Origin: Ruminococcus sp. YE71
GTDB taxonomy: Bacteria > Bacillota > Clostridia > Oscillospirales > Ruminococcaceae
Direction of reading: 5' to 3'
NCBI RefSeq assembly: GCF_900119155.1
Contig: NZ_FPIR01000022.1
Coordinates: forward strand, 1 to 57,704
DNA: 57,704 bases
A program made the position numbers and the translations under genes. Under the pieces are notes generated by a model. It saw nothing but the letters and a program-made list of their open reading frames with translations. It searched no databases and was not told the origin of the DNA. Below, piece after piece: positions 1-57,704 of the stretch (position 1 is its first letter; each line of letters starts with the position of its first letter).

Positions 1-1406
1 GCCTCGTCGAGGTCGGTCTCGCCCTGCTTGTAAGCAACAGAGTAATCTGTGCCTTCGGTCAGCGTGGTCTCGCCGACAACTACCGATGCAACGTCAGCGG
101 AGTTGGTCGCCATTGTGACGGTGGCGTTTTCGATAGAGGTTTTGGTCTGCTGCTCTACGACCCAGAAATCCCCGTCCTTTGTTGCTGTATAGCCATCAGT
201 CAAAAGGCTCGTCACATCAAAGCTGAACGTACCGCCGGTGATGGACAGAGTGTCATTAGTTTCAGCATCACCATCGAATCCACCTGTAATGCTGCCGCCG
301 TTGATAGTTACAGTGCCGTAACCTCTACTGATCGAATTTCCTGCGCTCGTGATCGTGCCGCCGTTGATGGTTACGGAACCATCATTGGTATATATTCTAA
401 TGCCGGATGAATATATATCTGCAAACTCGATCGCACCGCTTTCAATAGTCACTGAGCTGTCCCCATATACTATAATTGCATAGCCGCCATCAGGTATTGT
501 CAGCTTTCCGTTCCCGACAGAATCCTTAATTACTAAGTCGGCACGAGCGGTTAAATATTTTAAGGTAAGATTGTGTCCGTTGAGATCAAGTGTCGATGCT
601 TTTTTGAAATCCACTTTTGAATTGGAACTGATGATATCTTCGCCAAGCTTAATCAAGCCGCCTGTTCCGCCTTCTCCAACGGCTGTTTTAAGCTCATCGA
701 TATTTGTGACGACAGAAGCCCCGACAGCCCAGACATCGCCGATATGCTCGACCGGAACGCCCTCAGCAACAAGGCTCGTCACATCAAAGCTGAATGTACC
801 GCCGGTGATGGACAGAGTGCCATCACCTTCACCACCAAATCCACCTGTAATGCTGCCGCCGTTGATCGTTACAGCGCCGTCATCTCTATAGATCGAATAT
901 CTTGCGCTCGTGATCGTGCCGCCGTTGATGGTTAAGGAACCATCACTGTCAAATACTTTAAAGCCGTGTGACACTGAATCTGTAAACTCGATCGCACCGC
1001 TTTCAATAGTCACTGAGCTGCTTTCACATACGCCAAATCCATAGCCGTAATCAGTTATTGTCAGCTTTCCGTTCCCGACAGAATCCTGAATTACTAAGTT
1101 GGCATTAGCGTCTAAACATAATAAGGTAAGATGGTGTCCGTTGAGATCAAGTGTCGATGCTTTTCTGAAATCCACATATGACTCGGAACTGATATCTGCG
1201 CCAAGCTGAATCAAGCCGCCTGATCCTTCTTCTCCAACGGCTGATTTAAGCTGTTCGATAGTTTCGACGACCGTTGCGTCCACCGCACTCGCCGTCAGAG
1301 CCGTCAAGCTCGTTACCGCCTGCGAGATAGGCTCAAAAGGCACCGCACCCGACACCATCGACAGTGCCATGATACCTGCTGTTACTCTTTTCCAAGATCG
1401 TTTCAT
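1..1406 (-). CDS. Secreted beta-solenoid/Ig-like repeat protein, 3' part outside the window
   Basis: The reading frame is open from an ATG at 1406 to the window edge (468 codons visible). It starts after a strong AAGGAGG site. Residues 1-42 look like a signal peptide (MKRSWKR, then a hydrophobic stretch ending near TASAV). Two tandem copies of a roughly 185-residue unit follow, each with short Gly/Thr/Ile repeats such as VTINGGTITS and LSITGGTFSF, typical of right-handed beta-helix surface proteins. The last visible residues (TEGTDYSVAYKQ) start an Ig-like module also seen three times in the protein at 32882-35662. I infer an exported surface or adhesion protein; ligand unknown. It has its own promoter at 1511-1539. 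Confidence 0.8.
   Translation of the reverse strand, partial: MKRSWKRVTAGIMALSMVSGAVPFEPISQAVTSLTALTASAVDATVVETIEQLKSAVGEEGSGGLIQLGADISSESYVDFRKASTLDLNGHHLTLLCLDANANLVIQDSVGNGKLTITDYGYGFGVCESSSVTIESGAIEFTDSVSHGFKVFDSDGSLTINGGTITSARYSIYRDDGAVTINGGSITGGFGGEGDGTLSITGGTFSFDVTSLVAEGVPVEHIGDVWAVGASVVTNIDELKTAVGEGGTGGLIKLGEDIISSNSKVDFKKASTLDLNGHNLTLKYLTARADLVIKDSVGNGKLTIPDGGYAIIVYGDSSVTIESGAIEFADIYSSGIRIYTNDGSVTINGGTITSAGNSISRGYGTVTINGGSITGGFDGDAETNDTLSITGGTFSFDVTSLLTDGYTATKDGDFWVVEQQTKTSIENATVTMATNSADVASVVVGETTLTEGTDYSVAYKQGETDLDE
148..1272 (-). repeat. Tandem duplication inside the secreted beta-solenoid gene
   Basis: Two direct copies of about 550 bp lie within the coding region, roughly 148-710 and 730-1272. 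Both encode the same order of elements: a KxAVG start, ASTLDLNGH, DSVGNGKLTI, VTIESGAIEF, VTINGGTIT, VTINGGSITGGF and LSITGGTFSFDVTSL. The nucleotide similarity is high enough to see by eye. Boundaries are approximate. Confidence 0.75.
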
Positions 1407-1475
1407 AAGAATTCCTCCTTATTCAGATTTTTTTGAAGCGCTCTGCACTTCTTTAACTGTACTTGTTAGAAAACT

Positions 1476-1491
1476 ATTACCGTTTGGTAAT
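1476..1491. promoter_or_regulatory. Palindrome in the leader of the secreted protein gene
   Basis: ATTACC-GTTT-GGTAAT, a perfect 6-bp inverted repeat around 4 bases. It lies about 20 bases downstream of the -10 element at 1511-1516, where a repressor site or a small RNA hairpin would act. The binding protein is unknown. Confidence 0.4.
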
Positions 1492-1510
1492 GTTTTCCCT
1501 CATGTTAACA

Positions 1511-1539
1511 ATTATATCACAACAAGTTCAATTTTTCAA
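1511..1539 (-). promoter_or_regulatory. Sigma-A promoter of the secreted beta-solenoid gene
   Basis: Read on the minus strand: TTGAAA (1539-1534), 17-bp spacer, TATAAT (1516-1511). The leader to the ATG at 1406 is about 100 bases. Bases 1540-1703 upstream are AT-rich and I see nothing else in them. Confidence 0.75.
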
Positions 1540-1703
1540 GCTATTTTTTAATATTTTATTATTTTGACGACTTTTTTGTTAATTTTCTACAAACGAATAC
1601 ACGATATTTGTTGATTTTAGCACATCAACTCAATTTCTCTCAAAATCGACAATATTACGCGCTTTTAGCCGAAAAATCACAAAAACCAAGTTCACGATCC
1701 CTT

Positions 1704-1735
1704 AAAAAAGCGGCAGCCCCCGAAGGAACTGCCGC
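1704..1735 (-). terminator. Intrinsic terminator of the polysaccharide operon
   Basis: On the minus strand the RNA folds as GCGGCAG/CTGCCGC with inner pairs closing a C(UUCG)G tetraloop, followed by six U residues (1709-1704). It lies about 160 bases after the last aminotransferase gene. The same hairpin core recurs at 19760-19793 and 23047-23088. Confidence 0.75.
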
Positions 1736-1802
1736 TGCTGTCAACCACAAAAAGTTTGCAAAAAAGGTGAGGAGCAAGTCCCCACCTTAATATAAAGATA
1801 TT

Positions 1803-1899
1803 CTATTTAAATGTCGAGAGCCTATCTCCCAAACCACATCCAAATGACGACAATATTAAAAATCTTTGGAAGGTTCTCCCCCAGTAAGACCCGCACTCA
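1803..1899 (-). repeat. Copy E of the dispersed intergenic repeat (inverted, truncated)
   Basis: Read on the minus strand it carries the landmarks of the other copies: TGAGTGCGGG at its end (1899-1890), CTGGGGGAGAACCTTCC, AAGA.TTTTAATAT, then GATAGGCTCTCGACATTT. The repeat end supplies the TGA stop codon of the aminotransferase gene at 1897, so the insertion abuts or trimmed that gene. Confidence 0.65.
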
Positions 1900-3033
1900 C
1901 TTGCAGGAGATAATGATATCGCAGATGCGGTCTACCTGTTCGGTGGTGAGGTCGGCGTAGAGGGGGAGGGTCAGGACTGACTTGCTGATCGACAGCGCTA
2001 CAGGGGTGTCGTTCGGGTCGAACCTGCCCGCGAAGCAGTCGAATGTGTTGGTCAGCGGGTAGAAATACTTTCTCGCGAGGATGTTGTTCTCGGCGAGAAC
2101 GGCGAACACGCGGTCGCGGTCACAGCCGAACTGCTCGGCGTCGAATACCGCGGGAAGGTACGCGTAGTTCGGCTTTACGTCCTTTCCGACCTTGTTCAGA
2201 CGGATGCCCTTGACACCATCGAGCCTCTCGTGATAGCGCTCTGTCACGGCACGGCGCTTTTCGATCTCGGCGTCAACGTGGCGGAGATTGCAGATGCCCA
2301 TCGCCGCACAGAACTCGTTCATTTTCGCATTCGCACCCACCGACTCAACCTTCTCGGGACCGTGGATGCCGAAGTTTTTCAGGTCATATATCGCGTCGCC
2401 GAACGCCTGATCCTTAAAGCAGACCGCACCGCCCTCGACGGTGTTGTAGACCTTCGTGGCGTGGAAGCTGAAACAGGAAACGTCGCCGTATGAGCCGATT
2501 CCCCTGCCCTTGTAGGTCTCGCCGAAGGTGTGCGCCGCGTCGTAGATGACTTTCAGACCGTACTTGTCGGCGATGCGCTGAATCTCCTCGATGTTGCAGA
2601 CGTTGCCGTAAACGTGGACGGGAACGATCGCCGAGGTCTTTTCGGTAACGAGCGCCTCAAGCTTCGAGGTGTCGATCGTGAAGTTCTCGGGGTCGATATC
2701 GCAGAACACGGGAGTCAGACCGTTTCTGACGATGGCGTGGGTGGTCGAAGCGAACGTAAACGGCGTTGTGATGACCTCGCCCGTCAGCCCGAGCGCCTGC
2801 ATCGAGAGTTCGAGCGCCATGTGACCGTTCGTAAGAAGGTCGAGCTTCTCGACTCCAAGATAGTTTTTCAGCTCTTCCTGCAATTTTCTGTGCTTTGAGC
2901 CCATGTTCGTGAGCCAGCGGGTATCCCAGATATCCCTTATCTCCTCGCAGTACTCCTCAAAATCGGGCATCGAGGAACGTGTCACGAGTATTTTTTCGTT
3001 GAGATTTTTTTCATTTAAGTTCATCTGCGTCAT
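1897..3033 (-). CDS. DegT/DnrJ/EryC1/StrS-family sugar aminotransferase
   Basis: A 378-residue PLP enzyme of fold type I, full length for the family, which transaminates keto-sugar nucleotides to amino sugars. Visible landmarks: the substrate-entry segment RWLTNMGSKHRKLQEEL (residues 39-55), LLTNGHMAL (67-73), the PLP-ring aspartate in YDAAHTFG (D165) and the Schiff-base lysine in SFHATKVYNTVEGG (K194). The start overlaps the upstream ATP-grasp gene by 23 bases; an AGGA lies just before this ATG, and an alternative ATG sits three codons in. It is the last gene of the polysaccharide operon and probably makes an amino sugar for the repeat unit. The exact sugar cannot be told from sequence. Confidence 0.88.
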   Translation of the reverse strand: MTQMNLNEKNLNEKILVTRSSMPDFEEYCEEIRDIWDTRWLTNMGSKHRKLQEELKNYLGVEKLDLLTNGHMALELSMQALGLTGEVITTPFTFASTTHAIVRNGLTPVFCDIDPENFTIDTSKLEALVTEKTSAIVPVHVYGNVCNIEEIQRIADKYGLKVIYDAAHTFGETYKGRGIGSYGDVSCFSFHATKVYNTVEGGAVCFKDQAFGDAIYDLKNFGIHGPEKVESVGANAKMNEFCAAMGICNLRHVDAEIEKRRAVTERYHERLDGVKGIRLNKVGKDVKPNYAYLPAVFDAEQFGCDRDRVFAVLAENNILARKYFYPLTNTFDCFAGRFDPNDTPVALSISKSVLTLPLYADLTTEQVDRICDIIISCK

Positions 3034-4273
3034 ATCTTCCTATAAGCATATTTTTGCCGTTCTCGTCAAGAACTTTTACGGTATCGTATATTTTATTGAT
3101 CGTGTTCAGCAATTCGGACTTATCCTCGGAGCACATATAGATGCGTGCGAATACCTGCGAGAATGAGGATGTCTCCTTGCATTCCGCGCCGACGTTCATC
3201 TTCTGGAAAACGTGAAAAACGCACTTCTCGTCCCTGATGCCGTCAAGACCCGAGATCTCGGTTATCGTGCCCTTGGTGAGGAGCAGAAGGATGAGCACGC
3301 CCGTCTTGTCGAAATACGGGGTCTCGCGTCTGCTGATCTCTTCGTCATCGCCCATGCTGCCTGTGAGTGCGAATCTTATCATCATCTCCATGTCGTCCGC
3401 GCCGTTGATATAGCCCGGGAAATGGAAGGACAGCGAGCCGTCGAATCTGTAGCCCATCTCTATCGGAACGAAATAATCGTTCTTTATTATGCCCTGTATC
3501 AGCACCGAACCGTTCCTGATGCCGAGCATGGTGATGAGCTTCTTGAAGGACTCATCCTGTTTCTCCACGAACTTGTCCAGGTGTCTGAAGGGGTAGCAGT
3601 TGGCAACGGGCTGTTTCAGCTTGCCCTCGCCGAAATCGTACATCATTCTGTCGGCGCTGTTCGCAAGGGAAACGATGCCGTTGTGTACGAAATACCAGTA
3701 CGCGCCCTCCTGACCGTTCAGGTATTCATCAATGGCGACGCGGCCGCTCTTCGAGAAGCTGAGGGCGACCTCATATGCTTCCCTGACCTCGTCAATGTTG
3801 TAGCATATCCTTGTTCCCTGAGTGCCGCCTGCATCAACAGGTCTTACGATAACGGGGAACTCATCGATCTCGTCGTCGATGCTGTAGGAACCCGGAACGG
3901 GGATGCCGCACTTCTTGCACGCCTCGTGGAACTTCGCCTTATCGAAGATGGTGCCGAGGTCTGCGCCTTCGGTGTAGCAGGGGAAGCCCATACGCTTGCA
4001 GAAATCCGTCAGACACTGCACTCTCGTCTCGCTGAAGCCTGCTATACAGCCGTCGATATTGTTCTCGCGGCAGAGTTTTTCGAGCGCGTCGTAATCAGAA
4101 TAGCTGATGTTATGGACTTCATCGGCATATTCCTTGGCAGGTGCGAGCGACCAGTCGGTATGAGTATCGGTCACGATGGTGTAGACGCCCATTCTCTTTG
4201 CCGTTTCAACTATCTCGATCTCGTTGCTGTAAGCGCCGAGGATGAGCAGTTTTTTTCCTTTAAGATCATTCAT
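3011..4273 (-). CDS. ATP-grasp ligase, polysaccharide-cluster type (copy 2)
   Basis: A 420-residue protein with a PylC/CarB-like layout: an N-terminal Rossmann-like domain (KKLLILGAYSNEIEIVETAK, residues 7-26), then an ATP-grasp domain with a glycine-rich ATP loop (VRPVDAGGTQGTRI) and a metal-binding strand near VPIEMGYRFDGS. ATP-grasp enzymes activate a carboxylate as an acyl phosphate and couple it to an amine or other nucleophile. Its start overlaps the preceding gene by 4 bases (ATGA), so the two are probably translationally coupled. In this setting it may join an amino acid or other acid to a sugar amine, but the substrate is unknown. It is a distant paralogue of the ligase at 5230-6429. 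Confidence 0.82.
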   Translation of the reverse strand: MNDLKGKKLLILGAYSNEIEIVETAKRMGVYTIVTDTHTDWSLAPAKEYADEVHNISYSDYDALEKLCRENNIDGCIAGFSETRVQCLTDFCKRMGFPCYTEGADLGTIFDKAKFHEACKKCGIPVPGSYSIDDEIDEFPVIVRPVDAGGTQGTRICYNIDEVREAYEVALSFSKSGRVAIDEYLNGQEGAYWYFVHNGIVSLANSADRMMYDFGEGKLKQPVANCYPFRHLDKFVEKQDESFKKLITMLGIRNGSVLIQGIIKNDYFVPIEMGYRFDGSLSFHFPGYINGADDMEMMIRFALTGSMGDDEEISRRETPYFDKTGVLILLLLTKGTITEISGLDGIRDEKCVFHVFQKMNVGAECKETSSFSQVFARIYMCSEDKSELLNTINKIYDTVKVLDENGKNMLIGRYDADELK

Positions 4274-5229
4274 AGTGTTCCTCCGTTTTCGGTCAATCTT
4301 GCGATCATATATTCCATGTCATTCTTATCGTATCTCTGGTCTGTGGGCAGGGGAAGGATATTCTTGGCGTAGCTGTATTCAAGGCTGTGCTCGCCGCATA
4401 TCTCCAGCACATCTCCCCACAGCATCGGGACGAATATCTTCATCTGCTGTAATCTCTTTCTGACCTCTGCGCCGTTTTCCAGATAGAGGGGGTACATGAA
4501 TGCACCTTCGGGAACGCGCAGTTTCAGCCTGTTCATGCCGCCGAGACGCTCATGCAGGTACCTGAAATTCTCTGTCCTGCGGGCGATTATGCGGTCATAG
4601 TCGAATGACCTGAGCAGATTCTCGGTCAGCTTCGACATTTTCTTTATAGGTTCATCGGCAAAGGAGTGGTTGTTGTCAGCCGATTCCTTGTAGAACTCCC
4701 CTGCCGTCCTCTCGTACCTTCCGAGGATGTAGTGTATGCGCTCGAAGGATTCGTCGGTCGGGAGCACGCGGTCGGGATGTTTTGCGGTGTAGACAAATCC
4801 GCCGTCGGGCACGCCGAAGAACTTGCGGCAGGTGTATATCGTGTCAACATTTTCGGCGGGGCGCTGGAAATAGCTCTGGGCGTTGTCGAAAATGACGCGC
4901 CCGTACTTCCGCTTGTACTCGGCGGCTTCTTCGTTGGTAAGCTGTCCGTAGTAGTTGACGATGTACAGCCACTCGTCGGGGCGAAGCTCGAAGTCTGTTA
5001 TCGGACGGAAATCCTCGCCGATGCGGTAGAAGTCCGTTTCAACGCCGTACTTTCGGCAGACGCCCGTGACCGAACCGCAGAGAAAGTAAGGCAGTCTTAT
5101 TCTTTTTACGGCCTGCACTTCGATAAGGTATGCAAGGCAGTTCCTGCCGCAGTTGAGCGCCACCGCGCCCTCATGGTATACCGAACCGAAGTAGCTTTCA
5201 AATTCAATGTATCCGCCTATTTCCTTCAT
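4270..5229 (-). CDS. Divergent DegT-like PLP-dependent protein
   Basis: A 319-residue protein, shorter than most DegT aminotransferases (360-400). It keeps the family signals: GRNCLAYLIE (residues 28-37), a PLP-ring aspartate in VIFDNAQSYF (D115) and a lysine in CRKFFGVPDGG (K136) at the Schiff-base position. This C(R)KFFGVPDGG form resembles the divergent DegT branch found in surface-polysaccharide clusters. It follows the upstream ATP-grasp gene with no gap (stop at 5230, next ATG at 5229) and overlaps the downstream one by 4 bases. Activity as an aminotransferase is likely but not certain because other parts of the family signature are weak. Confidence 0.7.
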   Translation of the reverse strand: MKEIGGYIEFESYFGSVYHEGAVALNCGRNCLAYLIEVQAVKRIRLPYFLCGSVTGVCRKYGVETDFYRIGEDFRPITDFELRPDEWLYIVNYYGQLTNEEAAEYKRKYGRVIFDNAQSYFQRPAENVDTIYTCRKFFGVPDGGFVYTAKHPDRVLPTDESFERIHYILGRYERTAGEFYKESADNNHSFADEPIKKMSKLTENLLRSFDYDRIIARRTENFRYLHERLGGMNRLKLRVPEGAFMYPLYLENGAEVRKRLQQMKIFVPMLWGDVLEICGEHSLEYSYAKNILPLPTDQRYDKNDMEYMIARLTENGGTL

Positions 5230-6429
5230 TTATTCCAAAACCACCCTGATGTGTTTTTTCATGTCGTTCATGATGCCGAACATCTCATCTTCGCTGTCGA
5301 ACCGCAGGAAGATGATGCCCAGCGCTTTGGCGGCGTTGTCGAAATGCTCGACCTTGTCCCCCGCCTTGTCGTAAAGGCACTTCTTGAAGATATGGCTCTC
5401 CAGCGTTTCGGAGAACTCGATGTCTTTGTAGATGCCGTCCCTGTCGGAATGCAGGACGTAGGTCGCACAGTAAGGCAGTTTCACCTGCGGCTCGACCTCA
5501 AGGGACTCTCCCATAGCGCACTTCACCGACATCTCGACGATATCCACGCCGAAGATATGGCTCAGCTGGATGGGTATCATATTTCCGCCCGCACGGGGGC
5601 CGATGTCGATGGGGTAGACCTTGTCGTTCCTGCCGATGACCAGCTCGACGTTCATCGAGCCGCTCACTATGCCGAGCTTTGTCACCATGTCCTGCAAAAC
5701 GTCCTTGACCCTTTGCAGATCGCGGTCGTCGAGGGACACGGGGTAGATCTTGCCCGACGGAACGAGGGGGAACTGCGCGTTCTCGCGGAAGCAGTTCATA
5801 AGACCCCATATTATCACCCTGCCGCCGTAGACGAAGATGTCTCCGCCGATGAGGTAGGGGTGTTTCTTCTCGATGAATGTCTCGGCGATGATCTCGCCGC
5901 AGCGCGAGAAGGAGAATGCGAAATCTATCGCTTCGCCGACGCCCTCAGCCGAGCGCATTATCGTCACGCCCTTGCTGCCCGATGAATCGGTGGGCTTGAT
6001 TATTAGGGGATATTCGGCGCTGCCGTCCGTGAGGGCGGCGAGTGCGGTCTCCTTATCGGAAAAGGCTGCCGCCTTCGGGCAGTCGAAACCGTTTTCGGAG
6101 AGAAATTCCCTGAACTTGTCCTTATTGCAGAGGATGTCAACAGCCCTGAAGGGGTTGGTCGGCAGACCGAGTTTCTCGGCGACGTATGCCGCGGTCGGTG
6201 CGGCGGGGTCGGAAGAGTACGCGATGACGCCATCGACCTTTTCTTCCTCGGCGACCTTCAATACCGCCTCACGGTCGGTGGTGCTGACGAGGTAAAACTT
6301 ATCCGCGTGGTACTGACCGGGATTATCGGGGAGATAATCGCAGAGAACGGTACTGTATCCGAGCCTTTTCGCGGTATCTATCGCGATCACTTGCTGGGCG
6401 GAGCCGCCGAGCAAAAGAAGCTTTTTCAA
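5230..6429 (-). CDS. ATP-grasp ligase, polysaccharide-cluster type (copy 1)
   Basis: A 399-residue ATP-grasp protein. The N-terminus is a nucleotide-fold domain (KKLLLLGGSAQQVIAIDTAK), followed by the ATP-binding glycine loop LIIKPTDSSGSKGVTI and the metal/ATP strand VYPIDIGPRAGGNMIP, close to the family pattern ExNPRxGG. A C-terminal beta-rich lid runs to the end. It sits 20 bases after the flippase gene and directly abuts a divergent DegT protein. Together with 3011-4273 it forms an alternating ligase/aminotransferase block. I infer a sugar or amino-acid ligase in repeat-unit decoration; the substrate is not visible. Confidence 0.83.
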   Translation of the reverse strand: MKKLLLLGGSAQQVIAIDTAKRLGYSTVLCDYLPDNPGQYHADKFYLVSTTDREAVLKVAEEEKVDGVIAYSSDPAAPTAAYVAEKLGLPTNPFRAVDILCNKDKFREFLSENGFDCPKAAAFSDKETALAALTDGSAEYPLIIKPTDSSGSKGVTIMRSAEGVGEAIDFAFSFSRCGEIIAETFIEKKHPYLIGGDIFVYGGRVIIWGLMNCFRENAQFPLVPSGKIYPVSLDDRDLQRVKDVLQDMVTKLGIVSGSMNVELVIGRNDKVYPIDIGPRAGGNMIPIQLSHIFGVDIVEMSVKCAMGESLEVEPQVKLPYCATYVLHSDRDGIYKDIEFSETLESHIFKKCLYDKAGDKVEHFDNAAKALGIIFLRFDSEDEMFGIMNDMKKHIRVVLE

Positions 6430-6449
6430 TTTGATTTCCTCTTTTCAGT

Positions 6450-7949
6450 TTATTCTTTTGTGTTTACAGATTCGTCAGTATTCGCACCCTTGATCTTTTT
6501 CCAGATCTTTTTACACATATTGAGGATGTAGGTGAAGCATTCCAGCCTGAACAGCTTAGCAAGCAGGAAATACACTGTGATACCTGTAACTATCTGGAGA
6601 AGAAGCATCAGCGGCGAGCTGATCTTCAGGAAGGTGATGCTGTAGACTGCCGCGCCCATCAGGACAGATATTCCCAGAGAAGGGAGAATATCGTGCATCT
6701 GTTCAAAATAGCCGTAGTTGAGAAGTATCTTGTTCGGCGAGGCGTTCACGAAGCAGGACAGCACGGTGGTGAAGCACTGACCCAACACGATAGCCAGCGG
6801 CGTATGGAAGCAGAATACCGTTATCAGCAGTGCGATGAGACCGTACGTCTTCTTTATCACTTCGAGTTTCAGGAACATATCGCTCCTGCCCTGAGCGTTG
6901 AGCGCCTGAAGGTTTGCGGTGTGTATCGGCCAGAACGCGTACACGAAGCAGTAAGCGCGCAGATAGGGCACGCAGGGCAGCCATTTGTCGGTGAGCACGA
7001 GGTGTATCATCGGCTGTGAGATCATCGCAAGACCCATACAAATAGGGAATATAAGGAACGAGCTGGTAACGATAGATCTTCGCATCATGCTCTTGACTTT
7101 TTCGCTATCGCCGTTGTGTTTCGAGAGGGCTGGGAGCATTACGCTCTGTATCGAGCCGTTGACGTTGTTGATGATGATGTCGGGGAACTGTTTGCCGCGT
7201 GTATAGCTGCCAAGTGTATCTGAATTGTATTTTATTCCAATGAAGAAACTCTGCATTTCGCGGAAGATAACATCTATCAGGGATGAGAACATCAGTTTGC
7301 CGCCGAAGGTGAAAAGTTCCTCGGCTCTGTCCCATTCAAGCACGAACTTAGGTCTCCACTTGACTATCGTAAGCAGAAGTACGCAGATCGCAAGACGGCT
7401 CGCAAGCTGCTGACCTACGAGAGACCACACTCCGAATCCCGTGTATACCATTATTATGCCTACCGTTCCCGATATGATGACCGAGCCTAAAGTGCATAAC
7501 ATAAGTTCTTTGAAGCGCATCTCTCGCGCTATCCTTGCATTTTGTATGGAGTTGAATGCACCCGGGATAAGCACGAGCGCGAGTACCCGAAGCAGGGATT
7601 TCAGCTTGGGCATATCAAACAACAATGCTATCAGAGGAGCGGAGATAAACAGTATGATATACAGTAACACTGCTATTATCATACTTACATGAAATACTGA
7701 CGAATAGTCTTTTTCGGTTATATCCTTGCGCTGTATGAGAGCGGTATTCAGACCGCTCTGAACAAACACCTGAGATACGCTGATAAATATAGTCAGCATA
7801 GCGATCAGACCGTAATCTGCACGGTCGAGCTTTCGTGCCAGCACAAGATTGACAATGAAGGCTATGCCGTTATAGCCGATACGTTCAAAAAACTTGAATA
7901 CAAGAGATTTTATTACTACCGATTTCTCGGACTGTTGACTTTCTTTCAA
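6450..7949 (-). CDS. Wzx-like polysaccharide flippase (MOP superfamily)
   Basis: A 499-residue integral membrane protein with about 12-14 hydrophobic segments, full length for the oligosaccharidyl-lipid flippase family. The N-terminus (ESQQSEKSVVIKSLVFKFFERIGYNGIAFIV) and segments such as LDRADYGLIAMLTIFISVSQVFVQSGL match the family layout in which a charged cytosolic start is followed by paired helices. It would move undecaprenyl-linked repeat units across the membrane. It lies 15 bases after the polymerase gene, the usual Wzy-Wzx pairing. The C-terminal tail is basic and hydrophilic. Confidence 0.88.
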   Translation of the reverse strand: MKESQQSEKSVVIKSLVFKFFERIGYNGIAFIVNLVLARKLDRADYGLIAMLTIFISVSQVFVQSGLNTALIQRKDITEKDYSSVFHVSMIIAVLLYIILFISAPLIALLFDMPKLKSLLRVLALVLIPGAFNSIQNARIAREMRFKELMLCTLGSVIISGTVGIIMVYTGFGVWSLVGQQLASRLAICVLLLTIVKWRPKFVLEWDRAEELFTFGGKLMFSSLIDVIFREMQSFFIGIKYNSDTLGSYTRGKQFPDIIINNVNGSIQSVMLPALSKHNGDSEKVKSMMRRSIVTSSFLIFPICMGLAMISQPMIHLVLTDKWLPCVPYLRAYCFVYAFWPIHTANLQALNAQGRSDMFLKLEVIKKTYGLIALLITVFCFHTPLAIVLGQCFTTVLSCFVNASPNKILLNYGYFEQMHDILPSLGISVLMGAAVYSITFLKISSPLMLLLQIVTGITVYFLLAKLFRLECFTYILNMCKKIWKKIKGANTDESVNTKE

Positions 7950-7964
7950 ATCTGATCTCCTTCT

Positions 7965-9122
7965 TTAAAATCTGAATACAAAGAAGTTTGACGCTGACCA
8001 GCCGCATATCATGAACAGCACCAGCCAGTACATTCCAAGGAAAACAACGACGGCGGTATTCGAGCACACCTTTTGCTGGAAGGTCTTTCGTTTGAAGGCA
8101 TTCACGAGCATCGGCACCATCACTATCATGAAGTAGTCGCAGTAGTTGGATATTCTCGAACCGTATGCCGTTCTGAATGCGAAAAGAACGTAGGTATAGA
8201 ATACAAGACCCAGGATAGTGATTATCTTGATATTCTCATCGAAATCCTTCTTGACTCTTCTGAGGAAGTAAATAGGCGCAGCGGTAAACAGCACTCTGTA
8301 TACCCAGTCGTAGAATACACGCTTGTTGAAGCCGACAAGTCGCAGATAAGCGTCCTTTTCAAGATCGAACACAGCGTAGATATTCAGTGTGTACTTTTCG
8401 GGAAGCAGTGCGTTGTCGATAAGGAACATACTGATATTCTTCATCAGCATGATACCCAGCAGGTACACAACGATGAGGATTATCTTTGAGGTGTTGTCGT
8501 TCCTTCTCTTCACGAACATCGACAGTAAGATGAATACAAGTCCGAACACCGCCGAGAAGTGGAAGGATACGCCTATGGCAAAGCACAGCGCCGCCCTGAT
8601 ATAATGTTTTTCCTTTATATAGAAGTAGCACAGCAGTATGAAGGCACACGAAACGCTCTGCTTCATCAGATTTAAGGAATTGTTGTAGAACATACAGAAA
8701 TACGCGAACATTGTCAGCCACATAGGCGCATTTTCGCGGTTTTTGTACGCCGATATATAGATCGGCGTGATGACCAGCAGCTGTGATCCGAACAAGAAGA
8801 ATCCCGTATCGTGAAAGAGCCGTGAGGTCAGATATGCAAGCAGCATATAGCCCGTAGGTTCTTTGGATAATTCTTTCATTTCAGCAAATGTTGCTGAAGA
8901 ATCCGCATATTCAAAAGTTCGTACTGCGTACTCAAGAACGTCTCTTCCGACTGTATCGCCGCGGACACCTGCCAGTACCGACGGTATCAGCACGGCCAGA
9001 ACGGACAATGCAACAGCCTTCCTTTTTTTATTGCTGTCGAATTTCTTTTCTGCACGGTCCGTAGCCAGACAAGAGATCAGAAAGACGAACAGATACAGAG
9101 CTGTACTTTCCCCAATACTCAT
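7965..9122 (-). CDS. EpsG-family polysaccharide polymerase (Wzy-like)
   Basis: A 385-residue multi-pass membrane protein with about ten hydrophobic segments. The motif VRGDTVGRDVLEY (residues 53-65) matches the EpsG pattern R.GxD...Y. The stretch NNSLNLMKQSVSCAFILL and the FHFSAVF loop match the family motifs around NxxRQ and H-S. The protein is expected to polymerise lipid-linked repeat units outside the membrane. It is separated from the preceding glycosyltransferase by about 200 bases with a strong hairpin at 9240-9287, so its expression may be set apart from the genes before it. Confidence 0.82.
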   Translation of the reverse strand: MSIGESTALYLFVFLISCLATDRAEKKFDSNKKRKAVALSVLAVLIPSVLAGVRGDTVGRDVLEYAVRTFEYADSSATFAEMKELSKEPTGYMLLAYLTSRLFHDTGFFLFGSQLLVITPIYISAYKNRENAPMWLTMFAYFCMFYNNSLNLMKQSVSCAFILLCYFYIKEKHYIRAALCFAIGVSFHFSAVFGLVFILLSMFVKRRNDNTSKIILIVVYLLGIMLMKNISMFLIDNALLPEKYTLNIYAVFDLEKDAYLRLVGFNKRVFYDWVYRVLFTAAPIYFLRRVKKDFDENIKIITILGLVFYTYVLFAFRTAYGSRISNYCDYFMIVMVPMLVNAFKRKTFQQKVCSNTAVVVFLGMYWLVLFMICGWSASNFFVFRF

Positions 9123-9239
9123 TTATACTCTCCTAAAACTATCATATATTTCAACATCTGTCCCGAAGCGGCGACTGCTGTCACCCTTCATACAGTATCA
9201 TTAACTTTTCCTAAAAACCGTTTTTCTCAAGGAAAACAC

Positions 9240-9287
9240 ACCTGACGCCCAGACCAAGCCTTTTTTGCATAGGCTTGTGCGTCAGGT
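9240..9287 (-). terminator. Long hairpin inside the polysaccharide operon
   Basis: ACCTGACGC pairs with GCGTCAGGT, with a second inner stem AAGCC/GGCTT. On the minus strand it is followed by GTGTTTTCC rather than a clean U-tract. It may be a weak terminator or an RNA stability/processing element between the glycosyltransferases and the polymerase. Nothing else is seen in the 9123-9328 gap. Confidence 0.5.
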
Positions 9288-9328
9288 CTCAGATGATCCC
9301 CATATCAAGCCGAAAGGCGAAATATATA

Positions 9329-10285
9329 TTATTTCCTGAGCTTTGCCAGGAACGGAAGTTTGTACTTGACCTCATATTTGAGCCTTGCTTTCAGCGGAAG
9401 CTCGTTGAAAACGCCTGATGACTTCATACCCCTGAGGTCGTCAAGGTGCTGATAGTAGATAAGTTCCTTGCGTTTTATCATATGTTCGATATCCTTATGA
9501 TACTTTCCTTCCGTGAACTCATCGAATTCTTTCAGCAGACCGACGTGGCGGTCGTAGAAGTTCTTTTTCAGTCTTTCGGGCGAAGTTCTTATCGAACCCG
9601 ACGCCGAATTCGGATTGCCTGTTCTGTAGGCGCTCATCACCTCGTTAAAGTAGTGTGCGCAGCCGCCATAGGTCGTCACAAGTCTCACCACAAGGTCGAG
9701 AGACGTTGAGAAGCCCAGCACGGGGAGCAGATTTTCCGTCCTGCCGACGATGGAAGCCGTCGGCGTGAAATCGAGCCTGAGCAGATCCGCCACCGAGAGG
9801 TCTGCGCCCTCAGGCTTTTCGAGCGCCGCATACAGGTCGTTATCGTTCCACATCCTGCGCGGATAGAATGTCTTGATAAAATTCCCGTCGGTATCCACAA
9901 CGTTCGCGTTATGGAAGCAGAGATTGCATTCGGGATGCTTATCAAGGTAGTCTATCTGTTTTTGCAGTTTATGTTCATCGCACCAGTAATCATCGCCCTC
10001 GCATATAGCAAAGTACTTTGTCTTTACTTCTGGGATGACATATTTCTGCACTATATTTATACCCTTGCTGTACTGATTTTCCTGCTGGATTATAGTACGT
10101 ATCTTATCGGGATATTTATTTTGTAGCTCCTGCACGACCGCCCGTGAGCCGTCAGTGGAACAGTCCTCATGGATAAGGACGATGAATTCATGATCCGTTT
10201 TCTGTGTGCAGATGCTCTCTATACATTTTCTGAGCCATTTTTCGTGATTGAAACTCAGCACGCCGACTGTTACAACGGCAGCCAT
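9329..10285 (-). CDS. Family 2 glycosyltransferase
   Basis: A 318-residue GT-A fold enzyme. The N-terminus MAAVVTVGVLSFNHEKWLRK begins the nucleotide-binding fold; VLIHEDCSTDGS (near residue 40) and ICEGDDYWCDEHKLQKQ (near residue 98) carry the metal- and sugar-nucleotide-binding acidic residues (the DxD-like EGDDY). The ATG at 10285 was chosen: it follows AAAGGAG by 11 bases, and a GTG four codons upstream is the alternative. Transfers one sugar to the lipid-linked repeat unit; donor and linkage unknown. Confidence 0.85.
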   Translation of the reverse strand: MAAVVTVGVLSFNHEKWLRKCIESICTQKTDHEFIVLIHEDCSTDGSRAVVQELQNKYPDKIRTIIQQENQYSKGINIVQKYVIPEVKTKYFAICEGDDYWCDEHKLQKQIDYLDKHPECNLCFHNANVVDTDGNFIKTFYPRRMWNDNDLYAALEKPEGADLSVADLLRLDFTPTASIVGRTENLLPVLGFSTSLDLVVRLVTTYGGCAHYFNEVMSAYRTGNPNSASGSIRTSPERLKKNFYDRHVGLLKEFDEFTEGKYHKDIEHMIKRKELIYYQHLDDLRGMKSSGVFNELPLKARLKYEVKYKLPFLAKLRK

Positions 10286-10301
10286 CCTTACGATCACTCC
10301 T

Positions 10302-11120
10302 TTATAATCTGTATCCGTCCACCGCTCCTTTGAGCATACTCTTCAGCTTTGCCGCCTTATTATCCTCGTAAAGCAGCGTCTGTACAAAACGGTTGACGAT
10401 CCTTTTGTCGGCACTCAGACCGAGGTGATACTTCCGTTTCAGGTAGATGCTGTTGCGCACCCAGTAGTACTTTCTGAGAGGAGAATGATTGAAGATTATG
10501 ATCTCCTTGCCGAAGAATTTTTTCGTAACGCTTCTGCCGACCTCGTGCAGGAATCCTGTGTAGTTCATCCTGACGATCTTATATCCGCTGCCTGTGAGGG
10601 CGTAGCAGATATCGTAATCGACCATATCTATAAACAGCTTTTCGTCGAAGCCGCCGACGGCCTTTATGCACCTGATGTTATTGAGTGCGCCCGAGGTTAT
10701 GCAGAATCTTACCTTCTCATACTCCCCCGAGATGCCGAAATCGACCTCAACGCTGCGGTCACGGTATTTTGAAGTGATGATAGCGACGTTATCCTTTGCG
10801 CGTCTTACCATCTCATCGTATCGCTCTATAATATCGGGCTGACAGACGGTATCCTGATCGAGAGTCAGCACCCATGAAACACCGAGTTCCTCAGCCTTGT
10901 CCACTATCTGGTTAAGTGCTCTGGCTATTCCCTCGTTCTTATCGTTCCTGACGTAAGTGATATTGCTGTACTCTGCGGTGAGCGCGGTTATCTCCGTGAG
11001 ATTTTCCGAGCCGTTATCCACAAGTATCACATCCCTGACCTGCGGAGCTATCGCCGAGATATTCTCTTTAAGTCGTTCGGTATCGGGATTGAAAAGCACT
11101 ATCCCTGCGGCATATTCCAT
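10302..11120 (-). CDS. Family 2 glycosyltransferase, rhamnosyltransferase-like
   Basis: A 272-residue enzyme. AAGIVLFNPDTERLKENI starts the fold, VILVDNGSENLTEI carries the nucleotide-binding DNGS, and VLTLDQDTVCQPDII carries the DxD-type motif (DQD). This WbbL/RfbF-like arrangement is common in rhamnosyltransferases, which fits the dTDP-rhamnose operon at 23568-26955, although donor prediction from sequence alone is weak. It is 16 bases upstream of the next glycosyltransferase gene and 23 bases after the previous one. Confidence 0.83.
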   Translation of the reverse strand: MEYAAGIVLFNPDTERLKENISAIAPQVRDVILVDNGSENLTEITALTAEYSNITYVRNDKNEGIARALNQIVDKAEELGVSWVLTLDQDTVCQPDIIERYDEMVRRAKDNVAIITSKYRDRSVEVDFGISGEYEKVRFCITSGALNNIRCIKAVGGFDEKLFIDMVDYDICYALTGSGYKIVRMNYTGFLHEVGRSVTKKFFGKEIIIFNHSPLRKYYWVRNSIYLKRKYHLGLSADKRIVNRFVQTLLYEDNKAAKLKSMLKGAVDGYRL

Positions 11121-11143
11121 AACTCAAACCATCCTTTGACCGA

Positions 11144-12316
11144 TCAGTGCCTGCCATTTCCGTATTCGGCGAGGAAGATGTCATAGAAAGCCTCACGCTT
11201 TCTTATGAGTTTTTCCCTGCTGAACTCACGTGACTTCGCAAAGTTCCTTTTTGCGAGCTTTTTCAGATCGGTTTTCATTACTCTTTCCACGGCGCTTATC
11301 ACCTCATCAGTGCTGCCCTTTCTGAAAAGGCAGACCTTCGGGATAAGCTCGGGGATGCCTGCGATGCTCGTTCCGATGACGGGACATCCGCGGCTCATCG
11401 CCTCGATGACCGCTCTCGGCAGACCTTCCTGTTTGCTCGGCTGCACGTAGAGGTCGAGGGAGTCGTAATATTCGGGCATCTTGTCCGCGGAGAGGTTCCC
11501 CACGAACTTCACCCTGTCCGACACGCCCAGTTCTCTTGCAAGGTCGCGCAGGAAATAGTCGTGCTTTGCGCCGTTGTAGCCGCCCGCAAGACGGTACTCG
11601 ACGTCGTAGCCTTTCTCGACCAGCGGCTTTATCGCACGGATAACGTACTCCTGACCCTTATATCGGGTATCGAGCGCCGCCGCCGTGCCAAGCACCAGCT
11701 TTTTCTTCGGGTCGAAACCGCCGAGTTTTTCAAGGCGCTTTCCGAGAGTCGCAGTCTGCGGCTCGTCGATGACCACGTTTGAACAGCTGACCGTTCTGCC
11801 CTTTGTGGGGTAACGCTTTTGCAGGAACCTGCCCGTAACGTAGTAAACGTACTTCGCACCCGCGATGATGCTGCGGGTTTTCCAGTACATATACGGCGCC
11901 ACCGCTTTTCCGAGCAGTCCGTGGTTCCAGTAGCTGTCCCATGAACATCCCACGCTCTCGACGATGTAGGGCTTGTTGTATTTTTTGATGTATTTGACCG
12001 CCAGCTGTGCTATCGAACTCTGCGTCCTCAGTACGAAATAGTCGTTCTCACGGACGCATTTTTCGATTATCTTCTCAGCTTTCGGCTTGTTGACAAGTAT
12101 TGTTTTCGGGCTTTTGAAGTTCGGCACGCTGATGACTTTTATCTGCGGCGGAACAAGCGTGAAAGTCTTTCCCTCGACAGGCTTTGTGCGTATGAGAAAG
12201 GTGATGTTGTCCGCAAGATACGAGTACCTCTCGTAAAGCTCGTGGTAGGCAAACTCGTAGTAGTTGCCGTCCTTGTCATAGAACAAAGGCCCGTCGTGAA
12301 TAAAAACCAGATTCAT
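11144..12316 (-). CDS. Family 4 glycosyltransferase
   Basis: A 390-residue GT-B enzyme. The C-terminal domain shows the donor-site pattern SLDLYVQPSKQEGLPRAVIE, followed by AMSRGCPVIGTSIAGIPELI, typical of the GT4 EX7E motif region. Upstream, KLVLGTAAALDTRYKGQEYV is the start of the C-terminal Rossmann domain. The ATG at 12316 is preferred: it has AAAGGAG nine bases upstream and gives the natural N-terminus MNLVFIHDGPLFYDKDG; the frame stays open 22 codons further upstream without a better site. Acts in repeat-unit assembly on the cytosolic face. Confidence 0.86.
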   Translation of the reverse strand: MNLVFIHDGPLFYDKDGNYYEFAYHELYERYSYLADNITFLIRTKPVEGKTFTLVPPQIKVISVPNFKSPKTILVNKPKAEKIIEKCVRENDYFVLRTQSSIAQLAVKYIKKYNKPYIVESVGCSWDSYWNHGLLGKAVAPYMYWKTRSIIAGAKYVYYVTGRFLQKRYPTKGRTVSCSNVVIDEPQTATLGKRLEKLGGFDPKKKLVLGTAAALDTRYKGQEYVIRAIKPLVEKGYDVEYRLAGGYNGAKHDYFLRDLARELGVSDRVKFVGNLSADKMPEYYDSLDLYVQPSKQEGLPRAVIEAMSRGCPVIGTSIAGIPELIPKVCLFRKGSTDEVISAVERVMKTDLKKLAKRNFAKSREFSREKLIRKREAFYDIFLAEYGNGRH

Positions 12317-12402
12317 TTTCAGTAACTCCTTTACCCTCTCCGCATTTCTTTGGGTGCAGATGGGCTCCTCGCCCAAAAGCACGCATCGGAGATGGGTATT
12401 GA

Positions 12403-14724
12403 TTATTCGGACAGTGTTTTCTGCCAGAAGTCAAGGTTTCGGTCGAAGGAAAAATCCTCTTCCCATTTTTTGAGGGAGGCGCGGCTGTAGGCTTCCCATT
12501 CGTTGTAGTCGAGGGACAGTTTCAGGACTGCATCCACCCAGCCGTCGGTGTTCTCCTTGTCATCGACGATGACACCTGTCTCGCCGTCGGCAACGACTGT
12601 GTTGTTGATACCGACATCGGAAGCGACAGACGGCAGACCCACCGCCATGTACTGCACCAGCTTGAAACCGCCCTTTCCCATCGAGCGTTTGATGTTCAGG
12701 AGCGGCATGATGCCGATGTGGGCTTTGAGCATTTCGTCAAGAACGATGTCTCTCGCCCAGAGGATGTTCTTTATTTCAAGGTACTTTGTCTCGGCTTCGA
12801 GGGGCAGGTTGCAGATGACGGTCAGCGTCAGCTTCTTGCCCGTCTTTTCGCGGACTTCCTTAGCCGCATTGTCGAGTGCGGAAACGACGTTCCTGATATG
12901 CTTGAGCCCCGAAGAAGAGCCCACCCACAGGACGTTTATCTGTTCTGCGAAGGTGCTCTGCCGCTTTACGTTGAGCGAGGTCTTGTCCGCGATGCGGAAA
13001 TCGCCGTCGGTGGTGGGCAGAAGGCTGACCTTTTTGCGGCATCTTTTGCCGAGCATATTTTTAAGGTAGTCGCTGGTGACGATGACCTTGTCGCTGTATC
13101 TTCGCAGAAGGAGCGATTCAGCCCTCGTTATCTCGTTTATGCCGAAAATATCGTCATCGAAGTCCCATACGACCTTCGAGTTTTTGAGGATGTGCTCATA
13201 CATGAGGTCTATCGGGAACACGCACACCTTCGGCACTGCCGCACGGGAAATGACGACGGTGTCGGGCTTTTCGATGATATCGCGTGAGAAATTCCAAAGA
13301 TTGCGGAAGAATATCATGAGATGATATTCTATCTTGCAGAGCAGTGTCGGCGAATCGGAATACCTGCGGAACATCTTGTCCGTGACAGTGAATCGGTTCG
13401 TTATCCGTACATTTCCGAGCTTTTCGGTATACTGCAATATCCTGTAGTAGCTCGCCGCGTGGGTGAAGCCCCTTGTGTAGACCGAGACTCTTTTCATCGG
13501 GGCGGCGTTCTGCCTGCTTCCCTGCTCGCTCTGCTTTTTTCTCATGCGCTTTTTGTACATTTTCAGCACGCCCGTTTTGTACATCAGGGGGCGTATCTGT
13601 CTTTTTATGCTGTTTTTCAGCTTGAATGTCGAGGGGAAATATTTCCTTTGCAGTTCGCCCACCGACATTTTGTCGAGGTCGGCAAACATCTCGTCGCGGC
13701 GCGGAGATGGCTTCGCGGAAGCCACCATCATGCCGCCGTTTATCGCGCTGTCTTTATCGAAATCGAGCTGTACCGTATCGAGGTGTTTTCTAATATTTTC
13801 AAATGCGGCGGCGGCTTTTTCGTTGTTCACAAGCACCTGCGAAACGCCGATGCCGTCGTCCATTTCGGGGGCGGCGCCGCTGACGTACCAGTAATCGCCC
13901 ACCGTGAAGCTGCTGCGTCTGTGCTTGCCCTTGACATGGCAGTTGTAGCAGGACGGGCGGGATATCATTTCCTTGCTGTAGAATTGCAGCATTGGGTCAA
14001 CGTCGTAGGGTTCGTCGTATTCGGTGCCGTCTGAGTAGACCACGCGCATGGTAGTGCTGCCGTAGCCGTAAGTCTTTTCGCGGAAGCGCACCTCACGGAT
14101 GTCTTTTCCGCTCTTCTTTTTCTGCCAGGCGAGGTACTTGCTCCAGAATTTCGGAGAGGGCACGCCCTTGCAGATTATATCCATCGTGTAAAGTCCGTCG
14201 TAGTCTCTGCCCAGATAATTCAGCAGACCCTCGACCTGACAGGGAGTTCCCGTGAACAGCACTTTTCTGCCGCTTTCGAGGAATTCCTTCACCTTGCGGT
14301 AGGAAAAGCCAACCTCGCTCTGAACATATTTCGAGCGGTTGAACTTCTTTATATCGTCCATGCTTTCGATGAAGCTGTGTCTGACCGCGAAGTTTTCATC
14401 GAATCCCACGCCGAAAACACAGCCGCCCTGTTCAAGCACATACTCGGCAGCCGCCGCAAAGAAACCGCCCGAAGTCGAGCTTTTTCTCAGGGAAGCGTCC
14501 CTGTTTCTGACCAGATACGCCTTCGGCTGATTATCGGGTCTGCCGCTGTTGAGGACGGGACAGACCTTCGCGCACTTGTCGCAGCCGACACACTTGTCCT
14601 CATCGACGGACGGGTACAGAAAGCCTTCGCTGTCGGGCTTCATGGTTATGCAGCTGCGCGGACAGGCGTTCATACAGGCAGAACAGCCGCAGCAGTCTTT
14701 TTTAACTCGTTCTAAAATATCCAT
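12403..14724 (-). CDS. Fusion: ferredoxin/FrhB-like domain plus glycosyltransferase
   Basis: A single 773-residue frame. Residues 10-56 hold two 4Fe-4S motifs (C11/C12, C14, C17, C21 and C45, C48, C51, C55). Residues about 70-390 match the coenzyme F420 hydrogenase/dehydrogenase beta-subunit (FrhB) family, with SSTSGGFFAAAAEYVL and LFTGTPCQVEGLLNYL. Residues about 405-773 are a GT-B glycosyltransferase (VLWVGSSSGLKHI, then LVQYMAVGLPSVASDVG). FrhB-like proteins next to pyruvyl transferases are common in surface-polysaccharide clusters but their reaction is not established. Fusion to a glycosyltransferase in one chain is unusual. It lies 22 bases after the pyruvyl transferase gene. Confidence 0.85.
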   Translation of the reverse strand: MDILERVKKDCCGCSACMNACPRSCITMKPDSEGFLYPSVDEDKCVGCDKCAKVCPVLNSGRPDNQPKAYLVRNRDASLRKSSTSGGFFAAAAEYVLEQGGCVFGVGFDENFAVRHSFIESMDDIKKFNRSKYVQSEVGFSYRKVKEFLESGRKVLFTGTPCQVEGLLNYLGRDYDGLYTMDIICKGVPSPKFWSKYLAWQKKKSGKDIREVRFREKTYGYGSTTMRVVYSDGTEYDEPYDVDPMLQFYSKEMISRPSCYNCHVKGKHRRSSFTVGDYWYVSGAAPEMDDGIGVSQVLVNNEKAAAAFENIRKHLDTVQLDFDKDSAINGGMMVASAKPSPRRDEMFADLDKMSVGELQRKYFPSTFKLKNSIKRQIRPLMYKTGVLKMYKKRMRKKQSEQGSRQNAAPMKRVSVYTRGFTHAASYYRILQYTEKLGNVRITNRFTVTDKMFRRYSDSPTLLCKIEYHLMIFFRNLWNFSRDIIEKPDTVVISRAAVPKVCVFPIDLMYEHILKNSKVVWDFDDDIFGINEITRAESLLLRRYSDKVIVTSDYLKNMLGKRCRKKVSLLPTTDGDFRIADKTSLNVKRQSTFAEQINVLWVGSSSGLKHIRNVVSALDNAAKEVREKTGKKLTLTVICNLPLEAETKYLEIKNILWARDIVLDEMLKAHIGIMPLLNIKRSMGKGGFKLVQYMAVGLPSVASDVGINNTVVADGETGVIVDDKENTDGWVDAVLKLSLDYNEWEAYSRASLKKWEEDFSFDRNLDFWQKTLSE

Positions 14725-14746
14725 TATAATGTTCCGCCAATTGTGG

Positions 14747-15886
14747 TTAGTTTTTCAGGGACTCCGAAAGATAATCCCATGAATATTTTCTCAGCTTTGC
14801 GATATTCTTATGCACCTGTTCGTAGTCGATGGTATCGGTAAGGAACCTGTCCTCCCAGACATCGTTGACGATGCGGTCTTTCATGCCTGCGATGGAAAGC
14901 AGGGATTCAAGACGGGAGAAGGTGTTCTTGCCGCTGTCGGCGCTGTGCCTTCTGAACACAAGCACGTTCTTTCGGTAGAGTATCGAGAAAACGGTGCCGT
15001 GATAGGAGTCGGTGCAGACATACTCGGCGTTCTTTATCGCGCTGACGAAGTGCGAAGGATCGGGGTTGTCCACGAACTTCGCGTTCAGCTTGTTGTCGTA
15101 CTCGGCTATCTCGCCGAAGAAGGGCATCATCACGATGGGGAGCCCTGTCTTTTTCGCGAGTTTCAGCACGCATTTGCGGGGTTCGTTCCTGTTGCCGAGG
15201 AAGTAGCAGAAGATGTACTTCCCCTCCGCCACGGGCGATTCGGGCTGTATCTCGTCCCATTCATCCGCCGTGAAGAGGAGGGTCGGGTCGCAGACAACGG
15301 GGACTTTTTTGCCCGTCAGCTGTTTCACTATCTTCTTGCCCCTTATCTCGCGGACGGAGATGTGGTCGAACTTCGCGAGGAATTTTTTGTAGTGGCCGCT
15401 CAGCAGGAAGGGCACTTGCGAAACGCCGAAGCTTGGCGCATATGCGACGCGCTTGGTGCTGTCATCCAGCCAGTTGAGGGTATAGAAATCCGAACCGCTG
15501 TTGATGGGGTTCCAGACCTGATCGCTTCCGAGTACTGCCATGCTGTAGTTTTTACCTGCGCGTTTCAGCGCATCGTAGCCGACTATTTTCGGCGACGCTG
15601 TCATATACTTATCCACGAACGCGTCGAAAGCCTTGTTTCGCCTGCTTATCAGCTCCCTGTTCTTCCTCTGGAACATCTTTCTCTTGACGAAAGACCAGCG
15701 TTCCGCCATGATGGACGGGATGAGGAGCTGGATGAGGTATTTATACGCGGTCTTTTTTGTTTTCACGTATTTGATATATTCGTTGTCATAGCCGAGCTTT
15801 GTAACAGCCTTCTGGGTCGCATATGACTGCAACACGCTTCCGAAATTTCTTATATTCGGGCAAACGACCACAGCTACTTTTTTCAT
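14747..15886 (-). CDS. Polysaccharide pyruvyl transferase family protein
   Basis: A 379-residue protein of the CsaB/WcaK pyruvyl transferase family, which adds a ketal-linked pyruvate from PEP to a sugar. Visible motifs: NFGSVLQSYATQ near the N-terminus, AVLGSDQVWNP near residue 110, VCDPTLLFT near 200 and VCTDSYHGTVFSIL near 295, whose S-x-H-G-x is the family hallmark. The ATG at 15886 follows AGGAG by seven bases; the frame is open 35 codons further upstream without a better site. It is probably the first gene after the terminator at 15994-16031. Confidence 0.87.
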   Translation of the reverse strand: MKKVAVVVCPNIRNFGSVLQSYATQKAVTKLGYDNEYIKYVKTKKTAYKYLIQLLIPSIMAERWSFVKRKMFQRKNRELISRRNKAFDAFVDKYMTASPKIVGYDALKRAGKNYSMAVLGSDQVWNPINSGSDFYTLNWLDDSTKRVAYAPSFGVSQVPFLLSGHYKKFLAKFDHISVREIRGKKIVKQLTGKKVPVVCDPTLLFTADEWDEIQPESPVAEGKYIFCYFLGNRNEPRKCVLKLAKKTGLPIVMMPFFGEIAEYDNKLNAKFVDNPDPSHFVSAIKNAEYVCTDSYHGTVFSILYRKNVLVFRRHSADSGKNTFSRLESLLSIAGMKDRIVNDVWEDRFLTDTIDYEQVHKNIAKLRKYSWDYLSESLKN

Positions 15887-15993
15887 AGCGGTTCTCCTAA
15901 CAAGCATTTTGCATAAATTTTCGAGCTTCATCCCCAAAAAATCGTATATCCCGACGGACTTTTTATGGTCTCTCGGGCGGTCATCGATCACAT

Positions 15994-16031
15994 AAAAAAA
16001 CGGTGCACAATCTCAGCGGACCTGCGCACCG
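15994..16031 (-). terminator. Intrinsic terminator after the phosphoglycosyl transferase
   Basis: CGGTGC (16001-16006) pairs with GCACCG (16026-16031); on the minus strand the hairpin is followed by seven U residues. It lies between the first gene of the polysaccharide cluster and the rest. I see no convincing promoter between it and 15886, so read-through or attenuation is plausible. Confidence 0.7.
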
Positions 16032-16046
16032 GATCTTGATAATGAC

Positions 16047-16766
16047 TCAGGAATTTCCGATCCTGAGTACGAAAAAAATAGTTTTTATAATAATTTTAAT
16101 ATCGACAGTAACAGAACGTTCCCTGATGTATTTTCTGTCAAGTTCTATCTGCTGTTCTTTTGTAAGGGTATTCTTGCCGCCCACCTGCCAGTAGCAGGAG
16201 AGTCCCGGGTTCACGAGAAGCCTGTCCTCGGGAAGCCTTGCCTGTTCTCTGGGGATAAAGGGACGCGGTCCGACGATCGACATCTCGCCCTTGAGGATGT
16301 TTATCAGCTGGGGCAGTTCGTCGATGGAGGTCTTTCTGATGATATGTCCGATCTTTGTGATGCGGGGGTCGTCCTTAATTTTAAAGGTAGCGCCGTTGCA
16401 TTCGTCCTTATCCATCAGTTCCTCGCGCTTTTTATCGGCTTTTTTGCACATGGAGCGGAATTTATATATCTTGAAAAGCTTTCCGTCCTTGCCGACTCTG
16501 TCCTGAGTATAGACAGGGCTGCCGAAATCCTCGACCATGATAAGTATCATCACCACCAGCATCAGCGGTGACAGTACGGTGATAGCCAGCAGAGAGAAAA
16601 CGATATCGCTGATTCTCTTCACTGCCTCATATGCGGGCTTACTGCGGTAAATACTGTTTGAAGGGACAGCCTTTTTGCTCTCCGACAGTGATTTTTCGCC
16701 GAATGGTAACAGGTCGATATTGCCTGTCAGGACGTTTGTGTCGATTTGTGCGTTTACAGTAGTCAT
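16047..16766 (-). CDS. Undecaprenyl-phosphate sugar phosphotransferase (monotopic PGT)
   Basis: A 239-residue bacterial sugar transferase that starts repeat-unit synthesis by moving a sugar-1-phosphate to undecaprenyl phosphate. One membrane helix (residues about 50-75, SDIVFSLLAITVLSPLMLVV) is followed by the catalytic core: YTQDRVGKDGKLFKIYKFRSM, RKTSIDELPQLINILKGEMS with the catalytic Asp-Glu pair, VGPRPFIPRE and LSCYWQVGGKN. The short form lacks the extra N-terminal helices of WcaJ. It is preceded by its own promoter at 16852-16880 and followed by a terminator, so it may be expressed at a level different from the downstream genes. Confidence 0.92.
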   Translation of the reverse strand: MTTVNAQIDTNVLTGNIDLLPFGEKSLSESKKAVPSNSIYRSKPAYEAVKRISDIVFSLLAITVLSPLMLVVMILIMVEDFGSPVYTQDRVGKDGKLFKIYKFRSMCKKADKKREELMDKDECNGATFKIKDDPRITKIGHIIRKTSIDELPQLINILKGEMSIVGPRPFIPREQARLPEDRLLVNPGLSCYWQVGGKNTLTKEQQIELDRKYIRERSVTVDIKIIIKTIFFVLRIGNS

Positions 16767-16851
16767 TTTTATCCTCTAAGTTCACAAGTCAATTTCCATA
16801 AAGAACCCGACGAAGTACATAATTTGTTAAATATTATACTTCATCAAAGAT

Positions 16852-16880
16852 ATTATACCACATCCGAACAGAAAAGTCAA
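16852..16880 (-). promoter_or_regulatory. Sigma-A promoter of the polysaccharide cluster
   Basis: On the minus strand TTGACT (16880-16875), 17-bp spacer, TATAAT (16857-16852), giving a leader of about 80 bases. Bases 16881-17165 between this and the divergent promoter are AT-rich; no gene or clear site seen. Confidence 0.8.
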
Positions 16881-17165
16881 TGATTTTACACCATTTCATC
16901 ACTATAAATAAGAAGTCGGGATTTATTTTGACGATAATATCTATATTATATATTTTCGTAAACCCATTGAAACGGTTTGTGCACAATTTCATAAAAATAA
17001 TACTGAAAACGCATGGAAGAATAAGGGTAAAAGCAACTTAATCGATAAAAATATGCATATTGTACCCGAAATTTTCGGCGATTTGACGATTTCGGAATAT
17101 TCCCTAAGTATGTATACTCTTTTTGAATTGATATTGTTATCGCAGCAATATTCAGCATGATTTAA

Positions 17166-17194
17166 TTGACATATTCTATTAAATGTAGTAAAAT
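17166..17194 (+). promoter_or_regulatory. Sigma-A promoter of the acyltransferase/glycosyltransferase pair
   Basis: TTGACA (17166-17171), 17-bp spacer, TAAAAT (17189-17194). The leader to the ATG at 17335 is about 135 bases and contains T-rich runs and short GC hairpins (17230-17300) that could be regulatory; no known riboswitch pattern was recognised. Confidence 0.7.
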
Positions 17195-17334
17195 ATTAAG
17201 GATAATGTATATATTATGCCCTGTTGATGACGTGCGGCCGTCTTTTCGGAAATTGCGCTTTTTTTGACTCACGGGCGGTAATTTTTTTCGTCAGATCGCC
17301 TAATTCTGACGCAGGTCAAGGAGAATAAGGGGAA

Positions 17335-18342
17335 ATGACTGCACAGACAAAAAACACAAAAGATAAGAATTTCCAATGGATCTCGACGCTGAGGGGCTTT
17401 GCGGCGCTGCTGGTTTTCACGGCGCATCTGCCGATACCCTTCCCGCATACGGTGAGCTTCGCCATCGGAAGGACGGGCGTTGCGCTGTTCTTCCTCATCA
17501 CGGGGTACCTCGCCGTTTCGTCGAGGAAAAGGCGTTCGAGGAAGCAGTACCTTTTTAACCGCTTCGTGAGGATGTATCCCGTTTTCTGGCTGATACTCAT
17601 CGCGACCTACGTGGTGAAGATACTCGCCTGGAACGCAGGATTCATGAATTATCTCAGGGATCTTGTGCTGAACATGACGCTGTTCAACGAGTTTCTCGGT
17701 ACCGACTGCATCATCGGCACGAGCTGGATGATGCCCATTCAGGTCTGCTTTTTCCTGATGCTGACGGTGCTTCCCGCCGATTTCTTCGACGGGGACGGAA
17801 CGAACAAGCTGCGCAGGGCTGACGTCCTGTTTCTCGCAGGGTGCGGTTTTACCCTCGCGTTATCGGTGCTGAGGTTCGTCACACACAAGAATATGCCGAC
17901 GGCTTTCGGACTGCTGATACTCTTATCGCTCATCGGATTGCAGTACCGCGACTGCGGCGATGTCAGGGGCATTTCAAAGCACCTTATCGTTTTCGCGGTG
18001 ACATTCATCCCGAGCGTGATACTCTCCTACAGGAGCGAGGCTGTGGGCTACATCGCCGCCTACGCCGCAGGTATCCTGCTGTTCATCCTGGCGGACAGGT
18101 CCAGCGTTTCGGTGGAAACCATGAACAGGCTCGGAAGTGTCGGGTTCTCGTTCTTTCTGGCGGCGGACATCCCGCACATCCTGCTCGAAAAGGTTTTCGA
18201 CCCGAACGATTCGGCTGCAAAGCTCATCGTGTTCATAATCATAAAATTCGCGGCAAGTCTGGCTCTCGCTTATCTGCTGACAAGATTCGTCGAGGAGCCG
18301 ATGCTAAAAAAGGCTAAGGGAATTGAGTCAAAGCTCAAATAA
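17335..18342 (+). CDS. Membrane acyltransferase, family 3 (OafA/YrhL type)
   Basis: A 335-residue protein with about ten membrane helices. The N-terminal motif STLRGFAALLVFTAHLPI has the R-G and the catalytic-type histidine expected in this family, and FNRFVRMYPVFWL matches the conserved RxxRxxP-like segment. Such enzymes O-acetylate or succinylate sugars of surface polysaccharides. It is divergent from the main cluster and shares a transcript with the glycosyltransferase at 18362. A purine-rich AAGGAGAATAAGGGG lies directly upstream. Confidence 0.87.
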   Translation: MTAQTKNTKDKNFQWISTLRGFAALLVFTAHLPIPFPHTVSFAIGRTGVALFFLITGYLAVSSRKRRSRKQYLFNRFVRMYPVFWLILIATYVVKILAWNAGFMNYLRDLVLNMTLFNEFLGTDCIIGTSWMMPIQVCFFLMLTVLPADFFDGDGTNKLRRADVLFLAGCGFTLALSVLRFVTHKNMPTAFGLLILLSLIGLQYRDCGDVRGISKHLIVFAVTFIPSVILSYRSEAVGYIAAYAAGILLFILADRSSVSVETMNRLGSVGFSFFLAADIPHILLEKVFDPNDSAAKLIVFIIIKFAASLALAYLLTRFVEEPMLKKAKGIESKLK

Positions 18343-18361
18343 CATTCTGGAGGCAATAGAA

Positions 18362-19516
18362 TTGAAGAAGATCTTGCATATATCGAAGTACTATTTCCCG
18401 TTCATCGGCGGCGTCGAAGAGGTCGCGGCGGACATCACAGCCGCACTCAAAGGGGAAGAGTATCAGCAGAAGATAATCTGCTTCAACGAGGATTCGACCA
18501 CCGACGGCGTCACCACCCACAGGGGCGAGACCGTTCACGACATGATCGACGGCGTCGAGGTGATACGCTGCGGAACGGCGGTAAAGCTGGCTTCGCAGGC
18601 GCTTTCGGTGACCTACTTCAACGAGCTGAAAAAGGTCATGGAGAGCTACAGACCCGACATCGTCGTGTTCCACTACCCGAATCCCTTTGTGTCGCAGATG
18701 CTTCTGATGTACAAAAAAATGGACTTCAAGCTGGTGGTCTACTGGCATCTTGACATCACAAAGCAGAAGGTGCTCTCGAAATTCTTCTATATGCAGAATA
18801 TCGAACTGCTGAAAAGGGCGGACAAGGTCATCGCCACCAGCCCGAATTACATCAAGGGCAGCCCGTTCCTCACACGTTTCAGGGACAAGTGTACGGTAAT
18901 ACCCAACTGCATCAACAACGAGCGTCTGAAAGTGACACCCGAGATCGAAAAACTGGCGCATAAGATCCGCAACAAGTACAAGGGCAAGATCATCTGCTTC
19001 GGACTGGGCAGGCACATCCCCTACAAGGGCTTCATCAAGCTGGTGGAGGCGAGCAGGTATCTCGACGACAGGTTCGCGATCCTCATCGGCGGCAAGGGCG
19101 AGCTGACAGGTTCGCTGATAAAGGAAGCTTCCGGCGACAGCAAGGTGCATTTTCTCGGAAAGATCAGCGATTCCGAGCTTATCGCCTGCCTGCTGGCGTG
19201 CGATGTTTTCTGTTTCCCGTCCATAACGAAGAACGAGGCTTTCGGTATCGCGCTGGCTGAGGGTATGTACTTCGGCAAGCCTGCGGTAACGTTCACCATC
19301 GAAGGAAGCGGCGTGAACTACGTCAACGTCAAGGACGTGACGGGTCTTGAGTGCCCAAACTCCGACAGCCGCGCCTACGCAAAGGCTCTCGAAAAGCTGG
19401 CGTCCGACCCCGAGCTGAGAGAAAAGCTCGGAAACGCAGGCAGAGAGCGCGTCCTCGAAAACTTCACCTACGACCGTTTCCGCACCCGCATCATCGACAT
19501 GATCGAGGCGCTTTGA
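18362..19516 (+). CDS. Family 4 glycosyltransferase
   Basis: A 384-residue GT-B enzyme. KKILHISKYYFPFIGGVEEV is the N-terminal acceptor domain with the usual GG-E signature. GKIICFGLGRHIPYKGF starts the donor domain and FPSITKNEAFGIALAEGMYFG holds the EX7E motif. A TTG start at 18362 is preferred: CTGGAGG lies eight bases upstream. The frame also contains an earlier TTG at 18323 overlapping the acyltransferase gene, without such a site. Followed by a plus-strand terminator at 19725-19755. Probably adds a sugar to the same polysaccharide. Confidence 0.86.
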   Translation: MKKILHISKYYFPFIGGVEEVAADITAALKGEEYQQKIICFNEDSTTDGVTTHRGETVHDMIDGVEVIRCGTAVKLASQALSVTYFNELKKVMESYRPDIVVFHYPNPFVSQMLLMYKKMDFKLVVYWHLDITKQKVLSKFFYMQNIELLKRADKVIATSPNYIKGSPFLTRFRDKCTVIPNCINNERLKVTPEIEKLAHKIRNKYKGKIICFGLGRHIPYKGFIKLVEASRYLDDRFAILIGGKGELTGSLIKEASGDSKVHFLGKISDSELIACLLACDVFCFPSITKNEAFGIALAEGMYFGKPAVTFTIEGSGVNYVNVKDVTGLECPNSDSRAYAKALEKLASDPELREKLGNAGRERVLENFTYDRFRTRIIDMIEAL

Positions 19517-19523
19517 GCTTTCG

Positions 19524-19665
19524 TGAGTGCGGGTTTGAACTGAGGGAAACCTTTCTGAAGAAAAGTTCTCCCCTTGCCGTGCGCAGCTAAGGCGGCCCCC
19601 TTTCCAAAGCCTTTAAATATGGCGAACTTTGATAGGAAGGGGAAGATAGGCTCTCGACACTTATG
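19524..19665 (+). repeat. Copy D of the dispersed intergenic repeat (truncated)
   Basis: It begins TGAGTGCGGGTTT, then GAGGGAAACCTTTCTGAAG and TTCTCCCC, then CCCCCTTTCCAAAGCC, TTTAAATATG and GATAGGCTCTCGACA, matching copies A and B. It carries a short insert with GCCGTGCGCAGCTAAGGCGG, which is nearly the reverse complement of the 19-bp tandem unit in copy A. It starts eight bases after the glycosyltransferase stop codon. Confidence 0.65.
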
Positions 19666-19724
19666 TAGGGGTGAGCATCGCTCGACTGCGCCCTTACACA
19701 AACGAATACTATGTTTGATTTTAA

Positions 19725-19755
19725 AGACATCTCCTGTGTGGGGGATGTCTTTTTT
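19725..19755 (+). terminator. Terminator of the acyltransferase/glycosyltransferase transcript
   Basis: AGACATCTCC pairs with GGGGATGTCT around a short loop, followed by five more T residues after the stem end. It is placed back to back with the minus-strand terminator at 19760-19793. Confidence 0.75.
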
Positions 19756-19759
19756 GTGC

Positions 19760-19793
19760 AAAAAAATCGGCAGCTCCCGAAGGAACTGCCGAT
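19760..19793 (-). terminator. Terminator of the first secreted-paralogue cassette
   Basis: On the minus strand ATCGGCAG...CTGCCGAT with a C(UUCG)G-type loop and a run of seven U residues. The hairpin core is almost the same as at 1704-1735. Confidence 0.8.
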
Positions 19794-19822
19794 GTGATAT
19801 CCAATATTGAGCAGAGCTTTTA

Positions 19823-20977
19823 TCAGCCGGGGATAGTCATGGTGATAGCTCTTGCGTTGATGTTGCTGGTATCCCAGTTGCCGTTGATCTTAGCGCCAAC
19901 AACAACCTTGTAGGTACCTGCGGGAACGCCTGTTCTGCTGTAGGTCAGAACGTTGCCCTGAGCAAGGATCTTCCACTTGCCTGCGCTGTAGTAAGCTACG
20001 CAGTACTTATCAGCACCGTCAACAGCAGTCCAGTCAAGCTTGAATGCATTCTTGGAAGTGGTAGCGGTAGCTACAGGGTACTTGGAAGTGGACGAAGAAG
20101 TGCTGATAGCAGCAGTTACAGGGGTGGTACCGTAAACGATATCGCCGCTGATGTTGTCGCCTGTCAGGGAAGCAGTCTCAAGAGCAAGGGTAACCTTGGA
20201 GCCTTCGTACTTAGCGCCGTCCTTAACGGTCAGAACGAAAGTACCGAAGAGGTTGTCAGAACCGATCACTGCGGGAGTATTAGCATTGAAGAGAGCGTTC
20301 TTGTACTCGCCCTTGCTTGCAATGAAGTTGTCAAGACCGCTGAGACCGCTTACTGCGTTGTTGAACGAAACGCCGCTGAATACGTTGGTGTCAACCTTCA
20401 AAGAAAGGGTAACAGCCGAGATCTGCTGGCTGATGCAGCCGGTCAGATAGAAAGGAACGTAAACCTTTGTAGTGTTGCCGGAAGTCTTAACGGTGGCAGT
20501 ACCGAGCTTGGACTTTACAGCTGTAGCGCTTACAGTTCTCATCGGGGTAGAAGTCTTTGCACCGGTGGACTTGTTTACCTTTACAGCGTAGATGTGAGCG
20601 CCATCGAGGTTCTGAGTCATCTTGATGCTTACCTTCTTGGTTGTGTAGTTCATCTTGGTCCAGTTGAACTTGCTGATATCATTGGTGCCCTTTACCTTAT
20701 CGGTGCTGTAGTACCACTCATAGGTAAAGCCGTCAGTGCCGTACTGCTTATCCTCTTTGCCGAGAGTAACTTCCATTGTGAAAGTGTCGCCTACTGCGCA
20801 GTAAAGATCGCCGGTGAAATAAGTACCGGAGTACTGGAAATCTTCAGCAGCGCTTGCTACGATGCCGTTTGTTACATTAGCGAATGCAGCGGGAGCTACT
20901 GTTGCAGCAGCAGAACCAACGATAGCCATTGCGCTAAGAACTGCGGCGGTCTTACCAGCCATTTTTGTCATTCTCAT
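19823..20977 (-). CDS. Secreted Ig-like/cohesin-like/FN3-like protein, paralogue 1
   Basis: A 384-residue exported protein: signal peptide (residues 1-44, MRMTKMAGKTAAVLSAMAIV then an Ala-rich stretch), an Ig-like domain (about 46-155, with YEWYYSTDKVKGTN), a cohesin-like beta domain (about 160-290, with VYVPFYLTG and FGTFVLTVKDG) and an FN3-like C-terminal domain (about 305-384, with FKLDWTAVDGADKYCVAYY). Assignment of the middle domain is by pattern of strands only. The start follows TGGAGG. It has its own promoter at 21107-21135 and terminator, and is a close paralogue of 21394-22548. Function unknown; probably surface or extracellular. Confidence 0.82.
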   Translation of the reverse strand: MRMTKMAGKTAAVLSAMAIVGSAAATVAPAAFANVTNGIVASAAEDFQYSGTYFTGDLYCAVGDTFTMEVTLGKEDKQYGTDGFTYEWYYSTDKVKGTNDISKFNWTKMNYTTKKVSIKMTQNLDGAHIYAVKVNKSTGAKTSTPMRTVSATAVKSKLGTATVKTSGNTTKVYVPFYLTGCISQQISAVTLSLKVDTNVFSGVSFNNAVSGLSGLDNFIASKGEYKNALFNANTPAVIGSDNLFGTFVLTVKDGAKYEGSKVTLALETASLTGDNISGDIVYGTTPVTAAISTSSSTSKYPVATATTSKNAFKLDWTAVDGADKYCVAYYSAGKWKILAQGNVLTYSRTGVPAGTYKVVVGAKINGNWDTSNINARAITMTIPG

Positions 20978-21106
20978 TAATTATGACCTCCATCTTTAAT
21001 ATTATAACATTATTATCGTGACAAATGCCATGCCGATAATACAAACTGACTCGATACGGGGCGGCGCACTACATGATAGTATCGTCCCCTCGTATGGATT
21101 GAATTC

Positions 21107-21135
21107 ATTATAACATTTATCTTAATCGGTTTCAA
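21107..21135 (-). promoter_or_regulatory. Sigma-A promoter of secreted paralogue 1
   Basis: Minus strand TTGAAA (21135-21130), 17-bp spacer, TATAAT (21112-21107). The leader to 20977 is about 120 bases and contains a GC-rich segment (21050-21095) with possible pairing of GAGGGGACGAT and ACGGGGCGG-like parts; no known riboswitch was recognised. Bases 21136-21328 are AT-rich with nothing seen. Confidence 0.78.
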
Positions 21136-21328
21136 TCGGGAAATCCCACAAACTTTGTGCATTATTTTTATGAGTCTGCTACAAAATATTTTTAAATTGT
21201 AAACCTTCGGTCGGATAATTCACCTTATCGGATAGACAAAATATTATATAGTTATTTTCCAGTAATCAATTATTGCAAAAATACATCATATATCACTCGA
21301 ATAAGCAATAAGTTTTGATATATCTGCA

Positions 21329-21363
21329 CAAAAAACCGACAGTTACAAAACGAAACTGTCGGT
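21329..21363 (-). terminator. Terminator of the second secreted-paralogue cassette
   Basis: Minus strand: ACCGACAGTT pairs with AACTGTCGGT around a nine-base loop, followed by six U residues (21334-21329). Confidence 0.8.
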
Positions 21364-21393
21364 CTTCCGTAATATTAAAAATTGGAGAGTCTT

Positions 21394-22548
21394 TTAGCCG
21401 GGGATAGTCAGGGTAACAGCTCTTGCGTTGATGTTGCTGGTATCCCATGCGCCGTTGATCTTAGCGCCAACGACTACCTTGTAGGTACCTGCGGGAACGC
21501 CTGTTCTGCTGTAGGTGAGAACGTTGCCCTGTGCGAGGAGCTTCCACTTGCCTGCGGTGTAGTATGCTACGCAGTACTTCTCAGCGCCGTCAACAGCAGT
21601 CCAGTCGAGCTTGAATGCGTTCTTAGCGGTCTTAGCAGTAACTACGGGATACTTGGAAGCAGAAGAAGCGGTGCTGATAGCCACGGATACGGGAGTAGTG
21701 CCGTATACGAGGTTGCCGCTGATGTCGTCGCCTGTCAGTATTGCACTCTCAAGGTCGAGATTCAGCTTGGAACCCTGATACTTAGCGCCGTCCTTTACAG
21801 TGAGAACGAACTCACCGATAAGGTTATCGGAACCTACGGTAGCAGGAGTGGTAGCATTGAAGATCGAGTTTCTGTACTCGCCTGTGCTTGCGATATAGTT
21901 GTCAATACCGCTGAAGCCGCTTACAGCAGAATCGAACTCAACATCCTCGAATACATCCTTGTCAACTGTCAGGGAGATGGTCAGAGCGGAGATCTGCTGA
22001 TCGATAAGGCCGCTCAGCTTGAAAGGAACGGTAACATAGGTCTTTCCGTCAACGGTCTCAACGGAAGCGGTGCCGAGCTGAGAAGTTACTGCCTTGCAGC
22101 AAACGGTTCTCATCGGGGTCTCGGTCCTCTCGCCTGTAGCCTTGTTGATCTTGACAGCGTAGATGTGAGCGCCGTTCAGGGACTCGCTCATCTTTATGCT
22201 TACCTTCTTGGTGGTGTAAGGGAGCTTGGTCCAGTTGAACTTGCTGATGATGTTGGTGCCTGTAACCTTATCAGTGCTGTAGTACCACTCATAGGTGAAA
22301 CCGTCAAGGCCGTACTCCTTGTCCTGAGAGCCGAGAGTTACTTCCATCTCGAAATTCTGTCCTGCTGCGCAGTACAGGTCACCTGTGAAATAAGTACCCT
22401 TGTACTGGAAATCCTCCATAGCGCTTGCAACGATGCCCGTGTCGAGCTTTGCGAAAGCTGCGGGAGCTGCTACTGCGGTCGCGGAACCGATGATCGCCAT
22501 AGCGCTGAGAACTGCTGCACACTTGCCTGCCATTTTTGCCATCTTCAT
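21394..22548 (-). CDS. Secreted Ig-like/cohesin-like/FN3-like protein, paralogue 2
   Basis: A 384-residue paralogue of 19823-20977 with the same domain order: signal peptide (MKMAKMAGKCAAVLSAM and an Ala-rich tail), Ig-like domain (YEWYYSTDKVTGTN), cohesin-like middle (VTVPFKLSG, IGEFVLTVKDG) and FN3-like end (FKLDWTAVDGAEKYCVAYY). The two end in the same TIPG. The ATG at 22548 was chosen because GGAGG lies eight bases upstream; another in-frame ATG is five codons earlier. The two proteins differ mostly in the middle domain and in charge. No anchor motif is visible, so it is likely released or held by its domains. Confidence 0.82.
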   Translation of the reverse strand: MKMAKMAGKCAAVLSAMAIIGSATAVAAPAAFAKLDTGIVASAMEDFQYKGTYFTGDLYCAAGQNFEMEVTLGSQDKEYGLDGFTYEWYYSTDKVTGTNIISKFNWTKLPYTTKKVSIKMSESLNGAHIYAVKINKATGERTETPMRTVCCKAVTSQLGTASVETVDGKTYVTVPFKLSGLIDQQISALTISLTVDKDVFEDVEFDSAVSGFSGIDNYIASTGEYRNSIFNATTPATVGSDNLIGEFVLTVKDGAKYQGSKLNLDLESAILTGDDISGNLVYGTTPVSVAISTASSASKYPVVTAKTAKNAFKLDWTAVDGAEKYCVAYYTAGKWKLLAQGNVLTYSRTGVPAGTYKVVVGAKINGAWDTSNINARAVTLTIPG

Positions 22549-22685
22549 TGTCAAAACCTCCATTTAAAAAACAATGTTTTTACCGAGGGCGTTCCCCGAT
22601 ACATTATGCGTAGACCGATGACGGGCGATGCGGCGTGTACTGTTTTTTGCTGTATTTACCGTCTCATCCGTAATCGGTTGACAAC

Positions 22686-22714
22686 ATTATAGCACCAAAC
22701 TTAAACGTTTGCAA
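22686..22714 (-). promoter_or_regulatory. Sigma-A promoter of secreted paralogue 2
   Basis: Minus strand TTGCAA (22714-22709), 17-bp spacer, TATAAT (22691-22686). Leader about 130 bases. Confidence 0.75.
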
Positions 22715-23046
22715 CAGGAATTTTTAACAAACTTTACATATTCATTTTGTGGATATTAAATAATTTATATTTATATAAGATAATCATGTTAACATTGTAC
22801 CATAGTCTTTTGCTAAAATCTTAAAACTTATCCAAATATTCATATTAGCAAAAATCATTCTTGCAGTATATTGGAGAGTTTTACACCTGCGTTTGCAAAG
22901 CGTCAGAATGCGCAAATAAGATAAATGAGCGAATATTGTTCAATAATTGCTATCAGGTCATTAGGCAGTGATTTAATTTTATTATATATACACCATAAAT
23001 AAACTCATCCACAGGCACTTCACCGCCCTGTTTTTTTCCGCACAAA
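22715..23046. other. AT-rich intergenic stretch without a visible gene
   Basis: About 330 bases of AT-rich sequence between the paralogue 2 promoter and the third cassette's hairpin. No open frame with a ribosome site, hairpin with U-tract, or repeat was recognised. Confidence 0.5.
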
Positions 23047-23088
23047 ATGAAAGAACAGCAGTCCCCGAAGAAACTGCTGTTCTTTCAT
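23047..23088 (-). terminator. Strong hairpin ending the third cassette
   Basis: A 16-bp perfect stem (ATGAAAGAACAGCAGT with ACTGCTGTTCTTTCAT) around a loop that on the minus strand contains C(UUCG)G, as in the terminators at 1704 and 19760. The run of U residues after it is only four long, so termination strength is uncertain. Confidence 0.6.
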
Positions 23089-23185
23089 CAATTTAACATT
23101 GATTATTAAAATGGAGTGTCTGGTTAGCTTTTTCAGGCGACAGCGCCTATACCACCGCCGCTGTCTTTGGTCTTGTTTACCGACC
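23047..23185 (-). ncRNA. Candidate small RNA or decayed cassette (promoter to hairpin, no large ORF)
   Basis: On the minus strand a perfect-spacing promoter (23192-23220) is followed by only about 140 bases and then a 16-bp perfect hairpin. Inside, GACAGCG pairs with CGCTGTC around a G-rich loop (near 23131-23158), and there is no ribosome site with a start codon. The -35 flank resembles that of the secreted paralogue 1 cassette (TTTCAATCGG on the plus strand in both). It may be a small RNA or what is left after loss of a third paralogue. A short frame ending SGGGIGAVA exists but lacks a convincing start. Confidence 0.4.
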
Positions 23186-23191
23186 TACTAA

Positions 23192-23220
23192 ATTATATCA
23201 CGAATACAGAACGGTTTCAA
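23192..23220 (-). promoter_or_regulatory. Promoter of the third, empty cassette
   Basis: Minus strand TTGAAA (23220-23215), 17-bp spacer, TATAAT (23197-23192). Same hexamers and spacing as at 21107-21135. Bases 23221-23442 upstream hold nothing I can identify. Confidence 0.72.
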
Positions 23221-23442
23221 TCGGAAAAATAGCCAAACTTTATTTGAGGTTTTCGTCCTAATTGTACAATATGAGCTTTACCATGATTTTCCACCAGCGA
23301 TATTTATACCATATTTTTCATGCAAATTATGGTTTTTGAATATCTGGTTTGACCAAGTTCACCGCATCGCGGCACGGGGCTGATGCGGCTTTGATACGGT
23401 ATTTCTTCATTTTTTATGCTATTCTATTCCATAAAAAATAGG

Positions 23443-23472
23443 TTGACAAAAGCAGAGACAATATAGTATAAT
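23443..23472 (+). promoter_or_regulatory. Promoter of the dTDP-rhamnose operon
   Basis: TTGACA (23443-23448), 18-bp spacer, TATAAT (23467-23472). The spacer begins AAAGCAGAGA, nearly the same as the symporter promoter at 30913-30941. Leader about 90 bases. Confidence 0.82.
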
Positions 23473-23567
23473 AGGTTTTATAGGCAAAAATATCTGTTTT
23501 ATACAGAAGAAACGAAGAGTTTTTCAGGGACACTTCAATATACAGACGAGGAGATCAAGGTTTTCTT

Positions 23568-24455
23568 ATGAAAGGCATTATTTTAGCCGGCGGTTCCGGC
23601 ACAAGACTTTATCCGCTGACGATGGTTACGTCAAAGCAGCTCCTGCCCGTTTACGACAAGCCGATGGTCTACTATCCGCTTTCGACCCTCATGCTTGCGG
23701 GCATCAAGGACATACTCATAATCTCCACCCCCACCGACCTGCCTAACTTCGAGAGGCTTCTCGGCGACGGCTCGGAGTACGGTGTGAATCTTTCGTACAA
23801 GGTGCAGCCCTCCCCCGACGGACTGGCTCAGGCGTTCATTCTCGGCGAGGAGTTCATCGGTGACGACGCCTGCGCTATGGTGCTGGGCGACAACATCTTC
23901 TACGGCAACGGCTTTGGAACGCTTCTCCGTGCGGCTGTAAAGGACGCGGAGCAGAACAAGCGTGCGACGGTATTCGGCTACTACGTTCCCGACCCTGAGC
24001 GCTTCGGCGTGGTGGAGTTCAACGAGAACGGTCAGGCTATCTCCATCGAGGAAAAGCCTGCCGAGCCTAAGTCGAATTACGCGGTGACGGGGCTTTACTT
24101 CTACCCGCAGGGCGTGAGCGCTCGTGCGAATCAGGTCAGGCCTTCCGCCCGCGGCGAACTGGAGATAACCACCCTCAACGAGATGTACTTAGACGACGCT
24201 CTGCTGGACGTTCAGCTTCTGGGGCGTGGCTTTGCGTGGCTCGACACCGGCACGATGGACAGCCTTGCGGAAGCGACGAACTTCGTGCAGATGGTTCAGA
24301 ACCGTCAGGGCATCGAGATCTCCGCTCCCGAAGAGATAGCTTTCATCAACGGCTGGATAACCAAGGACGGGCTGATGAAGTCCGCCGAAAAATACGGAAA
24401 ATCCCCATACGGCGCACATCTGAAAAAGGTTGCCGAGGGCAGGATAAAATACTAA
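23568..24455 (+). CDS. rfbA: Glucose-1-phosphate thymidylyltransferase
   Basis: A 295-residue enzyme, standard length for RmlA. It makes dTDP-glucose from dTTP and glucose-1-phosphate, the first step of dTDP-L-rhamnose synthesis. The N-terminus [18 protein letters not shown] holds the pyrophosphorylase GGxGTRLxPLT motif, [15 protein letters not shown] the sugar-site lysine, and [10 protein letters not shown] the catalytic aspartate. It is the first gene of a four-gene operon (rfbA-C-B-D) with gaps of 12 and 11 bases and a final overlap. The product probably supplies the rhamnosyltransferase-like enzyme in the nearby polysaccharide cluster. Confidence 0.97.
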
Positions 24456-24467
24456 GGAGCGCGTGAA

Positions 24468-25019
24468 ATGGGCAATTTTACATTCAACGAGACCAAGATA
24501 AAGGGCGTTTACATAATCGATGTCAAGACCTTCGGCGACAACCGCGGCTACTTTATGGAGACCTACAAGGAGTCTGACTTCAAGGCGGCAGGACTTGACT
24601 ACAACTTCGTTCAGGACAACCAGTCCAGCTCCCGAAAGGGCGTTCTTCGCGGGCTTCACTTCCAGAAGACCCACCCGCAGGCTAAGCTTGTGCGGGTGCT
24701 GAAAGGCGAGGTCTTTGACGTGGCGGTCGATCTGCGAAAGGGCAGCGAGACCTACGGACAGTGGGTCGGCGCTCTGCTTTCGGACGAGAACCACAGGCAG
24801 TTCATGATTCCCCGCGGATTCGCCCACGGCTTCCTCGTGCTGAGCGACTACGCCGAGTTCACCTACAAGTGCGACGACGTCTACCACCCCGAGGACGAGG
24901 GCGGTATAATGTGGAACGACCCCGCCATCGGCATCGAATGGCCCGACGCGGGCGAGATAATCCTCAGCGAAAAGGACAAAGTCCACCCCTCGCTCAAAGA
25001 ATCCAAGATCGAATTTTAA
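24468..25019 (+). CDS. rfbC: dTDP-4-dehydrorhamnose 3,5-epimerase
   Basis: A 183-residue cupin-fold enzyme, full length. It epimerises dTDP-4-keto-6-deoxyglucose at C3 and C5. Landmarks are DNRGYFMETYKESDF, VQDNQSSSRKGVLRGLHFQ with the catalytic histidine in RGLHFQ, VFDVAVDLRKGS with the catalytic aspartate, and IPRGFAHGFLVLSD. It starts 12 bases after rfbA behind AAGGAG. Placing rfbC before rfbB is a common Firmicute order. Confidence 0.97.
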   Translation: MGNFTFNETKIKGVYIIDVKTFGDNRGYFMETYKESDFKAAGLDYNFVQDNQSSSRKGVLRGLHFQKTHPQAKLVRVLKGEVFDVAVDLRKGSETYGQWVGALLSDENHRQFMIPRGFAHGFLVLSDYAEFTYKCDDVYHPEDEGGIMWNDPAIGIEWPDAGEIILSEKDKVHPSLKESKIEF

Positions 25020-25030
25020 GGAGAATTAAC

Positions 25031-26059
25031 ATGACTATTTTTGTAACAGGCGGCGCAGGCTTCATCGGCTCGAACTTCGTGTTCCATATGCTCGACACCT
25101 ACCCCGACTACCGCATCGTGTGCCTTGACAAGCTGACCTATGCGGGCAATCTTTCTACCCTCGAACCCGTTATGCAGAATCCGAACTTCCGCTTCGTGAA
25201 GATCGACATCTGCGACCGCGAGGCGATCTACAAGCTCTTCGAGGAGGAAAAGCCGGATATCGTGGTCAATTTCGCGGCTGAATCGCACGTTGACCGTTCC
25301 ATCGAGAACCCCGAGATCTTCTTGCAGACCAACATTCTCGGCACACAGGTGCTGATGGACGCTTGCAGAAAGTACGGTATTCAGCGTTATCATCAGGTGT
25401 CCACCGACGAGGTATACGGCGACCTGCCGCTTGACCGTCCTGATCTGTTCTTCACGGAGGAGACCCCGATACACACCTCTTCGCCTTATTCTTCGTCGAA
25501 GGCTGGCGCTGATCTGCTGGTAATGGCTTACCACCGCACCTACGGTCTGCCTGTGACTATCAGCCGCTGCTCCAACAACTACGGACCCTATCACTTTCCA
25601 GAGAAGCTGATCCCGCTGATGATCGCAAACGCGCTGGCTGACAAGCCTCTGCCCGTTTACGGTGAGGGTCTGAACGTCCGCGACTGGCTGTACGTTGAGG
25701 ATCACTGCCGCGCAATCGACCTGATAATCCACAAGGGGCGCGTGGGCGAAGTGTACAACGTCGGCGGTCACAACGAGATGAAGAACATCGACATCGTGAA
25801 GCTGATCTGCAAGGAGCTCGGCAAGCCTGAGAGCCTAATCACCCACGTCGAGGACAGAAAGGGTCACGATATGCGCTACGCTATCGACCCGACCAAGATA
25901 CACAACGAGCTCGGCTGGCTGCCCGAGACCAAGTTCGCGGACGGCATCAAGAAGACCATCGACTGGTACCTGAACAACCGCGAGTGGTGGGAGACCATTA
26001 TCTCGGGCGAGTATCAGAACTACTACGAGAAAATGTACGGAAACAGAGGTACGGTGTGA
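25031..26059 (+). CDS. rfbB: dTDP-glucose 4,6-dehydratase
   Basis: A 342-residue short-chain dehydrogenase-type enzyme that makes dTDP-4-keto-6-deoxyglucose. TIFVTGGAGFIGSNFVFHML is the NAD-binding GxxGxxG, HQVSTDEVYGDL carries the catalytic T-D-E triad, and SPYSSSKAGADLLVMAYHRTY the YxxxK. The ATG at 25031 is chosen from AAGGAG eight bases upstream; the frame is open further upstream inside rfbC. The stop overlaps the rfbD start (TGATG), suggesting coupled translation. Confidence 0.97.
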   Translation: MTIFVTGGAGFIGSNFVFHMLDTYPDYRIVCLDKLTYAGNLSTLEPVMQNPNFRFVKIDICDREAIYKLFEEEKPDIVVNFAAESHVDRSIENPEIFLQTNILGTQVLMDACRKYGIQRYHQVSTDEVYGDLPLDRPDLFFTEETPIHTSSPYSSSKAGADLLVMAYHRTYGLPVTISRCSNNYGPYHFPEKLIPLMIANALADKPLPVYGEGLNVRDWLYVEDHCRAIDLIIHKGRVGEVYNVGGHNEMKNIDIVKLICKELGKPESLITHVEDRKGHDMRYAIDPTKIHNELGWLPETKFADGIKKTIDWYLNNREWWETIISGEYQNYYEKMYGNRGTV

Positions 26060-26955
26060 TGAGGGCATTTGTTACGGGTGTCGGCGGACAGCTGGGGTTT
26101 GACGTGATGAACGAGCTGAAAAAGCGCGGTTATGAGGCGGTCGGGTCGGATATTCTCGACAGCGTTGAACAGGATATCGAGTACAGAAAACTGGACATTA
26201 CCGATCCGGCGGCAGTCGAAAAAGTGATATCCGAAGTCAACCCCGATGTGGTCATTCACCCTGCCGCATGGACGGCAGTTGACGCTGCCGAGGACGAGGA
26301 GAATATCCCGAAGGTCCGTGCTGTCAATGTTGACGGTCCGCAGAACATCGCGAACGTCTGCAAGAAGCTCGGCTGCAAGATGATACAGATCTCCACCGAC
26401 TACGTTTTTGACGGAAAGGGTACAGAACCGTGGCAGCCCGACTGCAAGGACTACGCTCCGCTCGGCGTTTACGGTCAGACCAAGCTGGAGGGTGAGCTTG
26501 CGGTGGCGAACACACTGGAAAAGTATTTCATCGTGCGCATTGCCTGGGCGTTCGGCGTGAACGGGAATAATTTCGTCAGGACTATGCTGAACGTTGGCAA
26601 GAAGTACCCCGAAGTACGCGTTGTCAGCGACCAGATCGGCACGCCGACCTACACTTACGACCTCGCAAGGCTGCTTGTTGATATGGCGGAGAGCGACAAG
26701 TACGGCTACTATCACGCCACCAACGAGGGCGGGTACATCAGCTGGTACGACTTCACCTGCGAGATATTCAGGCAGGCGGGGTATGATACGAAGGTCACAC
26801 CCGTGACTACTGCGGAGTACGGGCTGAGTAAGGCTGCACGTCCGTTCAACTCGCGGCTCGACAAGTCGAAGCTCGTAGATAACGGTTTCGAGCCGCTGCC
26901 GACCTGGCAGGATGCTCTGTGGCGTTACCTCAAAGTCCTCGCGGCTGAAAACTGA
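26059..26955 (+). CDS. rfbD: dTDP-4-dehydrorhamnose reductase
   Basis: A 298-residue enzyme, the last step to dTDP-L-rhamnose. MRAFVTGVGGQLGFDVMNEL is the NAD(P)-binding start, WTAVDAAEDEENIPKVRAVN and QISTDYVFDGKG are RmlD signatures, and YGQTKLEGE carries the YxxxK. The ATG at 26059 overlaps the rfbB stop by one base. A strong terminator follows at 26963-26989. Confidence 0.97.
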   Translation: MRAFVTGVGGQLGFDVMNELKKRGYEAVGSDILDSVEQDIEYRKLDITDPAAVEKVISEVNPDVVIHPAAWTAVDAAEDEENIPKVRAVNVDGPQNIANVCKKLGCKMIQISTDYVFDGKGTEPWQPDCKDYAPLGVYGQTKLEGELAVANTLEKYFIVRIAWAFGVNGNNFVRTMLNVGKKYPEVRVVSDQIGTPTYTYDLARLLVDMAESDKYGYYHATNEGGYISWYDFTCEIFRQAGYDTKVTPVTTAEYGLSKAARPFNSRLDKSKLVDNGFEPLPTWQDALWRYLKVLAAEN

Positions 26956-26962
26956 AACAATA

Positions 26963-26989
26963 GAACGCGCAGACCGTCTGCGCGTTTTT
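26963..26989 (+). terminator. Terminator of the dTDP-rhamnose operon
   Basis: ACGCGCAGAC and GTCTGCGCGT form a stem followed by five T residues. The lower end touches the stop of the convergent amidase gene at 26989. Confidence 0.85.
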
Positions 26990-27519
26990 CATTTTCTCGC
27001 ACCCGTGATCCTCAGGCAGCGGATGCCGCCGTAACGGTAGGTCGTCAGCGGTCGGTTGAATGCGGCTGACGAATGCGCCGCAACGAACGGTACACCGCCC
27101 CGAACATCGACCACCAGCAGGCTGTGATGGAAAATGCCGTTCGTACTCAGCTGGATAACGTCCCCGACCTCGGCTTCGTCGGGCGGCACGGTATGCCCGA
27201 AAGGCCCGACCCCCTTGTTGCCGACGATGAAACGGTAGAAATATCCCACCCCCGTCCACGCCGCCGCACGGTCGCGGAGCGAAAGGTAGTACCAGCCCGT
27301 ATCGCGGGTGAGATTCATCACAGCGCCGCCTGCGTACAGACACTGGGACACGAAATTAGTGCAGTCGCCGCCGAGTTCTTCAAAGTCATAGAACGCAGGA
27401 GCGTGCGAAAACGCCCATCGGCGCGCATAGGCGACCTCAGCCGACCTGTCAAGCAGATACTCGGTCATGACGTAATGCAGGATGTTACCGACATAGGCTA
27501 TCCCCTCCCCGTCTATCAT
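26989..27519 (-). CDS. Putative amidase domain protein (papain-like cysteine hydrolase)
   Basis: A 176-residue protein of the Amidase_6 type. The family motif YARRWAFSHAPAFYDF, then GGDCTNFVSQCLYAGG with the likely catalytic cysteine, and a histidine in FHHSLLVV near residue 133 are visible. Family members are usually spore- or wall-linked cysteine hydrolases of unknown substrate. No signal peptide is seen and the ATG at 27519 lacks a good ribosome site, so the start is uncertain. It stands alone, 120 bases after the fucosidase gene, convergent with rfbD. Confidence 0.72.
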   Translation of the reverse strand: MIDGEGIAYVGNILHYVMTEYLLDRSAEVAYARRWAFSHAPAFYDFEELGGDCTNFVSQCLYAGGAVMNLTRDTGWYYLSLRDRAAAWTGVGYFYRFIVGNKGVGPFGHTVPPDEAEVGDVIQLSTNGIFHHSLLVVDVRGGVPFVAAHSSAAFNRPLTTYRYGGIRCLRITGARK

Positions 27520-27640
27520 ATTACGGCGAGAGGATAATTATTCCCGAAAAAAATATCCGATGCCATCGCTTTCGCGAAAACATCGGATACGGCTTGGAAA
27601 GTTGATGATCGTCAGACCATCACAGGGAGAGGAGAATTTA

Positions 27641-29050
27641 TCATTGACCCTGCCGATAGGCCCCGATAAACGAGAGCGTCGGTTGGGTTCGTGAATCGCT
27701 TATGCTTATGCGGATGCAGTCGGTCACGACGCCTCCGAGCGGGACGATGCGCTTGTAGCCCACCACCGTACCGCTGTATACCCTGCGGAAAACGCCGTTT
27801 TCGCGGACTTCAACAGCAAAGCTCTCGATACGCTGGCTCATGCGGATATTCTCTTTCAGCACGAGACAGCCGAGCTTTTCGGGCTTCCCGAAGGTGAGCG
27901 TCACCTCTGTGCGCGGCGAAGTCGGCATGAAAAAGCTGTCATAGCTGTCTTCGAGAACGTTTTCGATGCCGTGACCGCCGGCGGCGTTCTCACAGGAGAG
28001 AGCGGTGGACGGCAGGATGTTTTCGGCAAAAGTCCTGCGCAGGAATCCGCCCAGCTCGTAGAGCCGCTTCACGTCATTTTCGTGGATGAGCCCCTCATTC
28101 GTCGGGGGCACGTTCAGAAGAAAGGTCGCGTTGCCGCCGACCGATTTCATGTAGATGTCGGCAAGCTCGGCGAGGGGGCGCACCTTGTCGTTCTCGCTCT
28201 CGTGCCAGAACCATCCCGGTCGGATGGAAGTGTTGACTTCGGCAGGATACCATATCAGCCGTTCCTCGCCGCGAAGGATATCGCGGCTGCCGAGGTCGGA
28301 ATCGCGGGCGTTGACCTCACGCTGACGGAACTCCTCACTGTCCTCGTGCTGGCTCTTTTCGGATATGATCTCGCTGTCCTTTGCACGCTCGGGGACGACG
28401 CTCCACTCAGCGGCGCGGGTGTGACCTGCTTCGTTGCCGCACCAGCGGACGTCGGGCCCGCAGACGGATATGCAGGCATCGGGCTGAAGCCGCCTGATGA
28501 CCGCGTAGTAGCGTTCCCAGTCGTAGTACTGCTTCTTGCCGTTCTCGCCCTCGCCGCAGGCTCCGTCGAACCAGACGGAGAAAACCTCGCCGTAGCCCGT
28601 CAGCAGTTCGGTCAGCTGACCCACGAAGAAGTCATCGTACTCGCTGCCGCGCCCGTAGAGGGGCGAATTCCTGTCCCAGGGCGAGAGGTACACACCGAAC
28701 TTGATGCCTTGCTTTTTGCAGGCGTCGGCGGTCTCGCGGACGATATCCCTGCCGCAGGGGCTGTTCATGACGTTGTGCGCCGTCAGCTTCGTGTCCCACA
28801 GGCAGAAGCCGTCGTGGTGCTTGCAGGTGAGTATCAGACCGCGCATCCCTGCGGATTTGACCGACAGCACCCACTGTTCGGGGTCGAGCTTCGAGGGAGC
28901 GAAGATGTCGGGGGATTCTTTGCCGTCGCCCCACTCGCGGTCGGTGAAGGTGTTGACCGTGAAGTGGATGAAGGCATAGAATTCGAGCTGCTGATGCTTT
29001 ATCTGCCGTTCGCTCGGGACGGTCTTTATCAGTCGTTCGTCAAGTATCAT
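27641..29050 (-). CDS. Alpha-L-fucosidase, glycoside hydrolase family 29
   Basis: A 469-residue protein. EFYAFIHFTVNTFTDREWGDG and LTCKHHDGFCLWDT are typical of the GH29 barrel; the nucleophile is the aspartate in VFSVWFDGACGEG (D162). Residues 330-469 form a beta-sandwich (F5/8-type) domain. No signal peptide, so it probably acts in the cytosol on imported fucosides, or is exported by another route. The ATG at 29050 follows the stop of the surface protein gene by seven bases, so the two are probably co-transcribed. The frame is open 16 codons further upstream, into that gene. Confidence 0.88.
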   Translation of the reverse strand: MILDERLIKTVPSERQIKHQQLEFYAFIHFTVNTFTDREWGDGKESPDIFAPSKLDPEQWVLSVKSAGMRGLILTCKHHDGFCLWDTKLTAHNVMNSPCGRDIVRETADACKKQGIKFGVYLSPWDRNSPLYGRGSEYDDFFVGQLTELLTGYGEVFSVWFDGACGEGENGKKQYYDWERYYAVIRRLQPDACISVCGPDVRWCGNEAGHTRAAEWSVVPERAKDSEIISEKSQHEDSEEFRQREVNARDSDLGSRDILRGEERLIWYPAEVNTSIRPGWFWHESENDKVRPLAELADIYMKSVGGNATFLLNVPPTNEGLIHENDVKRLYELGGFLRRTFAENILPSTALSCENAAGGHGIENVLEDSYDSFFMPTSPRTEVTLTFGKPEKLGCLVLKENIRMSQRIESFAVEVRENGVFRRVYSGTVVGYKRIVPLGGVVTDCIRISISDSRTQPTLSFIGAYRQGQ

Positions 29051-29057
29051 GCGCCGC

Positions 29058-29957
29058 TCACTTCTTCTTGCGGAGAACGATGACTGCCGCCACCGCAACG
29101 ATGACCGCGCCGCATACAGCAGTTATAGCCCCGAAGTTCAGCGAGGAGCCCTCGTCCTTGTCCTCGTCCTTTGCGGCAGAAGCGGTACTCTCAGCTGCGG
29201 AAGATGCCGCCGATACATCAGACCCCTCAGAACCTGCCGCTTCGGAAGAAACATCGGCGGCGGAGCTTTCGGCTTCGGCAGAATCCGCGGACTCGTCGGC
29301 AGACGAAGTCTCGTCCTCCTCGCCCGTGAGTATCGCAGCAGTCTCGATGGGTATCTCGGTGCCGTCGGGCATCACGGCGCTCTCAACAGGCTCGCCCGCG
29401 AAGTAAACGCGTGCGCTCTTGACCTCGATGGTGGTCGGGTCGCCCTCATCAACGCCGTCGATGACCATTTCGAGCGCCTGCATCATGGCGAGACCGTAGG
29501 GCTGTTCCTCGCGCAGGCAGAGCTTTCCGAGATCGCAGACAACGGTATATTCGCCGTTGCTGTTGATGACGTAGTCGGAGATACCCTTGAAATCCTCAAA
29601 ACCGTACCAGTTGCCCGACTCATCGTAGTAGGTGAGCAGAGCGCCCCAGCCCACGTTGAACTCCTTGCCCGACCACTCACTGATCTCGAAGGTGACGGCG
29701 ATGGCGGAAACGTCCTGATCGGGAACGTCCTTGAACAGCTGGAGCGTGTTATAGGGCTGGATGACCTTGATCCAGTTGCGTCCGCTCCCAGTTTCCTCGT
29801 CGGTCTCGATGCCCGAGCCGCCGACCGCATCGGAGCCGATGTCGAACTTATGTACCTGATCGGTCGGTTCGAGGTCGCGCTCGGCGCTTGCCGTAACGGA
29901 CACAGCCATCCCGAGAGAAAGTGCGAAAACCGCCGCAGTTATTCTTTTAAACAGCAT
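29058..29957 (-). CDS. Surface-anchored protein with signal peptide, Ser/Glu/Ala linker and C-terminal helix
   Basis: A 299-residue protein. Residues 1-25 are a signal peptide (LFKRITAAVFALSLGMAVSV). Residues about 30-190 form an unrecognised beta-rich domain with many Trp and Tyr (EWSGKEFNVGWGALLTYYDE), which could be a carbohydrate-binding module. Residues about 195-270 are a low-complexity Ser/Glu/Ala/Asp stretch, wall-spanning in style. A hydrophobic helix and RKKK end the chain. There is no LPxTG before the helix, so membrane anchoring is more likely than sortase attachment. First gene of an apparent operon with the fucosidase. Confidence 0.78.
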   Translation of the reverse strand: MLFKRITAAVFALSLGMAVSVTASAERDLEPTDQVHKFDIGSDAVGGSGIETDEETGSGRNWIKVIQPYNTLQLFKDVPDQDVSAIAVTFEISEWSGKEFNVGWGALLTYYDESGNWYGFEDFKGISDYVINSNGEYTVVCDLGKLCLREEQPYGLAMMQALEMVIDGVDEGDPTTIEVKSARVYFAGEPVESAVMPDGTEIPIETAAILTGEEDETSSADESADSAEAESSAADVSSEAAGSEGSDVSAASSAAESTASAAKDEDKDEGSSLNFGAITAVCGAVIVAVAAVIVLRKKK

Positions 29958-30030
29958 AAAATTACCCCCTGTGCAGATCTGTGTGCTGACGCGTGACAGA
30001 TGCCTGTCCGCGTATCCTTACTTAACACTC

Positions 30031-30058
30031 ATTATACACACATTGACAGAAATGTCAA
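30031..30058 (-). promoter_or_regulatory. Promoter of the surface protein/fucosidase operon
   Basis: Minus strand TTGACA (30058-30053), 16-bp spacer, TATAAT (30036-30031); leader about 70 bases. Confidence 0.8.
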
Positions 30059-30059
30059 T
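30042..30059. promoter_or_regulatory. Palindromic operator candidate over the -35 element
   Basis: ATTGACA-GAAA-TGTCAAT, a perfect 7-bp inverted repeat that contains the -35 hexamer and part of the spacer. A repressor bound here would block polymerase. The regulator is not in the immediate vicinity. Confidence 0.45.
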
Positions 30060-30336
30060 AAACGATAGTACATAGCTATAACAATAGTACCATCTCTTTT
30101 TTGAGAAGCCGCAAAAAGACACGGGCATCCCTCCGCAGAGGGCAGGCGGACAGGAGCTCGCACCGTGCGGGATTTTTATTTTATAATGTAAGAGCGGACG
30201 CGGGTATAATGGCAGATTCGGCATTCAGGCGGTTTTGCAAAATTTGTATCATATTCCCATGAAGGTTTTGTAACGGAAGCGCTCTGGCAGCGCCGAAGAG
30301 ACTGCGGATCACGATCTCCCGAGCGCTGAGAAAGCC
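30060..30336. other. Intergenic stretch with short hairpins and possible gene remnant
   Basis: Contains CCCTCCGCAGAGGG and a small GC hairpin followed by T residues near 30160-30180. From 30274 the frame of the gene at 30337 is open and looks coding, but no start codon with a ribosome site is visible upstream of 30337. Confidence 0.4.
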
Positions 30337-30603
30337 GTGCAGCTTATAGAAGGAAGATCCGCCGAGCTGATCCCTCATCTGAACAGCGAGATGTCCGCTA
30401 TGCCGTCAGGATTCTTTGAAGTGGGGTGGGACGTTCACATCAAGCCCTGCGGAAAGTTCATCTCAATAGGAAAGCAAAGCGTGTGCGCGGACACGGTCAT
30501 AAACAGAGTGCATTTCGAGAAGCAGGACGCGGCGATACTCACCGAAGTACACGCAGGGCTTGTGACGGGTCTGCTCCTGAAATACTGCAAAGAGGACGAA
30601 TAA
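30337..30603 (+). CDS. Small hypothetical protein, possibly a 5'-truncated remnant
   Basis: Eighty-eight residues from a GTG at 30337. Base composition and codon use look like real coding sequence (FFEVGWDVHIKPCGKFISIG, then AAILTEVHAGLVTGLLLKYC). The in-frame sequence remains open to a TAA at 30271, with coding-like residues but no start codon and no ribosome site. It may be the 3' part of a broken gene. I recognise no family. It stops 40 bases before the bidirectional terminator shared with the tRNA. Confidence 0.4.
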   Translation: MQLIEGRSAELIPHLNSEMSAMPSGFFEVGWDVHIKPCGKFISIGKQSVCADTVINRVHFEKQDAAILTEVHAGLVTGLLLKYCKEDE

Positions 30604-30643
30604 GATTCCGCGAGTTTTCCCGTTTGGTGCGGGAATTAAAGAT

Positions 30644-30689
30644 AAAAAGACACGGTACAACGTCAGGCAACGTTGTACCGTGTCTTTTT
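30644..30689. terminator. Bidirectional terminator between the small gene and tRNA-fMet
   Basis: A 19-bp perfect stem (30644-30662 with 30671-30689) around an 8-base loop, with A5 on one side and T5 on the other, so it can stop transcription in both directions. Confidence 0.9.
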
Positions 30690-30691
30690 AT

Positions 30692-30768
<77 letters not shown>

Positions 30769-30815
30769 ATATTTTTTATCTCTCAGGAACCGTTGTGTTT
30801 CCCGATTGCTTTAAT

Positions 30816-30844
30816 ATTATATCACGAAATTTCAGGTCTGTCAA
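30816..30844 (-). promoter_or_regulatory. Promoter of the tRNA-fMet gene
   Basis: Minus strand TTGACA (30844-30839), 17-bp spacer, TATAAT (30821-30816): full consensus, as expected for a strongly transcribed tRNA. Confidence 0.9.
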
Positions 30845-30912
30845 TAGTATTTGCCCAAAAAAATTATATTTGTTAAAACCACATAAATTTTCCCGTGTTT
30901 AACAAAAAACTA

Positions 30913-30941
30913 TTGACAAAGCAGAGAAAAAGTAGTATAAT
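30913..30941 (+). promoter_or_regulatory. Promoter of the sodium-solute symporter gene
   Basis: TTGACA (30913-30918), 17-bp spacer, TATAAT (30936-30941): full consensus. The spacer begins AAGCAGAGA, as in the rhamnose operon promoter. Confidence 0.88.
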
Positions 30942-31010
30942 ATTTATTGCATTCTGCTTTAACGGCGTAAAGCGCAAAAAGCAAAAAGGATAAAAGTGAG
31001 GTATTGCATA

Positions 31011-32534
31011 ATGACAATGTGGATCGTTTTGGGTATGTACCTTATACTTATGATAGGTATAGGCGCATATTACCGAAAGAAAAACTCCGACACGTCTGAC
31101 TACGTGCTGGGCGGAAGGTCGCTCGGCTCATGGTTCACGGCGTTCGCTTACGGAACGAGCTACTTCTCGGCGGTAATTTTCGTCGGATACGCAGGCAAGT
31201 TCGGATGGAACTACGGCGTTTCGGCGACGTGGGTCGGCATCGGAAACGCCATCATCGGCTCGCTCATCGCGTGGCTGGTACTCGGCAAACGCACACGCTC
31301 GATGTCGAAATTCCTCGACGCAAGGACGATGCCCGAATTCTTCGAGAAGCGCTACAAAAGCACAGGGCTCAAACTCGCTTCGGCAGTGATAATCTTCATA
31401 TTCCTTATCCCCTACACCGCTTCGGCGTTCAACGGACTTTCGAGACTGTTCGAGAAGGCGTTCCACGTCAACTACGAAGTCTGCATCATCGTGATGGGCG
31501 TCATCACGGCGGCTTACGTTATCGTCGGCGGATACAAGGCTACGGCTCTCAATGACTTCATCCAGGGCATCGTGATGCTGATAGGAATATTCGCCTGCGT
31601 GCTGGTCATCCTCGACAACAACGGCGGTCTTGCCGCTTCGCTCAGAGCGCTCGGCTCTATCGAGTACAAGGGCGATAAGAACGTATACAACTCGCTGTTC
31701 GGACCCGACCCGATCAACCTGCTGGGCGTTGTTATACTTACCTCTCTCGGCACATGGGGTCTGCCCCAGATGGTCACCAAGTTCTACACCATCAAGAGCG
31801 AACAGGCTATCAAGCAGGGCACGGTCATCTCGACCATTTTCGCGTTCATCGTGGCTGGCGGATGCTACTTCCAGGGCGGTTTCGGCAGACTGTTCGTGAC
31901 CGTTCAGCCCGACGGCACTCCCACAGGCGGTTTCGACGGCATCGTTCCGACCATGATGGAATCCCTGCCCGAGATACTGTTCGGCGTGGTCATCGTGCTG
32001 GTCCTCTCGGCTTCGATGTCTACCCTCAGCTCGCTGGTACTGACTTCAAGCTCGACACTGACCCTTGATATGATAAAGCCCATGTCAAAAGGCAAGCTCG
32101 AAGGCAAGAAGGAAGTGCTCGTCATGAGAATGTTCGTGGCGGTGTTCCTTGCCATCTCGTGCGGTATCGCGATAGCGACTCTTGAGAACCCGACTACAGT
32201 TATATCGACGCTCATGTCCATCAGCTGGGGCGCTCTCGCAGGCGCGTTCATCGGACCGTTCATGTGGGGTCTTTACCTGAAAAAGGTGACTAAGGCGGCA
32301 GTCTGGACTTCGTTCATCTGCGGCGTAGGCATCACAGTGGGACATATGTTCTACTTCACCTTCGGACACCGCACCGCTTTTCTCGGCGGACTCGCGCTCC
32401 ACTCGCCTATCAACGCAGGCGCCTTCGCAATGCTGTTCAGCATCATGATCGTACCCGTAGTGAGCCTCTTCACCGCAAAACCCGACAAAAACGACGTCGA
32501 AGAGATCTTCACAGGTATGTCTACCATAAACTGA
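31011..32534 (+). CDS. Sodium:solute symporter family transporter (SSS)
   Basis: A 507-residue protein with about 13 membrane helices, standard length for the SSS family. SDTSDYVLGGRSLGSWFTAF near the N-terminus is the family pattern YxLGGR.L. VGGYKATALNDFIQGIVML is the helix after the GGxxAxxxTD.xQ region, and SSTLTLDM sits near the Na2 site region. Substrate cannot be told; proline, pantothenate and monocarboxylates are family options. The ATG at 31011 follows GTGAGG by nine bases; a GTG five codons earlier is the alternative. Single-gene transcript with a clear terminator. Confidence 0.87.
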   Translation: MTMWIVLGMYLILMIGIGAYYRKKNSDTSDYVLGGRSLGSWFTAFAYGTSYFSAVIFVGYAGKFGWNYGVSATWVGIGNAIIGSLIAWLVLGKRTRSMSKFLDARTMPEFFEKRYKSTGLKLASAVIIFIFLIPYTASAFNGLSRLFEKAFHVNYEVCIIVMGVITAAYVIVGGYKATALNDFIQGIVMLIGIFACVLVILDNNGGLAASLRALGSIEYKGDKNVYNSLFGPDPINLLGVVILTSLGTWGLPQMVTKFYTIKSEQAIKQGTVISTIFAFIVAGGCYFQGGFGRLFVTVQPDGTPTGGFDGIVPTMMESLPEILFGVVIVLVLSASMSTLSSLVLTSSSTLTLDMIKPMSKGKLEGKKEVLVMRMFVAVFLAISCGIAIATLENPTTVISTLMSISWGALAGAFIGPFMWGLYLKKVTKAAVWTSFICGVGITVGHMFYFTFGHRTAFLGGLALHSPINAGAFAMLFSIMIVPVVSLFTAKPDKNDVEEIFTGMSTIN

Positions 32535-32540
32535 CAACTC

Positions 32541-32577
32541 AGGACAGACTGCCCCGCGCAGTTTGTCCTGTTTTTTT
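32541..32577 (+). terminator. Terminator of the symporter gene
   Basis: AGGACAGACTGC pairs with GCAGTTTGTCCT (one G-U) around a five-base loop, followed by seven T residues. Confidence 0.9.
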
Positions 32578-32725
32578 GCCTGGGGAGAACCTTCCAAAGA
32601 CTTTTAATATGTCGTTTGTTAGATGTGGTCGGGAAGATAGGCTATCAACGCTTCAAGAGATACCGTCTTTGGGGCAGGTTGGATATGTAGGGCGCAGGCT
32701 TGCTCCCGCCGCTTTTTATGCACAC
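32578..32725 (+). repeat. Copy C of the dispersed intergenic repeat (truncated)
   Basis: It starts TGGGGAGAACCTTCC, continues AAAGACTTTTAATATG, GGTCGGGAAGATAGGCT and TTCAAGAGATACCGTCTT, as in copies A and B. The downstream part (GGCTTGCTCCCGCC ... TTTTGCAAAC) is shared with the region next to copy E. It follows the symporter terminator directly. Confidence 0.6.
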
Positions 32726-32804
32726 TCATTTTTTGCAAACGCTTGCCCATGCCCGAATCGCAGAATTAAGCGTGACCCGCCCCCCCATAAGCGCAGGAGA
32801 CTTC

Positions 32805-32833
32805 TTGACATCGTGGGTGAGTGGTGATATAAT
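32805..32833 (+). promoter_or_regulatory. Promoter of the large secreted repeat protein
   Basis: TTGACA (32805-32810), 17-bp spacer, TATAAT (32828-32833); leader about 45 bases. Confidence 0.85.
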
Positions 32834-32881
32834 ATAGGCAGCGCAGCAGTGCGTTAAATTATATTATAGGGGGTAATTTTA

Positions 32882-35662
32882 TTGGCAAGGACAAAGAGAA
32901 GTCTGCTGAGCATATTCATGTGCGCACTGACGGTGTTCATCATCTGTGCGGTGCAGCCCGTGAAGGCTTCGGCGGAGACAAATCCGAAGGCTGCGGACAA
33001 CAGCAGCGTGTGGCTCATCAAGAACTCGTTTCTTGAAGCTATGGACGACGGCGGATACATGAGGGTCTTTTACGCGGATCATAAGGTTTACGTCGAGTAC
33101 TACAGTCCGTCCTTCAAGCTGATGAGCAGAGATACCATCGAAATGGAACTGCCGATGTGGGGCGGTTTCTTCAAGGGCAGCGATGCCTACTATCTCTGTG
33201 AGGGTCAGGAAAACACCGACGAGAAGGACGATGCCGAAGTCATCAGGGTCATCAAGTACGACTTTGGCTGGAACAGGCTCGGTGCGGCTTCGATAACGGG
33301 CAACAAAGATCAGATATGGGGTTCTGATGTGCGTTATCCTTTCGACTACGGCTGCGTCGAGATGACCGAGTACAACGGCAAGCTGTTCATCACAACAGGG
33401 CATGAGGGGTATGTTGACCCCAACTACAATCAGGGGCATCAGGGCTACATGCTCATGATGGTGGACACCGACAGCATGACGGGCAAGATAATCGACGCCG
33501 ACCTGTGGCACTCCTTCGCCCAGTACATCAAAAACGACGGCACGGGGCTGTACATCTATCAGCAGAGCGAGGGTTCGCGCTGCACGACTCTCGACCGTTT
33601 CGACCTCGAAACGCTCATAAAGTGCGTCGAGAACGGCAAGATAAGCTACTTCTACAACAGCGAGATCTCCGACACCGAACAGGTATTCAAATACGGCGGC
33701 GTACAAACTTCCGCATGGGCTATCCCCTGCTACGCGACCGTCAACGACATGGCGCTGTCGGCGGACAACGTGCTGGGTATCGGCACCTCAATCGACCAGT
33801 CGAAGTACGAATCCTATGACAGCAACAGCACGCCTTACAACATCTACCTTACCGTCACCCCGAAAAACGAGGTGGGCAAGGGCAAGACTTCCGTAAAGTG
33901 GCTGACTTCCTACAGCAGCGGCGCAAAGCAGTTCACGGGCGTGTTCCTCACGAAGATAAGCGACGACCGTTTCCTCGTGACATGGGGCGAAAAGAACACC
34001 TCCAAGACCCCTGCCGACGTCAATGACCCGCTCTCGGGGAACGTTCTGCACTATCTGTTCATTGACGGCAGCGGCAACAAGCTCAGCAGCGAATATACCG
34101 CCCGTGCGTCGATCTCCGATTGCAGACCGACCGTCAGCGGCGGAAAGGCTGTGTTCTACACATCGAACGGCTCGTCTCTCGATTTCTACGGCATCGACGT
34201 GAACAGCGGCGCTTCCTCGAAGAAGGTCTACCGCATCGCAGGCGACAGCGCGACGTGGGAGTGCAAGGACGGTGTGCTGACCATCTCGGGCACGGGCAGC
34301 CTTTATGCCTGCGACACCGAGAATGTCTACTGGAGCGGCACCCTGTTCAGCCCGCTCGCGGATGTGGTGACAAAAGTTGTGGTAAAGTCTGGCATCACCG
34401 ACATCCCCGCATACGAATTCGCTTACCTGACCGAGCTCAAGACCGTTGTTATCGAGCCTGGGGTAAAGACCATCGGCAAGCGCGCGTTCTCGAATATACA
34501 TGACCTCGAAAGGGTCTACATCCCGAAGAGCGTGACCTCGATAGGCGAGGACATCGTCTGGACAGGCTGGTACTGGACAGGCAGCGGCGACCACGTTTAC
34601 AGCGCGGCCATCTGCACGAACTACGGTTCGGCGGCTTATAAGTACGCCGAAAAGTACAGCATAAAGTACCTGCTCGACCTGGCAGACGCGGAGATAAGCG
34701 GCATCAGTTCGAGCTACAGTGCAACGGGTTCGGCTATCGTTCCGAACATCACTGTAAAGCTCGGCGGAAAGACCCTCACGAAGGGCACGGACTACACCGT
34801 CACCTGCAAGAACAACGTGAACGCAGGCACGGCGACACTCACGATAACGGGTACGGAAAACTACAAGGGTTACTTCGGCACCAGGTCGGCGAACTTCAAC
34901 ATCAGGAATCCGCAGAAGAGCATATCGAAGTGTACCGTGACTCTCTCGGGCACCAGCTTTGAATACACGGGCAGCCCGATAAAGCCTGCCGTTACCGTCA
35001 AGGACGGCACCAAAACGCTGAAGGAGAACACCGATTACAGCGTCAGCTACGTCAACAACGTGAACGCAGGCACGGCTTACGTTTACATCGGCGGAAAAGG
35101 CGACTACAATGACGTTGTTTCAAAGAGCTTCACCATCACTCCGCCCACCGACATCGCAAAGGCAGAGATAACCCATCCGAAGTCGGTCTATTGGTACGAG
35201 GGCAAGGCGGTCGAGCCCGAACCCATTGTCAAGCTCGGCGGAAAGACCCTCACGAAGGGTACAGACTACACCGTCACCTACCGAAACAACAGCACCACAG
35301 GCAAGGCGTACTTCGCGGTCAAGGGCATCGGGAACTACACGGGCAGACAGGTGGTCTACTACAAGATAGCTCCCGGAGTACAGACCATCACCGACCTGAG
35401 ATCCTTCACGGCACAGAAGATCGTCATCACATGGAAGAAGGACAAGAGGGCTACGGGCTATCAGTTCCAGATCTCCGCAGACCCGACCTTCAAGACGGGC
35501 GTGACCACCCACGTCGCACAGACCAGCGACACCATCTCCCGTCAGTGCATAAAGCTCAAATCGGGTACGACCTACTATTTCAGACTGCGTGCGTACAAGA
35601 TGATCGACGGGGCAAGATGCTACGGTCCCTACACCGAAGTACAGTCCTGCACGGCTAAATAA
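32882..35662 (+). CDS. Large secreted protein: propeller-like domain, LRR_5, three Ig-like repeats and FN3
   Basis: A 926-residue exported protein. Residues 1-31 are a signal peptide ending in VKASAE. Residues about 35-440 look like a beta-propeller (recurring acidic-aromatic strands, no known motif). Residues about 498-560 hold a BspA-type leucine-rich repeat (LTELKTVVIEPGVKTIGKRA). Three units of about 78 residues follow, each with GxxDYxVxxxNNxxxGxA (about 604-833); an FN3-like domain with ITWKKDKRATGYQFQIS ends the chain. A TTG start at 32882 is used, with TAGGGGG eight bases upstream. No anchor motif, so probably secreted or cell-wall associated. It stands alone between its promoter and terminator. 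Confidence 0.85.
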   Translation: MARTKRSLLSIFMCALTVFIICAVQPVKASAETNPKAADNSSVWLIKNSFLEAMDDGGYMRVFYADHKVYVEYYSPSFKLMSRDTIEMELPMWGGFFKGSDAYYLCEGQENTDEKDDAEVIRVIKYDFGWNRLGAASITGNKDQIWGSDVRYPFDYGCVEMTEYNGKLFITTGHEGYVDPNYNQGHQGYMLMMVDTDSMTGKIIDADLWHSFAQYIKNDGTGLYIYQQSEGSRCTTLDRFDLETLIKCVENGKISYFYNSEISDTEQVFKYGGVQTSAWAIPCYATVNDMALSADNVLGIGTSIDQSKYESYDSNSTPYNIYLTVTPKNEVGKGKTSVKWLTSYSSGAKQFTGVFLTKISDDRFLVTWGEKNTSKTPADVNDPLSGNVLHYLFIDGSGNKLSSEYTARASISDCRPTVSGGKAVFYTSNGSSLDFYGIDVNSGASSKKVYRIAGDSATWECKDGVLTISGTGSLYACDTENVYWSGTLFSPLADVVTKVVVKSGITDIPAYEFAYLTELKTVVIEPGVKTIGKRAFSNIHDLERVYIPKSVTSIGEDIVWTGWYWTGSGDHVYSAAICTNYGSAAYKYAEKYSIKYLLDLADAEISGISSSYSATGSAIVPNITVKLGGKTLTKGTDYTVTCKNNVNAGTATLTITGTENYKGYFGTRSANFNIRNPQKSISKCTVTLSGTSFEYTGSPIKPAVTVKDGTKTLKENTDYSVSYVNNVNAGTAYVYIGGKGDYNDVVSKSFTITPPTDIAKAEITHPKSVYWYEGKAVEPEPIVKLGGKTLTKGTDYTVTYRNNSTTGKAYFAVKGIGNYTGRQVVYYKIAPGVQTITDLRSFTAQKIVITWKKDKRATGYQFQISADPTFKTGVTTHVAQTSDTISRQCIKLKSGTTYYFRLRAYKMIDGARCYGPYTEVQSCTAK

Positions 35663-35676
35663 TACGCTTGTTTTCA

Positions 35677-35709
35677 GAGCCTGCTCACCCCGAGCAGGCT
35701 CGTTTTTTC
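35677..35709 (+). terminator. Terminator of the large secreted protein
   Basis: GAGCCTGCTC pairs with GAGCAGGCTC around five bases, then G and six T residues. Confidence 0.9.
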
Positions 35710-35779
35710 GCATACGGATGCATAACGCCCGAAAATGCGGAAAATATGCGGTTTTGACAAAAAAAATCTCGGAAAAACC

Positions 35780-35808
35780 TTGCAATTAGTGAAAAAAAGT
35801 GATATAAT
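35780..35808 (+). promoter_or_regulatory. Distal promoter P1 of the arginine cluster
   Basis: TTGCAA (35780-35785), 17-bp spacer, TATAAT (35803-35808). A TGCAG-ATAT-TTGCA element (35816-35829) lies at the expected start site; it fits the spacing of an ARG box (two half-sites, 4-base centre) but not its usual TGAAT half-site. Confidence 0.6.
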
Positions 35809-35856
35809 TGAAGTATGCAGATATTTGCAGGAGACCCATTATACGGTTTCTGCACC

Positions 35857-35872
35857 GAATATGCGCATATTC
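35857..35872. promoter_or_regulatory. Perfect 16-bp palindrome in the argG leader
   Basis: GAATATGCGCATATTC is its own reverse complement. It lies between the two argG promoters, among several TGCA repeats (35816-35925). An arginine repressor (ArgR) site is a reasonable guess from position. Confidence 0.5.
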
Positions 35873-35936
35873 CAGGTGATTATGCAGGTTTTGCACGGAA
35901 TTTTTGCATATTTTATTAAATTTTGTGCAAAAAGGG

Positions 35937-35964
35937 TTGACAAACCGAAAAAACGGTGTATAAT
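35937..35964 (+). promoter_or_regulatory. Proximal promoter P2 of the arginine cluster
   Basis: TTGACA (35937-35942), 16-bp spacer, TATAAT (35959-35964), about 58 bases before the argG start codon. Confidence 0.82.
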
Positions 35965-36022
35965 AGTTTATATAAACGCATTATCTGCAAAACTTATTAC
36001 TTGTTTACTGGAGGAATCACCA

Positions 36023-37249
36023 ATGGCTAAGGAGATCAAAAAGGTTGTTTTGGCATATTCGGGCGGACTTGATACATCTATCATCATTCCGTGGCTCAAG
36101 GAGAATTACAATAACTGCGAAGTAATCGCTGTTTCGGGCGACGTAGGACAGGGCACCGAGCTCGACGGTCTTGAGGAAAAGGCTATCAAGACAGGCGCTT
36201 CCAAGCTCTACATCGAGGACCTCAAGAAGGAGTTCATCGAGGAGTACGTTTATCCTACCGTTCAGGCAGGCGCTGTTTACGAGAACAGATACCTGCTCGG
36301 CACTTCCTTCGCTCGTCCGATCATCGCTAAGAGGATCGCCGAGATCGCTATCGCTGAGGGCGCTGACGCTATCTGCCACGGCTGCACAGGCAAGGGCAAC
36401 GACCAGGTAAGATTCGAGCTCGCTATCAAGAGATACGCTCCCGATATGGAGATCATCGCTCCCTGGAGGATCTGGGATCTCAAGAGCCGTGAGCAGGAGA
36501 TCGAGTACGCTGAGGCTCACAACATTCCTCTGAAGATAAACAGAGAGACCAACTACTCGAAGGATAAGAACCTGTGGCACCTCTCGCACGAGGGTCTCGA
36601 CCTTGAGGATCCCGCAAACGAGCCGCAGTACGAGAAGCCGGGCTTCCTTGAGCTGGGCGTTTCCCCGATCCAGGCTCCCGACAAGCCCACTTACGTTACC
36701 ATCCACTTCGAGAAGGGTATCCCCACTTCCGTTGACGGCGTTGAGCTGGACGGTCCCGCACTCGTAGCTAAGCTCAACGAGCTGGGCGGCGCTAACGGCA
36801 TCGGTCTCGCAGACCTCGTAGAGAACAGACTCGTAGGCATGAAGAGCCGCGGCGTTTATGAGACTCCCGGCGGAACTATCCTCTATCACGCTCACGACGT
36901 TCTTGAGACCATCACCCTCGACAAGGAGACCGCACGCATCAAGCAGTACCTCTCCATCAAGTTCGCAGACGTTGTTTACAACGGTCAGTGGTACACTCCC
37001 CTCCGTGAGGCTATGAGCGCATTTGTTACCGAGACCCAGAAGACTGTTACCGGCGACGTTAAGCTCAAGCTCTACAAGGGCAACATCATCAACGCAGGCG
37101 TTACTTCGCCGTACACTCTGTACGATGAAGAGGTAGCGACCTTCGACGAGGATAACGTATACAACCAGGCAGATTCCGCAGGATTCATCAATCTGTTCGG
37201 TCTGCCGATAAAGGTAAGAGCCAAGCTCGAACAGAAGCGCGGCAACTGA
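36023..37249 (+). CDS. argG: Argininosuccinate synthase
   Basis: A 408-residue enzyme joining citrulline and aspartate with ATP, the seventh step of arginine synthesis. The N-terminus [20 protein letters not shown] holds the P-loop [22 protein letters not shown] is the citrulline/aspartate site. The ATG at 36023 has GGAGG seven bases upstream; the frame is open far upstream, but that part has promoter sequence in it. Codon use is strongly biased, as for a highly expressed gene. It is the first gene of the arginine cluster, behind two promoters. Confidence 0.97.
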
Positions 37250-37274
37250 GCTTTCCGCACAAGGAGGTGCTGAT

Positions 37275-37715
37275 ATGGCTGATAAGAATGACGGTATTTT
37301 CGAGCCTGCACTGGAGAAAAAGGTCGAGATCTCATATGACAGCCTCCCTAATTCGACCTTCGAGGACGTTAACCTCGGAGGGGCAAGTTTCAATAACGTA
37401 AGCCTGAAACGCTCGGTATTCAACGACGTGAATATGGACGACACACAGTTCAACGACGTGAGTCTGAAAAACGGCAAGTTCACCGACATCTACATGGTGA
37501 ACACGGGCTTTCTCGGCGTGAATCTTTCGGGTTCGCGCTTCGGATGTTCGATAATGAACAACGTTGAATTCAAGAACCCCGATCTGAAAAACTCGCAGTT
37601 CGTTCACTGCGACCTTTCAAACGTCGAGATAAACGACTGCAAGATCGACGGCATGAAGATCAACGGGATAGACATCGCAAAACTGCTGGAACAGCATAAG
37701 AGCGATAAAGAATAA
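37275..37715 (+). CDS. Pentapeptide-repeat protein
   Basis: A 146-residue protein. From residue about 28 it shows pentapeptide-like repeats with a hydrophobic centre: STFED VNLGG ASFNN VSLKR SVFND VNMDD TQFND VSLKN, continuing to about residue 125. Such repeats fold into a right-handed quadrilateral helix. No functional partner is known for this type. It lies 25 bases after argG and 61 bases before argH, in the same direction behind GGAGG. Confidence 0.82.
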   Translation: MADKNDGIFEPALEKKVEISYDSLPNSTFEDVNLGGASFNNVSLKRSVFNDVNMDDTQFNDVSLKNGKFTDIYMVNTGFLGVNLSGSRFGCSIMNNVEFKNPDLKNSQFVHCDLSNVEINDCKIDGMKINGIDIAKLLEQHKSDKE

Positions 37716-37776
37716 TTGCGCTGCGGCGGGGGACGCACTTCCGCCGCTTAGCGTTTTTCTGACAGGAGAAAAAATT

Positions 37777-39162
37777 ATGGCAAACATGATGTGGGCAGGA
37801 CGCTTCACAAAGCAGATAGACGAGAGAGTCAACGATTTCAACTCCTCGATCAAGTTCGATTCGAGAATGTATAAGAGCGATATCGAAGGCTCGATAGCTC
37901 ATGCTACCATGCTCGGCGAGTGCGGTATCATCGACAAGAGCGAGAGCGAGAAGATAATCGAGGGTCTCAAAGGCATACTGGCAGACATCGAAAGCGGTGC
38001 GCTCGAATTCGACCCGACCGCTGAGGATATCCATATGTTCAACGAGAGCGAGCTTACCAAGCGTCTCGGCGACACGGGCAAGAGACTTCACACCTCCCGT
38101 TCGAGAAACGATCAGGTGGCACTCGACATCAGACTCCACCTCAGAGATGAAGTCAGCGAGATAAAGGCGCTCACAAAGGAGCTTATCGGGACTATACTCA
38201 CCCTTGCAGAAGGCAACCTTGAAACGGTTATGCCGGGCTATACTCATATGCAGAGGGCTCAGCCGATAACTTTTGCTCACCATGTACTTGCTTACGCGCA
38301 GATGCTCATGCGCGACCTCGGCAGACTGGACGACACGGCAAAGAGAATGAACTACAATCCTCTCGGAAGCTGTGCGCTGGCAGGCACGACCTACCCAATC
38401 GACAGACAGAGAACAGCTGAACTTCTCGGTTTCGACGGCGTGTGCGAAAATTCCCTCGACGGCGTTTCGGACAGAGATTTCTGCATCGAGCTGGCTTCGG
38501 CGATATCCATCCTCATGATGCACCTTTCGAGATTCTCGGAAGAGATAATCATGTGGTGCTCGTGGGAGTTCAAGTTCGTTGAGCTCGACGACGCTTACGC
38601 TACAGGTTCGTCCATCATGCCCCAGAAGAAAAACCCCGACGTTACCGAGCTTATCAGAGGCAAGACGGGACGCGTTTACGGCGACCTCAACACCCTGCTC
38701 ACCATGATGAAGGGCATCCCCCTCGCATACAACAAGGATATGCAGGAGGACAAGGAAGCTGTCTTCGACGCGGTGGACACCGTTAAGCTCTGCCTCAGAA
38801 CGTTCATCCCGATGCTCGCTACCATGCGCGTTCTCCCCGAGAACATGAGAGCGGCGGCGGCTAAGGGCTTCATCAACGCTACCGACTGCGCGGATTACCT
38901 CGTAAAGAAGGGTATGCCGTTCAGGGACGCTTACAAGGCGACAGGCACGCTCGTTCACGTATGCATCGAAAAGGGCGTGACCCTCGAAACTCTTCCCATC
39001 GAAGAGTACAAGGCGGTCTGCGACACCTTCGATACCGACGTTTACGACGCGATAAGCCTTGAGACCTGCGTTATGCAGAGAAAGAGCGAGGGCGGACCTG
39101 CTCCCGACGCGGTAAAGGTACAGCTTGCTCATCTGAAGGAGAAGCTCGGTGAGATCGGATAA
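37777..39162 (+). CDS. argH: Argininosuccinate lyase
   Basis: A 461-residue enzyme of the fumarase/aspartase superfamily, the last step of arginine synthesis. MWAGRFTKQIDERVNDFNSS is the usual start, LHTSRSRNDQVALDIRL a substrate loop, TVMPGYTHMQRAQPITFAHH the second signature, and GSSIMPQKKNPD the superfamily signature with the catalytic serine loop. The start codon follows GGAG. Its last bases overlap the next gene by 14. Confidence 0.97.
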   Translation: MANMMWAGRFTKQIDERVNDFNSSIKFDSRMYKSDIEGSIAHATMLGECGIIDKSESEKIIEGLKGILADIESGALEFDPTAEDIHMFNESELTKRLGDTGKRLHTSRSRNDQVALDIRLHLRDEVSEIKALTKELIGTILTLAEGNLETVMPGYTHMQRAQPITFAHHVLAYAQMLMRDLGRLDDTAKRMNYNPLGSCALAGTTYPIDRQRTAELLGFDGVCENSLDGVSDRDFCIELASAISILMMHLSRFSEEIIMWCSWEFKFVELDDAYATGSSIMPQKKNPDVTELIRGKTGRVYGDLNTLLTMMKGIPLAYNKDMQEDKEAVFDAVDTVKLCLRTFIPMLATMRVLPENMRAAAAKGFINATDCADYLVKKGMPFRDAYKATGTLVHVCIEKGVTLETLPIEEYKAVCDTFDTDVYDAISLETCVMQRKSEGGPAPDAVKVQLAHLKEKLGEIG

Positions 39163-39613
39163 AACAGACGATAAACCGCTGAAGTCGTATCAGAGGGCGC
39201 TGATATATCTGGCAGTCTGGCTCATTCCCGTTGTGGGACTGAAACTGCTGTTCGATAACGTTCTCGGCTCGCTGATACTGCACATCGCCTACGCGATGAT
39301 GCTGCTCCCCGCTGTCACCCTTACGGTCAGCTTCATCTACTCGAAACGCGGCGGACTGAATCCGTGGCTTCCCTGCTATATGGGGGCGGCGGTGCTGGTG
39401 CTGTATTTCGGGTTCGGGTTCAGATCGCTGAGCCCCGACTTCATCGTCACGAACCTTGTGTGCGGATTCTTCGGTTTCGCGCTGGGGAACGTGTTCAGGG
39501 ATGAGGGCGCTTACAAGGCACAGTACGCAGTTGACCACGCGAAAAAGCTCGCGGAGGAAGAACGCGAGAGGAACTACAGATCCATCATCGACAACGGAAA
39601 AAAGAAAAAATGA
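39149..39613 (+). CDS. Small membrane protein with four hydrophobic segments
   Basis: A 154-residue protein from a GTG at 39149 that overlaps the argH end by 14 bases, behind AAGGAG seven bases upstream. Four hydrophobic segments (about residues 17-37, 40-62, 73-92 and 100-117) are followed by a charged, likely coiled tail (KKLAEEERERNYRS...KKKK). I recognise no family. Translational coupling to argH suggests it is co-expressed, but gives no clear role. Confidence 0.75.
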   Translation: MRSDKTDDKPLKSYQRALIYLAVWLIPVVGLKLLFDNVLGSLILHIAYAMMLLPAVTLTVSFIYSKRGGLNPWLPCYMGAAVLVLYFGFGFRSLSPDFIVTNLVCGFFGFALGNVFRDEGAYKAQYAVDHAKKLAEEERERNYRSIIDNGKKKK

Positions 39614-39667
39614 CAACGGGAAAAGCTCCGGTGTAAAATAAGTTATATACGAAAGAAATGATATAAA

Positions 39668-40612
39668 ATGAAGACTAAAGTATTCATCGACGGAAGCGCA
39701 GGCACTACGGGTCTGCAAATATTCGAGCGTCTCGGAAAGAGGGACGACATCGAGATCATCACACTCTCGGACGAGATGCGCAAGGACACCGAGGCAAGAC
39801 GCGAGGCGATAAACGCATCGGACGTTACCTTCCTGTGTCTGCCCGACGCGGCGGCTGTCGAGGCTGTTTCGCTTGCAGGTGACAAGGTACGCATCATCGA
39901 CGCTTCCACCGCTCACAGGACCAACCCCGCCTGGGACTACGGTTTCCCCGAGCTGAGCGCGGCTCACCGTGAGGCTATCGCAAAGTCGAAGAGGGTCGCA
40001 AACCCAGGATGCTACGCGAGCGGTTTCATCAGCCTTGTTTACCCGCTGATGAAGGCAGGAGTCCTGCCTGAGGATTATCCGCTCACCGCACACGCGGTCT
40101 CGGGCTACAGCGGCGGCGGAAAAAAGATGATCGCTGCGCTTGAAGGCGCGGACAAGTCCAAAGAAATGTACTCACCAAGACAGTACGCGCTTACTCAGTC
40201 CCACAAGCACCTGCCCGAGATGCAGAAGGTGTGCGGTCTGAAATACAAGCCGATGTTCAACCCCATCGTTGACGATTACTACGCAGGTATGGTGGTGAGC
40301 GTGCCGCTGGTAACAAGGGCACTCGGAAAAGCCTACTCACCTGCCGATATCCACGAGATACTCTCTGCTCACTACGAGGGTCAGAGATTCGTTAAGGTAA
40401 TGGAGCTCGGCGGCAAGGACACCCTGCCCGACGGTTTCCTCGCTGCAAATACCCTCGAAGGCACCAACGATATGCAGCTCTTCGTGTTCGGCAGTGACGA
40501 ACAGATACTCCTCTGCTCGCGCCTCGACAACCTGGGCAAAGGCGCTTCGGGAGCGGCTGTCCAGAACATGAACATCATGCTCGGACTCGATGAAACAACA
40601 AGTCTGATCTAA
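39668..40612 (+). CDS. argC: N-acetyl-gamma-glutamyl-phosphate reductase (short, type 2)
   Basis: A 314-residue NADPH-dependent reductase, third step of arginine synthesis. KVFIDGSAGTTGLQIFERL is the nucleotide-binding start, and the catalytic cysteine is in ANPGCYASGF (C115). Length and the start DGSAGTTG match the shorter type 2 ArgC rather than the approximately 345-residue type. The gene starts behind GAAAGAAATGATATAAA. A dispersed repeat follows 46 bases after its stop. Confidence 0.95.
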   Translation: MKTKVFIDGSAGTTGLQIFERLGKRDDIEIITLSDEMRKDTEARREAINASDVTFLCLPDAAAVEAVSLAGDKVRIIDASTAHRTNPAWDYGFPELSAAHREAIAKSKRVANPGCYASGFISLVYPLMKAGVLPEDYPLTAHAVSGYSGGGKKMIAALEGADKSKEMYSPRQYALTQSHKHLPEMQKVCGLKYKPMFNPIVDDYYAGMVVSVPLVTRALGKAYSPADIHEILSAHYEGQRFVKVMELGGKDTLPDGFLAANTLEGTNDMQLFVFGSDEQILLCSRLDNLGKGASGAAVQNMNIMLGLDETTSLI

Positions 40613-40658
40613 CCCCGTCCGGTTGTGTTTTGCTTATCCTGTGCTCCCTGGGATTACA

Positions 40659-41071
40659 TGAGTGCGGGTTTAGCTGGGGGAAACCCGCCTTAGCTTCGCA
40701 CGTCCACCTTAGCTTCGCACGTCCACCTTAGTTTCGCACGGCTAGAAGAAAGGTTCTCCCCCAGACCCCCTTCCAAAGACTTTTAATATGTTATTCGTTT
40801 GATGCGGTCGGATAGATAGCTCCTTGACATTTCAAGAGATACCATCTTACAAAATCCGCAATTGAAGTGTAAACCACCATTGAACGTCTTTTTGGCAAGA
40901 GCGCACTAACGAGAAAAAGAATCACAATCTTCCCACCTAATACTACCTGCGGAAGAACCACCCACAAGCCAAAAAGTATTAAAAGTTTTAGTGAGGGGGT
41001 TTGGGGGAAGACCCTTTTTCAAAAGGGTCTCCCCCAAGCAAAAAGGTCTCCCCAAATAAAACCGGCACTCA
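40659..41071 (+). repeat. Copy A of the dispersed intergenic repeat (full, with inverted ends)
   Basis: The longest copy, 413 bp. The left end TGAGTGCGGGTTT.GCTGGGGGAAACC is matched in inverted form by the right end GGTCTCCCC.AATAAAACCGGCACTCA. Second inverted pairs lie inside: CCCCCTTCCAAAGACTTTTAATA and TATTAAAAGTTTTAGTGAGGGGG. A hairpin AGACCCTTTT/AAAAGGGTCT sits near the right end. Near the left end are nearly three copies of a 19-bp unit (CCTTAGCTTCGCACGTCCA). No open frame. It splits the arginine cluster between argC and 41170. Confidence 0.8.
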
Positions 41072-41169
41072 CACAAAGGATCCGGGAAGGCAGGACAAGC
41101 AATACACAACCGGAAAAGAAATAGAAAGAAAGCACTGTTCGGAAACATAAACGAAAGGATAAGTGTATT

Positions 41170-41562
41170 ATGAATATAAAGCGTATATGCGAGATCGCGG
41201 TCAAGGAAGCTAAAGAACTGTACGACACCGACCTTGACTATACCCCCGAGAGCATCGACAGGCTCGACAAGATGCTCGAAGCTGCGTCGCAGGAAACGCC
41301 GCTTTCGGAGCGAAGACGGCGAAGCATCGCAGTAGAATTCGGTTTTTATCTCGGCGAGACCATGCTGAAAAACGGCATGGCGGAAGCAGGCTGGGAGTGG
41401 AAAGGCGCCAAGGTCCCCATGATCGACCTCGAACTGGCTTCGGGCGTAAAGCTCAACCCCGTTGTGAAGGTTTACAGACGTCTGTGCAACGGCGAAGAGG
41501 ACGAAGTAAAGAGCTTCTACAACGTTGGTATCGCCATCACGAAGGGCGCATTCTACAAGTAA
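41170..41562 (+). CDS. Hypothetical protein
   Basis: A 130-residue soluble protein, start behind AAAGGA. The N-terminal half is helical and charged (ICEIAVKEAKELYDTDLDY, RLDKMLEAASQETPLSERRR), and the rest has GFYLGETMLKNGMAEAGWEW and VKVYRRLCNGEEDEVKSFY. I do not recognise a family. It lies between the repeat and argJ, 66 bases before argJ, so may be co-transcribed with it. Confidence 0.72.
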   Translation: MNIKRICEIAVKEAKELYDTDLDYTPESIDRLDKMLEAASQETPLSERRRRSIAVEFGFYLGETMLKNGMAEAGWEWKGAKVPMIDLELASGVKLNPVVKVYRRLCNGEEDEVKSFYNVGIAITKGAFYK

Positions 41563-41627
41563 GAGAGTCAGCGGTCTGTCAGGATCGCACAAGTGTACAA
41601 TTTTGTGTACTATAGGAGTAGGGTAAA

Positions 41628-42911
41628 ATGAAAAACATTACATTCAAGGATTACGAAGGCTACGCCTATATCGACGGCGGAGTCTGCGCAGCCGAAGGCT
41701 TCAAGGCAGGCGGCTGCTATGCGGGGATAAAGAAGTCCCCGACTCATGACGGAAATGACACCAAGATCAAGATGAAAAACGATCTCGGCATGATCGTGTC
41801 CGAGACCGAGTGCAACGCGGCTGCGGTCTACACCCAGAACAAGGTCAAGGGTGCGCCGATACTCGTTACGAAGGCGAACCTTGCGGCTACGGGCGGCAAG
41901 GCTAAGGCAGTCATCGTCAACTCGAAGAACGCCAACACCTGCAACGCCGACGGCGAGCAGAAGGCTATGAGGATGTGTGAGCTCGCGGCTGAAAATCTTA
42001 GCTGCAAGCCGCAGGAAGTCATCGTGGCTTCGACGGGCGTTATCGGTCAGGTACTGCCGATCGAGCCGTTCGAGAAGAACGTTCCTTCGCTGGCGAAGTC
42101 GCTGACAAGGGACGGCAACGACGAGGCGGCGCTGGCGATCATGACCACCGACACCTTCCCGAAGCAGTGCGCTGTAAAGTTCACCGTCGGCGGCAAGGAG
42201 TGTCATCTCGGCGGCATGGCTAAGGGCAGCGGCATGATCCACCCGAACATGGCGACCACCCTCAACTTCGTGACCACCGACTGCGCGGTCTCGGCTGAGA
42301 TGCTGCAAAAGGCGCTTTCCGAAGTCGTGAAGATCACCTACAACTGCCTGTCCGTTGACGGCGACCAGTCCACCAACGACATGGTCGCACTGATGGCGAA
42401 CGGCATGGCAGAAAACACCGAGATCACCGCTGAGGGCGCGGATTTCGAGGCGTTCAAGCAGGCGCTCTACATCGTTATGGTGAACATGACAAGGATGCTC
42501 GCGAAGGACGGCGAGGGCGCGACCAAGCTGCTCGAATGCACCGTTTCGGGCGCGAAGGATCTCGACACCGCGATCGTTATCGCAAAGAGCGTTGTCTGCT
42601 CGTCGCTGCTCAAGGCTGCGATGTTCGGCGAGGACGCAAACTGGGGAAGAGTTCTCTGCGCGGTAGGCTATGCGGACGCGGAGTTCGATATAAACAAAGT
42701 TGACGTGAAGTTCATTTCCGACGGCGGCATGGTACACGTCTGCGAGAACGGTGCAGGCATCCCCTTCTCGGAAGAAGAGGCTTCAAAGGTGCTTGCTGCC
42801 GATGAGATACTCGTTGAGGTAAGCGTCGGCGAGGGCGAGGGCAAGGCTACCGCTTACGGCTGCGACCTCACCTACGATTACGTAAAGATCAACGGAGATT
42901 ACAGGACATAA
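41628..42911 (+). CDS. argJ: Bifunctional ornithine acetyltransferase/N-acetylglutamate synthase
   Basis: A 427-residue ArgJ, which recycles the acetyl group and starts the acetylated arginine route; this explains why no argA is present. The autocleavage site is in KGSGMIHPNMATTLNF, where cleavage before T210 makes the nucleophile of the beta chain. N-terminal ECNAAAVYTQNKVKGAP and C-terminal CEGNG-like region are family typical. The stop overlaps the next gene by one base (TAATG). A direct repeat GTGTACA/GTGTACT lies in the 65-base gap upstream. Confidence 0.96.
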   Translation: MKNITFKDYEGYAYIDGGVCAAEGFKAGGCYAGIKKSPTHDGNDTKIKMKNDLGMIVSETECNAAAVYTQNKVKGAPILVTKANLAATGGKAKAVIVNSKNANTCNADGEQKAMRMCELAAENLSCKPQEVIVASTGVIGQVLPIEPFEKNVPSLAKSLTRDGNDEAALAIMTTDTFPKQCAVKFTVGGKECHLGGMAKGSGMIHPNMATTLNFVTTDCAVSAEMLQKALSEVVKITYNCLSVDGDQSTNDMVALMANGMAENTEITAEGADFEAFKQALYIVMVNMTRMLAKDGEGATKLLECTVSGAKDLDTAIVIAKSVVCSSLLKAAMFGEDANWGRVLCAVGYADAEFDINKVDVKFISDGGMVHVCENGAGIPFSEEEASKVLAADEILVEVSVGEGEGKATAYGCDLTYDYVKINGDYRT

Positions 42912-43756
42912 TGACCTTCGCGGTCATGCTCTCTGTGGTGGCTTGCTACACACTGTGCGCGTTCAACGACAAGTACGCGGTGAGCAAGGCGAAGCTGACA
43001 GGCGCTGAGCTGAGTTTCATCATGTCGGCGGGAACGATATTTTTCCTGCTGATACTGATGCCCTTTATGAAGGCCGAAGTTCACATTACGCCGATGGCGC
43101 TGCTACCTGTCGCGCTCATAACCCTGTGCAAATACGTTGAGTTCTCGGTGCTGCCGAAGATACTCTTTTGCATGACCCCTTTCGAGCTGAAAGGCTGGGT
43201 CGGGCTGACGCTGTTCATGAGCTATTTCACCGATGTGGTGTTCTACGGCACGGCGCCGAGTCTGTTCGGTATCATGTTCATATTGGTCACTCTCGCAGGA
43301 CTGGCACTGGTGGCGAGGGCTGACAGGAGCGAGATAAACTACAGGGAGATATGGATGTTCCTTGTACTGTATCTGCTGGCAAAATTCGGCTACGGACTGA
43401 CTATGCGCACCACGAAGGACATCCTTCCGAACAATATCACACTGATACTTGCGCTGACGGTGCTGATGTTCATATCCTTCGCTCGGATAAAGGCGAAAGA
43501 CATGATCTCACGCCCCGAAGGGATGAAGGGCGTGCTGATAGTCGCAGCGGCAAAACTGCCAAACGCGCTGGGTCTGCTGGGCGAGAATTACACCGCTTCA
43601 CGCAGCCTCGCGAATTACAGCTTCATCCAGCCGCTGATACTTATTTCGCTGTTCATCGCGGCGCTGACGGACAAAAAACGCAGTCTGCCCCTCATGAGCA
43701 AGATAGGCGGTGTCGTGATCGCCTGCGGTGTGGTTGGGTTCCAGCTGATGAAATGA
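42911..43756 (+). CDS. EamA/DMT-type membrane transporter
   Basis: A 281-residue protein with about ten hydrophobic helices in two halves, as in drug/metabolite transporters. VACYTLCAFNDKYAVSKAKL opens the first half; NYSFIQPLILISLFIAALTD lies in the last helices. Substrate unknown. The start overlaps the argJ stop by one base, so coupling is tight. Export of arginine-pathway compounds is possible, but that is a guess from position. Confidence 0.78.
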   Translation: MTFAVMLSVVACYTLCAFNDKYAVSKAKLTGAELSFIMSAGTIFFLLILMPFMKAEVHITPMALLPVALITLCKYVEFSVLPKILFCMTPFELKGWVGLTLFMSYFTDVVFYGTAPSLFGIMFILVTLAGLALVARADRSEINYREIWMFLVLYLLAKFGYGLTMRTTKDILPNNITLILALTVLMFISFARIKAKDMISRPEGMKGVLIVAAAKLPNALGLLGENYTASRSLANYSFIQPLILISLFIAALTDKKRSLPLMSKIGGVVIACGVVGFQLMK

Positions 43757-43765
43757 GATGATGAC

Positions 43766-44095
43766 ATGAGTATTACGGTGAACATATACTATACGGGCAA
43801 AAACGGCAGCGCTGCTGCATTTGCCGAGGAAATGGAACGCTTGGGAACCGCCGCACGGATACGCGCTGAGGACGGGAATCTGAGGTACGAATACTTCACG
43901 CCGATGAACGACCCCGAAACGGTGCTGCTCATCGACAGCTGGCGCGATCAGGCGGCCATCGACGCGCACCACGCTTCTCCCATGATGGAGACCATCTCTA
44001 AATTAAGGGAAAAATACGATCTGCATATGCGGATCGAAAGATACATATCCGACAGCGGCATTCCCGAGCCGGACATGGCATTTATAAGGAAATAG
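43766..44095 (+). CDS. Antibiotic biosynthesis monooxygenase (ABM) domain protein
   Basis: A 109-residue single-domain protein of the YgiN-like ABM fold, a dimeric ferredoxin-like barrel. The pattern LRYEYFTPMNDPETVLLIDSW, then DQAAIDAHHASPMM with the characteristic HxxS, is typical. Family members oxidise quinols or act in oxidative stress; the substrate here is unknown. It is inserted between the transporter and argB with gaps of 9 and 11 bases. Confidence 0.82.
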   Translation: MSITVNIYYTGKNGSAAAFAEEMERLGTAARIRAEDGNLRYEYFTPMNDPETVLLIDSWRDQAAIDAHHASPMMETISKLREKYDLHMRIERYISDSGIPEPDMAFIRK

Positions 44096-44106
44096 AGGAA
44101 AGAAAT

Positions 44107-44964
44107 ATGAAAATCGCTAATGATATGCGCTCGCAGATACTCGTTGACGCGCTTCCTTACATTCAGAAATACCACGACAAGGTGGTAGTCGTCAAGTACG
44201 GCGGCAACGCTATGACCAATGCCGAGCTCAAAGAAGCCGTTATGGAAGACATCGTGCTGCTGACCGAAGTCGGCATCAGAGTCGTGCTGGTACACGGCGG
44301 CGGCCCCGAGATCAACGCGATGCTCAAAAGAGTCGGCGTCGAGTCGAAATTTATCGGCGGTCTGAGATACACCGACAGCGAGACTATCGACATCGTGAAG
44401 ATGGTGCTCGCAGGTAAGGTCAACAAGGAACTGGTCAGCGCTTTGCAGCTGCACGGCGCAAGAGCGCTGGGTCTGTGCGGCATCGACGGTCAGATACTCA
44501 TGGCTGAAAAGCTTGAGGGCGAAGTCGATCTCGGTTACGTGGGACAGATCAAAAGCGTTTCCACAAAGCCTATCATCGACGCGCTCAACTGCGGCTATGT
44601 TCCGATAATCTCCACAGTCGCTACCTCTGCCGACGGCACCTGCTACAACATCAACGCGGACACGGCTGCGGCACGCATCGCTTCCTGCCTCAGAGCCGAA
44701 ACGCTGATACTCATGACCGATATCGCAGGTCTGCTGGAGAACAAGGACGACCCGTCCACGCTTATACCGTCGGTCAACGTCAGCGATGTGCCTTACCTTA
44801 AAAAGACAGGCATAATCAGCGGCGGCATGATACCGAAGATCGACTGCTGCGTTGAGGCTGTACGACGCGGCGTGAAGAGGACTTCCATCATCGACGGAAG
44901 GATACCTCACTCGATACTCATCGAACTGCTGTCAAATGAGGGCGCAGGTACACAGTTTATCTGA
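44107..44964 (+). CDS. argB: Acetylglutamate kinase
   Basis: A 285-residue amino-acid kinase, second step of arginine synthesis. VVVKYGGNAM is the ATP site lysine-glycine loop, VVLVHGGGPEINAML the acetylglutamate site, and ETLILMTDIAGLLENKDDP the nucleotide site. The N-terminal helix (ANDMRSQILVDALPYIQKYH) is of the length found in arginine-inhibited enzymes, so feedback control is likely. Starts behind GAGGAAAG. Confidence 0.96.
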   Translation: MKIANDMRSQILVDALPYIQKYHDKVVVVKYGGNAMTNAELKEAVMEDIVLLTEVGIRVVLVHGGGPEINAMLKRVGVESKFIGGLRYTDSETIDIVKMVLAGKVNKELVSALQLHGARALGLCGIDGQILMAEKLEGEVDLGYVGQIKSVSTKPIIDALNCGYVPIISTVATSADGTCYNINADTAAARIASCLRAETLILMTDIAGLLENKDDPSTLIPSVNVSDVPYLKKTGIISGGMIPKIDCCVEAVRRGVKRTSIIDGRIPHSILIELLSNEGAGTQFI

Positions 44965-44978
44965 AGGATATACACCGC

Positions 44979-45551
44979 ATGAGATTTGAAAACACTACAC
45001 TCGTCCGCGAAAACGGACAGACGGCATATGATGTCATGCACGAAAGCAGTAGGTCGAGAGCAAAAAAGGTCAGGGAGAAAGAGCTTGTCTGGGCTGTTTC
45101 GTTTTTTATCTTCATGGTTTTGGTAAATCTGCTGTTTTACATGAGCGGTGCGTTTGCGGTAAAAACCGCGGATTCCGTGAAGACGATCGGCTATCCGCGC
45201 TGGGCGTTCGGCGTGACCTTTGCGATAAGTCTGCCGCTGAGCTATCTGACCGCCGCCGTATATATGCGCATGAAGCACGGCAAAAACGAGGGTATCGGCG
45301 CGGATAAAAACGATGACCGCGTCATGTACAAATACACGATAGACGAAAACGGGATAAAAGCCGAGCATAACGGCATCTGCGAATCGGCGGCTTTTTCCGA
45401 TATAATAAAGATCACTGCCAACGGCTACAGCTACTACGTTTATACGGCTAAGAAAAAATATCAGATAGGCAGGAACGGTTTCGGCAGCCGCGAGACGGAA
45501 TTCGCACAGTTTATGCGCGGAAAAGGTTTTTCGATAGGCAGGGAAGAATGA
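44979..45551 (+). CDS. YcxB-like membrane protein
   Basis: A 190-residue protein: a charged N-terminal stretch, two membrane helices (about 45-66 and 80-102), then a soluble C-terminal domain with YTIDENGIKAEHNGICESAAF, SDIIKITANGYSYYVYTAKK and IGRNGFGSRE. This is the usual YcxB layout; role unknown. It is 14 bases after argB and followed directly by a decayed relative. Confidence 0.72.
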   Translation: MRFENTTLVRENGQTAYDVMHESSRSRAKKVREKELVWAVSFFIFMVLVNLLFYMSGAFAVKTADSVKTIGYPRWAFGVTFAISLPLSYLTAAVYMRMKHGKNEGIGADKNDDRVMYKYTIDENGIKAEHNGICESAAFSDIIKITANGYSYYVYTAKKKYQIGRNGFGSRETEFAQFMRGKGFSIGREE

Positions 45552-45570
45552 TCTCAAGGGGGGCTTTTTA

Positions 45571-45915
45571 ATGGCAGAAGCGGTATTCGTCAACAAGACC
45601 ACCACATCGGGCAGGCAGGAATACGCCGAGATGCAGAAGAAGTACCTTCGCACACAAAAGCCGTCTTATTCAGTGTTACCGCGCTGTGCTTAGTCTGCGG
45701 ACTTGCGGCGCTGCTGATACACAAGATGATACTTATGGCGGCAGGTCTGCTGTTTGCGGCGGCTGTGCCGTTCATTATGCTGAGACAGCTCGGAAAGGCT
45801 ATTGACAACGCCTACGAAAGTCAGAAAGGGCGGCTTTTCGGTCGGAGATGAAAACGGTTTTTCGGACTTCATCAAAGAGAAGATCGGTAAGGATAACTAT
45901 TATATAATGACGTAA
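45571..45915 (+). pseudogene. Decayed YcxB-like gene with two frame changes
   Basis: It starts with ATG and GGGGGG upstream and reads MAEAVFVNKTTTSGRQEYAE in frame 1. At an A4 run near 45657 the frame must shift by one to continue as VLFSVTALCLVCGLAALLIH and a second membrane helix. Near 45830 a further shift leads to VGDENGFSDFIKEKIGKDN and a stop at 45913. The middle of the C-terminal domain is also missing compared with the intact relative upstream. I infer a broken paralogue that once sat in tandem. Confidence 0.75.
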
Positions 45916-45931
45916 CGAAAGGAAAAGTAAA

Positions 45932-47110
45932 ATGAACACCATAGAACAATTCAACGAACACGTCATGGGCAGCTACGGCAGGTACGACCTCGTGCTCGAA
46001 AAGGGCGAGGGACGGACTGCGGTCGCTGAGGACGGCAAGGAATACATCGACTTCGGGTCGGGCATCGGCACCAACAGTCTGGGCTACTGCAACGAACTGT
46101 GGGTAAAAGCGGTCTGCGACCAGGCTCACAGCATCCAGCACACTTCCAACTACTACTACACAAAGGTGCAGGCGGACTTCGCGAAGAGACTCTGTGAGGC
46201 GGCAGGCTACTCAAAGATGTTCTTCGGCAACAGCGGCGCTGAGGCTAACGAGTGCGCTATCAAGATCGCAAGAAAGTACAGCTTCGACAAGTACGGCAAG
46301 GACGCTGAGCGCAACATCATCGTGACGCTCAAAAACAGCTTCCACGGAAGAACGATGGGCACCCTCTCGGCGACGGGGCAGGACGTGTTCCACAACTACT
46401 TCTTCCCGTTCCTGCCCGGCTTTGTGAACGCCGAAGCCAACGATATCGACGACCTGAAGAAAGTCCTCGCGGAGAACAAGGGCAAGGTCTGCGCGGTAAT
46501 GTTCGAGCTGATACAGGGCGAGGGCGGCGTTGTGTCGCTGACCAAGGAGTTCGTCAACGCTATTTTCGAGGAGTGCGCTAAGGATGACATCCTCACCGTC
46601 TGCGATGAAGTCCAGACGGGCGTCGGCAGAACAGGCAGCCTGCTCACCAGCGAACAGTACGGCGTGAAACCCGACATCACCACCCTCGCGAAGGGTCTTG
46701 CGGGCGGCGTGCCGATAGGCGTGTGCCTTGCGGGCGAGAAGTGCGCAAACGTTCTCACTCCCGGAACTCACGGCTCCACCTTCGGCGGAAACCCCATCGC
46801 CTGCGCAGGCGGCAACGCTGTGCTCGAAACGGTGCTGTCCGACGGCTTCCTCGACAGCGTGGTTCAGAAGGGCTACTACTTCTGGCAGAAGCTGGGCGAG
46901 ATGGACGCAGTAGACCACGTTGACGGCATGGGTCTGATGATCGGCGTGCAGCTCAAAAGCGGCGACGCACACGACATCGCAAAGAAGTGCCTTGACAACG
47001 GTCTGCTGATACTCACCGCAAAGGATAAGCTGCGTTTCCTGCCGCCGCTGAACATCTCCTATGAGGAGATCGACAAGGGTCTGGCTATCCTCGCAGAAAT
47101 ACTGAAATAA
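45932..47110 (+). CDS. argD: Acetylornithine aminotransferase
   Basis: A 392-residue class III aminotransferase, fourth step of arginine synthesis. MFFGNSGAEANECAIKIARK is the phosphate-binding region, VCDEVQTGVGRTG holds the PLP-ring aspartate, and ITTLAKGLAGGVPIG the Schiff-base lysine (K254). Starts behind GAAAGGAAAAG. The gene follows the decayed YcxB-like gene by 16 bases. Confidence 0.96.
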   Translation: MNTIEQFNEHVMGSYGRYDLVLEKGEGRTAVAEDGKEYIDFGSGIGTNSLGYCNELWVKAVCDQAHSIQHTSNYYYTKVQADFAKRLCEAAGYSKMFFGNSGAEANECAIKIARKYSFDKYGKDAERNIIVTLKNSFHGRTMGTLSATGQDVFHNYFFPFLPGFVNAEANDIDDLKKVLAENKGKVCAVMFELIQGEGGVVSLTKEFVNAIFEECAKDDILTVCDEVQTGVGRTGSLLTSEQYGVKPDITTLAKGLAGGVPIGVCLAGEKCANVLTPGTHGSTFGGNPIACAGGNAVLETVLSDGFLDSVVQKGYYFWQKLGEMDAVDHVDGMGLMIGVQLKSGDAHDIAKKCLDNGLLILTAKDKLRFLPPLNISYEEIDKGLAILAEILK

Positions 47111-47131
47111 ACCCCGAAAGGATGAATGGAT

Positions 47132-48037
47132 ATGAAGCATTTACTGAAACTTTTAGACCTCTCGAAAGAGGAGATCATCGAGATACTCAACCTCGCAGAT
47201 CAGCTCAAGTATGAGAACAAGAACGGCATCGAGCACAAGATACTCAAGGGCAAGACCCTCGGCATGATCTTCCAGAAGTCCTCGACCCGTACACGCGTGA
47301 GCTTTGAGACAGGTATGTACCAGCTCGGAGGTCAGGCTCTGTTCCTCTCCAACCGCGACCTTCAGATCGGACGCGGCGAGCCTGTTCAGGACACCGCACG
47401 CGTGCTCTCCCGCTACCTCGACGGCATCATGATCCGTACCTTCGAGCAGAAGGAAGTTGAAGATCTGGCAGGCTACGGCTCTATCCCGATCATCAACGGT
47501 CTGACCGATTTCTGCCACCCCTGTCAGGTGCTTGCTGACCTCATGACCATCCGCGAGCACAAGGGCAGACTCGACGGTATGAAGCTCTGCTACATCGGCG
47601 ACGGAAACAATATGGCTAACTCCCTGATCGTTGGCGGCCTGAAGGTAGGCATGACTGTTGCTATCGCCTGCCCCGACGACTATCAGCCCGATCCCAAGGT
47701 ACTCGAATTCGCGAAGGAGTACGGCGACAAGTTCATCATGACGAGCGACATCAAGGCTGCCGCTAAGGACGCAGATGTGCTCTACACCGACGTGTGGACT
47801 TCCATGGGCGAAGAGGCTGAGACCGAGAAGCGCAAGAAGGCATTCGCAGGCTACCAGATCAACGACGACGTGATGGCTGTTGCAAAGCCCGACGCTATGG
47901 TTCAGCACTGCCTGCCCGCTCACCGTGAGGAGGAGATCACCGAGAAGGTATTCGAGGCTCACGCTGACGAGATCTTCGACGAGGCTGAGAACCGTCTCCA
48001 CGCTCAGAAGGCTGTTATGGTCAAGGTAATGGGCTAA
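47132..48037 (+). CDS. argF: Ornithine carbamoyltransferase
   Basis: A 301-residue enzyme making citrulline, sixth step of arginine synthesis. FQKSSTRTRVSFETGMYQLG holds the carbamoyl-phosphate motif STRTR, DFCHPCQVLADLMTI the HPxQ motif, and VQHCLPAHREEEI the ornithine motif HCLP. The ATG at 47132 is preferred, with AAAGGA nine bases upstream; an ATG two codons earlier is too close to that site. Last gene of the arginine cluster, before a terminator. A LacI-type half-palindrome overlaps the base after its stop. Confidence 0.96.
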   Translation: MKHLLKLLDLSKEEIIEILNLADQLKYENKNGIEHKILKGKTLGMIFQKSSTRTRVSFETGMYQLGGQALFLSNRDLQIGRGEPVQDTARVLSRYLDGIMIRTFEQKEVEDLAGYGSIPIINGLTDFCHPCQVLADLMTIREHKGRLDGMKLCYIGDGNNMANSLIVGGLKVGMTVAIACPDDYQPDPKVLEFAKEYGDKFIMTSDIKAAAKDADVLYTDVWTSMGEEAETEKRKKAFAGYQINDDVMAVAKPDAMVQHCLPAHREEEITEKVFEAHADEIFDEAENRLHAQKAVMVKVMG

Positions 48038-48038
48038 A

Positions 48039-48054
48039 GTGATAACGTTATAAA
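48039..48054. promoter_or_regulatory. LacI-type operator-like site, distal
   Basis: GTGATAACGTTATAAA shares the 10-bp palindromic core ATAACGTTAT and the left arm GTG with the perfect site at 49335-49350. It lies between argF and its terminator, about 125 bases before the regulator's own promoter. Confidence 0.5.
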
Positions 48055-48065
48055 AAATATTTTTA

Positions 48066-48106
48066 CCCCCTGACGCTCAAAAAAAGTGCGTGAGGGGGCT
48101 TTTTTT
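48066..48106 (+). terminator. Terminator of the arginine cluster
   Basis: CCCCCTGACGC pairs with GCGTGAGGGGG (one mismatch) followed by CTTTTTTT. It separates the arginine cluster from the regulator. Confidence 0.88.
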
Positions 48107-48163
48107 GTGTATTTTCGGGGGTCAGGAGGGCTGAGCGGATAAAAAAAGTTTACAATTCCCTAC

Positions 48164-48192
48164 TTGACAGATAGGAGATACAGTGGTATAAT
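48164..48192 (+). promoter_or_regulatory. Promoter of the LacI-family regulator
   Basis: TTGACA (48164-48169), 17-bp spacer, TATAAT (48187-48192), leader about 55 bases. Confidence 0.87.
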
Positions 48193-48252
48193 CATCAAAG
48201 TAAAACATAGTATTCATGTATGAAATATAGATTCAATATGAGAGGTGATATC

Positions 48253-49326
48253 ATGTCGCTGAAACAGATCGCAAAAATGACAGGTGTATCGGTATCCACA
48301 GTCGGCAGGATACTCAGTGACCCGAATCATAAATGCTCGAATGAAGAGGTTAGACAGAGGGTCCTCGAAGCGGCAAGGGAGATAAGCTACATCCCCAACG
48401 CCAGCGCACGCTCGCTGAGGGCGGGCGGCAAGACCGACGACAGGATCTTCCACATCAACATCCTGCTGACAAGGTTCGCGAAGGAAGCTGCCGACCCCTT
48501 CTACGACGAGCTGCTGATGATACTCGAAAAAGAACTGCGTAACAGCGGATGTATCGTCGGGAACGTGTGGCACTGCGCCGAATTCTCGGACGAGAAATAC
48601 AACCAGACCGACAAGCTGCAAAAGCTGACTGACAGTCTCTACTCGGACAGTGAGAGACGCTCGGACGGACTTATCATTATCGGGAAGGTCACGGGCAGGG
48701 CGCTCAAACAGCTCAAAACAAGGGAAAAGAACATCGTGTCCATCAACCGCAACTCGACCAACTACGAGGTGGATGAGGTGCTTTGCGACGGCGGCAGGAT
48801 AGCACAGAACGCTGTGGCGCACCTTGCAAAGCTCGGACACACGAAGATAGGCTACGTCGGCGACTGTCACAACGAATCGCGTTTCACGGGATATCAGGCG
48901 GCGCTGGCGACCCAGCATCTTGCTCCCGATATCGACTACATCTACGACACAACGCCGAATGAGGCCAACGGTATCGCCGCGATGGAGTACTTCAGTTCGC
49001 TGGCAGACCCGCCTACAGGCATCTACTGTGCGAACGATATCTTGGCGGTCGGTATGATAAAGGCTATGGGCAAGCGAAGGGCGCGAGGATATATCCCCTC
49101 GATAATCTCCAGCGATGATATCGATGCCGCCCAGTATACCAAGCCGATGCTGACAACGATCGCACTGCCGAAAAATGAGATGGTAAAGTTCGCTCTGATG
49201 CTGCTTCTTGACCGCATAAAGGGCGGTCACAAGATAGTTTCGCGGCTTGAAGTCGAGGGAACGCTCATTATTCGTGAAAGCTGCCGCACCTTCAGGGAGC
49301 TTACAGAACCCGAATACTACATCTGA
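48253..49326 (+). CDS. LacI/GalR-family transcriptional regulator
   Basis: A 357-residue regulator. Residues 1-58 form the DNA-binding domain (LKQIAKMTGVSVSTVGRILS, then EVRQRVLEAAREISYIPNASA, including the hinge helix). Residues 60-357 form a periplasmic-binding-like effector domain (KLGHTKIGYVGDCHNESRF, IYCANDILAVGMIKAMGK). The ATG at 48253 follows AGAGGTGAT. The perfect palindrome GTGATAACGTTATCAC sits just before the next promoter and a partial one before its own, so it probably controls the downstream operon. LacI proteins usually sense sugars; here the target genes concern sulfur and metal cofactors, so the effector is open. Confidence 0.9.
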   Translation: MSLKQIAKMTGVSVSTVGRILSDPNHKCSNEEVRQRVLEAAREISYIPNASARSLRAGGKTDDRIFHINILLTRFAKEAADPFYDELLMILEKELRNSGCIVGNVWHCAEFSDEKYNQTDKLQKLTDSLYSDSERRSDGLIIIGKVTGRALKQLKTREKNIVSINRNSTNYEVDEVLCDGGRIAQNAVAHLAKLGHTKIGYVGDCHNESRFTGYQAALATQHLAPDIDYIYDTTPNEANGIAAMEYFSSLADPPTGIYCANDILAVGMIKAMGKRRARGYIPSIISSDDIDAAQYTKPMLTTIALPKNEMVKFALMLLLDRIKGGHKIVSRLEVEGTLIIRESCRTFRELTEPEYYI

Positions 49327-49334
49327 GACACGCC

Positions 49335-49350
49335 GTGATAACGTTATCAC
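49335..49350. promoter_or_regulatory. LacI-type operator upstream of the nitrogenase-like operon
   Basis: GTGATAACGTTATCAC is a perfect 16-bp palindrome of the LacI-family type (central CG). It lies 10 bases upstream of the -35 hexamer, a position compatible with repression or with activation. It begins eight bases after the LacI gene's stop codon. Confidence 0.8.
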
Positions 49351-49359
49351 ATTTTACTG

Positions 49360-49388
49360 TTGACAAACCGACGGATATGAGTTACAAT
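49360..49388 (+). promoter_or_regulatory. Promoter of the nitrogenase-like/trans-sulfuration operon
   Basis: TTGACA (49360-49365), 17-bp spacer, TACAAT (49383-49388), leader about 50 bases. Confidence 0.8.
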
Positions 49389-49446
49389 ATAGTCACGACA
49401 TAAATCATACTAAGCAGATATGAGAAATATGAAAGGAAGTATGAAC

Positions 49447-50604
49447 ATGAGTTATAAAAATATTGAAACAGCCCTCATACACGGCGGTATATCCATTGAC
49501 GAGCGCACAGGTGCGGTGAACGTCCCGATATATCAGACCTCGACCTTCAAGCAGGACGGTCTCGGAAAGATGAGGGGCTATGAGTATTCGAGAACGGGCA
49601 ACCCCACAAGAGAAGCTCTCGAAGCACTCATCGCAGAACTTGAAGGCGGCTACGCAGGCTTCGCTTTCGCAAGCGGACTTGCGGCAGAGACCGCAGTGCT
49701 GAGCCTGCTGAACTCGGGAGACAGAGTGCTTATCTCCTCAAACGTTTACGGCGGCACATTCAGACTGCTCGACAAGATATTCAACCACTTCAATATCAAC
49801 TACACCATCTCGGACACCGAGAACATCGAGTCCTTTGAAAAGGATATCACTCCCGATGTCAAGGCGGTACTTATCGAGAGCCCCGCAAATCCGCTGATGA
49901 CCATTACCGACATCAGAGCGGTGGCGGAAACGGCTCACAAGCACGGACTGCTCGTGATCGTGGACAACACCTTCATGACACCGTACATCCAGAGACCGCT
50001 TGAACTGGGTGCAGACATCGTGGTACACTCGGCTACCAAGTATCTCGGCGGACACAGCGACGTCGTTGCAGGTCTCGCGGTGGTAAAGACGAAGGAACTT
50101 GCAGAGCGCATCGCTTTCATCCAGAACTCGACAGGCGGCGTTCTTCCTCCGTTCGACAGCTTCCTGCTGATACGCGGCATCAAGACGCTGGGCGTTCGTC
50201 TCGACAGACACGTTGCAAACGCCGAAGCCGCTGCGAAATACCTCAGCACACACAGCGCGGTCAAGAGCGTTCACTACCCGGGACTTCCGACCGACAAGGG
50301 CTACGAGGTCAACAAGCGTCAGGCTAAGAACGGCGGCGTGATGATCTCCTTCGAGCTCAAGGACAACTACGATATTAACGTGTTCTTCGAGAGCTTGCAG
50401 CTGGTGACGCTGGCTGAGAGCCTTGGCGGTGTTGAATCGCTCGTATGCCATCCTTCGAGCATGACCCACGCTTCCATCCCCGAAGATATCCGCCGCAAGG
50501 TAGGTATCACCGACGGGCTGATAAGACTTTCGATCGGTATCGAGAGCATAGACGATATTCTCGCCGATATTGAACAGGCGATCGAGAAAAGCGAGGTAAA
50601 ATAA
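49447..50604 (+). CDS. mccB: Trans-sulfuration PLP enzyme (cystathionine gamma-lyase/synthase family)
   Basis: A 385-residue Cys/Met-metabolism PLP enzyme. YEYSRTGNPTREALEALIAEL is the phosphate-binding segment contributed to the partner subunit, ASGLAAETAVLSLLNSGDRV the other phosphate site, IVDNTFMTPY the PLP-ring aspartate (D173), and HSATKYLGGHSDVVAG the Schiff-base lysine (K198). The length fits cystathionine gamma-lyase/synthase rather than the longer O-acetylhomoserine sulfhydrylases. The ATG at 49447 has AAAGGAAG eight bases upstream; three earlier in-frame ATGs are worse placed. Together with the next gene it forms a reverse trans-sulfuration pair as in Bacillus mccAB. The direction of the reaction (methionine to cysteine, or thiol capture to methionine) cannot be told by sequence. 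Confidence 0.82.
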   Translation: MSYKNIETALIHGGISIDERTGAVNVPIYQTSTFKQDGLGKMRGYEYSRTGNPTREALEALIAELEGGYAGFAFASGLAAETAVLSLLNSGDRVLISSNVYGGTFRLLDKIFNHFNINYTISDTENIESFEKDITPDVKAVLIESPANPLMTITDIRAVAETAHKHGLLVIVDNTFMTPYIQRPLELGADIVVHSATKYLGGHSDVVAGLAVVKTKELAERIAFIQNSTGGVLPPFDSFLLIRGIKTLGVRLDRHVANAEAAAKYLSTHSAVKSVHYPGLPTDKGYEVNKRQAKNGGVMISFELKDNYDINVFFESLQLVTLAESLGGVESLVCHPSSMTHASIPEDIRRKVGITDGLIRLSIGIESIDDILADIEQAIEKSEVK

Positions 50605-50605
50605 A

Positions 50606-51514
50606 ATGCTGTATGAAAATATGCACGGGCTCATCGGGCACACCCCGCTCGTGAGACTGAAAAATATGGGGGTCTCCCCCAACGTCAATATCTACGCAAA
50701 GCTGGAAATGTATAACCCCTCGGGAAGCGTCAAAGACCGCATCGGTGAGTATATGGTCAAGGCAGCCGAGAAAGAGGGCAAACTTAAAAAGGGCGGTACG
50801 ATAATCGAGGCTACCGCAGGAAACACGGGACTGGGAATAGCGTTCGCAGCACTCGGAAGAGGCTACAGGGTGATATTCACAGTGCCCACAAAATTCTCCG
50901 CAGAAAAGCAGGCTCTTATGAGAGCGCTCGGTGCGGAGGTCATAAACACTCCGCGTGCCGAGGGTATGCTCGGGGCTGTACGCAAGGCTGAAGAGCTGAA
51001 AGCGACGATACCCGATTCCATATCCCTCGAACAGTTCAAGAACCCGAACAATCCGCTCGCTCACTACGAAGGAACGGGCAGAGAGATATGGAAGGACATC
51101 GGCGGCAAGGTGACACATCTGGTCGCAGGCGCAGGCAGCGGCGGAACCTACTCGGGCATCGTGAGATACTTGAAGGAACACGACCCGAAGGTTCAGGGCG
51201 TGCTTGCCGATCCCGAGGGCTCGACCATCGGCGGAGGAGAACATTTCGACTACAACATTGAGGGCATCGGCAACGACTTCATTCCCGATACTATGGACAT
51301 CACACTTGTGGATAAGGTCATCAAGATAAACGATGAGGAAGCATTCTCCACAGTGCGCGACCTCGCGAAGAACGAGGGCATCATCGCGGGTTCATCTTCG
51401 GGCGCTGCTATGGCGGCGGCAATAAAGCTCGCACGTACCCTCGAAAGCGGAAATATCGTGGTGGTCCTCCCCGACAGAGGAGACAGATATTTCAGCACTG
51501 GACTTTTTGGGTAA
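50606..51514 (+). CDS. mccA: O-acetylserine-type cystathionine beta-synthase/cysteine synthase
   Basis: A 302-residue PLP enzyme of fold type II. NPSGSVKDRIGEYM holds the Schiff-base lysine (K43), IIEATAGNTGLGIAFA the substrate loop, and GAGSGGTYSGIVRYLKE the phosphate loop. The later segment YNIEGIGNDFIPDTMD and SNDEEAF-like INDEEAFSTVRDLA resemble cystathionine beta-synthases more than CysK, hence the MccA call. It starts one base after the mccB-like stop, so the two are translationally coupled. The pair would make cysteine from homocysteine. Confidence 0.82.
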   Translation: MLYENMHGLIGHTPLVRLKNMGVSPNVNIYAKLEMYNPSGSVKDRIGEYMVKAAEKEGKLKKGGTIIEATAGNTGLGIAFAALGRGYRVIFTVPTKFSAEKQALMRALGAEVINTPRAEGMLGAVRKAEELKATIPDSISLEQFKNPNNPLAHYEGTGREIWKDIGGKVTHLVAGAGSGGTYSGIVRYLKEHDPKVQGVLADPEGSTIGGGEHFDYNIEGIGNDFIPDTMDITLVDKVIKINDEEAFSTVRDLAKNEGIIAGSSSGAAMAAAIKLARTLESGNIVVVLPDRGDRYFSTGLFG

Positions 51515-51524
51515 CGGTGATATA

Positions 51525-51896
51525 ATGATCTACAAGATTGCACTTGCAAGCTCTGACGGAGCAAGCATCGACAGTCATTTCGGAGCGGCCGAGCGGTTCT
51601 ACATCGCAGAGCTCGACACCGAGACCGAGGACTGTGAGATAACGGGCTTCCGCGATGTCAACAGGGCGTGTCACGGCGGCTATCATGAGATCGACGCTTT
51701 TGCGGCGATACTTGATACGCTCTCTGACGTGTCGGCGATAGTTGCACAGCGCGTTGGTCCCGGAGCGCGGAAATACATCTCGGAACACGGCATAGCTGTG
51801 TATCAGATAGCGCTCGGCACCGAGCAGGCGATATGTCTGCTCATAGAAGAAAAACAATGGGAGGTGGATAAATGGCTATCTCATACGAAGAACTGA
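51525..51896 (+). CDS. NifX/NafY-type iron-molybdenum cofactor-binding protein
   Basis: A 123-residue single domain of the dinitrogenase FeMo-cofactor biosynthesis family. IYKIALASSDGASIDSHFGA is the family start with its histidine in SHFG, and IVAQRVGPGARKYISEHGIA is the second half. Such proteins carry NifB cofactor or other FeS clusters between enzymes. The ATG at 51525 was chosen behind GGTGATA. It overlaps the NifB-like start by 25 bases, which supports a link with cofactor assembly. A second protein of this family (56708-57040) ends the operon. Confidence 0.85.
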   Translation: MIYKIALASSDGASIDSHFGAAERFYIAELDTETEDCEITGFRDVNRACHGGYHEIDAFAAILDTLSDVSAIVAQRVGPGARKYISEHGIAVYQIALGTEQAICLLIEEKQWEVDKWLSHTKN

Positions 51897-52753
51897 CAAC
51901 TAAACACCCCTGCTTTGCCAGAGGCGAGAAGAACGGCAGCGGACGAATCCATCTTCCGATAAGTCCGAGCTGCAATATAGAATGCCGCTTCTGCGAGCGC
52001 AGTTTCAACAACTACGAGGTGCGTCCGGGCGTCAGCAGAACGGTCATCACCCCCGAGGAAGCGATAGATGCTATCCGCAGGGCTCTGGAAGTCTGTCCCG
52101 AGATACACGTTGCGGGCATAGCGGGTCCCGGCGACACGCTGGCAAGCCCCTACGCGCTGGAGACGTTCCGACTGATAAAGAAAGAGTTCCCCGACCTTGT
52201 CAAGTGCATGAGTACGAACGGTCTGCTGCTTGCCGAGAAGGCACAGGAGATCATAGACGTCGGCGTCGATTCGCTGACGGTCACGGTAAACGCCGTTGAC
52301 CCGAAGATAGAGGCGCAGCTCAATGACGGCATCGTTTGGCACGGAAAACACTACACGGGCATCGAAGCCGCAAAGATACTCATCGAGCAGCAGCTCAAAG
52401 GCATAAGGCTCGTGAGCGAGGCAGGCGTTACACTCAAAGTCAACACGGTGTTCGTTCCCGAGATAAACGGCGACCACATCGAGGAAGTTGCGAGAACGGT
52501 CGCAGAGGCAGGTGCTTCGATATACAACATCATCCCTCTGATACCGAATCACAAGCTGAAGGACTGCCGCGAACCAGACTGCATGGAGCTGGAAAGGGTG
52601 ATACTCAAGGCTTCAAAGTACATCGACGTGTTCAGACACTGTCAGAGATGCCGCGCCGACGCGGTGGGTATCCCCGGCGGCAAGGACTACGGCGAGCAGA
52701 TCTACATCGACCTGCAAAGACTTTCGAGAAAAGATACATTCTCACACGGATGA
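51872..52753 (+). CDS. NifB-like radical SAM cofactor synthase
   Basis: A 293-residue radical SAM enzyme. The cluster motif is C34-x3-C38-x2-C41 in CNIECRFCER, followed by NYEVRPGV, which keeps the ExRP motif of NifB. HPCFARGE near the start and HCQRCRADAVGIPGG near the C-terminus are also NifB signatures. NifB builds the 8Fe-9S-carbide precursor from two 4Fe-4S clusters and SAM. It lacks the fused NifX domain of many NifB proteins, but a separate NifX-like protein overlaps its start. Order B-H-D-K is that of the mar operon. Confidence 0.92.
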   Translation: MAISYEELTTKHPCFARGEKNGSGRIHLPISPSCNIECRFCERSFNNYEVRPGVSRTVITPEEAIDAIRRALEVCPEIHVAGIAGPGDTLASPYALETFRLIKKEFPDLVKCMSTNGLLLAEKAQEIIDVGVDSLTVTVNAVDPKIEAQLNDGIVWHGKHYTGIEAAKILIEQQLKGIRLVSEAGVTLKVNTVFVPEINGDHIEEVARTVAEAGASIYNIIPLIPNHKLKDCREPDCMELERVILKASKYIDVFRHCQRCRADAVGIPGGKDYGEQIYIDLQRLSRKDTFSHG

Positions 52754-52785
52754 TCAAAATTTTTTTAATACATGAAATGAGGTAA

Positions 52786-53649
<864 letters not shown>

Positions 53650-53650
53650 G

Positions 53651-53727
53651 ATAAGAAATCAGAAATAAGAAATAATAAATATAATTCCTGCTTTCTGATC
53701 TCTGCTATCTGATTTCTGATTTCTTAT
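53651..53727 (+). repeat. Long inverted repeat between the NifH- and NifD-like genes
   Basis: A 16-bp perfect pair (ATAAGAAATCAGAAAT at 53651-53666 with its complement at 53712-53727) in a low-complexity A/T-rich stretch of the GAAATCAGAAAT type. The hairpin could protect or process the NifH-like mRNA so that it is made in excess over the D and K parts. A weaker relative lies at 55219-55314. Confidence 0.6.
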
Positions 53728-53751
53728 TTCTTTAATAAAGAGGAGTTTATT

Positions 53752-55218
53752 ATGAGTAAAGTAAATTTGGATATTCCTGAGGTCGAGATACGTGAGATAC
53801 GTCTCGGTTCGATCACGGGCTTTCAGGGCACGGCTAAGGAGCTTGTCAGTGCCTGCTCGGGCTGCGGAAAGCTGAAAGACAAGAACCGCTCCTTCAGCCA
53901 GTGCTTAGGCTGCGGTACTTCCAACGCTGCCTGCACACTGACGCTGATACAGGATGCGGCGATCATCTCCCACGGTCCTGTAGGATGTTCTACCTGCCTG
54001 CATGAGTTCGCTTTCACCTACCGCGTGAACGCTTATCTCAGACAGCTCGAACACCCCACCCAGAGAAAGATCTTCTCCACAAACCTTGAAGAAAAGGACA
54101 CCATCTACGGCGGCGGCAAGAAGCTCGACGCTGCTATCCACGAGGTCTACAAGCGTGCTAAGCCGAAGGCGATATTCGTTATCACCACCTGCGCGGCAGG
54201 TATCATCGGCGACGACGTTGAGAGCGTTACCAACAACGCCGAGAAGGAGCTGGGTATACCCGTTGTTGCGGTATTCTGCGAAGGCTTCCGCTCGAAGATG
54301 TGGACATCGGGCTTCGATGCAGGCTATCACGGCATCGCAAGAAAGATCATCAAGCCCGCAAGACAGAAGAGAAACATCATCAATGTCATCAACTTCTGGG
54401 GCAGCGATATTTTCAGAGAGTGGTTCGCGGAGTTCGGCTACGAGCCCAACTACATCACTCCCTTCGCGACTGTTGACAGCCTGAGCTATTCGAGCGAGGC
54501 GGCACTGACCATTCAGGCTTGCTCGACACTCGGAAGCTATCTCGGCGCGGCACTGGAGCAGTCCTTCGGCGTGCCCGAGATCCGCAATTCGCCCCCTTAC
54601 GGCATCGCACAGACCGACCGCTGGTTCAGAGAGCTCGGTCAGATCATCGGCAAGGAGAAGGAAGTCGAGGAGTTCCTCGCACGCAAGAAGGAAGAATACC
54701 TGCCGAAGATAGAGGCTCTGCGTGAGAAGCTCAAGGGCAAGACCGCTTACGTTACCGCAGGCGCTTCCCACGGACACTCGCTGCTGGCTCTGCTCAAGGA
54801 GCTCGGCATGGAGCCGCAGGGTGCTGCGATATTCCACCACGACCCCGAATACGATAACGAGGACGAGCGTGCCGATACATTAAGACACACCGTTGAGGAT
54901 TACGGCGATGTTCCCAACTACAACGTCTGCAACAAGCAGGAGTTTGAGCTGGTGAACGTGCTCAACCGCATCAAGCCCGACATCCTGCTTGCACGTCACG
55001 GCGGCATGACCCTGTGGGGCGCTAAGCTCGGAATCCCCTCGCTGCTTATCGGCGACGAGCATTTCGGAATGGGCTACGAAGGCTTAGTAAACTACGGCGA
55101 GCGCATCCTTGAGACCATCGAGAACGATGAGTTCGTAAAGAATCTGGCTCAGCATTCGTCCAACCCCTACACAAAGTGGTGGCTTGAACAGGAGCCCTAC
55201 ACCTTCCTCGGAAAATAA
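53752..55218 (+). CDS. NifD-like alpha subunit of a nitrogenase-like reductase
   Basis: A 488-residue nitrogenase component 1 alpha-type subunit. P-cluster ligand positions are kept: C61, C79 (HGPVGCSTC) and C147 (ITTCAAGIIGDDVESV). Both residues that hold the active-site cofactor in NifD have counterparts: C257 in IQACSTLGSYLG and H437 in GDEHFGMGYEG. An N-terminal extra CSGC (C35, C38) and CLGC (C51, C54) precede the first ligand. No NifE, NifN or NifV is present, so it is not classical nitrogenase; context with sulfur amino-acid enzymes points to a methylthio-alkane reductase-like (MarD) role. Substrate is inference. Confidence 0.88.
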   Translation: MSKVNLDIPEVEIREIRLGSITGFQGTAKELVSACSGCGKLKDKNRSFSQCLGCGTSNAACTLTLIQDAAIISHGPVGCSTCLHEFAFTYRVNAYLRQLEHPTQRKIFSTNLEEKDTIYGGGKKLDAAIHEVYKRAKPKAIFVITTCAAGIIGDDVESVTNNAEKELGIPVVAVFCEGFRSKMWTSGFDAGYHGIARKIIKPARQKRNIINVINFWGSDIFREWFAEFGYEPNYITPFATVDSLSYSSEAALTIQACSTLGSYLGAALEQSFGVPEIRNSPPYGIAQTDRWFRELGQIIGKEKEVEEFLARKKEEYLPKIEALREKLKGKTAYVTAGASHGHSLLALLKELGMEPQGAAIFHHDPEYDNEDERADTLRHTVEDYGDVPNYNVCNKQEFELVNVLNRIKPDILLARHGGMTLWGAKLGIPSLLIGDEHFGMGYEGLVNYGERILETIENDEFVKNLAQHSSNPYTKWWLEQEPYTFLGK

Positions 55219-55314
55219 CTTTTTAAATAGGATATAAGAAATAAAAAATAAGAAATATACTTTGATCTCTTGTTTCTCATCTTTTATCTGTTAAATAATA
55301 AGGAGAAAATACTT
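55219..55314 (+). other. Low-complexity gap between the D-like and K-like genes
   Basis: AAGAAATAAAAAATAAGAAAT and, after some bases, TGATCTCTTGTTTCTCATC form a weak inverted repeat like that at 53651-53727. AAGGAG then serves the K-like gene. Confidence 0.5.
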
Positions 55315-56655
55315 ATGGCAGGATTAATTGAACAGGAACGCTACACCTGCGCGATAGGCGCTTTACAGACGGTAGTAGCTATCCCCCGCGCCGTGCCGAT
55401 ACTTCATTCGGGTCCGGGCTGCGGAGTAATGATAAAGGGCTTCTTCGAGCGTTCGTCGGGCTATGCAGGCGGCGAGACCGCACCCTGCACCAATTTCAGC
55501 GAGAAGGAAGTTGTTTTCGGCGGCACCGACAGACTGCGCAACATCATCAAAAACACCTACAAGGTGCTTGACACCGACTTGCAGGTCGTAGTTACGGGCT
55601 GTACAGCAGGCATCGTGGGTGACGACATTGCAAGCGTTACCGATGAGTTCCTCTATGAAGAGGACAGACCCATCGTTCACGTTGAGACCTCGGGCTTCAA
55701 GTCGAACAACTATGTTTCCCACTCGGCTGTTGTCAACGCTATCATAGACCAGTATGTCAGCCGTTTCGAGGACGACAACCCCGCACGCAGCGAGAAGAAC
55801 CTCGTAAACGTCATCGCATCCATCCCCTATCAGGATCAGTTCTGGAAGGGCAACCTCAAAGAATACAAGAGACTTCTTGAAGGTCTCGGACTCAAGGTAA
55901 ACATCCTCTTCGGACCCCATTCGGGCGGCGTAAAGGAATGGCAGACCATCCCGAAGGCTAACTTCAACGTGTTCGTTTCCCCCTGGTACGGCGAGCCCAT
56001 CGTCAAGAATCTGGAGAGACGCTACGGTCAGCCCTACTTCAAGTTCGGCTATCTGCCCATCGGCGCCAACGAGACCACACGCTTCCTGAACGGCGTTGTT
56101 GATTTCGCTCTCGAACAGGGCGCCGAGATCGACGAAAAGAAGGCAAGAAAGTTCATCGAGGAAGAGGAGAAGGCTTACTACGAAGAGCTCGACAACCTCG
56201 CGACCTTCCTGCTGGAGTTCCGCTACGGACTTCCCTCCTACGTACATATCCTGCACGACTCGGGCTATGTTGTGGGTCTGACAAGATTCCTGCTTCACGA
56301 GACAGGCGTCGTTCCGAAGGAACAGTTCATCGTGGACAACGTTCCGAAGAAGTATCAGGAACAGATCGAGGCAGACATCAAGGCTACCTCCGACAAGCGT
56401 GAGATACCCGTTTACTTCGACCCCGACGCAGGCGCTATGCAGGACGTTATCAGAGGTCTCGAACACAAGGGCAGAGGTCTTATCCTCGGCAGCGGCTGGG
56501 ATAAGGAACTCGCCGCAGAGATCAATGCGGACTTCCTCTCCATCGCTTGTCCGACTCCTTACCGTATCGTGCTGACCACAAATTACGTCGGCTACACGGG
56601 CGGACTCAGGGTCATCGAGGATATCTACAACACGGCACTCGCAACATATAAATAA
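55315..56655 (+). CDS. NifK-like beta subunit of a nitrogenase-like reductase
   Basis: A 446-residue component 1 beta-type subunit. P-cluster ligand positions are C12 in YTCAIGALQTV, C36 in HSGPGCGV and C96 in VTGCTAGIVGDD. The chain is shorter than NifK (about 520) and lacks the long N-terminal extension, as in Mar, Anf and other nitrogenase-like K subunits. Start at 55315 behind AAGGAG; the frame is open 15 codons further upstream through a T-rich region. It would pair with the D-like subunit to form the alpha2beta2 catalytic unit. Confidence 0.88.
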   Translation: MAGLIEQERYTCAIGALQTVVAIPRAVPILHSGPGCGVMIKGFFERSSGYAGGETAPCTNFSEKEVVFGGTDRLRNIIKNTYKVLDTDLQVVVTGCTAGIVGDDIASVTDEFLYEEDRPIVHVETSGFKSNNYVSHSAVVNAIIDQYVSRFEDDNPARSEKNLVNVIASIPYQDQFWKGNLKEYKRLLEGLGLKVNILFGPHSGGVKEWQTIPKANFNVFVSPWYGEPIVKNLERRYGQPYFKFGYLPIGANETTRFLNGVVDFALEQGAEIDEKKARKFIEEEEKAYYEELDNLATFLLEFRYGLPSYVHILHDSGYVVGLTRFLLHETGVVPKEQFIVDNVPKKYQEQIEADIKATSDKREIPVYFDPDAGAMQDVIRGLEHKGRGLILGSGWDKELAAEINADFLSIACPTPYRIVLTTNYVGYTGGLRVIEDIYNTALATYK

Positions 56656-56707
56656 TGACCAAAGAGCTGTCGCACGTCCGACAGCTCTTTTTGAAAGGAA
56701 TGATACT

Positions 56708-57040
56708 ATGGCTAAAGTTGCTATTGCAACAGGCGACGGCTTTACCGTTAACGAACATTTCGGTCACGCAAAATTCTTCCGCGTGTACGAACTTACCGAT
56801 ACCGACTTTAAGTTTCTCGAAGTCCGCGACGCTGTGGCGGTCTGCCAGCAAAGCCTCGGTCACGATACCACTCGCTTCGATAAGATAATCGAACTTCTAT
56901 CCGACTGTGACGCTCTCCTCGTCCAGAAGATCGGCGAGGGCGCGGCTGCATACCTCATAGCCAAAAACGTCCGCGTATTCGAGGTCAGCGGCCCCATCGA
57001 CGCAGTACTCCAAAAGTTCATAGCAGACAAAATAATCTGA
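56708..57040 (+). CDS. NifX-type cofactor-binding protein, second copy
   Basis: A 110-residue FeMo-cofactor biosynthesis family domain. KVAIATGDGFTVNEHFGHAK has the family N-terminus with a His pair, and LLVQKIGEGAAAYLIAKNVR the second half. It has an internal cysteine (C66 region, SDCDALL). Last gene of the operon, 52 bases after the K-like gene, behind GAAAGGAAT. It differs clearly from the first copy at 51525, so the two may hold different clusters or act at different steps. Confidence 0.85.
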   Translation: MAKVAIATGDGFTVNEHFGHAKFFRVYELTDTDFKFLEVRDAVAVCQQSLGHDTTRFDKIIELLSDCDALLVQKIGEGAAAYLIAKNVRVFEVSGPIDAVLQKFIADKII

Positions 57041-57081
57041 AAAAAGCAAAGCCCGAGACGCGTTTCGGGCTTTGCTTTTTT
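57041..57081 (+). terminator. Terminator of the nitrogenase-like operon
   Basis: A 16-bp perfect stem (AAAAAGCAAAGCCCGA with TCGGGCTTTGCTTTTT) around an 8-base loop, ending in T residues. Confidence 0.92.
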
Positions 57082-57088
57082 ACTCCAT

Positions 57089-57388
57089 TGAGTGCGGGTT
57101 TTTGCTGGGGGAAACCTTTCTGAAGAAAGGTTCTCCCCCAGACCCCCTTCCAAAGACTTTTAATATGTTGGACGATAGTTGTGTTTTAGTAGATAGGCTC
57201 TTGACGTTTCAAGAGAGACCGTCTGAAAAATACCGCAAATGATGCGTGAAACGCTTTTGAACGTCTTTTTGGCAAGGGTCGAACTATTGAAAAATAGAAT
57301 CACAAACTTCCCGACCTGCACAAACTAATGAAGAAACACCCAAAAGCCAAAAAGTATTAAAAGTTTTAGTGAGGGGGTTTGGGGGAAG
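57089..57388 (+). repeat. Copy B of the dispersed intergenic repeat (right end cut by an IS)
   Basis: It shares with copy A, in order, TGAGTGCGGGTTTTTGCTGG, AAAGGTTCTCCCCCAGACCC, CTTCCAAAGACTTTTAATATG, AGATAGGCTCTTGACGTTTC, GAACGTCTTTTTGGCAAG and CCAAAAAGTATTAAAAGTTT. After GGGGGAAG the match to copy A stops and GGGCTGTTGCACC begins, taken as the IS end. Confidence 0.8.
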
Positions 57389-57417
57389 GGGCTGTTGCAC
57401 CCCAAAAAGAAAGAAAA

Positions 57418-57454
57418 AGAGCTTAGCGAACCCCGAAAGGTATAGCTAAGCTCT
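57418..57454. terminator. Hairpin inside the IS left end
   Basis: AGAGCTTAGC (57418-57427) pairs with GCTAAGCTCT (57445-57454). It would block read-through transcription into the transposase, a common safeguard in insertion sequences. Confidence 0.6.
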
Positions 57455-57515
57455 TCGTTTTGTGGTATAATTTAATTGCGAAAAAAATAACCCACGAAAG
57501 GATTGTACCATAAAA

Positions 57516-57704
57516 ATGAGAAATTGTCAAGTACGTCTTAACATAAATTATGAGATCTACATCGAAGAAAGCTCACCGGTCAGAGTACTGGGCAATGTGA
57601 TAGACGAGATCTATTCCAAAGAAGATTACACGATACAGAGCAAGTGGAACGGCGCTGTGCCCGAGGATATCATGATGAAAATACTCATTTACGGCTACAT
57701 GAAC
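57516..57704 (+). CDS. Transposase of an IS1182-like element, N-terminal part
   Basis: Sixty-three residues to the window edge, frame still open. MRNCQVRLNINYEIYIEESS, then VRVLGNVIDEIYSKEDYT and PEDIMMKILIYGYMN, match the N-terminal domain of IS1182/IS5-superfamily transposases. Start behind GAAAGGATTG. The DDE catalytic part is outside the window, so intactness cannot be judged. Confidence 0.75.
   Translation, partial: MRNCQVRLNINYEIYIEESSPVRVLGNVIDEIYSKEDYTIQSKWNGAVPEDIMMKILIYGYMN

Follow-up and report, generated by a model that had tools for sequence, protein, structure and literature searches.

A nitrogenase-like operon of group IV-A in a rumen Ruminococcus and its proposed role in anaerobic sulfur scavenging

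Gene content and layout of the operon

The window, i.e. the whole stretch of 57,704 nucleotides analysed here, comes from Ruminococcus sp. YE71, a Ruminococcus albus-like rumen bacterium whose genome is 99.96% complete. ORF and domain profile searches confirmed eight operon genes, all on the + strand. The earlier note, made from the sequence alone, had listed a trans-sulfuration pair followed by NifX-, NifB-, NifH-, D-, K- and NifX-like proteins in one direction, with a single strong promoter and a single strong terminator, and it was right on genes and signals alike. The features are as follows.

48040..48053, no strand: LacI-type palindrome, second copy with 1 mismatch, lying between an argF-like gene and the promoter of the regulator
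48220..49326, +: LacI-family transcriptional regulator that may control the operon (PF00356, PF13377)
49336..49349, no strand: perfect palindromic putative operator TGATAACGTTATCA, ending 10 bp upstream of the -35 box
49360..49388, +: sigma-70-type promoter TTGACA-N17-TACAAT, 11/12 consensus matches
49447..50604, +: Cys_Met_Meta_PP PLP enzyme, cystathionine gamma-lyase / homocysteine desulfhydrase (MccB-like), 506 bits
50606..51514, +: PALP PLP enzyme, cysteine synthase / cystathionine beta-synthase-like (TIGR01136 above cut-off)
51525..51896, +: NifX-like small protein, first copy (PF02579)
51872..52753, +: NifB-type radical SAM maturase (motifs HPCF, CxxxCxxC, CxxCRADA)
52792..53649, +: NifH-type Fe protein (reductase), canonical (TIGR01287 457.6 bits, above cut-off)
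53648..53730, +: long inverted repeat / hairpin between the H and D genes (z -2.86)
53752..55218, +: D subunit (PF00148), group IV-A (Nfa clade), predicted Mar-type [Fe8S9C] site
55315..56655, +: K subunit (PF00148), P-cluster Cys kept; start set at the ATG downstream of an AAGGAG site
56661..56690, no strand: hairpin between K and the last nifX (z -4.35)
56708..57040, +: NifX-like small protein, last gene (PF02579)
57040..57081, no strand: strong terminator hairpin at the operon end (z -7.35)

The MccB-like protein scores 552.9 bits against PRK07671, below the cut-off of 594, with 7d7o as its best PDB chain, and the second PLP enzyme is either CysK or MccA. The maturase lacks a NifX domain and stays below the TIGR01290 cut-off (270.7 against 343.65 bits) but matches a solved NifB at 9.4e-81; it is of the NifB type, as in Mar. 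No NifE or NifN gene lies within the operon. Since the hairpin at 56661-56690 separates K from the last nifX, that gene may be partly uncoupled from the rest of the operon.

The reductase matches Clostridium pasteurianum NifH (1cp2) at 5e-139 and MarH at 1.6e-82, and it groups with canonical NifH in an H tree built without R. rubrum MarH. Such a partner, as in nitrogenase, counts against a role in sulfur metabolism. The lineage of the reductase was dropped as a test of Mar membership and weighs little against it, since in Clostridium guangxiense the Mar locus too carries a canonical-type NifH.

Relatives and metal ligands of the D and K proteins

The closest solved relatives of both catalytic subunits are MarDK (D 1.2e-132, K 4.9e-114), and the best nitrogenase chains are far weaker matches (7.1e-40 and 6.6e-18 respectively). 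The predicted D fold superposes on 9FMG with TM scores of 0.90/0.94, compared to 0.61-0.76 for the nitrogenase chains among the 50 listed. All six P-cluster cysteines are kept (D positions 66, 91 and 158; K positions 32, 56 and 121), those of K in 41 of 42 K rows, the window's among them. In D, Cys257 and His416 correspond to the [Fe8S9C] ligands Cys270 and His429 of MarD, the counterpart of Arg428 is kept as well, and the Arg-His pair is found in 41/41 IV-A rows (37 distinct). In sequence, in predicted fold and in metal ligands alike, the catalytic proteins thus resemble MarDK, and their cofactor would, as judged from sequence, be that of Mar.

Mar-like is nevertheless not Mar. The earlier note had proposed a methylthio-alkane reductase-like system, and its likeness to MarDK held while membership of Mar did not. 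On the D tree, built without F430, chlorophyll and Isr sequences, the window D falls with Heliophilum NflDK1 (recognised by contig, gene order and neighbouring nifH and nifB) in the group IV-A ('Nfa') clade with support of 100/99; MAGs of Endomicrobium (L080) and Elusimicrobiota (L084) are members of this clade too. It lies outside the Nif/Anf clade (split 100/100) and not within the MarD clade; hence the phylogenetic placement called for by the note gave, for D, neither a nitrogenase nor a MarD. R. rubrum MarD shares 41% identity with the window D but 57-81% with the Firmicute members of its own clade, which has a support of 100/100. Furthermore, among the 65 rows only those of the Mar clade (5/5) have His at position 194, near the S2B site; this residue is hydrophobic in 41/41 IV-A rows and Met in the window D. 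The D clade and the missing His194 rule out plain Mar membership.

In terms of function, a plain methylthio-alkane reductase acting on the R. rubrum substrates (dimethyl sulfide, ethyl methyl sulfide, 2-methylthioethanol) would agree with the Mar structures as best solved relatives and with the identical B-H-D-K order and cluster ligands, and the MccB/MccA-like pair would suit the entry of methanethiol sulfur into methionine. We nonetheless consider it unlikely given the separate clade and the replaced histidine, and given that MarDK co-occurs with IV-A pairs in the genomes of Heliophilum, Pectinatus, C. guangxiense and R. albus 8.

The nearest published relatives raise a different alternative, namely a minimal nitrogenase that would reduce N2 with group IV-A Nfa proteins, NifB and NifH but no NifEN; N2 fixation of this kind has been claimed for Endomicrobium proavitum and put forward for Heliophilum NflDK1. 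In its favour, Heliophilum NflDK1 shares the clade of the window D and is predicted to support diazotrophy (PMC9147875), and the reductase of the operon is a canonical NifH. Against this, all IV-A rows carry Trp and Phe for Gln191 and His195 of NifD and Arg-His for its conserved glycine, and N2 is not reduced by R. rubrum Mar, whose ligands are identical (PMC12552129).

The whole genome was searched for the missing nitrogenase genes. Ten proteins match PF00148 above cut-off, six of them being the window pair (contig C30) and two further D/K pairs (C15 and C25), alongside one canonical NifH. The NCBIfam scan covered these three pairs, with the four distant PF00148 proteins of C34 outside it (Pfam on two), and all six proteins lie below the NifD/E/K/N cut-offs. 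Hence neither NifE nor NifN was found among the three pairs, and no genome match to NifV exceeds cut-off. Neither these scores nor, for D, the tree support the C15 and C25 pairs as a NifEN; the position of the C25 D on the tree is unsure, since its long branch attaches to a second one of the same kind. Both pairs adjoin uptake proteins of their own. Two neighbouring PII genes on C28 resembled NifI1/I2, a reading set aside since they are accompanied by an ABC transporter and what we take to be amidase-like and carboxylase-like genes. As far as tested, on a D tree without F430 and chlorophyll proteins, nothing turned up of what that note had named as speaking against its reading (D/K clustering with chlorophyll, F430 or bona fide Nif proteins, or nifE/nifN/nifV elsewhere with nitrogen fixation), yet the nearest published relative is claimed as a nitrogenase, which the note did not mention.

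Sulfur gene neighbours and a common operator

A sulfur amino-acid gene lies near D in 26/36 dereplicated IV-A loci, in 18 of the 19 loci of at least 16 kb, and in a same-strand run with D in 21/35 loci. Such genes occur in 0/4 nif/anf loci and in 0/20 other stretches of ~20 kb from the same genome. The remaining ten of the 36 loci show no such enzyme; nine of them are no longer than 15.1 kb, but one (L099) spans 21.5 kb. PII genes are found in 0/36 IV-A loci compared to 4/4 nif/anf loci, and with sulfur genes in their place, together with a description of rumen N2 fixation as negligible (PMC6776011), the minimal nitrogenase appears quite improbable.

OAHS- and CysK-like genes also stand beside Heliophilum NflDK1. 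This context is not wholly new, since Dos Santos 2012 had already recorded nitrogenase-like genes bearing Cys275 in the vicinity of O-acetylhomoserine sulfhydrolase and cysteine synthase; to that link we add the evidence from clade, ligands, NifH and operator. Within its own order the system is patchy, as 2 of 297 genomes carry a match at E <= 1e-150, this genome being one.

The palindrome upstream of the operon occurs twice in the window when at most one mismatch is allowed, compared to 0.01 expected; the copy at 48040..48053 lacks the 10-bp geometry. The 10-bp spacing between operator and -35 box is kept in 25/28 Ruminococcus-type loci with a readable upstream region, and a gene with a LacI-type N-terminal motif (motif only) precedes the operon in 25/29 such loci showing the first gene. 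In this genome the same operator stands at exactly this spacing before the window operon, the C15 D/K operon (a second IV-A operon), an operon of CysK-like, siroheme-synthesis and sulfite reductase genes, and an O-acetylhomoserine sulfhydrylase (OAHS)-like gene. The two others of the six promoters with this geometry have no clear sulfur role (C42, Fe-alcohol dehydrogenase and aminotransferase; C20, a 201-aa protein without Pfam match) and count against a sulfur regulon. Taken as a whole, gene neighbours and common operator support the sulfur-assimilation role put forward in the earlier note; the C-S cleavage that it attached to this role we can only infer.

Sulfite reductase under the same operator, Ssu-type binding proteins in 9/36 loci and the precedent of Isr, which likewise uses nitrogenase-like D/K, would also fit an isethionate reductase (IsrBHDK) or another sulfonate reductase yielding sulfite. 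This is very improbable. IsrD is described as keeping one P-cluster Cys and lacking the Cys275 ligand, with IsrB closest to BciD (PMC11423573), whereas the window D keeps all P-cluster and cluster cysteines and is accompanied by a NifB-like B protein; ligands and maturase, so described, rule out identity with Isr.

The host possesses a CysD-type PAPS_reduct match and a NIR_SIR protein, and presumably a sulfate transporter, Apr and CysN-like ORFs. These rule out sulfur auxotrophy; having sulfate assimilation genes, the host does not depend on organic sulfur, which is a point against scavenging.

Proposed function and comparison with known systems

In the reading that we regard as probable, the product of the operon is an anaerobic reductase of nitrogenase group IV-A that serves in sulfur scavenging, an ATP-driven NifB-cofactor enzyme cleaving C-S bonds. 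NifB would make the [Fe8S9C] cluster and the NifX proteins would hold or carry it. The D/K heterotetramer would contain the P-cluster (six Cys) and the [Fe8S9C] cluster bound through D Cys257 and His416. With electrons supplied by canonical NifH with ATP, it would reductively cleave the C-S bond of a small organic sulfur compound, the substrate class probably being other than that of R. rubrum Mar. The thiol, sulfite or sulfide released would enter methionine and cysteine via O-acetylhomoserine sulfhydrylase, CysK and the co-operonic MccB/MccA-like pair. This NifB and this NifH probably also serve the two further D/K pairs, and the upstream protein, read as a LacI-family regulator, probably activates the operon from its site just before the -35 box, jointly with the other sulfur genes. 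The 15N2 claim for E. proavitum contradicts such a function, provided that it is correct and that the enzyme concerned is an orthologue.

More tentatively, and with somewhat less than even confidence in the whole, group IV-A 'Nfa' proteins may be non-nitrogenases forming a third class of nitrogenase-like sulfur reductase, with a Mar-type [Fe8S9C] site and a substrate unlike those of Mar and Isr. Those of gut Firmicutes would be paired with canonical NifH, with one NifB for several D/K of differing substrate range, and a LacI-family activator bound 10 bp before the -35 box would control them within a sulfur regulon that also takes in CysK, sulfite reductase and O-acetylhomoserine sulfhydrylase. 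E. proavitum and Heliophilum are listed exceptions to the nifHDKENB rule, and the literature places both in one group with IV-A, called probably N2-fixing. Since Heliophilum NflDK1 has the D clade, metal site and sulfur neighbours of this operon, the IV-A N2-fixation claim becomes directly testable. NifH-based surveys would score the operon as nitrogenase because its canonical NifH pairs with a non-nitrogenase D/K, so that nitrogenase reports for IV-A relatives and gut nifH surveys may need re-testing. One survey found 23% of 501 rumen genomes nitrogenase-positive by NifH (PMC6776011). If the third-class reading is true, many 'nitrogenase-positive' rumen and gut genomes would be those of sulfur scavengers. 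The operon would moreover offer organic sulfur a route in the rumen and gut, perhaps one that gives off small hydrocarbons or methanethiol, along with a candidate LacI-type regulon for sulfur.

Compared to known systems, the operon shares with MarBHDK of Rhodospirillum rubrum (9FMG, 9D9U) the gene order, the P-cluster Cys, the NifB-type maturase and, in D, the Cys270 and Arg428-His429 cluster site with Trp195, Phe199 and His375. It differs in D clade and identity, in Met for His194, and in having a canonical NifH where Mar has MarH, as well as two NifX-like genes and the MccB/MccA-like pair. IsrBHDK of Rhodobacter capsulatus is alike in using nitrogenase-like H/D/K in sulfur assimilation with proposed C-S cleavage, but its IsrD is missing two P-cluster Cys as well as the cluster Cys, and its IsrB is BciD-like (PMC11423573). 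Mo/V/Fe nitrogenases share canonical NifH, NifB and NifX, but their D proteins form another clade with other active-site residues, and the window host lacks NifEN (three D/K pairs scanned), NifV over cut-off and a nearby PII gene. Closest are the group IV-A Nfa systems (Heliophilum fasciatum NflDK1; Elusimicrobiota MAGs), which share the D clade and ligand set and, in Heliophilum, the OAHS-/CysK-like flanking genes; Heliophilum has the other reductase lineage, and the literature calls these systems nitrogenases, E. proavitum being tied in through the grouping given there.

Operon structure and the upstream operator

The gene and domain reading of the window bore out the order and strand of the eight genes given in the earlier note (MccB-like, CysK/MccA-like, NifX, NifB, NifH, D, K and NifX), and the single strong promoter and strong terminator that it had described were both located:

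49360-49388: promoter TTGACA-17-TACAAT, operon start
57040-57081: strong hairpin, operon end

Directly 5' of the operon lies a gene for a LacI-family regulator. The contig (C30) belongs to a genome of 4.07 Mb, and the closest D proteins in the genome scan were those of rumen Ruminococcus MAGs (identity at most 98%) and of Ruminococcus albus strains (95%). A long inverted repeat (z -2.86) is found in the H-D gap (53648-53730), and the D-K gap, A/T-rich too, folds no better than shuffled sequences. Elsewhere in the window, two proteins without a Pfam match (3011-4273 and 4270-5229, minus strand) are encoded inside a polysaccharide-synthesis cluster with a flippase, EpsG, glycosyltransferases and a pyruvyl transferase; the 3011-4273 protein is overlapped by a sub-threshold PF00148 match (3.1e-4).

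Exactly 10 bp separate the 3' end of the palindrome TGATAACGTTATCA from the downstream -35 of the operon. Scanning ~0.92 Mb of the same genome, picked partly for sulfur genes, gave 16 distinct sites with at most two mismatches, compared to a mean of 2.85 and a maximum of 9 in 20 Markov simulations. Six sites are followed by exactly 10 bp and then TTGAC, and this spacing was seen at none of the sites with 3 or 4 mismatches.

Operator sites with the 10-bp geometry
1: window operon
2: D/K operon of contig C15
3: operon of contig C16, 27624-36952
4: OAHS-like (O-acetylhomoserine sulfhydrylase-like) gene of contig C20 (TIGR01326 444.7 bits, cut-off 495.1)
5: Fe-alcohol dehydrogenase/aminotransferase pair of contig C42
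6: gene of contig C20, 201 aa

The C16 operon encodes an AraC-type regulator, a CysK-like PALP enzyme, GlutR and a tetrapyrrole methylase/HemD, as well as HemB, HemC and HemL (labels from ORF reading), and its last gene codes for a NIR_SIR protein; the presence of a CysK-like gene here strengthens the case for a presumed sulfur regulon. On C42 (L196:768-3305), two operator copies stand 5' of the Fe-containing alcohol dehydrogenase-like gene and the class I aminotransferase gene. Of 28 Ruminococcus-type loci, 25 share the 10-bp geometry, and, judged from sequence, the operator position would suit an activator. The palindrome has the general LacI/CcpA (cre) shape as well, so that the LacI-family protein is only a candidate binder.

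Relationships of D, K and the reductase

In a search of solved structures, the R. rubrum methylthio-alkane reductase (Mar) matched the window D at 1.2e-132 and K at 4.9e-114, compared to 7.1e-40 and 6.6e-18 for the best nitrogenase chains. An AlphaFold2 model of D (27-sequence alignment of window and scan loci, mean pLDDT 81) gave TM scores of 0.90/0.94 against 9FMG chain A and of 0.61-0.76 against nitrogenase chains among the 50 matches listed.

The earlier note had proposed a D phylogeny as a check. A maximum-likelihood tree was built from 65 rows of D-type proteins, 61 of them distinct, with the F430 and chlorophyll enzymes left out, and its clades are those of D alone. The window D does not fall with the six Nif/Anf rows, which split off at 100/100; by NCBIfam, four of these are NifD or NifE and one is AnfD above equivalog cut-offs, and the Endomicrobium NifD (645.5 bits) is slightly below the equivalog cut-off and above the subfamily one. 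The Mar clade (5 rows, 100/100) comprises R. rubrum, Heliophilum NflDK5, Pectinatus, C. guangxiense and R. albus 8. Distinct from it, the clade of the window D, group IV-A or 'Nfa', has 41 rows (37 distinct, 100/99) and also holds Heliophilum NflDK1, the Elusimicrobiota rows L080 and L084 and the C15 D of the same genome. NflDK1 (L147/L103) was matched via contig, gene order and adjoining nifH- and nifB-like genes; in PMC9147875 it clades with E. proavitum NfaDK and is predicted to support diazotrophy. Hence, of the Mar-like system proposed in the earlier note, the likeness of D and K to MarDK stands in structure search and, for D, in predicted fold, but the window D lies outside the Mar clade.

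The window NifH is closest to that of C. pasteurianum (5e-139; MarH 1.6e-82). In a NifH tree with long branches, it falls in a 20-row clade (100/97), poorly resolved internally, with the nif-cluster NifH of Acetobacterium, Pectinatus and C. guangxiense. A second lineage (10 rows, 99/95) comes from IV-A loci of Heliophilum, Chlorohelix, Synergistaceae, Coriobacteriales and one of C. guangxiense. The C. guangxiense Mar genes (L154:100-4283) adjoin a canonical-type NifH (TIGR01287 458.8 bits) of the canonical clade, so Mar and IV-A cannot be told apart by their type of reductase; this is another sign of Fe protein exchange between families. A canonical NifH is thus no proof of a nitrogenase. The enzyme of the operon is MarDK-like yet non-Mar, of group IV-A, with a canonical NifH and within a sulfur operon.

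Gene neighbours across loci and within the genome

The genome scan gave 165 relatives, of which 80 were kept and joined by two plasmid loci. The D reading frame was located in 78 of these 82 (L077, L081, L091 and L101 were dropped), and dereplication at 88% left 36 loci. A cystathionine-lyase-, CysK- or OAHS-like gene lies within the fetched stretch in 26/36 loci, and in 18 of the 19 of at least 16 kb; it is in a same-strand run with D in 21/35 (L024 left out). As controls, a sulfur amino-acid gene was found in none of four nif/anf loci, those at hand rather than a random draw, and, in the same genome, in none of 20 segments, each 18-20 kb long, taken from contigs C34, C25 and C28. PII genes (E <= 1e-4) occur in 0/36 IV-A loci versus 4/4 nif/anf loci. 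No sulfur amino-acid enzyme of these kinds was found in ten fetched loci (L083, L084, L085, L086, L088, L092, L095, L098, L099 and L100), of which L086 and L100 are shorter than 5 kb; L099, at 21.5 kb, speaks against a universal sulfur linkage. With one member scanned per cluster, NlpA/MetQ-type transporters were seen in 10 of the 36 loci, Ssu-type binding proteins in 9 and either in 17. A NifH-like gene is present in 22/36, at 75% identity or more to the window NifH in 14 and at 56% or less in 8.

A plasmid of Chlorohelix allophototropha (L023) and one of Treponema saccharophilum (L024) each carry a nitrogenase-like cluster that includes two D/K pairs and adjoins OAHS or CysK genes. An Endomicrobium MAG has both a NifD/K pair (L164) and a IV-A pair (L080), so that a nitrogen-fixing phenotype in Endomicrobium need not stem from IV-A.

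In the YE71 genome, there is a further IV-A D/K pair on C15, with genes for a peptide-type ABC transporter and an OAHS-like enzyme after it; on C25 (L010:7660-13033), consecutive genes encode CysK, K, D, NifX and an SsuA-family binding protein. The divergent C25 D keeps Cys66, Cys91, Cys158 and Cys270 (numbering of PMC12552129, here and for the IV-A and Mar residues below) and the His of the Mar Arg-His pair and lacks the Arg; the C25 pair may stand close to Heliophilum NflDK2/4 and represent a third class by substrate. The only canonical NifH of the genome is on C30, as is the only NifB-like gene among the D/K loci read (the genome has 24 more radical SAM matches). We infer that NifB and NifH are common to its three D/K pairs.

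On C34 (L011:6235-13574), a HydE gene stands ahead of two gene sets whose products are distantly NifH-, D- and K-like, totalling two NifH-like and four D/K-like genes; Dos Santos 2012 describes NifHEN-like sets next to genes for hydrogenase maturation. Two adjoining PII genes on C28 (L176:6792-12788) have as neighbours genes for an ABC transporter and for amidase-like and carboxylase-like proteins, which may serve the uptake of urea or related nitrogen compounds.

Active site and predicted role

All IV-A rows keep Cys66, Cys91, Cys158, Cys270, Trp195, Phe199, His375, Arg428 and His429, and the C15 D deviates solely at a neighbouring place, Phe374 to Tyr. The three cysteines of K are kept in 41/42 rows, two of the positions being gapped in L074. 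Arg428-His429 has been suggested as a possible Mar hallmark against nitrogenases (PMC12552129); as all IV-A rows have it, the same site occurs in a clade called nitrogenase.

Gene context and active site together support a predicted role in C-S reduction. OAHS or cysteine synthase genes beside Cys275-bearing nitrogenase-like genes are reported in Dos Santos 2012, and IV-A members may be among those examples; isethionate reductase (Isr) is described in PMC11423573. Our literature search, with subscription papers and preprints mostly outside its scope, found no paper that links the IV-A clade to sulfur in opposition to its nitrogenase label.

Position 194 and its neighbours are placed 3.9-4.7 Å from the S2B sulfur in PMC12552129. 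Position 194 is His in 5/5 Mar rows and Val, Ile, Met or Leu in 41/41 IV-A rows, and in none of the remaining 19 rows is it His; this difference suggests a substrate unlike that of Mar. Compared with Mar (PMC12552129), IV-A thus shares the P-cluster cysteines, Cys270 and Arg428-His429, whereas the His194 of Mar is absent from it.
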